Shown: piece after piece, positions 1 through 41,147 of the stretch
Numbering within the stretch: the first letter of the stretch is position 1
How the letters are laid out: every line of letters starts with the position of its first letter
Assembly: GCA_031271125.1 (NCBI GenBank)
Contig: JAISWH010000128.1
Location: 1-41,147 of the forward strand
Reading direction: 5' to 3'
DNA length: 41,147 nt
Source: Dysgonamonadaceae bacterium
GTDB taxonomy: Bacteria; Bacteroidota; Bacteroidia; Bacteroidales; Azobacteroidaceae
Position numbers and translations under genes: made by a program
The notes under the pieces: model-generated
What the model was told of the DNA's origin: nothing
What the model saw: the letters and a program-made list of their open reading frames with translations, nothing else
Database searches by the model: none

Positions 1-152
1 TTTGAGCGGAGAAAGAGCGAAGGGAGAGTGGAGAAAGAGCGGAGAAAGAAAAAATTTTTCTACCAACATTCCGTCCCTCTCCTTTGTGCGGTATAATAGC
101 ACCTCAAAAAAAGATTTAGCCACGAATATTGTTAATTTGAGCAGTATATACG

Positions 153-183
153 TTGATTGACACGTGAAAAATCAGTATCTTTG
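153..183 (+). promoter_or_regulatory. Bacteroidota-type promoter for the ATPase gene
   Basis: TTGA (153-156), 19-nt gap, TATCTTTG (176-183); matches TTTG/TAnnTTTG consensus with one mismatch in the -33 box. Confidence 0.5.
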
Positions 184-205
184 CCGGATAATAAATATTT
201 TAGTA

Positions 206-1762
206 ATGAGATACTTTAATATAGCTGGGCCATGTAACAGCGCAAAACATTACATGATAGACGCCGCCACCCGTTTGCAGGGCGTCGAACAGTTGATAGA
301 CATGAATCAGTATTTTGTGATTCATGCGGCGCGTCAGAGTGGCAAGACCACCTATCTACAGGATTTGACCGACCGGCTTAACGCAAAGGGGCAATACTAT
401 GCGCTGTGCTGTTCGTTGGAAAACGTACAAAACATTGTTAAGCCGGAAGATGGGATACCTCGAATTGTCTTGAAGATAAAAAATCAGCTTCGCCTTTCGA
501 ACATTCCTCACAAAGCGGAATTTGCCAAAGATGCGGATTACAGCGATTTTACAAACGTTCTGAACATGGAACTTACCCTGTTTTGCATGTTGTTGGACAA
601 GCCGCTGGTGATTTTATTCGACGAAGCGGACTGTTTGAGCGAAGGGACATTGATCACTTTTCTCCGGCAGTTGCGCGATGGTTACAACAATCGTTCGAGG
701 CAGGCATTTGTCCATTCCATAGCGCTGGTGGGCATGCGCAATATCCGCGACTACAAAGCCAAAGTCCGTCCCGACAGCGAAACGTTAGGCAGCGCAAGCC
801 CGTTCAATATCGTTACAGAATCGTTAACATTAAAAAACTTTACCAAAGAAGAAATTGCCGAACTGTACCGGCAGCATACCGGTGAAACAGGACAAGTATT
901 TGAAGATGATGCAATAAAACTGGTCTGGGAACAGACACAGGGGCAGCCTTGGCTGGTGAATGCCATTGCCCGCGAGGTGATTGTGAAAATCCTGCAATCG
1001 GACTACACAAAGCCGGTAACGGCGAAATTAGTGGATCAAGCCGTTCAAAACATTATCCTGCGGCGGGATACTCATATCGACAGTTTACTTGAACGGCTGA
1101 AGGAAGAACGGGTACGCAAAGTGATAGAGCCGATCATCATTGGTGAAGATTTTGTCGGACGGCTTTCCGATGATTTTCTTTATGTCAGGGATTTGGGCTT
1201 GATTACCGAAACGCAAGAACGTTTGGGGCCTGCCAATCCTATTTATGGAGAGGTTATCGCCCGAACCTTAAGTTACGATCTTCAGCAAAATTTACTGCAT
1301 CATCACAAAGAATATCAAATGCCCCGCTACCTGAAAAACGGACGCATTGACGTAGATTACCTGATGCGCGACTTCCAGCAATTCTGGCGCGAAAACAGCA
1401 ATATTTGGAAAAAGAGATTCGAATATAAGGAAGCAGCGCCACATCTGATCCTGATGGGCTTTCTGCAACGGGTCATCAACGGCGGCGGACAGATTATCCG
1501 TGATATGGCGGCAGGCACAGGTCGCCTCGACATCTGCCTGATATACGGAGGACAAAAATATCCGATAGAAATCAAACTCAATTACGGGCCGAAATATATG
1601 GAAAAAGGTCTCGAACAGACTGCCCGTTACATGGATATTTTCGGTTGCAGCGAAAGCTGGCTCGCCGTTTTCGAACATCGTTCCGGTATTGAATGGGAAA
1701 AGAAAATCTACATGAAAAAGGAAACAATGGACGGGAAAACGGTTACGGTAGTGGGACTATAA
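206..1762 (+). CDS. AAA-like ATPase with C-terminal PD-(D/E)XK nuclease-like domain
   Basis: ORF 164..1762. The start at 206 (MRYFNIAGPCN) is preferred because a promoter -7 box TATCTTTG lies at 176-183, so the ATG at 164 would be upstream of the transcript. Walker A-like HAARQSGKTT, Walker B-like LVILFDEAD, C-terminal RLDICLIYGGQKYPIEIKL (D...ExK). Confidence 0.8.
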   Translation: MRYFNIAGPCNSAKHYMIDAATRLQGVEQLIDMNQYFVIHAARQSGKTTYLQDLTDRLNAKGQYYALCCSLENVQNIVKPEDGIPRIVLKIKNQLRLSNIPHKAEFAKDADYSDFTNVLNMELTLFCMLLDKPLVILFDEADCLSEGTLITFLRQLRDGYNNRSRQAFVHSIALVGMRNIRDYKAKVRPDSETLGSASPFNIVTESLTLKNFTKEEIAELYRQHTGETGQVFEDDAIKLVWEQTQGQPWLVNAIAREVIVKILQSDYTKPVTAKLVDQAVQNIILRRDTHIDSLLERLKEERVRKVIEPIIIGEDFVGRLSDDFLYVRDLGLITETQERLGPANPIYGEVIARTLSYDLQQNLLHHHKEYQMPRYLKNGRIDVDYLMRDFQQFWRENSNIWKKRFEYKEAAPHLILMGFLQRVINGGGQIIRDMAAGTGRLDICLIYGGQKYPIEIKLNYGPKYMEKGLEQTARYMDIFGCSESWLAVFEHRSGIEWEKKIYMKKETMDGKTVTVVGL

Positions 1763-1819
1763 TTTTCTGAAATGCCACGTCCTAATCCGTTCCCCTCCCA
1801 CGAAATTGCAATTCAATTC

Positions 1820-4012
1820 TCAAAACCTCCGTCTATCCGGCCTGTGAGGTCTGTCTTCCCGGTTCGGCCGCGCTTCATGCGGATGATTTTCGTGTTCCGG
1901 TCGCGGCAACAACGCCTTGCGGGATAGTTTGAACTTACCGGTTTTCGGATCAATATCTACCAATTTTACTTGGATGATATCTCCTTCTTTCAAGCCCGAT
2001 TCTTCAACTGTTTCCAAACGTTTCCAATCAATTTCCGAAATGTGCAGCAAACCATCTTTCCCAGGAAGAAATTCGACAAAAGCGCCGTAAGGCATTACCG
2101 AACGGATTTTTCCTTCATATACTTCATTGATTTCGGGAATGGCGACAATACCCTTGATTTTTTCTATGGCGGCGTCAATAGCCGACTTGTTCGGCGCAGA
2201 AACTTCTACGCGTCCGACACCGTCGATTTCTTCAATAGTGATCGTCGTTCCGGTCTCTTCCTGTAAGGCTTGAATTATTTTTCCGCCCGGACCGATTACA
2301 GCGCCGATAAACTCTTTGGCAATAATTATCATTTCAATTCTCGGAACATGCGGCTTGAGATCGGGACGCGGTTCGGAAATCGTTTCCAGAAGTTTACCCA
2401 AAATATGTTCCCTGCCTTGTTTGGCTTGAGCCAAAGCGTTTTCCAAAATTTCGTAGGAAAGTCCGTCCACCTTAATATCCATTTGCGTAGCGGTAATTCC
2501 GTCGCGGGTGCCGGTTACTTTGAAGTCCATGTCGCCCAAGTGGTCTTCGTCGCCCAAAATATCCGAAAGCACGGCGTATTTTGTTCCTTTGTTTTCGGAA
2601 ATCAAACCCATAGCGATTCCCGATACCGGTTTTTTGATTTGTACGCCGGCGTCCATCAGGGCAAGCGTACCGGAGCAAACGGTTGCCATAGAAGAAGAAC
2701 CGTTTGATTCAAGGATGTCGGATACGATGCGAATCGTATAAGGATAATTTTCAGGTAACATGGGTTTCAACGCACGATGCGCCAGGTTTCCGTGTCCGAC
2801 TTCGCGGCGTCCCACGCCTCGTTGGGGTCTGGCTTCGCCGGTAGCGAAAGGTGGAAAATTGTAATGCAGCAGGAAACGTTCTTTTTCGGTATCCAAGACG
2901 TCGTCTACAATTTTTTCGTCCAATTTGGTACCCAAAGTAACGGTTGCCAAAGCCTGCGTTTCGCCGCGTGTGAAAACGGCCGATCCGTGAGGTCCCGGAA
3001 CATAACTCACTTCCGACCAGATGGGACGGATTTCCGAAGTTTTACGGCCATCCAGACGGATGCCTTCGTCCAAAATACAACGGCGCATGGCTGCTTTTTC
3101 CACTTCGTGATAATACTTGCCGATCAAAGTTTTCTTTTCGTCCGTCAATTCTTCTTCGGTGAATTGCGCTTTGTATTCTTCGACAATGGCTTCAAAAGCC
3201 TCGCTACGTTCATGTTTGCCTTGTCCCGAACGGGCTATGGCGTATACTTTGTCGTACAATTTGGCTTTAATATCTTCGCGTAAAGTTTCGTCGTTTTCTT
3301 CATGATTGTATTCACGTTTCGCAGCAGTGCCGACTTCTTCCGCCAGTTCGATTTGCGCCCGGCACATCACTTTGATGGTTTCGTGGGCAAATTTGATGGC
3401 TTCGAGCATTTCGGCTTCCGAAACTTCTTTCATTTCACCTTCCACCATCATGATATTGTCGATGGTTGCGCCAACCATAATGTCTATATCTGCTTTTTCC
3501 AATTCCTCAAAAGTGGGATTGATTTTGAGTTGTCCGTCGATCCGGGCGACGCGTACTTCGGCAATCGGCCCGTTGAAAGGAACGGTCGAAACAGCCAGGG
3601 CAGCCGAAGCGGCCAAACCGGCTAAAGCATCGGGAATATCTTTCCCGTCTGTCGAAAACAGAATAATATTTACATAAACTTCCGCATGGTAATCGTCAGG
3701 GAACAAAGGACGTAAAACACGGTCAACCAACCGGGAGGTCAGAATTTCATAGTCCGAAGCCCGCCCTTCTCTTCTTGTAAACCCTCCGGGAAAACGCCCG
3801 AAAGCCGAATATTTTTCTTTGTATTCAACTTGTAGCGGCATAAAGTCCGTACCGGGAGTAGCATCTTTGGCAGCGCATACCGTTGCCAAAACCATTGTAT
3901 CGTTCATTCTTAACTCGACCGATCCGTCGGCTTGCTTAGCCAATTTTCCGGTCTCTATGGTGATGACTCTTCCATCACCCAAATCAATTTTTTTTACAAT
4001 CGGATTAATCAT
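1820..4012 (-). CDS. pnp: polyribonucleotide nucleotidyltransferase (PNPase)
   Basis: 730 aa; two RNase PH cores, KH ([23 protein letters not shown]) and S1 ([30 protein letters not shown]) domains. Confidence 0.98.
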
Positions 4013-4116
4013 AAATAATCTTTAAATCTATATTTCTCTCTAAAATTGTGCAAAGATAATCAAAAATATAGGAAATCATTGTATATTTGCGTCTAAAAAT
4101 TCTATAATAAGCTAAA

Positions 4117-5391
4117 ATGAATATGAATATTATCCATTATTTTATCCTCAATCCCCTGAAGAGGGCTTTTAAGGACAGCGGGTTTAACGATTTTATTACG
4201 GCAAAGTCCCCTTTAGGGAAACCACGTTTGGCGTTAGTCAATTCAGGAGTAATCTTTATTTTGGGTATCTGTATGTTTGCTTCATGTACGAAAAATAATA
4301 AATTTACAATAGAAGGCAATGTAAAAGACGGTTCGGGGAAAACGCTTTACTTGGAAAACGTTACCACTTCGTCGGTTGTGGTTTTGGATTCCGTAGAATT
4401 GGGTGATAACGGTTCTTTCCGGTTCAAAAGACCGCGGCCGCAGGCGCCGGATTTTTATCGTTTGCGTCTGAAACACCAATTCATCAATTTATCCGTTGAC
4501 AGTACGGAAACAATTAAGATACAACCGGATACACTGAATTTTGCCCGCAATTATACGGTGGAAGGTTCTTTCGAATGTTCAAAAATCAAAGAACTGACTT
4601 TCTTACAGTTAGCAACCAATGAGGCTTATAATCAATTGCAAAAACAATACGAGTCCAAAACGATTTCCTTAGATGAATACATTGTCGGGATTAAAGAAAT
4701 TATGGATGCTTATAAAAAGGAAGCCACAAATTATATAATGACCAATCCTGCTTCAGCATCGGCATATTTCGCATTATTCCAACAAATTAACGGATTGTTG
4801 ATATTCGATCCTTACGATAAGCAGGATTCCAGAATGTATGGCGCTGTAGCTAATAATTGGAATATGAATTATCCTGATGCGCTTCGTACCAAACATTTGG
4901 TCGGTTTATTCACCAATTCGCTGATCGTATTGCGACAGGAACAAAACAAAGCAGTGCCTCAAGAACTAGACAGTAAGCAGTTTTTCGACATATCTTTACC
5001 GTCGATTCAAGATAACGAAATACGACTTTCGGAAGTTGGCGCGGGAAAAGTTGTGCTATTGGATTTCACGGCCTACGAATCGCAAAATTCGCCCCTGCAT
5101 AATATGGATTTGCTGAAAATTTACCGGAAATATGAATCGCAAGGTTTTGCTATTTACCAGGTATCATTGGACAGGGATAGACATTTTTGGAAAAATGCCG
5201 CCGTCAATTTGCCTTGGATTTGTGTCATTGATCCGCAGTCTGTTTATTCCGAGATAGCTAAAAAATACAATGTCAGCAATCTTCCGGCCGGTTTTATATT
5301 TGATAAGCATGGTGATATTGTTTCCCGAATAGATAATTATGGTGATTTGGAAAAGTTGGTTGTTTCACATTTGCGTAATATGAAAAAATGA
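4117..5391 (+). CDS. DUF4369/thioredoxin-like fold lipoprotein (TlpA/AhpC-TSA family) lacking the CxxC motif
   Basis: Lipobox-like MFASC, then KFTIEGNVKDGSGKTLYLENV (DUF4369-like) and a C-terminal thioredoxin-like domain (VVLLDFTAYESQNSPLHN...LPAGFIFDKHGDIV). Confidence 0.8.
   Translation: MNMNIIHYFILNPLKRAFKDSGFNDFITAKSPLGKPRLALVNSGVIFILGICMFASCTKNNKFTIEGNVKDGSGKTLYLENVTTSSVVVLDSVELGDNGSFRFKRPRPQAPDFYRLRLKHQFINLSVDSTETIKIQPDTLNFARNYTVEGSFECSKIKELTFLQLATNEAYNQLQKQYESKTISLDEYIVGIKEIMDAYKKEATNYIMTNPASASAYFALFQQINGLLIFDPYDKQDSRMYGAVANNWNMNYPDALRTKHLVGLFTNSLIVLRQEQNKAVPQELDSKQFFDISLPSIQDNEIRLSEVGAGKVVLLDFTAYESQNSPLHNMDLLKIYRKYESQGFAIYQVSLDRDRHFWKNAAVNLPWICVIDPQSVYSEIAKKYNVSNLPAGFIFDKHGDIVSRIDNYGDLEKLVVSHLRNMKK
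4151..4220. repeat. small inverted-repeat element inside a signal-peptide coding region
   Basis: Left arm atcccctgaagagggctttt (4151-4170); right arm caaagtcccctttagggaa (about 4202-4220). The arms are imperfect reverse complements (aaag.ccctcttcagggga / aaagtcccctttagggaa). Confidence 0.5.
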
Positions 5392-5408
5392 GGCATACTA
5401 TGAAATTA

Positions 5409-5528
5409 GTAAACGAGTTGACGAGTAAACAAGTAAACTAAGGTATAAAGAGCCGTAACTCGTCAACTCGTCTACTTGTCAACTCGTCTACTTGTCAACT
5501 TGTCAACTTGTCAACTCGTCTACTCGTT
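5409..5528. repeat. degenerate octamer tandem repeat ([A/T]ACT[C/T]GTC) with opposite-orientation copies, forming a hairpin
   Basis: About 9 tandem copies at 5457-5528 (aactcgtc aactcgtc tacttgtc aactcgtc tacttgtc aacttgtc aacttgtc aactcgtc tactcgtt). Reverse-complement copies lie at 5413-5436. Confidence 0.8.
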
Positions 5529-5710
5529 CATGCACAAACCCGTACCGCGTGAAGCTAAAACGTTTTTTGCCGGCTTATGTTATAAAACATCCTTAAAAAT
5601 TTGGAAAAACGGCAAATTCATTTTACCTTTGACCGCTAAAAATAGGAGTTCCGGTCTAAATTGATCGGAATTCTTTTTGTTTTTTTTATAAAATTTAACA
5701 TTTATCCAAT

Positions 5711-6181
5711 ATGGCTGTACATTATTTGACAAAAGAGGGATATAACAAACTCCTTGAAGAAGTGAATTATATGGAAACGGAACGACGCCCTGCAATTTCG
5801 AAACAAATTGCGGAAGCCCGTGACAAGGGCGATTTATCCGAAAATGCGGAATATGATGCGGCTAAAGAAGCGCAAGGAATTTTAGAAGCTAAAATTTCCC
5901 AGTTAAAGACTTTGATTTCCAACGCTCGTTTGATCGACGAAAGCCAAATATCAACCGATAGCGTGCAAATTTTGAACAAAGTCACGATCAGAAATACTAA
6001 AAATAATCAAAAAATGGCTTATACTTTGGTATCCGAAAGTGAAGCGGATTTGAAACAAGGAAAAATCGCCATCGGCACCCCTATCGGAAAAGGTCTTTTA
6101 GGTAAGAAAGTGGGTGATATTGTGGATATTAAAGTTCCGAACGGAATATTGAATTTTGAAATTGTTGATATTGCTTTATGA
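5711..6181 (+). CDS. greA: transcription elongation factor GreA
   Basis: 156 aa; YLTKEGYNKLLEEVNYMETERRPAISKQIAEARDKGDLSENAEYDAAKEAQG is the typical GreA coiled coil. Confidence 0.97.
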   Translation: MAVHYLTKEGYNKLLEEVNYMETERRPAISKQIAEARDKGDLSENAEYDAAKEAQGILEAKISQLKTLISNARLIDESQISTDSVQILNKVTIRNTKNNQKMAYTLVSESEADLKQGKIAIGTPIGKGLLGKKVGDIVDIKVPNGILNFEIVDIAL

Positions 6182-6597
6182 CTATTTTCAGTAAAATAAT
6201 TGCAGGCGAAATACCGAGCTATAAAGTAGCGGAAAATGCCGGTTTTTACGCTTTTCTGGATATTAACCCCTTAGTAAAAGGGCATACGCTTGTCGTCCCT
6301 AAAAAGGAAGTAGATTATATTTATGATTTGGACGAGCGGACGGTGGGGGAAATATTTGTTTTCTCGAAACAGGTAGCAATAGCCATACAAAAAGCGATTC
6401 CCTGCAAACGCGTAGGGATTGCGGTCATCGGAATGGAAGTGCCGCACGCCCATATTCACCTGATTCCCCTTAACCGAGAATCGGATATGATTTTTTCAAA
6501 TCCTAAATTGAAACTTACTTCGGAGGAATTTCGGAGTATTGCCTCAGCTATAGCTGCAAGTTTTGAAATAGAACCTAATCCGAGTGGATTTCAATAA
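6178..6597 (+). CDS. HIT family protein
   Basis: Start overlaps the greA stop (ATGA at 6178); SKIIAGEIPSYKVAEN and the histidine triad HAHIHLIPL. Confidence 0.95.
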   Translation: MTIFSKIIAGEIPSYKVAENAGFYAFLDINPLVKGHTLVVPKKEVDYIYDLDERTVGEIFVFSKQVAIAIQKAIPCKRVGIAVIGMEVPHAHIHLIPLNRESDMIFSNPKLKLTSEEFRSIASAIAASFEIEPNPSGFQ

Positions 6598-6631
6598 AAA
6601 AACGTTTACTACAATTGTGGCAAACGTTTTT
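6598..6631 (+). terminator. hairpin terminator after the HIT gene
   Basis: Perfect 10-bp stem aaaaacgttt (6598-6607) / aaacgttttt (6622-6631), ending in a T run. Confidence 0.6.
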
Positions 6632-6676
6632 CGTCGATTAAACGAACTTTGCAGTCTCAACAAAAAATAATAATCC

Positions 6677-7954
6677 ATGAATCGACCGTTAGCAGAACGA
6701 ATGCGTCCCCAGACTTTAGACGATTATGTCGGCCAGAGTCATCTGGTGGGGAAAGGAAGCGTCCTTCGGAAAATGATTGATTCGGGAACTATTCCCTCGT
6801 TTATTTTGTGGGGGCCTCCCGGTGTCGGGAAAACGACTTTGGCCCGGATTATTTCAAAGCAGCTGGATATTCCTTTTTTTACGCTGAGCGCCATCAATTC
6901 GGGCGTGAAAGAAGTTCGGGAAATCATTGAAAAAGCCAAATCGACCGTTTTTTTCGATAGCAAACGTCCTGTTTTGTTTATCGATGAAATTCATCGTTTC
7001 AGTAAATCCCAACAAGATTCGTTGTTGGCTGCTGTCGAAACCGGTACCATAACTTTGATTGGCGCGACGACTGAAAATCCTTCGTTTGAAGTAATCAGTC
7101 CCTTGCTTTCCCGCTGTCAGGTTTATGTCCTGAAGAGCCTGAGCGCAGATGATTTATTGACGCTGATGCACAAGGCTTTAACCACCGACGTTGAACTGAA
7201 AAAGAAAGAAATCACAATACAGGAAACGGCGGCATTGTTGCGGTTTTCCGGTGGAGACGCTCGTAAACTGCTCAATATCCTTGAATTGGTTATCGACGCT
7301 GATGGAAATAACGAACCGGATACACCTGTTGTTATTACCGACGAGAAAGTCATTGACCGCCTGCAAGAAAATCCTGTCGCTTACGACAAAGGCGGTGAAA
7401 TGCATTATGATATTATTTCGGCTTTTATCAAATCCATTCGGGGTAGCGACCCCGACGGCGCGATTTATTGGCTGGCGCGGATGGTTGCCGGAGGCGAAGA
7501 CCCCAAATTTATCGCTCGCCGCCTGGTGATTTCCGCTTCGGAAGACATTGGTTTGGCGAATCCCAATGCCTTGTTGCTGGCTAACGCTTGCTTCGATGCG
7601 CTGACTAAAATCGGTTGGCCCGAAGGACGGATTATCCTGGCGGAAACGACTGTTTACCTGGCTACAAGCCCCAAAAGTAATTCGGCGTATATGGCCATTG
7701 AAAATGCTACGGCTGAAGTCAACCGGTCGGGTAATTTACCTGTTCCGCTTCATTTACGCAACGCACCCACCCAATTGATGAAAAGCCTGAATTACCACAA
7801 AGGCTACAAATATGCTCATGATTATGAAGGAAATTATGTCGAACAGGATTATTTACCGGAAGAAATTAAGGATAAAAAATTCTGGCTTTCTCAAAATAAT
7901 GTTCAGGAAAGGAAAATTCAAGAATATTTGAATTCAATACGAGGCAATATTTGA
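6677..7954 (+). CDS. rarA: replication-associated recombination protein A (MgsA/RarA AAA ATPase)
   Basis: 425 aa; PLAERMRPQTLDDYVGQSHL, Walker A GPPGVGKTT, FIDEIHRF, GATTENPSFEV. Confidence 0.97.
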   Translation: MNRPLAERMRPQTLDDYVGQSHLVGKGSVLRKMIDSGTIPSFILWGPPGVGKTTLARIISKQLDIPFFTLSAINSGVKEVREIIEKAKSTVFFDSKRPVLFIDEIHRFSKSQQDSLLAAVETGTITLIGATTENPSFEVISPLLSRCQVYVLKSLSADDLLTLMHKALTTDVELKKKEITIQETAALLRFSGGDARKLLNILELVIDADGNNEPDTPVVITDEKVIDRLQENPVAYDKGGEMHYDIISAFIKSIRGSDPDGAIYWLARMVAGGEDPKFIARRLVISASEDIGLANPNALLLANACFDALTKIGWPEGRIILAETTVYLATSPKSNSAYMAIENATAEVNRSGNLPVPLHLRNAPTQLMKSLNYHKGYKYAHDYEGNYVEQDYLPEEIKDKKFWLSQNNVQERKIQEYLNSIRGNI

Positions 7955-8013
7955 AAAAAAAATAGTACCTTCGCAGTCTCAAATAAGATTTTTTTAATTT
8001 AAAACATGTTATT

Positions 8014-9093
8014 ATGAAGAAGTATAATTTTAATGCAGGACCTTCTATCTTGCCACAAGAAACTGTAAACAATACAATTGACGCTATTAAAGATTTTGCC
8101 GGAACAGGTTTGGGTTTAATGGAAGTGAGCCATCGTACTAAAGAATTTCAAGCGGTGATGGACGAAACGGTTGCCTTGTTCAAAGAACTTTTAAATATTC
8201 CGGAAGGCTATTCCGTGCTGTTTTTGGGCGGTGGAGCAAGTCTGGAATTTTGCATGGTGCCTTACAATCTGTTGGAAAAGAAAGCCGCTTACCTGAATAC
8301 CGGTACGTGGGCAAGTAAAGCATTGAAAGAAGCCAAGTTATTTGGGGAAGTTGTAGAGGTAGCCTCTTCCAAAGCAGACAATTTTACATATATCCCGAAA
8401 AATTATACCATTCCGGCCGATGCCGATTATTTTCATATTACTACCAATAATACGATTTTCGGAACAGAAATTCATCACGACATAGATTCTCCGGTGACTT
8501 TAGTCGCCGATATGTCGTCCGATATTTTTTCCCGTCCGGTGGATGTAAGCAAATATGGGCTTATTTACGGAGGCGCACAGAAAAACCTGGCTCCGGCAGG
8601 CGTAACTTTCGTGATTGTGAAAGACGACATTTTGGGAAAAGTAAGCCGTCCGATTCCGACCATGCTGGATTACCGCACGCACATCAAGGAAGGTTCGATG
8701 TTTAATACGCCGCCCGTAGTGCCGGTTTACGCTGCATTGCAAACTTTGAAATGGTTGAAATCCATTGGCGGTCTCGCTGAAATGTATCGTCGTAACAAGG
8801 AAAAAGCGGATATGCTTTACGCCGAAATCGACCGCAATAAATTGTTCAAAGGAACCGTCACGGTGAAGGAAGACCGTTCGCTGATGAACATCTGTTTCGT
8901 GATGAACGAAGAATACAAGGATTTGGAAGCCGAATTTTTGCAATTAGCCGTATCCAAAGGCATGGTGGGCATTAAGGGGCATCGTTCGGTCGGCGGATTC
9001 AGGGCTTCAACTTACAATGCCTTGCCGAAAGAAGCGGTACAGGCTTTGATTGATGTTATGCAGGAATTTGAAAAGAAGAAGGTAAAGGGTTAA
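8014..9093 (+). CDS. serC: phosphoserine aminotransferase
   Basis: 359 aa; [34 protein letters not shown]. Confidence 0.97.
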
Positions 9094-9098
9094 ATGTG

Positions 9099-9148
9099 AA
9101 GGGCTAAAGTCCTGTATTCTTATCTTTCGCCTTTTACCCTTAGCCCTT
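9099..9148. repeat. intergenic inverted repeat (possible terminator or attenuator)
   Basis: aagggctaa (9099-9107) / ttagccctt (9140-9148) between serC and pgk. Confidence 0.5.
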
Positions 9149-9197
9149 AGCCAATTTACCCCAAGTTATAAACATCATTAAATAAAATAAAAATTTT

Positions 9198-10460
9198 ATG
9201 CAAACCATTGACAAATTTAATTTTTCAGGACAAAAAGCTTTTGTCCGCGTAGATTTCAATGTTCCGTTGGATGAAAAATTCAATATCACGGACGATACCC
9301 GCATCCGGGCTGCCATTCCGACCTTGAAAAAAATTCTTTCGGATGGCGGTAGCCTGATTATCGCTTCCCATTTGGGACGTCCCGACGGAGTAACCGGAAA
9401 ATATTCCTTAAAGCATATTTTGGGACGTATTTCCGAATTGTTGGGCATTCCCGTTGAGTTTGCCAACGATTGTCTTGGAACGGAAGCCGTTGAAAAATCA
9501 GCTGCTTTGAAAGCCGGACAAGCGCTTTTATTGGAAAACCTTCGTTTCTATGCTGCTGAAGAAGGCAAGCCTCGCGGATTGGCGAAAGACGCTCCCGAAG
9601 AAGAAGTTGCCGCCGCCAAAAAAGCTGAAAAGGCCAACCAAAAAGAAATGGCTAAACAATTGGCTTCTTATGCAACGGTTTATGTAAACGACGCTTTCGG
9701 TACGGCTCACCGCGCCCACGCGTCGACAGCAATTATCGCCGATTATTTCGACGTAGAACACAAATTGTTCGGTTACCTGATGCAAAATGAAATCGACGCC
9801 GTAGAAAAAGTATTGAAAAATACAGTTCATCCTTTCACAGCCATCATGGGCGGTTCGAAAGTTTCTTCCAAAATCGACATCATTGAAAACCTACTTACTA
9901 AAGTGGATAACCTGATTATTGCCGGCGGTATGACTTATACTTTTACCAAAGCTTTAGGCGGTAAAATCGGTAATTCGATTGTGGAAGACGATAAATTGGA
10001 ATTGGCTTTGAGCCTGATTCGGAAGGCAAAGGAAAACAATGTGAACTTAGTGTTGGCGGTAGATGCCAAAATTGCGGACAATTTCAGCAATGATGCCAAT
10101 ACACAAATCGTTCCGGCAGATGAAATTCCCGAAGGTTGGGAAGGCCTGGATATTGGTCCCGAAACGGAAAAGAAATTCGCTGCTGTTATCGAAGCTTCCA
10201 AAACGATACTTTGGAACGGCCCGACGGGCGTATTTGAATTTGAGAACTTCACCGGAGGATCTAAAGCCGTAGGTATGGCTATCGTTAAAGCAACAGACAA
10301 CGGAGCGTTCTCGCTTATCGGCGGCGGTGATTCGGTGGCTTGCGTCAATAAATTCGGTATTGCCGGCAAGATGTCGTATGTATCGACCGGCGGCGGCGCC
10401 CTTCTGGAATTTATCGAAGGAAAAGTATTACCGGGGATTAAAGCGATTCGCGGATATTAG
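9198..10460 (+). CDS. pgk: phosphoglycerate kinase
   Basis: 420 aa; [37 protein letters not shown]. Confidence 0.98.
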
Positions 10461-10485
10461 CCGGCGAAAGGTAGAGAAGGGTCAA

Positions 10486-10525
10486 AAGCCCTGTCGTTCC
10501 TGCGAAAATGGGAATGACAGGGCTT
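10486..10525 (+). terminator. strong hairpin between pgk and pta
   Basis: aagccctgtcgttcc (10486-10500) / ggaatgacagggctt (10511-10525); 15-bp stem with one G-T pair. Confidence 0.6.
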
Positions 10526-10561
10526 CAATCTGAAATCAACAATTAAAATATCTATATCATT

Positions 10562-11560
10562 ATGGACTTAATGCAAACCATTATTACAAAGGCGAAAGCC
10601 AACCGTCGAAGGATTGTATTGCCTGAAGGGGATGAGGAACGTACCCTAAAAGCAGCCGACCGTTTGTTGGCCGATGGCGTCGCCGATATTACTTTAATAG
10701 GTAATCCGCAAATACTGAGAGATTTGGCAAAACAGTACGGACTAAACCATCTGGATAAAGCAAAGATTGTCGATCCAATCAACAATGAGAAAAAAGAGGA
10801 ATATGCTAATTTGCTTTACGAGTTGAGAAAAAGCAAAGGCATAACGCTTGAAGAAGCCGCAAAATTAGTGGAAAATCCATTGTATCTGGGTTGTTTGATG
10901 ATAAAGAACGGCGATGCCGATGGAGAAATTGCCGGCGCCCGCAACACGACCGGCGATGTTTTACGGCCGGCTTTGCAAATCATTAAAACCTTGCCGGGTA
11001 TTAGCATCGTTTCCGGCGCTTTCCTGATGTTTGTACAAGACGCTTCTTATGGTGAAGACGGGATTCTGGTATTTGCCGATTGCGCCGTGATGCCGAATCC
11101 GACGGCTAAAGAATTGGCCGAAATTGCTGTCGCTACGGCGCACACTACCCGCGCAATTGTGGGTGTGGAACCGCGCATCGCTATGTTAAGCTTTTCCACA
11201 AAGGGTAGCGCCAAACACGAATTAGTAGATAAAGTTGTCGAAGCCACCCGTCTGGCTAAGGAAATGGAACCCGGTTTACAGATTGACGGTGAAATGCAGG
11301 CCGATGCGGCATTAGTTCCTTCGGTCGGGAAAAGCAAGGCATCGGGAAGTATGGTTGCCGGAAAAGCTAATGTATTGGTGTTCCCTGATTTACAAAGTGG
11401 GAATATCGGCTATAAATTAGTGCAAAGATTAGGTAAAGCCGAAGCGGTTGGTCCGATTTTGCAGGGAATGGCGGCGCCGGTAAATGACCTTTCCCGCGGT
11501 TGCACAATAGATGATATTTATAAAATGGTGGCGATTTGTGCGAATCAAGTTAAGAGTTAA
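10562..11560 (+). CDS. pta: phosphate acetyltransferase
   Basis: 332 aa; RRIVLPEGDEERTLKAAD, GEMQADAALVPSVGKSKASGS, NVLVFPDLQSGNIGYKLVQRL. Confidence 0.97.
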   Translation: MDLMQTIITKAKANRRRIVLPEGDEERTLKAADRLLADGVADITLIGNPQILRDLAKQYGLNHLDKAKIVDPINNEKKEEYANLLYELRKSKGITLEEAAKLVENPLYLGCLMIKNGDADGEIAGARNTTGDVLRPALQIIKTLPGISIVSGAFLMFVQDASYGEDGILVFADCAVMPNPTAKELAEIAVATAHTTRAIVGVEPRIAMLSFSTKGSAKHELVDKVVEATRLAKEMEPGLQIDGEMQADAALVPSVGKSKASGSMVAGKANVLVFPDLQSGNIGYKLVQRLGKAEAVGPILQGMAAPVNDLSRGCTIDDIYKMVAICANQVKS

Positions 11561-11590
11561 GAACTAAGAGTTATGAGTAAACTCTTAACT
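11548..11590. repeat. inverted repeat overlapping the pta stop codon
   Basis: agttaagagtt (11548-11558) / aactcttaact (11580-11590). Confidence 0.55.
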
Positions 11591-11605
11591 AAAAACTTTA
11601 TTTTT

Positions 11606-12580
11606 ATGTCAGAAACAATAAAAGAACCTATTGAACCTTTCGGACTTTTTTCAAAAGACAAAAAGAAATCGCTGTTCTCCAGAATCGGGGTAGTCGGCGC
11701 CGGAAAAGACGGGCGAAACATTATCCGCTTGACTTCTTCCGCCGGATTGGAAGTTATTTTTATCGAAGTCAATCAGGAAAGAATTGATTTTGCATTTGAA
11801 AGACTGAGCGCCGGATTGGACAGCCGGATCGAAAACTGGGGTTTAACTCCCAATGAAAAACGCGCTATTCTCGGACGTATCAAAGGATCAACGGATTACG
11901 CCGATTTGAAAGATTGCGATTTTGTAATCGAATGTATCCGCTACGACAAAGAAACCGGCGAACGGAATACTTGTTTACGCCAACATGCTTTTACGGAAAT
12001 CGAAAATGTTGTTTCGCCCGGAGCAATTATTGCGACTAATTCTACTACGGTAATTATCAGCGAATTAGCTTCCGTATTGAAATATAAGGAACGTTGCGTG
12101 AGTATGCATTTCCCTGTTGCCCATCCCGACGCCAAAATTTTGGAAGTAGTGAAAGGCGCTTATACTACCCAGGAAGTGTATGATAAAGTCTTGTTGTTCG
12201 CTAAATTGATTAATTACGAACTCATCGACGTCAATGAAAGCAACGGCTTAGTGAGTATGCGTTTGATTGTAGTCCTGTTGAATGAAGCCTGCCGGATGCT
12301 GATGGAAAAAACGGCTAAAATGGAAAGCATCGACCGGCTGACTGTTGTGAGTTATGGCATGCGAATCGGTATTTTCCGGATGGCGGACATTATCGGTATC
12401 GAAAAATTAGTCAGCTTGATGGAAGACATGTTCAACGAATACGGGGATAAAAAATACAAACCCAATCCTATTTTGTGGAGACTTTACCGTACCCGGCAAT
12501 TAGGTATGCCGACCGGAAAGGGCTTCTTTATTTATAACAAGGATGGAATTTTAGTCGGCCCCAATCCGTTTTTTAATTAA
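11606..12580 (+). CDS. 3-hydroxyacyl-CoA (3-hydroxybutyryl-CoA) dehydrogenase-like protein
   Basis: Rossmann motif IGVVGAGKDGRN, IIATNSTTVIISELA, CVSMHFPVAHPDAKILEVVKG. The start at 11606 (MSETIKEP) is preferred over 11573 because the latter lies in the inverted repeat. Confidence 0.85.
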   Translation: MSETIKEPIEPFGLFSKDKKKSLFSRIGVVGAGKDGRNIIRLTSSAGLEVIFIEVNQERIDFAFERLSAGLDSRIENWGLTPNEKRAILGRIKGSTDYADLKDCDFVIECIRYDKETGERNTCLRQHAFTEIENVVSPGAIIATNSTTVIISELASVLKYKERCVSMHFPVAHPDAKILEVVKGAYTTQEVYDKVLLFAKLINYELIDVNESNGLVSMRLIVVLLNEACRMLMEKTAKMESIDRLTVVSYGMRIGIFRMADIIGIEKLVSLMEDMFNEYGDKKYKPNPILWRLYRTRQLGMPTGKGFFIYNKDGILVGPNPFFN

Positions 12581-12596
12581 TTAACCGGTCATCAAA

Positions 12597-13793
12597 ATGA
12601 AAGTTTTAGTCTTAAATTGCGGCAGTTCTTCTATTAAGTACAAATTGATGGATATGGACGCCAAGGCCATTATGGCTCAGGGAGGTGTTGAAAAAATAGG
12701 ATTGAACGGCTCTTTCCTCAAAATTACTTTACCCGATGGGAATAAAGTAATATTAGAAGGGGAAATCCTTGAACATCAAACGGGTATCGAATACATATTG
12801 GGTGTTATTACCAGCAAAAAATACGGTTGTATCAAGTCGTTGGACGAAATCGACGCCGTTGGGCACAGGGTAGTGCACGGCGGGGAAAAATTCAACTCCA
12901 GCGTGTTGATTACCGATGAAGTGATTCGGAAAATTATTGAATGTATCGACTTGGCGCCTTTGCATAACCCGCCTAATTTGAGTGGGATATACGCAGTAAA
13001 GGAATTGTTGCCGAAAGTTCCGCAAGTTGGGGTTTTCGATACGGCTTTCCACCAAACGATGCCCAATTATGCTTATTTGTACGGTTTGCCTTACTCATTG
13101 TACGAAAAATATGCGATCCGGCGTTACGGTTTTCATGGCACCAGCCACCGGTATGTTTCCGAAAGGGTTTGTCACTTCTTGAACGTGCCTTACGAACAGC
13201 CGAGAATCATTACCTGCCACATCGGAAACGGCGCTTCTATATCTGCTATCCGTAACGGAAAATCGGTCGATACTTCCATGGGAATGACTCCCGTCGAAGG
13301 TCTATTGATGGGAACCCGTTGTGGCGATGTCGATGCGGGCGTCCTCACCTATATTATGGAAAAGGAAAATGTTGGTTCACAAGCTATATCTACGATTGTC
13401 AATAAGTATGGGGGCGTTTTGGGCGTGTCGGGCGTATCTTCCGATATGCGTGAAATAGGAGCGGCTATAGAAAACGGGAATGAACGCGCCGTTTTATCCC
13501 TGAACATGTACAATTATCGCATCAAAAAATATGTCGGCGCTTATGCGGCGGCTTTAGGCGGATTCGATATTCTGGTCTTTACGGGTGGAGTTGGTGAAAA
13601 CCAATGGCAAACTCGCGAAGCGGTTTGTGAAAACATGGAATTTATGGGAATTTATTTGGATAAAGAAAAAAATAAAAGCGTTAGAGGTATTGAAGCAGTT
13701 ATTACGACAGACGATTCTCCGGTAAAAGCGGTTGTCATACCAACCGATGAAGAACTGATGATTGCCCAGGATACTTTAAATTTGTTGAACTAA
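12597..13793 (+). CDS. ackA: acetate kinase
   Basis: 398 aa; MKVLVLNCGSSSIKYKL, GHRVVHGG, FHGTSHRYV, GGVGENQ. Confidence 0.98.
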   Translation: MKVLVLNCGSSSIKYKLMDMDAKAIMAQGGVEKIGLNGSFLKITLPDGNKVILEGEILEHQTGIEYILGVITSKKYGCIKSLDEIDAVGHRVVHGGEKFNSSVLITDEVIRKIIECIDLAPLHNPPNLSGIYAVKELLPKVPQVGVFDTAFHQTMPNYAYLYGLPYSLYEKYAIRRYGFHGTSHRYVSERVCHFLNVPYEQPRIITCHIGNGASISAIRNGKSVDTSMGMTPVEGLLMGTRCGDVDAGVLTYIMEKENVGSQAISTIVNKYGGVLGVSGVSSDMREIGAAIENGNERAVLSLNMYNYRIKKYVGAYAAALGGFDILVFTGGVGENQWQTREAVCENMEFMGIYLDKEKNKSVRGIEAVITTDDSPVKAVVIPTDEELMIAQDTLNLLN

Positions 13794-13876
13794 AATTAAA
13801 AATCCTGTAAAAATGTCCGTTTTTAACGATAATTAATTTACAAATGCTTTTAATTAACATTATTTATGTAAAAAAA

Positions 13877-13908
13877 TTTGTGTAAAAAAATATACAAGTA
13901 TAACTTTG
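13877..13908 (+). promoter_or_regulatory. Bacteroidota-type promoter in the ackA downstream region
   Basis: TTTG (13877-13880), 20-nt gap, TAACTTTG (13901-13908): exact match to TTTG / TAnnTTTG. Confidence 0.6.
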
Positions 13909-13913
13909 CACTG

Positions 13914-13992
13914 TGGTTTTTTCATAATAGTATTAGATTTAAGGTTAACAAAGATTGGATTAGGGAGTTCGCGAGAATTCCCTTTTTCTTTT
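13914..13992 (+). ncRNA. candidate orphan small RNA of about 80 nt
   Basis: Starts just after the promoter at 13877-13908 and ends in a 9-bp stem AGGGAGTTC-GCGA-GAATTCCCT followed by a T-rich tract. No credible ORF lies inside. Confidence 0.4.
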
Positions 13993-13994
13993 TT
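13962..13994 (+). terminator. intrinsic terminator with GCGA tetraloop
   Basis: agggagttc (13962-13970) gcga gaattccct (13975-13983), then TTTTTCTTTTTT. Confidence 0.75.
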
Positions 13995-14185
13995 CCTTGC
14001 TTTTCAATCGTTTACAAATACCTTATTTTTACCTTTCGGAAAGTTTTATAAGTTTTGCCCAAACTTTTATTGTAAATGTTCAGCAAATTTGCACAATCAG
14101 ATTGATTTAATTTCATCCCTTCATATTTGAATTTGCGCTATTCGTTTCCATACAAATCAATAGTATATGTACCTCCGGTTATCTT

Positions 14186-16513
14186 TTACTTATTGCCGGT
14201 TAAAGTTCCCCGTTCGTTATCCACATTTTCCAGTTTTTTGCTTTGGGACTTGAATTTTCGTCCGAAATCAAAGTGAATGGAAGCTGTCAATGTAAAAAAA
14301 CGTGACAGCTCATTGGTATATAAACGTGAATAAGACGGTAACTTGGAGGATAGATTTTCTGTATATTGTTCGTAATACGTTGAAAAGGGATTAAATGCCC
14401 AAATCCCAATGGAATATTTGGGGCGGTTGTACGAAAGACTGAAAAAATGCGCCTTTTCACCGGAATCTACATTTTCTCCGGTCAGCAATCTGTTATATGA
14501 ATACATGCCGAACGTCAGGGAAAAATCTTTGTAATATCCCCATACACTTGTTCGATAATACCAGTTTGTCAAAGTATGACGATAATCATCACCCTGAGAG
14601 ATGAAACGGTTCACGCCCGGTGTTAAACTTAGTGATACATGTCTGTTAAACAGTACCAGCTTAACTGTTAAATAATTATCCAACCTCATATAATATCCCT
14701 GATTGGCGTATGTACTTATGAATTTATTGTTTTCGATAAATAGTTTATCCAGTACCGGCCGGTGTTCATACCTGAGCGTAGAAAACAGTTCCATATTCAG
14801 GATTCCTTTTTTGAAACCGGTTGACAGTGAATTGTTATAAACCGGAATCATATACAGGGCTGGATTTCCACGTCGTATCTGAAATGAGTCCATTTGCTGT
14901 TCCACATCATTTAGTGACGATAAAGAAGGAGAGTTGTTGGATATATTCCCATTATATCGGATAAAACTGTTGGAAGTCATAGCATAAGAGATTCGTAATG
15001 CAGGACGGAAAATATATCGTTCGGTAGAAAACAACCCCTGATGAAGTTCGTTCCGCTGAATACCCAAACCTAAACGGTAGGAAAATTTGCCTTTTGAAAG
15101 AATGTATTCCGAATATAAATATGTTTCTGCAAGCGTCATGTCTACTGTTCGTTCGCTTGTTCCCGAATAATCGTTATCCGTGTAACTTTGGATATGTTTG
15201 GCACCAATCATCAACATGCCACCTGCGGACATGTCTTTTTCGTATAATCCTTCCAGTATCAGGGAGTATCTGTTTCCTACCGTTTTGGAATAAATATCCG
15301 TCAGCGTTTCTGCTTCTTTGCTTTCCTGATAAATACGCGTTATATCCGAATGATTGTTTGTTCCTACCAGATTAAAAATCAACGATTGTTTATTTTTCAG
15401 CATGCGCTGGTAATATAAATCAAGCACCGGAATATTTATTTCTCCCTCCGTATGACTGTAAACATTCAGCTTGTCTGAAGCAACAGTCCCTTCCACAACG
15501 CTTATTCTGTCTGAAAACGAATTGGGAACACTTTGAAAACTGTTTCTTACAACCGCATTGAAAAAATATTTTTCAGGATCGGACAAACTGTAATTTAAGG
15601 ATGCATTCAAATTGTCTTCCTTATACTTTGTCGGTTCTCCCTTTTCTTTCCGCACCAGCATATAATCGGGAAAATAAAAACGCTCCTCATTTTCACGTGT
15701 CCAGTTTGTGTTCACATTGCGACCGTTGAGATTAAGCGTCCATTCTGATTTTTTATGATTATATTTTGCGGAAACGACATTGTCTAACAGGGTCGATTTT
15801 TGCAGCAAGCTATTGTTCATGTTGACAAAGAAACTGCCTCCGGAATTTTTTCGACGAGTAATGAAATTAAGAACAACAGCTGTTTCCCCCCCATAGCGTG
15901 CGCCCGGTTCGTCGATATATTCAACTCTTATCAAATCATTTGATTGTAAGGATTGAATTTCGTTTAAAGGAACTTCTACATTATTTACTCTGATCTGAAC
16001 GTTTCCACCACCCAAACTGCTGATCGATCGATTAACAGGGTTAATTGTAATTCTGGGTAACTGCAACTTTTCAAGCAATTGAAAAGCGCTGGGAGAAGTC
16101 TTTACCTGCGACTGCGTTGGGAAAAATATTTTCTTGTCGTACTTTACTGTGGAAGCTTCTGCCGTAACAGTAACTTCGTTTAATGTTATCGCTTCGGGAG
16201 AGAGTTTTATTTCCTCCAAATTCAGACTTTTCTCCAGATTTTCCAGCGTAATCATGACTTTTGAATAACCCAGGGAAGAAATGGAGACCAGATAGGAGGC
16301 TTTTGCAACATTGCTGAAATCAAATTTTCCGTCCGGATCGCATGCCGTTCCTTTAACAAATGTGCTGTCGGTTTTTAACAGCAGAACATTTGCTGCATCT
16401 ATCGCAAGATTGGTTTCCTCATCCATCACTCTACCCGTTATTCGCAATTGAGAAAACATGTATGGCGTACTCAAATACGCAAATAATAAAATAATATAAG
16501 TTTTTGTGTTCAT
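14186..16513 (-). CDS. TonB-dependent receptor-like outer membrane beta-barrel protein with carboxypeptidase-regulatory-like N-terminus
   Basis: 775 aa; QLRITGRVMDEETNLAIDAANVLLLKTDSTFVKGTACDPDGKFDF, then a plug-like region (ITLNEVTVTAEASTVKYDKK...VQIRVNNVEV) and a barrel. Confidence 0.9.
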   Translation of the reverse strand: MNTKTYIILLFAYLSTPYMFSQLRITGRVMDEETNLAIDAANVLLLKTDSTFVKGTACDPDGKFDFSNVAKASYLVSISSLGYSKVMITLENLEKSLNLEEIKLSPEAITLNEVTVTAEASTVKYDKKIFFPTQSQVKTSPSAFQLLEKLQLPRITINPVNRSISSLGGGNVQIRVNNVEVPLNEIQSLQSNDLIRVEYIDEPGARYGGETAVVLNFITRRKNSGGSFFVNMNNSLLQKSTLLDNVVSAKYNHKKSEWTLNLNGRNVNTNWTRENEERFYFPDYMLVRKEKGEPTKYKEDNLNASLNYSLSDPEKYFFNAVVRNSFQSVPNSFSDRISVVEGTVASDKLNVYSHTEGEINIPVLDLYYQRMLKNKQSLIFNLVGTNNHSDITRIYQESKEAETLTDIYSKTVGNRYSLILEGLYEKDMSAGGMLMIGAKHIQSYTDNDYSGTSERTVDMTLAETYLYSEYILSKGKFSYRLGLGIQRNELHQGLFSTERYIFRPALRISYAMTSNSFIRYNGNISNNSPSLSSLNDVEQQMDSFQIRRGNPALYMIPVYNNSLSTGFKKGILNMELFSTLRYEHRPVLDKLFIENNKFISTYANQGYYMRLDNYLTVKLVLFNRHVSLSLTPGVNRFISQGDDYRHTLTNWYYRTSVWGYYKDFSLTFGMYSYNRLLTGENVDSGEKAHFFSLSYNRPKYSIGIWAFNPFSTYYEQYTENLSSKLPSYSRLYTNELSRFFTLTASIHFDFGRKFKSQSKKLENVDNERGTLTGNK

Positions 16514-16604
16514 AGCATTATATAATTTAAATGTTGTCGAATATCAAAAAACTGGCTGACGTGTTACTTTGATACAATATTTGGTTATTTTTTTGCCTGA
16601 TGGC

Positions 16605-16634
16605 AAAAAGTATCTCTTACGGGACACCTGCAAA
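16605..16634 (-). promoter_or_regulatory. possible promoter of the outer-membrane gene at 14186-16513
   Basis: On the minus strand: TTTG (complement of caaa, 16631-16634), 18-nt gap, TACTTTTT (complement of aaaaagta, 16605-16612). Confidence 0.35.
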
Positions 16635-16692
16635 ACCCTGTGTTTAAGCACTGTAAATCAATAGTTTGTCAAATCAAACTTTGTGCTTCCGG

Positions 16693-16719
16693 TGTCTGTC
16701 TCTGTATTGATGACAGACA
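16693..16719 (+). repeat. 27-bp recombinase-site-like repeat, copy 1
   Basis: TGTCTGTCTCTGTATTGATGACAGACA: 8-bp inverted arms TGTCTGTC/GACAGACA around an asymmetric 11-bp core. Identical except for one base to the reverse complement of copy 2. Confidence 0.85.
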
Positions 16720-16911
16720 GCGTTTTTAAACAACTGATTTTAAGATACTTAAGAGGCCTAATGTTTTACAAGTGTTTAACAAATTGTTAAAATGGAAAAA
16801 TGAGGCTGAAAAATATAGCTTGTAAATTATTGATAATAAGATAGATAAGTCCTATTTTTACCTTTTTTATTATTTAAACAACGCTAAAACATCTATGAAT
16901 CAATAAGTTAA

Positions 16912-16952
16912 TGGGCTTCCTTATTTAGAATTATTCTAAATAAGGAAGCCCA
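16912..16952. repeat. 41-nt near-perfect palindrome
   Basis: tgggcttccttatttagaat | t | attctaaataaggaagccca; 20-bp arms with one central nucleotide. No T-tract on either side to support a terminator. Confidence 0.9.
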
Positions 16953-17050
16953 AAAAGTTTACGTGACAAAGAAATGTTGTTGCAAACAGATAGTAATCAA
17001 TTAGATAAGTGCTTGTAACTTTACGTCGGATTAAAATGCAAAAAATGAAG

Positions 17051-17077
17051 TGTCTGTCATCAATACAGTGACAGACA
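17051..17077 (-). repeat. 27-bp recombinase-site-like repeat, copy 2 (inverted)
   Basis: TGTCTGTCATCAATACAGTGACAGACA; reverse complement of copy 1 at 26/27 positions. Confidence 0.85.
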
Positions 17078-17212
17078 TTTTTGTTAAAATTTTTCGGTGA
17101 GAAAAAAAACGTCCGGACCCGGCAATTCATGGGAAAAAACGATATGAGTAATTGGATATATTAAAATATTTCGTACCTTTGCGCCGAATTAATAACTAAT
17201 AAATTAATCAAA

Positions 17213-17842
17213 ATGAAAAAAATTTTTTTAACTTTAATTTTATGTGGCTTTGTAGGAGCAATATTTGCTCAAGGTGTAAAATTCGGAGTTACTACCGGTT
17301 TGAATGTCTCAAATGAATCAATTAAATTAATTAAAACCGATTGGAAAGCTGGTTTTCAAGGGGGAGTTTTCTTGGATTACGCTGTAACGCCGCAACTTTC
17401 GCTTGTCCCTGAATTATTGTTTACTCAGAGGGGGTCCAAACTTAACATTAGTATTACAGATGATAATGGAAAAATGATCGACTCCGGTTACTCGGAAACT
17501 TTGAATTATCTTCAATTGCCGGTCAATGTGGCATACAAATTTGATTTAAGCAACGATCAGAAATTATTCCCTTTTGCCGGCGCTTATTTAGGTTACGGTC
17601 TTTCCGGATCAGTTAAATTTCAGAGAGCAGGAGTTGAATCGGGAAATACAAAAATAAAGTTCGGTTCCGCTGAAGATCGGATGAAAAGATTGGATTATGG
17701 ATTAAATATCGGAGCCGGTTACCAATACGACCACATTATATTCAAGCTGCAATATAATCATGGATTGGCTGATCTTTCCAATATAAAGGACAGAAAAATT
17801 AAAAATAAAAACCTTGCCGTTACGGTAGGCTATCTGTTCTAA
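17213..17842 (+). CDS. porin family / outer membrane beta-barrel protein
   Basis: 209 aa; signal peptide, GVKFGVTTGLNVSN, alternating beta strands, C-terminal LAVTVGYLF. TACCTTTGC promoter box about 40 nt upstream of the start. Confidence 0.9.
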   Translation: MKKIFLTLILCGFVGAIFAQGVKFGVTTGLNVSNESIKLIKTDWKAGFQGGVFLDYAVTPQLSLVPELLFTQRGSKLNISITDDNGKMIDSGYSETLNYLQLPVNVAYKFDLSNDQKLFPFAGAYLGYGLSGSVKFQRAGVESGNTKIKFGSAEDRMKRLDYGLNIGAGYQYDHIIFKLQYNHGLADLSNIKDRKIKNKNLAVTVGYLF

Positions 17843-18818
17843 ATTTTTCATAAAAAAGCCGCGCATTTCCGCGCAGAAAATCTTCAACAGACATTTGTTT
17901 TTTACCGGTCTGTTGGAGATTTTTTATTCGGATAAAACCGTCGGAAGTTGCGAGGTCTAATTGTTTTTTTCCATCGCTAACAACACTTCCGGGTATTAAA
18001 TGATGCTGTTTCCGGATTTTTTCGGTTTCAAAAATTTTCAATGAAAGTAATTCGTTTTGACTTATTTGCAACTCAGTCCAGGCAGCAGGGTAAGGCGAGA
18101 GTCCCCTGATAAAGTCATAGACTTCTTGGGTCGTTTTTTTCCAGTCGATACGGCAAGTTTCCCTAAAAATTTTAGGAGCCGGTTTTAATATTTCCTCATT
18201 GGCAATGAGCGCTTTTTGTTCTACGGTATGCACCTCTTTGCGGATGATTGCATCAACCGTTTTGATGACTAAGTTTGCACCGGTTCGCATCAATTGGTCG
18301 TGGATAATTTCGGCATTATCCGTGTCTTCGATGGGAATCCGTTCCTGAAAAATGATTTTTCCCGCGTCAATTTCGTGAGTAAGGAAAAAAGTAGTAACAC
18401 CCGTTTCTTTTTCGCCGTTGATAATCGCCCAATTGATGGGAGCCGCCCCGCGATATCGAGGCAGCAAAGAGGCATGCAGATTGAAAGTTCCCGAAGGCGG
18501 CATGTTCCAAACGACTTCGGGTAACATTCTGAAAGCGACGACAATCTGTAAATCGGCTTTCCATGCCTGCAATTGGTTCAAAAAATCAGGGTCTTTCAGT
18601 TTCTCCGGCTGAAGCAAAGGAAGATTTTGCGACAAAGCATATTCTTTTACAGGGCTGGCTTGCAGCACGCTTTGATGTTTTCCCACCGGTTTATCGGGTA
18701 TTGTGACAACGCCTGCTACATTGTAACCTCCTTCTACTAAGGCGCGAAGGCTTTCTACGGCGAAATCGGGGGTACCCATGAAAACGATGCGGGGAAATGT
18801 TTTTAATGTCTTATCCAT
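17820..18818 (-). CDS. fmt: methionyl-tRNA formyltransferase
   Basis: 332 aa; RIVFMGTPDFAVESLRALVEGGYNVAGVVTIPDKPVGK, NLHASLLPRYRGAAPINWAIINGEKETGVT. Confidence 0.98.
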   Translation of the reverse strand: MDKTLKTFPRIVFMGTPDFAVESLRALVEGGYNVAGVVTIPDKPVGKHQSVLQASPVKEYALSQNLPLLQPEKLKDPDFLNQLQAWKADLQIVVAFRMLPEVVWNMPPSGTFNLHASLLPRYRGAAPINWAIINGEKETGVTTFFLTHEIDAGKIIFQERIPIEDTDNAEIIHDQLMRTGANLVIKTVDAIIRKEVHTVEQKALIANEEILKPAPKIFRETCRIDWKKTTQEVYDFIRGLSPYPAAWTELQISQNELLSLKIFETEKIRKQHHLIPGSVVSDGKKQLDLATSDGFIRIKNLQQTGKKQMSVEDFLRGNARLFYEKFRTDSLP

Positions 18819-18884
18819 CGGTCAAATCTATTTTTAATTTTACAGCAAATATACGATTGCTTCCTTAACTCCGTATTATTTTCT

Positions 18885-19745
18885 TCATCGTATGTAAACA
18901 TCCATCGGGGTTACTTCTTCCGGTTTCAATACGGCAAAATGTGCGGCGTTTTGAGCCACTTCAACCTGAAAATCGCTTAGTCCGTTGGGGATAGCCTTAT
19001 TTCCCACTACGTTGATGCCGGTAATTTTTTCGAACCACGTACAGGCGGCGGTATAACGCCCTATCTGGTAGTCCAGATGATAGCCGTCCCTGCAAAAATT
19101 ATCCCCGACAGCGCTTGTCCGTCCATTTTGAATGGCTGTGCCGGAAGGTATAATAAAGGAAATGTCCGGTACGTTTTCTTTTACCCGATGCATTGCATCT
19201 ATGATGGCTGCATACATTGTTAACTGGTCTCTGCTGTAATTATTAAAACCGTCATGCGTGGAATTTTGCGCGTAAGCCCAAGTCTGGTGCAGCATGTATT
19301 TGACATTCGTATTCGTAACTTTACTTTTCACGTATGTCAATAATTCCGTTAAATACGGGAAGTAAGTAGCATACAGCCCAGAGTTCGGGCTTGCCTGCTG
19401 AAAACTGATGTAATCCCACGGCTCATCTCCTATGGCATATTCCAAGGTTGTGTTTGCCCGCGAGGTCTTAACGCCATTTACAATTTTCCGGTAGGCATAT
19501 TCTGCCGCATTGTTATTGGCATTATTCCGGTGTCGTTCGAGCGAACAACCTCCAATGTACATGTTTCCGATGATGAAGTCAATTTCTTCGTCGGCGCCGA
19601 GTTCATACAGATACTGTTCGACAGCGTCTCTCGAGAAGCTGTTGCCGATGGCCAATATTCTGATTGTTGTAGCCGATGCATTCAACAAAGTGATACAAGC
19701 AATCAAAAATATGCTTGTTAATACTGTTTTCCAATACTTTCTCAT
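18885..19745 (-). CDS. DUF4886 / SGNH-hydrolase-like secreted protein
   Basis: 286 aa; signal peptide; IRILAIGNSFSRDAVEQYLYEL, HQTWAYAQNS, DGYHLDYQIGRYTAACTWFEKITG. Confidence 0.88.
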   Translation of the reverse strand: MRKYWKTVLTSIFLIACITLLNASATTIRILAIGNSFSRDAVEQYLYELGADEEIDFIIGNMYIGGCSLERHRNNANNNAAEYAYRKIVNGVKTSRANTTLEYAIGDEPWDYISFQQASPNSGLYATYFPYLTELLTYVKSKVTNTNVKYMLHQTWAYAQNSTHDGFNNYSRDQLTMYAAIIDAMHRVKENVPDISFIIPSGTAIQNGRTSAVGDNFCRDGYHLDYQIGRYTAACTWFEKITGINVVGNKAIPNGLSDFQVEVAQNAAHFAVLKPEEVTPMDVYIR

Positions 19746-19957
19746 TTAGAATTTTGTTATATGAAATTTGATGCTATATATCTTTTTATGTCATAACAAC
19801 TTTTTATTTGCCTGTAAATATTCACCACAAAATTAATCATTTAATCCGGAATATGATAAAACTAATTCCATATCAGCGTTACACATGTAGCATTGGGATC
19901 CGGACGTGCGCGAAATCGGTGCGGAATAGCTTTGCCGGCAAGCTCTTGATCAACCAG

Positions 19958-21382
19958 TTAAAAGAACGGTATTACATATTCCGAAGTTTTATTTTCCACT
20001 ATAATTTTATTCATATTATGTTTTATCACGACCGTTTTAGCGTCGTTGTCCATTTCAAAAGCATCTAATTCCTGCCCCAACGGAATAAACGGCGGGATTT
20101 GCGCTTCAATATACGGAGCGGCAGAGGATGTATTGGCGGCTTCGATTTCGCAAACCGGCAGACGGAATCCCAAATCGGACGCCCGGCGCCCTTCGGCAAA
20201 AAATATTTCCTGCCTCATCAGATAGACGATTTCCAGCAAACCGTCGACCGATGGGGTATTGTCGATCATTGCCGCATCTACGGACGTCCCAGATATGTAG
20301 GGTATGGAAATTAAATGGGGCGGCCGGCGGTCTAATACCAGATTTTCGCGAAACGGTTCGCCGGGAGAGGCCGCAACTTTATATGCCGAACTGTTGGGAT
20401 AGTGTCGGGTATCGTCGCTACCCCGACCTTCCAATTGATCGTTTATGCTTGTCTCTACCGGTCTGCTTGCCGTTAATGCCAGCAATTCCTTTAACAGTTG
20501 TTTCGCCTGGCCGGCGTCGTTATCGGCAAGCGAGGCTTCGGCCAGAATGAGATAAAGTTCTTCGGCTTTTGCGATACAAATGGGACGTTGTTCGCGATTT
20601 TTCAATTCAAAATATTTGGGATCAAGAAAATCAAGCCGCGGCAATGGCTGGAAATGAGTGGTGTAAATATGAGTCTGAATCGCGTTGTTCACTCCTTTTT
20701 CACCATCAAACTCGACATTTCTTACAAAATCGGTCGAATATTCAAGCGCCTTACCGGCATAATTCACTGCATTTACTTTGTCGCCCGATTTGTGATATGC
20801 ACGTGCAATCAGGGTATTTATAAAGGCTTGGTCTTCTTTGCTACCGGTATATTCCAGGGCTTTCCGAAAGGTTTCGACGGCCAGGCTCAACTGTGTTCTC
20901 CAGTCTTTGACTTCTCCTCCGGGTTCGACAGGCAATGCTAAAAAATATTCGCCTGCCAACAGGTAGGAATATCCTTTGATGTAATATAAATTGAACAAAT
21001 GATTTTCCGTAGTTAACGGATCGGCTTGCGCTACCTTATTGAGGCCGTAATCGGCCGACTCCCTTAAATTCCCTATGTATCTTTGTAAGGCCGTGACATC
21101 GACGTCCGTATACAAAATAACGGGAATATCAAAATACTTACTGCTTTGAGTATAATTATTAAAATAGTTGTCTGACAATAATTCGGTAAGTTCTGCAAAA
21201 GTACCTATCGCTTCCGCAAAAGATTTATTAGTCCCGTTCACCCACGACTGCATTGCATCAGGCGATTTCAAAAAAGTATCTTCGCCTACGTTGGGATTTA
21301 TAATATCGTCCGGTTGTAATAACTCACATGCGCTCACGCTTGCTAAGAGACAAATAAAAATAAAAAGTTTAATCGGTTTCAT
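19958..21382 (-). CDS. SusD/RagB family nutrient-binding outer membrane lipoprotein
   Basis: 474 aa; lipobox SVSAC, TPR-like helical repeats, adjacent to and same strand as the SusC-like gene. Confidence 0.93.
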   Translation of the reverse strand: MKPIKLFIFICLLASVSACELLQPDDIINPNVGEDTFLKSPDAMQSWVNGTNKSFAEAIGTFAELTELLSDNYFNNYTQSSKYFDIPVILYTDVDVTALQRYIGNLRESADYGLNKVAQADPLTTENHLFNLYYIKGYSYLLAGEYFLALPVEPGGEVKDWRTQLSLAVETFRKALEYTGSKEDQAFINTLIARAYHKSGDKVNAVNYAGKALEYSTDFVRNVEFDGEKGVNNAIQTHIYTTHFQPLPRLDFLDPKYFELKNREQRPICIAKAEELYLILAEASLADNDAGQAKQLLKELLALTASRPVETSINDQLEGRGSDDTRHYPNSSAYKVAASPGEPFRENLVLDRRPPHLISIPYISGTSVDAAMIDNTPSVDGLLEIVYLMRQEIFFAEGRRASDLGFRLPVCEIEAANTSSAAPYIEAQIPPFIPLGQELDAFEMDNDAKTVVIKHNMNKIIVENKTSEYVIPFF

Positions 21383-21398
21383 ATATTTATTTTTTTGT

Positions 21399-21448
21399 TG
21401 CCACTAATTCACGAATTATTATTCGTGTCAATTCGTGAATTAGTGGCA
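21399..21448. repeat. perfect inverted repeat between susC-like and susD-like genes
   Basis: tgccactaattcacgaatt (21399-21417) / aattcgtgaattagtggca (21430-21448); 19-bp perfect stem. Confidence 0.85.
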
Positions 21449-21474
21449 TAAATTAAATTCTTAGCGGCATAATT

Positions 21475-24225
21475 TTAGAAATTAAATCTGATTGTACCTA
21501 TAAATTGACGGGACAATGAATAAGAAGAATAATTAAAGCCGCCGGTTGCAACTGCTCCCTGCGTGTAGGCTCCCGACAGCAATGCTTCCGGGTCTACGGA
21601 TGAAACGCTGAATGAGAGCGGATTATAAACGCTGATGGAAAAAGAAGCCGACTTGAGGTATTGGACAGGATGGCAGGTATAAGACAAGGATACATTTCTT
21701 ATTTTCAAGAAATCGGCTTTTTCCACAAAGAAGTTGGTAAAATCAAGCCAGGCTGCCTTCTGGGTAGTGCCTTCCAATGCTTTTTCGGGGATAGCGCCGT
21801 CTTTCAATCCTTTGTTAAACCTGAATTGCCTGTCGAATGAATGTACATAAGCGCCCATCTGGTAATCGCCGCTGACAAACAGTCCCCAGTTTTTATAGTT
21901 GGCGGATAACGACAGATTACCATACGAAGTAGGTATTGTAGAGCCTAAATCCTGTAACCTCAGGACTTCTTTCAAACTGCCGTCTTCATTCAAGACCGCT
22001 TTAGAGCCGCGAATAAATCCTACGGGTTTGTTTTTAGCTACCATCGTTTGCACTGTACTGGAAGAGAATCCTCCTATGGCAAAAGGGACGGCGGTACCAA
22101 TATCCAACACTTCGTTGTGATTGGTATTATAAGAGGCGTTCAATTGAATATTCCATTCTTTCGTATTGAGCAATTGCAAGCCCAAAGACAGTTCAATTCC
22201 TTTATTTTCAATTTCCCCGACGTTAGCTAAATAATTAGCCGATTCGCCGACGTTTTCCGAATATTTAACCGATTGCCCCTGTGAGGGAAGCGAAGGAATA
22301 CCGAACAGGGCGTCTTTCGTCAAAGCATAATACCAGGTAAATCCGAGATTGAATATGCGGTTAAATAAGAGTGCATTGAGACCTGCTTCGTATGAATGTT
22401 TTTTCTCAGGCGCCAAGTCGGGATTTCCTGACTTGCCGAAAGTGGCGGCCTGTTGATTGAGGTAAGAGCCGACAGAAATTGTTCTCTGATATTCGAAAGG
22501 CGGAGGATAACTGCCTGCAATTCCATAGTTTCCCCGTATTTGCAAGCTGTTTACAATATTCCTTTGTTTCAGGCTTTGCATAAAAGATTCTTCCGAGAGC
22601 AGATAAGATATTCCTATTTTGGGATAATACTGCCTGCCTACGTTGTCGCCAAAAGCGGTATTATAATCGCCCCGCAATCCCATATCTATGAAATAACGGT
22701 CTTTTATCCCGATATTTTCCTGTAAAAATGCACCGTAACTGTACAGATAACTCAGCCATTCATTGGCAGATGTAGTTGCTGCGCCGGAAATAATAAGCGC
22801 TCCGTCGCGCACGCCGTTCCCCGTGCTGTTTGACTGATGGTCGTAGGTGCTGAAATATTGGTATCCTGCCGTAGATATGATACTTAGCCAATCGCGGTAA
22901 TACCATTTGTACTGTCCGTTGACGTCTACCGTCACCCCTAAATAATTCCGGTTGAAATTAAAGATAGAACCGGCGTCGGACGTTCCGGCAGGCCGGTCTT
23001 GCACGTGAATCCAGTATTCGTTGGTGATGATGTTTTTATTTGAATTAAACCTGTAATCAAGACCAACAATCCCTTTGAATGTAAGATTATTGATGGGCTT
23101 GAATATAAGCGATTGCGAGGTCTGGAAACGTTTGACCGATTCTTTATTGTTTTGCAGTTTTTCGGCTTTATCGACAAAAGCCTTCATTTGGCCATAAGCG
23201 TAATCGTCCAAGGCGTCTATGTCTACGCCATACTTAACGAGATCGCCCGACCGGTTGGCGTAAGAAAAACCATCAGCCGCCGCTCCTTCGGTAAACCATA
23301 AGCCTACATACCCTCCCTGGTTTCCGTTACGGCTTCTTTTAAATTCGTTGGCTACGATGCTGAAAGAAGATTGATATTCCGTTGTTTTATTAAAACGGAC
23401 GCTTGTTCCCAGTCGCAAGTCATATTTCTTGCTTTCGTTCGCATTTTGGACGATTGTACCCGAACTGCTACTCATATTTCCGCCGAAGCTATAACCCACC
23501 TTGTCGTTCCCGCCGTCGAATCCGATACGGTATTTTTGTACAAAACCGGTTTGATGCAAGAGGTCTGCGGTGCGTTTGAAATGGTAATATTGATCGTTCG
23601 CCGTTTCGACTCCAAGTCCGGTTTCGAAGAATACCGACTGTTTACCGCCTCCTTTCTTCGTAAAAATCTGAATTACGCCGTTGGCGGCATCGGAGCCGTA
23701 AAGCGTAGTAGCCGCCCCTCCGGATACATATTCTATATGGTCGATATTTTCGAGCGGAATATCGCCGATGGCGCCGGAAGCCGCAGTCTGGCCGGTCGTC
23801 CCTACAAAAACTCCGTAATAGCCTTCGACAATGTTAAGCGCCGCGCCTGTATTCAGATTGTCGATCCGTACCCCATCTACATAAATTACGGGCGTGGAAT
23901 TGGAAAATGCAGATGATAAACCCCTGGCTTTGAAAAGGGAAGTAGCTCCCGGCTGTCCGTTTGATAAAGTTATCTGCACATTGGGTAAGGCATTTTGAAG
24001 TAATTGGTCGATACGGGCATGGTTGTAGTTTTCCAACTCTTTACTGCCGATGCTCACTACATGGGAAGAAAGCCTTCTTTTTTCTATTTCCGCTCCCTGC
24101 CCGGTAACAACTACTTCGTTGAGAACGACGTCGTGGAAAGGAGGAATACTGTCGCCGAATTTTCCGTAAACACTCAAAGATGATTGTGTTATACAAACAA
24201 TCCATACAATAAATAATTTCTTCAT
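21475..24225 (-). CDS. SusC/RagA family TonB-linked outer membrane protein
   Basis: 916 aa; NEVVVTGQGAEIEKRRLSSHVVSIGSKELENY (plug), ATTLYGSDAANGVIQIFTKKG, C-terminal FIGTIRFNF. Confidence 0.95.
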   Translation of the reverse strand: MKKLFIVWIVCITQSSLSVYGKFGDSIPPFHDVVLNEVVVTGQGAEIEKRRLSSHVVSIGSKELENYNHARIDQLLQNALPNVQITLSNGQPGATSLFKARGLSSAFSNSTPVIYVDGVRIDNLNTGAALNIVEGYYGVFVGTTGQTAASGAIGDIPLENIDHIEYVSGGAATTLYGSDAANGVIQIFTKKGGGKQSVFFETGLGVETANDQYYHFKRTADLLHQTGFVQKYRIGFDGGNDKVGYSFGGNMSSSSGTIVQNANESKKYDLRLGTSVRFNKTTEYQSSFSIVANEFKRSRNGNQGGYVGLWFTEGAAADGFSYANRSGDLVKYGVDIDALDDYAYGQMKAFVDKAEKLQNNKESVKRFQTSQSLIFKPINNLTFKGIVGLDYRFNSNKNIITNEYWIHVQDRPAGTSDAGSIFNFNRNYLGVTVDVNGQYKWYYRDWLSIISTAGYQYFSTYDHQSNSTGNGVRDGALIISGAATTSANEWLSYLYSYGAFLQENIGIKDRYFIDMGLRGDYNTAFGDNVGRQYYPKIGISYLLSEESFMQSLKQRNIVNSLQIRGNYGIAGSYPPPFEYQRTISVGSYLNQQAATFGKSGNPDLAPEKKHSYEAGLNALLFNRIFNLGFTWYYALTKDALFGIPSLPSQGQSVKYSENVGESANYLANVGEIENKGIELSLGLQLLNTKEWNIQLNASYNTNHNEVLDIGTAVPFAIGGFSSSTVQTMVAKNKPVGFIRGSKAVLNEDGSLKEVLRLQDLGSTIPTSYGNLSLSANYKNWGLFVSGDYQMGAYVHSFDRQFRFNKGLKDGAIPEKALEGTTQKAAWLDFTNFFVEKADFLKIRNVSLSYTCHPVQYLKSASFSISVYNPLSFSVSSVDPEALLSGAYTQGAVATGGFNYSSYSLSRQFIGTIRFNF

Positions 24226-24307
24226 GTTATGAAATAAGACCTGTCATCCCTTACGAATAAAGAATGACAGACTTTTTAGATAAATAATTTATGTATCTAC
24301 TAAAATT

Positions 24308-26377
24308 TTATTCTTTGTTGCCTTCCAATTTTTCTTTCAATTCGGCTAATTCGGAAATGTCACCCAAGGTGGTTTTTTCCATAACCGGTTGAGCGGGAAG
24401 TTCTTCTTTTTTATCTTTTTTGGATTTCTTCACCGATTTCTTTTCAGTGCCGGAAGCTGCAGCGATAGCGGCATCTTTTTCTTTCTTTGCTTCCGCACGT
24501 TTTTCATCTTCAAAAATCCGGCTGTGAGAAAGGATAATTCGTTTGGAATCCTTGTTAAACTCAATGACCTTGAAAGATAATTTTTCATCCAATTGCGCTT
24601 GCGAACCGTCTTCTTTCACCAAATGTTTCGGTGTTGCAAAGCCTTCTACGCCATAAGGCAAGGCAATAACGGCGCCTTTATCCAAAAGTTCGATAATCGT
24701 ACCTTCGTGGATGGAACCCAAGATAAATATAGTTTCAAATACATCCCAAGGATTTTCTTCCAACTGTTTGTGTCCTAAGCTCAAACGACGATTTTCCTTG
24801 TCGATTTCCAATACTTGAACTTCGATATCCGAACCGATGGAAGTAAATTCACTCGGATGTTTGATTTTTTTCGTCCAGGACAGGTCGGAAATGTGAATCA
24901 AACCTTCAACGCCTTCCTCGATTTCAACAAATACTCCGAAATTGGTGAAATTACGCACTTTAGCGGTATGTCTGCTGCCGATAGCATATTTTTCTTCTAT
25001 TTTTTCCCAAGGATCGGATTTCAATTGTTTGATACCCAGCGACATTTTGCGTTCGTCGCGGTCTAATGTCAAGATAATGGCTTCCACCTCGTCGCCCACT
25101 TTCATGAAATCCTGAGCGCTTCTCAAATGTTGCGTCCAGCTCATTTCCGAAACATGGATAAGTCCTTCTACGCCCGGAGCTATTTCGATGAATGCACCGT
25201 AATCAGCCATTACTACTACTTTTCCTTTTACAATATCGCCCACTTTCAGATTTTCATCCAAAGCGTCCCAAGGATGCGGAGTTAATTGTTTCAGGCCAAG
25301 TGCGATTCTTTTCTTTTCATCGTCGAAATCAAGAATAACCACATTGATTTTTTCATCTAATTTCACCACTTCTTCCGGATGGGAAACACGTCCCCAACTC
25401 AAGTCGGTAATATGAATCAAGCCGTCTACGCCGCCCAAGTCGATAAATACACCGTATGTAGTAATATTTTTAACGATGCCTTCCAATACCTGACCTTTTT
25501 CCAATTTAGCGATAATATCTTTCTTTTGTTGTTCCAATTCAGCTTCTATCAGCGCTTTATGGGAAACAACCACGTTTTTGAATTCCTGATTGATTTTTAC
25601 AACCTTAAATTCCATCGTTTTATCCACAAATACATCGTAATCACGGATGGGTTTGACGTCGATCTGCGAACCCGGCAAGAAGGCTTCAATGCCGAACACA
25701 TCCACAATCATACCACCTTTGGTGCGGCATTTCACGTAACCTTTAACGATTTCGTTGTTTTCAAGCGCAGCGTTTACTTTGTCCCAAGAACGGGTTACAC
25801 GCGCTTTTTTATGAGAAAGGATGAGTTGTCCTTTCTTGTCTTCCTGGCTTTCGATATACACTTCCACTTCGTCACCCACTTTCAAATCGGAGTTGTAACG
25901 AAACTCGTTCATCGGAACCACACCGTCGGATTTATAACCGATATTGATTACGACTTCGCGTTTGTTCAAAGCTGTAACCGTACCCATAACTACCTCGCGG
26001 TCATTGATTTTGTTTAACGATTGATCATAAGTTTCAATCAGCTTTTCTCTACTTACATCTCCGTAAGTATCTCCCTTTTCGTAGGCCTCCCAATCAAAAT
26101 CAACTTTGGAAACAATTGCTTTTTCGGGAACATTTTCTTTTTCAGGAACAATCACTTCTTCGGGAACAATTGCTTCTTCAGGAACAATCGCTTCTTCGGG
26201 AACAATTGCTTTTTCGGGAACAATCACTTCTTCAGGAACAATCACTTCTTCGGAAACAATCACTTCTTCGGGAGCAATTGCTTCTTCAGGAACAATCACT
26301 TCTTCAGGAACAATTACCTCTTCGGGAACAATCGCTTCTTCAGGAACAATCGCTTCTTCGCTTAATTCTTTGTTCAT
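24308..26377 (-). CDS. rpsA: 30S ribosomal protein S1 with repetitive N-terminal extension
   Basis: 689 aa; six consecutive S1 domains (for example GVFIDLGGVDGLIHITDLSWGRVSHPEEVVKLDEKI). Confidence 0.96.
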   Translation of the reverse strand: MNKELSEEAIVPEEAIVPEEVIVPEEVIVPEEAIAPEEVIVSEEVIVPEEVIVPEKAIVPEEAIVPEEAIVPEEVIVPEKENVPEKAIVSKVDFDWEAYEKGDTYGDVSREKLIETYDQSLNKINDREVVMGTVTALNKREVVINIGYKSDGVVPMNEFRYNSDLKVGDEVEVYIESQEDKKGQLILSHKKARVTRSWDKVNAALENNEIVKGYVKCRTKGGMIVDVFGIEAFLPGSQIDVKPIRDYDVFVDKTMEFKVVKINQEFKNVVVSHKALIEAELEQQKKDIIAKLEKGQVLEGIVKNITTYGVFIDLGGVDGLIHITDLSWGRVSHPEEVVKLDEKINVVILDFDDEKKRIALGLKQLTPHPWDALDENLKVGDIVKGKVVVMADYGAFIEIAPGVEGLIHVSEMSWTQHLRSAQDFMKVGDEVEAIILTLDRDERKMSLGIKQLKSDPWEKIEEKYAIGSRHTAKVRNFTNFGVFVEIEEGVEGLIHISDLSWTKKIKHPSEFTSIGSDIEVQVLEIDKENRRLSLGHKQLEENPWDVFETIFILGSIHEGTIIELLDKGAVIALPYGVEGFATPKHLVKEDGSQAQLDEKLSFKVIEFNKDSKRIILSHSRIFEDEKRAEAKKEKDAAIAAASGTEKKSVKKSKKDKKEELPAQPVMEKTTLGDISELAELKEKLEGNKE
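26108..26359 (-). repeat. 18-bp coding tandem repeat in rpsA (14 hexapeptide units EE[AV]IVP)
   Basis: Residues 7-90: EEAIVP EEAIVP EEVIVP EEVIVP EEAIAP EEVIVS EEVIVP EEVIVP EKAIVP EEAIVP EEAIVP EEVIVP EKENVP EKAIVS. Confidence 0.95.
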
Positions 26378-26439
26378 TTTCTTAATAATTTTTTGTTAAT
26401 TAGTAAATTAGACTTTATATTGTCTCAGTAAAACGGCTG

Positions 26440-26447
26440 CAAAGGTA
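26440..26447 (-). promoter_or_regulatory. -7 promoter box for rpsA
   Basis: Minus strand TACCTTTGC (complement of gcaaaggta, 26439-26447), about 65 nt upstream of the rpsA start. Confidence 0.55.
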
Positions 26448-26543
26448 CGATTTAAATCTTGATTATCAATGAAAATGACATGAAATTTACCGGTTAAACT
26501 AAAATTATATTCGGATTTCTTCATTGTTATGTACAAAACAACT

Positions 26544-28520
26544 TCACATGCAGTACAGTATATACACAACAAAAGTGCGAGGCTCCAATTCCGTTTCAAA
26601 CAGATGACCTTCGATAGCGACATCGTTTTCTTCAGGTTTAACAGCGTCGGGCGTTTCAATTGTATTTTCCTGTTCCGGGTTGTCGGCTCTTAATGTAATA
26701 CGTTTTCCGCCGGATAAAACTTCATTTTTCTTTAATCCTTTGAAATTGAGTTTGACGGATTGCGTTTTGCCGGATGTATTAGCAATCTTTACGATATAAC
26801 TGCTGTTGTTTTTGTCCCTGACTGCGCTGGCGAACAATCCGTTTTGCCCTTCCGCTCCGGTTACGTTTTGCCCGTTCATAGTCAGCGGGAGCGTGTGCGT
26901 ACCTTTGTTATATGCGTATAGCTGCTGCACATAGTAACTTGCCGTACGGACGCTGTTCAGGTTGTCGAACCAGATCATGTCGGGACGCCACTGCCATCCT
27001 TCCACATGGGCGAAAAGCGGTGCGTAAGTGGCCATGTGAACAATGTCGGCGTTACGTTCAAGTCCCGTCATAAAAGCGGCTTCGAGTAATGCGGCATTAA
27101 AATGGTTCCATTTTTTGCCCCTGCCGTGGCAGGCGTATTCGCCGGCGAATACTTTCGGGCCTTTGCGATCGTAATTGTCATAGCGCGCTCCCTGCTTCAG
27201 GAACCATTCTTCGGGACGGTAGAAATGTTCGTCCACGAGATCGACCTTCAACCGTTTCATTTCCGGCCACAGGTAATCGAATTGAGCGCCTTCGGAGTTC
27301 GGGCCGGAGCTGCCTATAATCTTGACGTCGGGATAAGTTTTGCGAATGGCTGTTACGAATGGAGCCAGATGTTCCGGATATTCAGTACCCCACTGTTCAT
27401 TACCGATAGCCAGGAATTTGAGATTGAACGGCGCGGGATGTCCCATTTCGGCGCGGAGTTTGCCCCATTTCGTCGTTGTATTGCCGTTGGCAAATTCGAT
27501 AAGGTCAAGCGCATCCTGTATGTAGCTGTCGAGGTCGCAAACGGCAACATGCGCCGAAGGGTCGTCGTTCTGGAACTGGCAGGCCAGTCCGCAACTCAAC
27601 ACCGGCAGCGGCGTAGCGCCGATTTCTTCCGACAAAAGGAAATATTCATAAAAGCCAAGTCCATAGCTTTGATAATAGTCGGGAAAATAGCGATGCGGGA
27701 ATGTGTAATGCCAACGGTTTTCGTTTAACGGACGGTTCTCTACCGGTCCTACGCTCTTTTTCCAGTCGTAACGCGTTTCGAGGTCTGTCCCTTCGACGAT
27801 ACATCCGCCCGGGAAACGGAATACGCCGGGTTTGAGGTCGGCTAAAGCCTGCGCCAGGTCTTTACGCAATCCGTTTGCATGACCGTTCCAGGTATCTACG
27901 GGGAATAATGAGATATGTTCCAGGTCGACACTCGCTTTCGATTTCAGGAAAATGCGGAGTTGGGCTTTTGGTTCCGTTGTTGCGGATTGGAGGATAAGCT
28001 CATATTTTTTCCATTCCTTAGAATCAATGACTAATTCTTTTCCGGTAAGTGCATGACGCTCAGTCATGCTTTTCGAGTCAATAAGTTCCACTAAGATTGT
28101 CGAAGCGCCGCCGCTTCCGGACAACCGCGCCCATACCGAAAACCTGTACTTTTCACCCTTTTTTATTCCTATGCCGAAGAAACCTTCGTTCTGCAAACCG
28201 GTGCGTTTATGTTCATGGCCGGGGTCGGACAGGCGCACGTAATGGGGATTGCGTTCAAACGGCCCGTCATTTTTCAATATCACATTTCCGAATGTTTTCC
28301 AGCCCATAAAGTTCTGCGGAAATTCGAACGACCTGTTTTTAACCAATTCGGCATAAAGTCCGCCGTCGGCGGCATAATTGATGTCTTCGAAAAATAAACC
28401 GTACATTGTCGGTTGTATTTCGGCGCCGGTTTTTTTTGTCTCGATTACCAACTCATTGATTTGTGCGTTCAGGGATATTCCTGTAAAAAGAAGCAATATC
28501 GCAAATAATTTCTTTTTCAT
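26544..28520 (-). CDS. GH51 alpha-L-arabinofuranosidase
   Basis: 658 aa; MYGLFFEDINYAADGGLYAELVKNRSFEFP, FRFPGGCIVEG, acid/base IGNEQWGTEYPEHL, nucleophile KVFAGEYACH. Confidence 0.95.
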   Translation of the reverse strand: MKKKLFAILLLFTGISLNAQINELVIETKKTGAEIQPTMYGLFFEDINYAADGGLYAELVKNRSFEFPQNFMGWKTFGNVILKNDGPFERNPHYVRLSDPGHEHKRTGLQNEGFFGIGIKKGEKYRFSVWARLSGSGGASTILVELIDSKSMTERHALTGKELVIDSKEWKKYELILQSATTEPKAQLRIFLKSKASVDLEHISLFPVDTWNGHANGLRKDLAQALADLKPGVFRFPGGCIVEGTDLETRYDWKKSVGPVENRPLNENRWHYTFPHRYFPDYYQSYGLGFYEYFLLSEEIGATPLPVLSCGLACQFQNDDPSAHVAVCDLDSYIQDALDLIEFANGNTTTKWGKLRAEMGHPAPFNLKFLAIGNEQWGTEYPEHLAPFVTAIRKTYPDVKIIGSSGPNSEGAQFDYLWPEMKRLKVDLVDEHFYRPEEWFLKQGARYDNYDRKGPKVFAGEYACHGRGKKWNHFNAALLEAAFMTGLERNADIVHMATYAPLFAHVEGWQWRPDMIWFDNLNSVRTASYYVQQLYAYNKGTHTLPLTMNGQNVTGAEGQNGLFASAVRDKNNSSYIVKIANTSGKTQSVKLNFKGLKKNEVLSGGKRITLRADNPEQENTIETPDAVKPEENDVAIEGHLFETELEPRTFVVYILYCM

Positions 28521-28554
28521 GTATTTTTATTAAATTTTCCGTAAAAGTTATATA

Positions 28555-28562
28555 CAAAGATA
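28555..28562 (-). promoter_or_regulatory. -7 promoter box for the GH51 gene
   Basis: Minus strand TATCTTTG (complement of caaagata). Confidence 0.45.
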
Positions 28563-28584
28563 TTAAGTTGAAAAACTTTTTTTG

Positions 28585-28611
28585 GTGGACATTTGTGCCA
28601 TATCAGTGGAC
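28585..28611. promoter_or_regulatory. candidate regulator-binding direct repeat in the divergent GH51/HTCS intergenic region
   Basis: gtggac at 28585-28590 and 28606-28611; start-to-start spacing 21 bp. Confidence 0.3.
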
Positions 28612-28806
28612 GGAAAGCGTAAAGTTCATAAAAACGGTTTGCTTTTAATAGTAAATTTATCAGAAAAAATGTATCTTTGCAAAGGACTTATTTCAATCAA
28701 TCGCAAAATACCGCCGTATGTTTATCGCAATGAAAGGTTTTGATTATGATACACTTACGCCAGAAACTATTTGGTATATTTACTTTCATAACATCACATA
28801 CAAATC

Positions 28807-31800
28807 ATGCCAGGAAAAACAACTTTTTTTATTCTGTTGAATATCGTTTTCGTTATGCTTGGGAGCCGTTCCCTCTATGCCCGCGAACAGTTCGCATCCC
28901 GCTATAATATCTCATACATAAGTATGGAAGAAGGCTTGCTTCATGATAATATCGACGACCTGTACAAGGACAAGGCCGGTTTTCTTTGGATATCGACGGC
29001 AGGGGCGGGACTGTCGAGATATGACGGATATGAATTTTTGCATTTTAATACGAATACTTCGCCTGTGCGCCTGCGGAGCAATTTTATTACTTCGGTTTGT
29101 GAAGACCGGTTCAACCGTTTATGGATCGTTTCGGGAGAAGGCGTTGACATTATTGATCTGAAAACTATGCAGTTGACGACGCCCGCTTCCGAAGCAAACC
29201 GGCTAAATGACATTATGCGGCAGCCGTCGGTGAACGTCATCGACGATTGCCGGGGCAATATATGGCTATACAGCGGCTCGTCGCTCCATCGAATCGGCTT
29301 CGACGGCGCGGGCGATGTAGCCTCTATTGCAACGCTTCCCGATTTACACATATCTCCCTTTACTTGTCCGATGTATGATTTTGATGAAGACGGTAATATC
29401 TGGATAGGTCTCGGTCACGGTATTTATAAAATTCACACGACATCCGACGGAAAATTGGAATTGCATCCCATATCATCTAAAATACAGTTAGATACACAGA
29501 TTACCATACATGCCTTTTGCCTGAAGGAAAATGAAATATGGATTGCTACCAATAACGGATTGTTCCGGTATAACTGGAATGAGGATATTTTGAAACGTTA
29601 TTACTATCAGAAAGAAAATTCCCGCTCTATTTCCCAAAACCATGTTTCGGATGTGGTTATAACGAAAGACAAGCAATTGATTGCCTGCACGCTGCAAGGG
29701 ATTAACATATACAATCCCGTCGCCGATGATTTTGAACGGATATCGAGGAACGGACGCACGCCGGGTGCATCGTTAAATTCCGATTTTATCAATTGTATGC
29801 TTGTAGACAATGAAATCGTGTGGATAGGCAGCGAAACCGGCGGCATTAACAAACTCTCACCGAGGCGGTTGTCGTTGCGTAATTACATTAATAACAAAGA
29901 GGACGAACATAGCCTTTCCCATAATATAGTGAACGCAATTTATGAAGACAGGAAAGGAAACCTTTGGATAGGGACTGTCGAGGGCGGATTAAACAAAAAG
30001 GAAAAAGACAGGAACGGATTTATTCATTATACGACGGATACGCGCCCGGCGCTAAGCCACAATACGGTGAGCGCCCTGATCATAGACGGTAAAAACCGCC
30101 TGTGGGCCGGAACGTGGGGATGGGGAATCACGATTATTGACCTGAACAACAAACCGGCGCACAGGGTAAAATATCTTAATCCGGATAATAATCCTGATTT
30201 TACATTAAACTTCATCGGTTCATTATGCTACGACCCGATTAATAAAGGCGTATGGATCGGGGCAAGTCCGGGCATCTATTTTTATGATTTGGAAAAAGAA
30301 GAATTTACGGAACCGATAGACCCTGAAGCTGTAAGTAAAACGTTCAATTCGCTGGGCGCCATTGTCGCTTCCAACGGCATTTTATGGATGGGATCGGTGG
30401 ACGGCGTTTTCCTGATCGACCTTCATTCGCGACGCAATAACCGGTTTTCGTACCGGCAACTGAAATATAAACTTGACGATCCCGAATCGGGAATAACGGA
30501 ACGGATTACCTGTTTCTGCGAAGCTTCCGACAGTACCGTATGGATAGGAAGCAACGGTAACGGCATCTATCAATGCCGGCCGGCAACAGACGGAACGCTT
30601 ACATTTAAATGCTACAATACGAAGCATGGGCTTATCAACAACAATGTGCGCGGAATCGTCGAAGACGACAACGGCCTGCTGTGGATAAGCACAAACCATG
30701 GCTTGTCGTGCTTTAATCCGGCAACGGAGTGCTTTACGAATTATACGAAAGACGACGGGCTGATAAACAACCAGTTTTACTGGAACGCTTTCGGCAAAGC
30801 CTCCGACGGAACAATGTATTTCGGGGGAATCAACGGATTGGTAGCAATCGAAGGCGTTAATCGCGAAAATACGGCCGAGTCGAAAAAGGTAACGTTCACT
30901 CGCTTGCACGTGAAGAATGAAGACATTTACGCCGGACATAAAGGTTTAAAAACCGACATCAGCAGGGCGAAAGAATTGAATTTCCACGAGCGGGACAACT
31001 CGTTCTCACTCGAATTTTCGTCCCTGAACTTCGAATCGCACGCCACCGCCGTTTACAGTTACCGCCTGGCCGGTTTCGAAGATAAATGGACGGACGTACC
31101 TTCCAGTCGCCGGTTTGCCGCTTATACCAATATCCCTCCGGGCAAATATACCTTTCAGGTGCGCTACGCCGCCGGAGGAAACGCTTCAAACAGCGAAATA
31201 ACGGAGCTTAAAATCAACATCCATCCTCATTTCTATAAAACCTGGTGGTTTATGCTTTTACTCATTCTGGCAATTGGTTTTACGGTCGTACATTTGTATA
31301 TGTACAGGCTGCATCAACTGCAAAAACAAAAACAACTGCTGCACAGGAAAGTCGAAGAACGCACGCGGGAATTGAAGGAGCAGAATGAAAAAATAAGCCG
31401 CCAAAAAGCGCAATTGATTGAAATGTCAAAGAAAATCCGTGATATGACACTCGATAAATTGTCGTTCTTCACGAATATCACACACGAATTTCGCACGCCG
31501 ATTACCCTGATTATAGGCCCCATAGAACGCGCCCTGAAATTAAGTTCCAATCCGAAAGTGATTGAGCAGCTGCAATTCGTGGAACGTAACTCCAAATACT
31601 TGCTGTCGTTGGTGAACCAACTGATGGATTTCAGGAAAGTGGAATCGGGTAATCTGGAAATTGTGAAAACAAACGATGATTTCCTCCGGTTCATGGACTC
31701 CATTATTGTTCCTTTTGAAGCCTTGACCGACGAGCGGAACATTGCGATACGGAAGTTTTACAGGATGAGCAAGCCCGTCATCCCGTTCGATCAGGACGCC

Positions 31801-33000
31801 ATGCGTAAAGTTGTAACCAACCTGCTGTCGAATGCGGTGAAATTCACTCCCGACGGGGGCGAAATCCGTTTATACGTCGCATCCTGCGTTGACCGGAACA
31901 GCGACAGGGAAAAACTCTGCATGATCATCAAAGACAACGGGACAGGCATTCCCGAAGACGACTTATTGAAGATATTCAACCGGTTTTATCAATCAGGTAA
32001 TAAAAATCAATTTCCCGTATACGGACAAAGCGGTACGGGTATCGGCTTATATCTTTCAAAACAAATCGTAATGCGGCATGGCGGTACGATTACGGCGCGT
32101 AACAACCGGAAAAAAGGCTGTACGTTTCTGATTACTCTGCCTGTAACACGCGACAAAATCGCCCGTCCGGCTTCTGCAACAGCCGTTGAAACGCCGGCTT
32201 TTCCCGAAACGACGAATCCCGTACCTTCCCATTTCAAACCGGAGCGGCTTGCCGTTCTCATCGTGGAAGACAACCGCGATATGCGCGCCTACATCCGTTC
32301 GATACTTGAAGAACGGTATAACATTTTTGAAGCGGAACACGGGGCGGAAGCGCTGACAATCCTGACCGGCAACCAGGTGGATTTCATCATCTGCGACCTG
32401 ATGATGCCCGTAATGGACGGTCTTGAATTGTCGCGCAAAGTGAAGCAAAACTTTGCTATCTCGCATATTCCTTTCCTGATGCTTACGGCAAAAACTTCGC
32501 AGGATGCACGCCTCGAAAGCTATCGCACAGGCGTGGACGATTACCTGCAAAAGCCTTTCAGCGAAGACTTATTGCTGACGCGCATGAGCAATATCCTCGA
32601 AAACCGCCGCCGGCAACAACAACGTTTTGCGATGAATATGGAAGCCCGCGAGTTGCATATCGAAGAACAACCAAGCGATAAGAAATTTGTTGATAAAGCC
32701 TTGGAAACGATTCGGGCGAATTATAAAAATTCATATTACGAAGCCGGCGATTTTATCGACGCAATGGGAGCGAGTAAAAGCGTCGTCAATAAGAAGATGC
32801 AGAGCCTGACCGGACAATCTATCGGGCAATTCATCCGCAACTACCGCCTGAATATGGCGTATGAAATGATAAAAAAGAACCGTGTGACGCACAACATGAA
32901 TATTTCCGAAATTGCCTACGAAGTCGGATTCAATGACCCCAAATATTTCACCCGTTGTTTCACCAAGCGTTATGGCATGGCGCCCAGCGACTGTAAGTAA
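28807..33000 (+). CDS. hybrid two-component system regulator (periplasmic propeller, Y_Y_Y, HisKA, HATPase, REC, AraC HTH)
   Basis: 1397 aa; repeated LWIGT/S..GGL propeller motifs, TM WWFMLLLILAIGFTVVHLYMY, H box FFTNITHEFRTPITLIIGP, REC DLMMPVMDG, C-terminal AraC HTH NISEIAYEVGFNDPKYFTRCFTKRYGMAPSD. Confidence 0.97.
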   Translation: MPGKTTFFILLNIVFVMLGSRSLYAREQFASRYNISYISMEEGLLHDNIDDLYKDKAGFLWISTAGAGLSRYDGYEFLHFNTNTSPVRLRSNFITSVCEDRFNRLWIVSGEGVDIIDLKTMQLTTPASEANRLNDIMRQPSVNVIDDCRGNIWLYSGSSLHRIGFDGAGDVASIATLPDLHISPFTCPMYDFDEDGNIWIGLGHGIYKIHTTSDGKLELHPISSKIQLDTQITIHAFCLKENEIWIATNNGLFRYNWNEDILKRYYYQKENSRSISQNHVSDVVITKDKQLIACTLQGINIYNPVADDFERISRNGRTPGASLNSDFINCMLVDNEIVWIGSETGGINKLSPRRLSLRNYINNKEDEHSLSHNIVNAIYEDRKGNLWIGTVEGGLNKKEKDRNGFIHYTTDTRPALSHNTVSALIIDGKNRLWAGTWGWGITIIDLNNKPAHRVKYLNPDNNPDFTLNFIGSLCYDPINKGVWIGASPGIYFYDLEKEEFTEPIDPEAVSKTFNSLGAIVASNGILWMGSVDGVFLIDLHSRRNNRFSYRQLKYKLDDPESGITERITCFCEASDSTVWIGSNGNGIYQCRPATDGTLTFKCYNTKHGLINNNVRGIVEDDNGLLWISTNHGLSCFNPATECFTNYTKDDGLINNQFYWNAFGKASDGTMYFGGINGLVAIEGVNRENTAESKKVTFTRLHVKNEDIYAGHKGLKTDISRAKELNFHERDNSFSLEFSSLNFESHATAVYSYRLAGFEDKWTDVPSSRRFAAYTNIPPGKYTFQVRYAAGGNASNSEITELKINIHPHFYKTWWFMLLLILAIGFTVVHLYMYRLHQLQKQKQLLHRKVEERTRELKEQNEKISRQKAQLIEMSKKIRDMTLDKLSFFTNITHEFRTPITLIIGPIERALKLSSNPKVIEQLQFVERNSKYLLSLVNQLMDFRKVESGNLEIVKTNDDFLRFMDSIIVPFEALTDERNIAIRKFYRMSKPVIPFDQDAMRKVVTNLLSNAVKFTPDGGEIRLYVASCVDRNSDREKLCMIIKDNGTGIPEDDLLKIFNRFYQSGNKNQFPVYGQSGTGIGLYLSKQIVMRHGGTITARNNRKKGCTFLITLPVTRDKIARPASATAVETPAFPETTNPVPSHFKPERLAVLIVEDNRDMRAYIRSILEERYNIFEAEHGAEALTILTGNQVDFIICDLMMPVMDGLELSRKVKQNFAISHIPFLMLTAKTSQDARLESYRTGVDDYLQKPFSEDLLLTRMSNILENRRRQQQRFAMNMEARELHIEEQPSDKKFVDKALETIRANYKNSYYEAGDFIDAMGASKSVVNKKMQSLTGQSIGQFIRNYRLNMAYEMIKKNRVTHNMNISEIAYEVGFNDPKYFTRCFTKRYGMAPSDCK

Positions 33001-33156
33001 AAAGCAAACATTATGTAATATTTTTTCGTATAAACCACTATATGTCCTAATATTATTTCCTAATGTGTCTATTTTTCCATAAAATTGTATAATTTTCCAT
33101 TCATCGTTATTTTTTTTTCTTTTTCTTTGCAGGTAAAATGTGTTATATACAATTAC

Positions 33157-33184
33157 GAATTAAAAATTAAGAATTAAAAATTAA
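33157..33184 (+). repeat. two tandem copies of gaattaaaaattaa upstream of the GH2 gene
   Basis: 33157-33170 and 33171-33184, identical. Confidence 0.7.
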
Positions 33185-33189
33185 AAAAT

Positions 33190-35589
33190 ATGAATAAGTT
33201 CGCAATGACAATCATCGTTTGCATCTTTTCATTTGCAAACCTTTCGGCGCAGGATGCACTCCGCGAAGAAATCAATTTCAATTTCGGATGGAAATTTCAT
33301 TTGGGCGACGACGAAAATGCCAAAAACGTCGTATTCGACGATAGTATTTGGCGCAACATCGACCTGCCTCACGACTTCCAAATAGAAATGCCTTGGGACA
33401 AATCGGCGGGAGGCGCCCGCGGATTCAAAGCAATGGGCGACGGATGGTACCGCAAGTCGTTCAATGCCGACCCCGCATGGAAAGGCAAGCGCGTACTCCT
33501 CGACTTTGAAGGCGTCATCTACCTGGGCGATGTGTGGGTGAACGGTAAAAAAGTAGGAAGCACAGACTACGGCTATCTCGGCTTTGAAGCGGATATAAGC
33601 AAACTGCTCAAATACGATACCGCCAATGTAGTAGCCGTTTTTGCCTCGACGGGCAAGAAGGACGGATCGCGCTGGTACACCGGCGGCGGACTCTTCCGTG
33701 ATGTGCATTTAGTGGTAAAGGACCCGATTTCCATTGCCCGGAACGGCGTTTTTATCACTACGCCCGGCGTTTCGGCAAGCAACGCCCAAGTTAGCCTGCA
33801 AGTAGAAATTGAAGGATTCAGGGGGAAAAGTTCGGATTTGGAAATTGCGGCAAAAATCTTTTCGCCCGACGGATTGCAAGTGGGCGAAACGAAAATCCCT
33901 GCACCGAAGAACTCCCATAAAAGTACCGACGAAGTGCCTTTGCCTACTGTGAATATCCCCAATCCGCAACTCTGGTCGTGCGAAACGCCCAACCTTTATT
34001 CCGCAGAAATCACACTGTCGCTGAACGGAACAATCATTGATAATGTGAGTGAAAAATTCGGTATCCGAACAATCGAGTATTCCAAAGAATTTGGCTTTAA
34101 GCTCAACGGCAGGAAAGTATTCCTCAAAGGCATTGCCAATCATCACGACTTGGGCGCGGTGGGCGCCGCCGCTTACGAAACCGCTATCGCCCGGCAGATG
34201 GATGCGCTCAAAGCCTTTGGTTTTAACCATATCCGCACTTCGCACAATCCCTACTCAAAATCGTTCCTCCGCCTTGCCGACGAAAAGGGAATCCTGATTA
34301 CGGACGAACTTTACGACAAGTGGAGCAACAGCAGTTATTGGGGAGGACGCAAGCCCTGGACGGAAATCGTTTTCCAAAATATTCCCGAATGGATAAAGCG
34401 CGACCGCAATCACCCTTCGCTCATTATGTGGAGCTTCGGAAACGAATTGCAAATGCGCGAAGATTTGGCGGGTTTCCCCACCGGCGACTGGGGCGTAACC
34501 ACTTACCGGATGCTTGATGTGCTGGCAAAACGTTACGATTCGACACGCCCGACCACTGTTGCCATGCACCCCACCCGCGCCAATGGCATAGGAAAAAACG
34601 ACCCAAAGTTTGACACGGAAATCATTCCACCCGAACTCGCTACGGTTACCGATATAGCAAGTTTCAACTACCGCTGGATGAATTACCAAGATTACCTGAA
34701 ACACGCTCCTCACATGATTATCTACCAAAGCGAAGCAACCACAAACGATCTGCTTGCACCGTTTTTCGGAATGAACCGCGACCGGATGATCGGACTTGCC
34801 TATTGGGGCGCAATAGAATACTGGGGCGAATCGCACGGATGGCCGCGCAAAGGTTGGAACTACTCATTCTTCAACCATGCCCTTGAACCGTTTCCACAGG
34901 CATATCTGATAAAAAGCGCGTTCAGCGACGAGCCGGTCGTGCACATCGGCGTTGTAGACAAAGTCGCCGAAAGCAAGGAGTGGAACGAGCAGACTGTCGG
35001 CACTCAACATATCTCGTCGCACTGGAACAGGGAAACCGGCAAGTCATACAATATTTATACCTACACCAATGCCGAAGAAGTGGAATTGTCGGTCAACGGA
35101 AAATCCATCGGCGTTCAAAAAAACATGATCAATGATATAAAACACCGGAACAGGATTTACTGGCAAAACGTACCCTATCAAAAGGGCAAAATAGTCGCCG
35201 TTGCCCGCACCGGCGGTAAGGAAGTCGCCCGCCATCAACTCGAAACAACCGGAAAAGCCGTCGCCCTTCGGCTCGAAATCGAAAACAACCGGTGGAAAGC
35301 CAACGGCATGGATTTACAGTATGTAAAAGTCTATGCCATTGACGGCAAAGGACGTGTGGTTCCAACATCGGAAGGCGTAGTAACATTCGACGTTTCGGGC
35401 GCTGCCCGCCTGATTGCGGTTGATAACGGCGACCATTCGAGCGATGAACTCTTTGCTGGCAACAAACGACAACTGCACAACGGTTTTGCACTGGGCATCT
35501 TGCGTTCTACCCAAACGGCGGGAACGGTAAAAATCAAGGCTTCGGTTAACGGGTTAAAAACGGCTGAAAAAACACTTATAACGCATTAA
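33190..35589 (+). CDS. GH2 beta-galactosidase-like glycoside hydrolase
   Basis: 799 aa; INFNFGWKFHLGDDENA, LPHDFQIE, HHDLGAVGAA, acid/base IMWSFGNELQ, nucleophile region IIYQSEATTND. Confidence 0.94.
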   Translation: MNKFAMTIIVCIFSFANLSAQDALREEINFNFGWKFHLGDDENAKNVVFDDSIWRNIDLPHDFQIEMPWDKSAGGARGFKAMGDGWYRKSFNADPAWKGKRVLLDFEGVIYLGDVWVNGKKVGSTDYGYLGFEADISKLLKYDTANVVAVFASTGKKDGSRWYTGGGLFRDVHLVVKDPISIARNGVFITTPGVSASNAQVSLQVEIEGFRGKSSDLEIAAKIFSPDGLQVGETKIPAPKNSHKSTDEVPLPTVNIPNPQLWSCETPNLYSAEITLSLNGTIIDNVSEKFGIRTIEYSKEFGFKLNGRKVFLKGIANHHDLGAVGAAAYETAIARQMDALKAFGFNHIRTSHNPYSKSFLRLADEKGILITDELYDKWSNSSYWGGRKPWTEIVFQNIPEWIKRDRNHPSLIMWSFGNELQMREDLAGFPTGDWGVTTYRMLDVLAKRYDSTRPTTVAMHPTRANGIGKNDPKFDTEIIPPELATVTDIASFNYRWMNYQDYLKHAPHMIIYQSEATTNDLLAPFFGMNRDRMIGLAYWGAIEYWGESHGWPRKGWNYSFFNHALEPFPQAYLIKSAFSDEPVVHIGVVDKVAESKEWNEQTVGTQHISSHWNRETGKSYNIYTYTNAEEVELSVNGKSIGVQKNMINDIKHRNRIYWQNVPYQKGKIVAVARTGGKEVARHQLETTGKAVALRLEIENNRWKANGMDLQYVKVYAIDGKGRVVPTSEGVVTFDVSGAARLIAVDNGDHSSDELFAGNKRQLHNGFALGILRSTQTAGTVKIKASVNGLKTAEKTLITH

Positions 35590-35599
35590 ATAAAGAATT

Positions 35600-38158
35600 A
35601 TGCAAATCAACCGATTACCATATTATATCATTTCCCTTTTGTTCGTTTCCTTAACGGCTTTCAGTGCAAAAGAACGGATAACCGTTTACACCATAGGCGA
35701 CAGCACGATGGCGAATAAAAATACGGTTGTAATTGCCGAATACTTGAAAACAGACTTTGTATGGTTCGACGGAAAAACGCCCATAACTTATTCCGCGCCG
35801 ACAAACATCGCACCGGTGGTTTCTACTGCCCTTGAGATGTGGAAAGACGATATGCAGCAAGTTACAGGACTTGTTCCGAAAGAAACTTCCGCAAAAAAAG
35901 CCAAAGTACATATTATCCAAGACGACAGTTTGAGTAAAAAAGAAGCATTTTCCATTTCAATAAAAAACAACCAAATCGTTGTAGCAGGAAGCGATGCGCG
36001 CGGCATTGCATACGGCATACTCGAACTTTCACGTTTGGCGGGCGTTTCGCCCTGGATCTGGTGGGGAGACGTCGCACCGGAAAAGAAAAGCGTTTTGGCT
36101 TTGCCCGCCGGTTTTATAACGGCGCAAAGTCCGTCTGTGGAATTTCGCGGCATATTTATCAACGACGAAGACTGGTCGTCGCTACCGTGGGCAATGAAAA
36201 ACTACAGCTGTCAATTAATCGACAGTATAAAAATAACCGACAACAAACGCTGGAAAGGTGCAATAGCTCCCGAAGCGTATGAAAAATACTTTCAACTGCT
36301 GCTGCGCTTGCGTGCCAACACAATTTTGCCCGCCATGCACGAATGTACCGTACCGTTTTATTTCGTAAAGGGCAATCGTGAAATGGCCGAACGCTACGGA
36401 ATGGTAGTCGCTGCTTCGCATTGCGAGCCGCTGATGAGCAATGCCGCAACCGAGTGGGATGTGCGCGGAAAAGGCGCCTACAATTACATTACAAATAAAG
36501 ACGCCGTGCTTGACTTTTGGAGTAGCCGCTTAAAGGAACTCGTCCGGTCGGAAAACATTTTTACCATAGGAATGCGCGGAAAACACGACGGCTCGATGGA
36601 AGGCGTAAAAACTTTGCAGGAAAAAACCAACGCCCTGCAACAGGTGATTTACGACCAACGCGATTTATTAAAAAAGGATATAAATAAGGATATTGCGGTA
36701 ATCCCCCAACAGTTCGTCCCCTACAAAGAAGTGTTGGAAATCTACGAAAACGGACTTGACATTCCCGAAGACATTATGCTCACGTGGTGCGACGACAATT
36801 ACGGCTACATGACCCGCCTGAGTGACCCTTCGGAACAAAAACGTAGCGGCGGCGCGGGCGTATACTACCATTTGAGCTACTGGGGGCGTCCGCACAGTTA
36901 TCTTTGGCTTTGCACCACGCAACCCGGATTGATTTACAATGAAATGTGCGAAGCCTACAATCACAACGCCCGCCGCCTTTGGGTTGCCAATGTTCACGAC
37001 CCCAAAATTGCCGCCTACCATTTGGAATTGTTTTTGGATATGGCATGGAACGTGAAAACGTTGCACGCAACGTCTCCGCTCGCACACCTGAAAAATACCC
37101 TTGTCCGCGATTACGGGCAACAAGTCGGCGAAAAGATTTTTCCGGCAATGCAGGAGTTTTATCGCCTCACTGCCATTCGCAAACCCGAATTTATGGGATG
37201 GAGTCAGATTGAACTCGACAGGAAAAAATATCCCAGAGGCATGTCGCCGGTTACGGATACGGAATTTAGTTTAACCGAATTTGGCGGCGAACTGGATACA
37301 TACCTCTCTGATTACGAAAAAATCAGGCGCATGGTGTCGGAAGCGGAAAAAATCCTTCCTGCCGAAAAGAAAGACGCCTTTTTTGCTCAAATAAAATATC
37401 CCGTTTTCTGTGCGGCGGCAATGGCCGGGAAGTGGCTGCACCGGCAAAAAGGCGATTACGACAAATCGCTGCAAGCATACAATGAAATCTTATCTTTAAC
37501 GGATGATTACAACAATACGCTTTCCGGCGGAAAGTGGAAACATTCGATGAGTTGTAATCCGGCCAAATTGCCGGTATTTGAAGCTCCCGACCGCCGTTCA
37601 CAGGAGGAGGTTGCTGTTGGTCAAGTCCGCAATGACAACTATATTGCAACAAACGCCTGCAACTTTACCGAATCGTCTTCTCAAGTTGAAGTAATCGAAA
37701 TGCTCGGACACAGCATGAAAGCTGTAAACCTTCCGAAAGGCGGCTCGCTGACTTATGCATTTGAAACCGGACAGGAAGGTGAAGCCGTTTTGCGTACCGC
37801 CCTTATCCCAACCCAGTCCAACGACAGGGGCGATTTGCGCTTTTCGGTACGCATAGATGATGAAGAACCGCAGGTAATTTCACTCAAAGAGCCGTTCCGC
37901 TCAGAGCAGTGGAAACGCAACGTCTTGCGCGGACAGGCGGTGAAAACGACAAAACATCATTTGAAAAAAGGCAAACACACGCTCACAATCACCGCATTGG
38001 ACAATCACATAGTCGTTGACCAATGGATGCTTGATTTCGATGCGGAAAGGAAATTTTATGTATTTCCAAATCACGCCTCGAATGTATTACACGAGACAGT
38101 TTTTCGTATAAGAAATAAAATGATTAATTTTGCGCGTGGTTTTACTTATAAGAAATAA
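35600..38158 (+). CDS. GH115 family alpha-glucuronidase-like protein with atypical N- and C-termini
   Basis: 852 aa; GSDARGIAYGILELSRLAGVSPWIWWGDVAPEKK, FRGIFINDEDWSS, RLRANTILPAMHECT, SHCEPLMSN, VDQWMLDFDAERKFYVFP. Confidence 0.93.
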   Translation: MQINRLPYYIISLLFVSLTAFSAKERITVYTIGDSTMANKNTVVIAEYLKTDFVWFDGKTPITYSAPTNIAPVVSTALEMWKDDMQQVTGLVPKETSAKKAKVHIIQDDSLSKKEAFSISIKNNQIVVAGSDARGIAYGILELSRLAGVSPWIWWGDVAPEKKSVLALPAGFITAQSPSVEFRGIFINDEDWSSLPWAMKNYSCQLIDSIKITDNKRWKGAIAPEAYEKYFQLLLRLRANTILPAMHECTVPFYFVKGNREMAERYGMVVAASHCEPLMSNAATEWDVRGKGAYNYITNKDAVLDFWSSRLKELVRSENIFTIGMRGKHDGSMEGVKTLQEKTNALQQVIYDQRDLLKKDINKDIAVIPQQFVPYKEVLEIYENGLDIPEDIMLTWCDDNYGYMTRLSDPSEQKRSGGAGVYYHLSYWGRPHSYLWLCTTQPGLIYNEMCEAYNHNARRLWVANVHDPKIAAYHLELFLDMAWNVKTLHATSPLAHLKNTLVRDYGQQVGEKIFPAMQEFYRLTAIRKPEFMGWSQIELDRKKYPRGMSPVTDTEFSLTEFGGELDTYLSDYEKIRRMVSEAEKILPAEKKDAFFAQIKYPVFCAAAMAGKWLHRQKGDYDKSLQAYNEILSLTDDYNNTLSGGKWKHSMSCNPAKLPVFEAPDRRSQEEVAVGQVRNDNYIATNACNFTESSSQVEVIEMLGHSMKAVNLPKGGSLTYAFETGQEGEAVLRTALIPTQSNDRGDLRFSVRIDDEEPQVISLKEPFRSEQWKRNVLRGQAVKTTKHHLKKGKHTLTITALDNHIVVDQWMLDFDAERKFYVFPNHASNVLHETVFRIRNKMINFARGFTYKK
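38101..38132 (+). promoter_or_regulatory. promoter for the downstream ATPase located inside the GH115 3' end
   Basis: TTTT (38101-38104), 20-nt gap, TAATTTTG (38125-38132). Confidence 0.4.
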
Positions 38159-38160
38159 AA
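38107..38160 (+). repeat. 14-bp direct repeat tataagaaataaaa, 40 bp apart
   Basis: 38107-38120 and 38147-38160, identical. Confidence 0.85.
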
Positions 38161-38162
38161 AA

Positions 38163-39374
38163 ATGAAGACGCCTGATTATTTTAAACGCAATCTTTACAT
38201 CGAACGAATTCGTCCGTTTGTAAACACACAGATGATAAAAGTCATTGTCGGACAACGTCGTGTTGGGAAAAGTTATCTGTTATATCAACTAATGGATGAA
38301 ATTAGAGCGAATGACCCTCAAGTCGATATTTTGTATATTAACAAGGAGTTATTTGAGTTTGACAGTATCAAGAATTATACCGACCTCATTCAGTATGTTC
38401 GTGAGAAAAGAGAAAACACTGAAAAAAAGTGTTATCTGTTTATTGATGAAATACAGGATATTCAGAATTTTGAAAAAGCGTTGCGCACGTTTTTCGCCGA
38501 AGATGGGTATGATATTTATTGCACCGGCAGTAATGCCAATTTGCTTTCCGGAGAATTAGCCACGTATTTGAGTGGGAGATATATCGAAATCAAAGTGCAT
38601 GGATTTACTTACGGGGAATTTCTGCAATTTCATCATTTAGAAGATAATGAGGATACTTTTAGCAAATATTACAAATTCGGAGGATTGCCTTATCTGGTAC
38701 ATCTTCCTATGGAAGAGAATTTTGTGTCGGAATATCTGCGCAATATTTACAATACGATTATTCTTAAAGATATTGTTAGACGATACAATATCAGGCAAGT
38801 AAGACAGTTGGAAGATTTGGCGCTTTACCTCGCCGATACAATTGGGCATCTTTTTTCCGCTAACAGGATAAGCGAATATTTAAAGTCACAACGGATTAAT
38901 ATGCAGCCAAAAATCATTCTGGAGTATCTGAATTATCTTGCCAATGGTTTTCTGATACGGCGCATTTCCCCGACAGAGATTCATGGAAAAAAGTTATTTC
39001 GAATCGGAGAAAAGTATTATTTTGAAGATTTGGGTATCCGCCACGCCATACGTCCTTTTAGAGCAGACGATATCGGACAGGTTTTGGAAAATTTAGTCTG
39101 TCATCATCTGGCGGCTTGTGGATATGCGATTGCAATCGGACGAAATGATGATAAAGAAATTGATTTTATCGCTGAAAAATCCGGAGAACGGCTTTATATT
39201 CAAGTAGCAACTACCATCCTTGAGTCGAAAACTAAAGAAAGAGAATTTGGCAATCTTTTGGCAATTACCGACAATTATCCCAAAATGCTAATTACATTAG
39301 ATACGATAGAAGGCGTTTCTTATCAGGGAATTAAACAGATACCCATACGCAAATTTTTGCTGGAACAGGAATAA
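38163..39374 (+). CDS. AAA ATPase with DUF4143-type C-terminal domain
   Basis: ORF 38130..39374, likely start MKTPDYFKRN at 38163. Walker A VGQRRVGKSYL, Walker B YLFIDEIQDI, FGGLPYLV, C-terminal DKEIDFIAEKSGERLYIQV. Confidence 0.93.
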   Translation: MKTPDYFKRNLYIERIRPFVNTQMIKVIVGQRRVGKSYLLYQLMDEIRANDPQVDILYINKELFEFDSIKNYTDLIQYVREKRENTEKKCYLFIDEIQDIQNFEKALRTFFAEDGYDIYCTGSNANLLSGELATYLSGRYIEIKVHGFTYGEFLQFHHLEDNEDTFSKYYKFGGLPYLVHLPMEENFVSEYLRNIYNTIILKDIVRRYNIRQVRQLEDLALYLADTIGHLFSANRISEYLKSQRINMQPKIILEYLNYLANGFLIRRISPTEIHGKKLFRIGEKYYFEDLGIRHAIRPFRADDIGQVLENLVCHHLAACGYAIAIGRNDDKEIDFIAEKSGERLYIQVATTILESKTKEREFGNLLAITDNYPKMLITLDTIEGVSYQGIKQIPIRKFLLEQE

Positions 39375-39398
39375 GTTAAATATTTAGAATAACGAAAA

Positions 39399-39449
39399 AT
39401 GAAAAAATTAAGTAAAATGTCTAAATCTTTTAAAATTGAAAAAATATGA
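39399..39449 (+). CDS. possible 16-aa leader peptide overlapping the esterase start
   Basis: MKKLSKMSKSFKIEKI*; its TGA overlaps the ATG at 39446 (ATGA). Confidence 0.25.
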   Translation: MKKLSKMSKSFKIEKI

Positions 39450-40258
39450 ATAGAAAATCTTTAAAAAGAAGCGCAATGATATTAGGTTACACCTTGTGTC
39501 TTTGCGGGACAAGCATTTCGGCGCAAGAGCCGCCTGTTGATATTGATTTATGGAAAGACGGTAGAGCCGTTATGCGGGTCTTCCTTCCGTCGGAGGCAAA
39601 ACAGCCTGCCAAAGCGGTCGTTATCTGTCCGGGCGGAGGATACAGTCATCTGGCAATGGATCACGAAGGTTACGACTGGGCGCCGTTTTTCAACGAACAG
39701 GGCATTGCAGCTATTGTACTCAAATACCGTATGCCCGGTGGCAATCCTGCTATTCCTGCCGCGGATGCTTTAGAAGCCATACGACTTGCGAAAGAACATG
39801 CCGCCGAATGGAATATCAATCCCGCCGCCATCGGCATTATGGGCTCGTCTGCCGGCGGACATCTGGCGTCAACCGTTGCGACACACGCGCCGAAAGAACT
39901 GTGTCCGGCGTTTCAGATACTGTTTTATCCGGTTATCACGATGGACGCAAAGGAAACGCATCGCGGCTCGCGTAATCAATTACTCGGCGAAAAACCGACC
40001 GATGAGATGGTGCGCCTGTACAGTAATGAACTACAGGTAACGGACAATACGCCACCTGCATTTATCACCCTCTCGGACGACGACAAAGCCGTACCTCCCA
40101 TCAACGCAGTCAGGTATTATATGGCTTTGAAAGAGCACAACATTCCGGCAACCATGTACATTTATCCGGACGGCGGGCATGGCTGGGGAATCAAAGAGAG
40201 TTTCAAATACAGGAAAGAAATGTTGATGAAACTTGGAAAGTGGTTGAATAGTAATTAA
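39446..40258 (+). CDS. alpha/beta-hydrolase fold esterase (acetyl/feruloyl esterase-like)
   Basis: 270 aa; signal peptide, VVICPGGGYSHLAMDHEGYDWA, nucleophile elbow GSSAGGHLAS, DGGHGWG. Confidence 0.88.
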   Translation: MNRKSLKRSAMILGYTLCLCGTSISAQEPPVDIDLWKDGRAVMRVFLPSEAKQPAKAVVICPGGGYSHLAMDHEGYDWAPFFNEQGIAAIVLKYRMPGGNPAIPAADALEAIRLAKEHAAEWNINPAAIGIMGSSAGGHLASTVATHAPKELCPAFQILFYPVITMDAKETHRGSRNQLLGEKPTDEMVRLYSNELQVTDNTPPAFITLSDDDKAVPPINAVRYYMALKEHNIPATMYIYPDGGHGWGIKESFKYRKEMLMKLGKWLNSN

Positions 40259-40311
40259 TTTTAGAAGCGGCGCTCAACGTAATGAATGAAAATCACAAAA
40301 TAAAAATAATA

Positions 40312-41147
40312 ATGAACAAAAAAATCTTTACCCTGAGTTTGAGTTTTTTACTGGCTCTAACCTCTCTTTCAGTGACGGCAAAAGAAAAGTTTGTAACGGT
40401 CGACGCCCCTTTCCCGATGCCTTCCCTCCGTAAAAACACGCTGCCCGACGGTTCCCAAATCCGCGAAAAAACAAACGACGCAGAAAAATTCCCCGACGGA
40501 ACGCCCATTCCCGCCTGGTTCCGGCAAAACAAGCCGGTCGAACTGTCTGCTTTGGGAAAACAGTACCGCATTACCGATTACGATGTTTCGAACGACAGCA
40601 TAAAAATTCAAACCTCGCAAATTCAGGCGGTTATCGACCGTGCGCATCGCGAAGGAGGCGGAGTCGTGGTGATTCCGAAAGGAACATTCCTGAGCGGCTC
40701 GTTGTTTTTCAAACCGAAAACGCATTTGTATCTCGAAGAAGGAGCCGTATTGAAAGGAAGTGACGACATCAGCAATTTCCCCATAGTCAAAACCCGGATA
40801 GAAGGACAAACCTTGAAATATTTTGCCGCGCTTATCAATGCCGACCAAGTCGATGGGTTTACCATTTCGGGCAAAGGAACCATTAACGGCAACGGATTGC
40901 GCTATTGGAAAGCGTTTTGGCTGCGCCGCGAGTTCAATCCCGATTGTACCAATATGGACGAGATGCGCCCGCGGTTGGTGTATATTTCAAACAGCAAAGA
41001 TGTTCAATTGTCGGGAGTCAGCCTGATGAATTCGCCGTTTTGGACAACGCATTTATACCGTTGTGAAAACGTTAAATTATTGAACCTGCATATTTATTCC
41101 CCCTATCAACCGGTCAAAGCGCCAAGCACGGACGCCGTAGATATTGA
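40312..41147 (+). CDS. GH28 polygalacturonase-like protein (3' truncated by window end)
   Basis: Manual translation MNKKIFTLSLSFLLALTSLSVTAKEKFVTVDAPFPMP...AVIDRAHREGGGVVVIPKGTFLSGSLFFKPKTHLYLEEGAVLKGSDD...SPFWTTHLYRCENVKLLNLHIYSPYQPVKAPSTDAVDI; absent from the ORF track because it is open at the edge. An in-frame upstream ATG exists at 40282. Confidence 0.9.
   Translation, partial: MNKKIFTLSLSFLLALTSLSVTAKEKFVTVDAPFPMPSLRKNTLPDGSQIREKTNDAEKFPDGTPIPAWFRQNKPVELSALGKQYRITDYDVSNDSIKIQTSQIQAVIDRAHREGGGVVVIPKGTFLSGSLFFKPKTHLYLEEGAVLKGSDDISNFPIVKTRIEGQTLKYFAALINADQVDGFTISGKGTINGNGLRYWKAFWLRREFNPDCTNMDEMRPRLVYISNSKDVQLSGVSLMNSPFWTTHLYRCENVKLLNLHIYSPYQPVKAPSTDAVDI

Follow-up and report, generated by a model that had tools for sequence, protein, structure and literature searches.

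Surface repertoires of the vsa/vsp type in Mycoplasma consist of clustered surface genes with one common expression promoter and with recombination sites in their 5′ regions. Among invertible DNA elements (invertons), published groups range from 2 to 72 members, and the median number per genome in Bacteroidota is 8.5 (PMC11892184). Here we describe a dispersed family of paired inverted sites in a member of the Bacteroidales from the termite gut, an uncultured relative of Candidatus Symbiothrix, itself a termite-protist symbiont. The starting point was a 41,147-nucleotide stretch of DNA from a Dysgonamonadaceae bacterium, hereafter the window (assembly GCA_031271125.1, contig JAISWH010000128.1; contig 15 of genome G000, which is 82.7% complete in 197 contigs). 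A first-pass annotation had seen in this stretch a candidate invertible switch between two divergent outer membrane protein genes.

Paired sites and the genes they accompany

Two 27-bp palindromic sites, each with the spacer TGTATTG, lie in inverted orientation in the window, the gene-side site TGTCTGTCTCTGTATTGATGACAGACA at positions 16693 to 16719 (plus strand) and the outer site TGTCTGTCACTGTATTGATGACAGACA at 17051 to 17077 (minus strand). Their coordinates, the 331-bp spacing, and the single mismatch between them are as first annotated. The proposed architecture of a recombination site is likewise supported, with arms and spacer fitting a pattern of ~10-7-10 in which the 7-bp spacer is asymmetric. 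No match to the site arose in 100 shuffles of the window, and the site pattern had 84 matches in the whole genome at up to three mismatches, compared to none for the reversed control. The search for further copies that had been suggested for this locus yielded a sizable family: 34 paired cassettes in the window's genome and about 10 in a second species (G001, an assembly only 53% complete), besides single or truncated copies. These were the only two genomes with the site among the 41 of the genus examined; viral contigs gave no match, and an Rfam search returned nothing at the gathering score. Between the two species, the sites are identical at 24 of 27 positions and the intervening segment at 191 of 334. 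The element is also present on contigs assigned to Prevotellaceae bins (L060 and L063), where a binning error is likely and transfer possible.

Read toward the gene, a typical copy comprises an outer tail (TTTTAACAAAAG), a site, the 331-bp segment, the inverted site, a conserved 5′ region of ~107 bp, and the start codon. Homology on the gene side mostly runs on through this 5′ region into the coding start of one gene family, while the neighbors on the outer side are unrelated genes in either direction. The 385-bp unit originally delimited is therefore too short, even in the window, where homology to the other copies spans positions 16651 to 17093 and nothing beyond. It begins with a 42-bp remnant of the family genes' conserved 5′ region (16651 to 16692, minus strand), family homology stopping at 16651, and ends with the conserved, T-rich outer tail TTTTTGTTAAAATTTT (17078 to 17093, plus strand), which follows the hairpin of the outer site. 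The family 5′ region is present in 28 of 31 copies from the window's genome; the window copy, L049, and one copy at a contig end are without most of it. The segment between the sites (16720 to 17050), whose orientation with respect to the flanks does not vary among the paired copies, contains an internal palindrome, GGGCTTCCTTATTTAGAATTATTCTAAATAAGGAAGCCC (16913 to 16951), in part retained elsewhere. A dispersed repeat, ACCTGCAAAACCCTGTGTTTAG, adjoins the window cassette at 16620 to 16650 and is also found near several other copies.

Some copies depart from this plan. Three (L049, L058, and L065) are flanked on either side by the outer tail, a structure compatible with crossovers between loci. 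In another (L015, contig C26, ~526 to 552) the outer tail is fused directly to the gene-side site, resembling a deletion of the segment and one site between identical arms. Certain truncated copies are not accompanied by a family gene. The 3′ ends of the family genes were compared as the possible other limit of a larger mobile element, and no common boundary emerged.

Most cassettes lie directly upstream of genes for paralogous secreted proteins that begin with a signal-peptide-like sequence and contain FISUMP, Big_2, or PKD domains; for FISUMP, several matches score under the curated cutoff. The family counts 48 N-terminal matches in the window's genome, and the proposed targets of the cassettes number more than 25, all of them paralogous surface proteins of the FISUMP/Ig/PKD kind. 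The expectation that surface proteins are the targets was thus borne out at the level of the family. FISUMP-like secreted proteins occur in dozens of copies in several species of the genus (G002, G007, G015, and G000), with near-identical leader sequences and common 5′ regions within each species. Four such genes in G002 (L114, L117, L118, and L121) have a near-perfect palindrome of ~80 to 88 bp just 5′ of the start codon.

The window copy itself is a degenerate member of this family. Its FISUMP-type gene is missing, its promoter is weakened (see below), and the position of the family gene on the gene side is now occupied by a minus-strand gene (14186 to 16513) for a 775-amino-acid probable outer membrane protein with a CarboxypepD_reg domain. 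Relatives of this protein are only 28 to 41% identical and were left out of any synteny argument. No TAnnTTTG/TTTA box directed toward the gene was found between position 16401 and the cassette. The cassette may still influence this gene. On the other side, the gene for a 209-amino-acid outer membrane beta-barrel protein (17213 to 17842, plus strand) has a promoter box of its own, TACCTTTG, at 17174 to 17181, and we do not think that it depends on the cassette. With the family gene lost and the promoter weakened, the notion of a switch between divergent outer membrane protein genes is just partly right: the locus is one of more than 30 copies whose usual targets are FISUMP-type genes, and its reading as a unique switch between the two flanking genes is not supported.

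Promoter box and its orientation

The first-pass annotation had found no convincing outward promoter in the segment. Comparison of the copies revealed an outward promoter-like box. A TAnnTTTG box, a Bacteroidota promoter motif, occurs at a constant distance from the outer site (54 bp, measured from its outer edge) and points outward in 21 of the 31 copies compared from the window's genome; it occupies the same place, again outward, in 9 of 10 copies from the second species (three of them one base off). The window has a degenerate version of this −7 box at that place, TAACTTTA (17016 to 17023, plus strand), pointing away from the gene side. A sigma-70 scan gave matches no more frequent than chance. 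No box facing the gene is conserved among these 31 and 10 paired copies.

A profile search extended this to the promoter half of the segment as a whole. Without exception, the 31 copies from the window's genome and the 7 tested from the second species have it facing away from the gene side. It faces the gene, in contrast, in four members of the gene family that have no intact pair of sites, as determined with a two-species profile. Two of these (L132 and L134) are in the window's own genome, and the others (L215 in G018 and L202 in G022) belong to outgroup species. Single-species profiles gave the same orientations, except that the profile built from the second species alone misses both outgroup genes. 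In addition, several family genes with no cassette have a TAnnTTTG box facing the gene. Promoter orientation differs between copies with an intact pair and those without, but the intact copies are all in one orientation relative to their genes and no flipped one was seen among the ~40 in the assemblies of the two species.

Since the promoter points toward the gene in the outgroup, inversion of a paired copy would recreate the outgroup order. However, the toward-gene copies have no intact second site and may be ancestral rather than flipped; the two in the window's genome may have been locked after an inversion or may be ancestral.

RNA transcribed outward in the window's genome would form a strong hairpin at the site, followed by the T-rich tail (z = −5.1 for the consensus-like sequence and −3.6 for the window copy); the corresponding hairpin is weaker in the second species (z = −1.9). 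From this predicted folding, the hairpin and tail could act as a terminator when the promoter faces outward.

Possible inversion and its alternatives

We consider it somewhat probable that these loci form a dispersed family of inversion-controlled promoter cassettes, captured by the assembly in their OFF orientation. A pair of inverted 27-bp recombinase sites would bracket a segment of ~331 bp whose single promoter is close to the outer one of the two. As assembled, that promoter would direct transcription outward, into the site hairpin and T-rich tail, whereas a recombination event between the two sites would make it face the gene, giving the order promoter, hairpin, 5′ untranslated region, and gene seen in the outgroup species (ON). 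Expression of the family genes would thus follow cassette orientation. A bolder version, that more than 25 dispersed cassettes on one adhesin-like family are invertible and nearly all OFF, so that each cell displays one or a few of the proteins, strikes us as unlikely.

Concordance of the two ends of each cassette is consistent with recombination between them. Left and right 7-bp spacers are identical in 40 of 44 pairs, where shuffling predicts ~16 (29 of 31 compared to 19 within the main subtype), the expectation being a guide only since the copies are related; whole arms, longer than the spacer, are identical in just 22 of the 44. Four spacer types, each occurring on both sides, point to repeated homogenization of the two ends. 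Gene conversion between the ends, together with common descent, can also produce such concordance.

The enzyme would presumably be a tyrosine recombinase. The window has no recombinase gene, and the search elsewhere that had been advised did find tyrosine recombinases in the genome, namely, an XerC-like and an XerD-like protein, two others, and a broken one, but none is linked to the 27-bp sites. One is encoded on contig C14, where ~1.4 kb, including an AraC-type gene, separates it from the beginning of a FISUMP gene. No tyrosine recombinase outside the Xer type was found in common between the two species with the site, neither non-Xer candidate having a match in the second, 53% complete assembly. 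The broken gene (L174, contig C54) adjoins fragments resembling pieces of restriction-modification genes.

The uniform orientation of all the intact copies is also what would be expected of a fixed 5′ regulatory module, in which a single inversion or rearrangement long ago turned the promoter outward and the arrangement then multiplied together with the gene family through duplication and gene conversion. That promoter would produce a short RNA with its 3′ end at the site hairpin, as the strong predicted hairpin and T-rich sequence would allow, the genes would use a promoter that escaped recognition, and the sites would serve as hairpins or protein-binding sites. A precedent is found in G007, where genes of the same family have two inverted hairpins separated by ~230 bp. 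The promoter lies outside this pair and is directed at the gene, and the five copies compared do not differ in orientation; inverted hairpins hence need not mean inversion. These G007 genes (L093 and L217 to L220) have a strong gene-facing promoter followed immediately by a terminator-like hairpin with a T run and, ~250 bp on, its inverted copy, an arrangement that may be an attenuator or some other type of switch. Against a fixed module, however, the conserved gene-facing box is missing from the paired copies yet present in several cassette-free family genes, spacers agree between the two ends more often than arms, which a role as hairpins does not predict, and the RNA hairpin is weak in the second species. 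We give this account some weight but consider it less likely than inversion.

Quite improbable, in our judgment, is the alternative already raised in the first pass, a miniature inverted-repeat transposable element (MITE), i.e., a nonautonomous element with terminal inverted repeats that by chance spread near the family genes. More than 30 dispersed copies with inverted ends, the three with the tail at both ends (and thus longer terminal repeats), and the truncated ones with no family gene would all suit such an element. The annotation had held that occurrence of the unit at many unrelated loci with target duplications would speak for a transposon; the unit does occur at many loci, but its copies go with paralogous genes and not with random sites, and inspection of the flanks by eye revealed no target duplication. 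Nor is the element the only sequence in common between otherwise unrelated flanks, given that gene-side homology continues in most copies past its end, through the 5′ region and on into the coding start of a single gene family. No transposase gene with these ends was encountered, and a conserved promoter box is unexpected for a MITE. When empty target sites were sought via two repeated outer flanks, nearly all matches adjoined the element; both flanks are almost confined to its neighborhood, leaving no clear empty site. An interim reading, that the lack of inversion made the unit a dispersed repeat or MITE, was revised once the gene-facing promoter halves turned up.

Were the cassettes to flip, one recombination system would control the surface repertoire of dozens of related proteins, and phase variation would be tied to life in or on the termite gut community. 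If they do not flip, the paired sites still mark a 5′ module common to the family.

Comparison with known systems

A literature search found no report of invertible promoters in termite symbionts. With inverton groups known to reach the sizes cited above, the family in the window's genome would be a large case of a known type and not a new type. Its closest counterparts are the invertons of Bacteroidota, such as the Mpi-dependent capsule switches of Bacteroides fragilis and its outer membrane protein switches operated by tyrosine recombinases. In common with these, the cassettes have short inverted sites of the recombination type on either side of intergenic DNA that contains a single Bacteroidota promoter; they also target surface genes and have one site in common across many loci. 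They differ in being homologous throughout and tied to one paralogous gene family, and in that the intact copies of both species, as assembled, are all in one orientation. The resemblance to MITEs lies in the short, multicopy format with inverted ends and no coding capacity, whereas the anchoring to a gene family, the homology past the ends, the conserved promoter, and the lack of visible target duplication set the cassettes apart. With the Mycoplasma vsa/vsp repertoires they have in common a large paralogous set of surface genes and recombination sites in the 5′ region, but each gene here has its own cassette and promoter and the set is dispersed over the genome.
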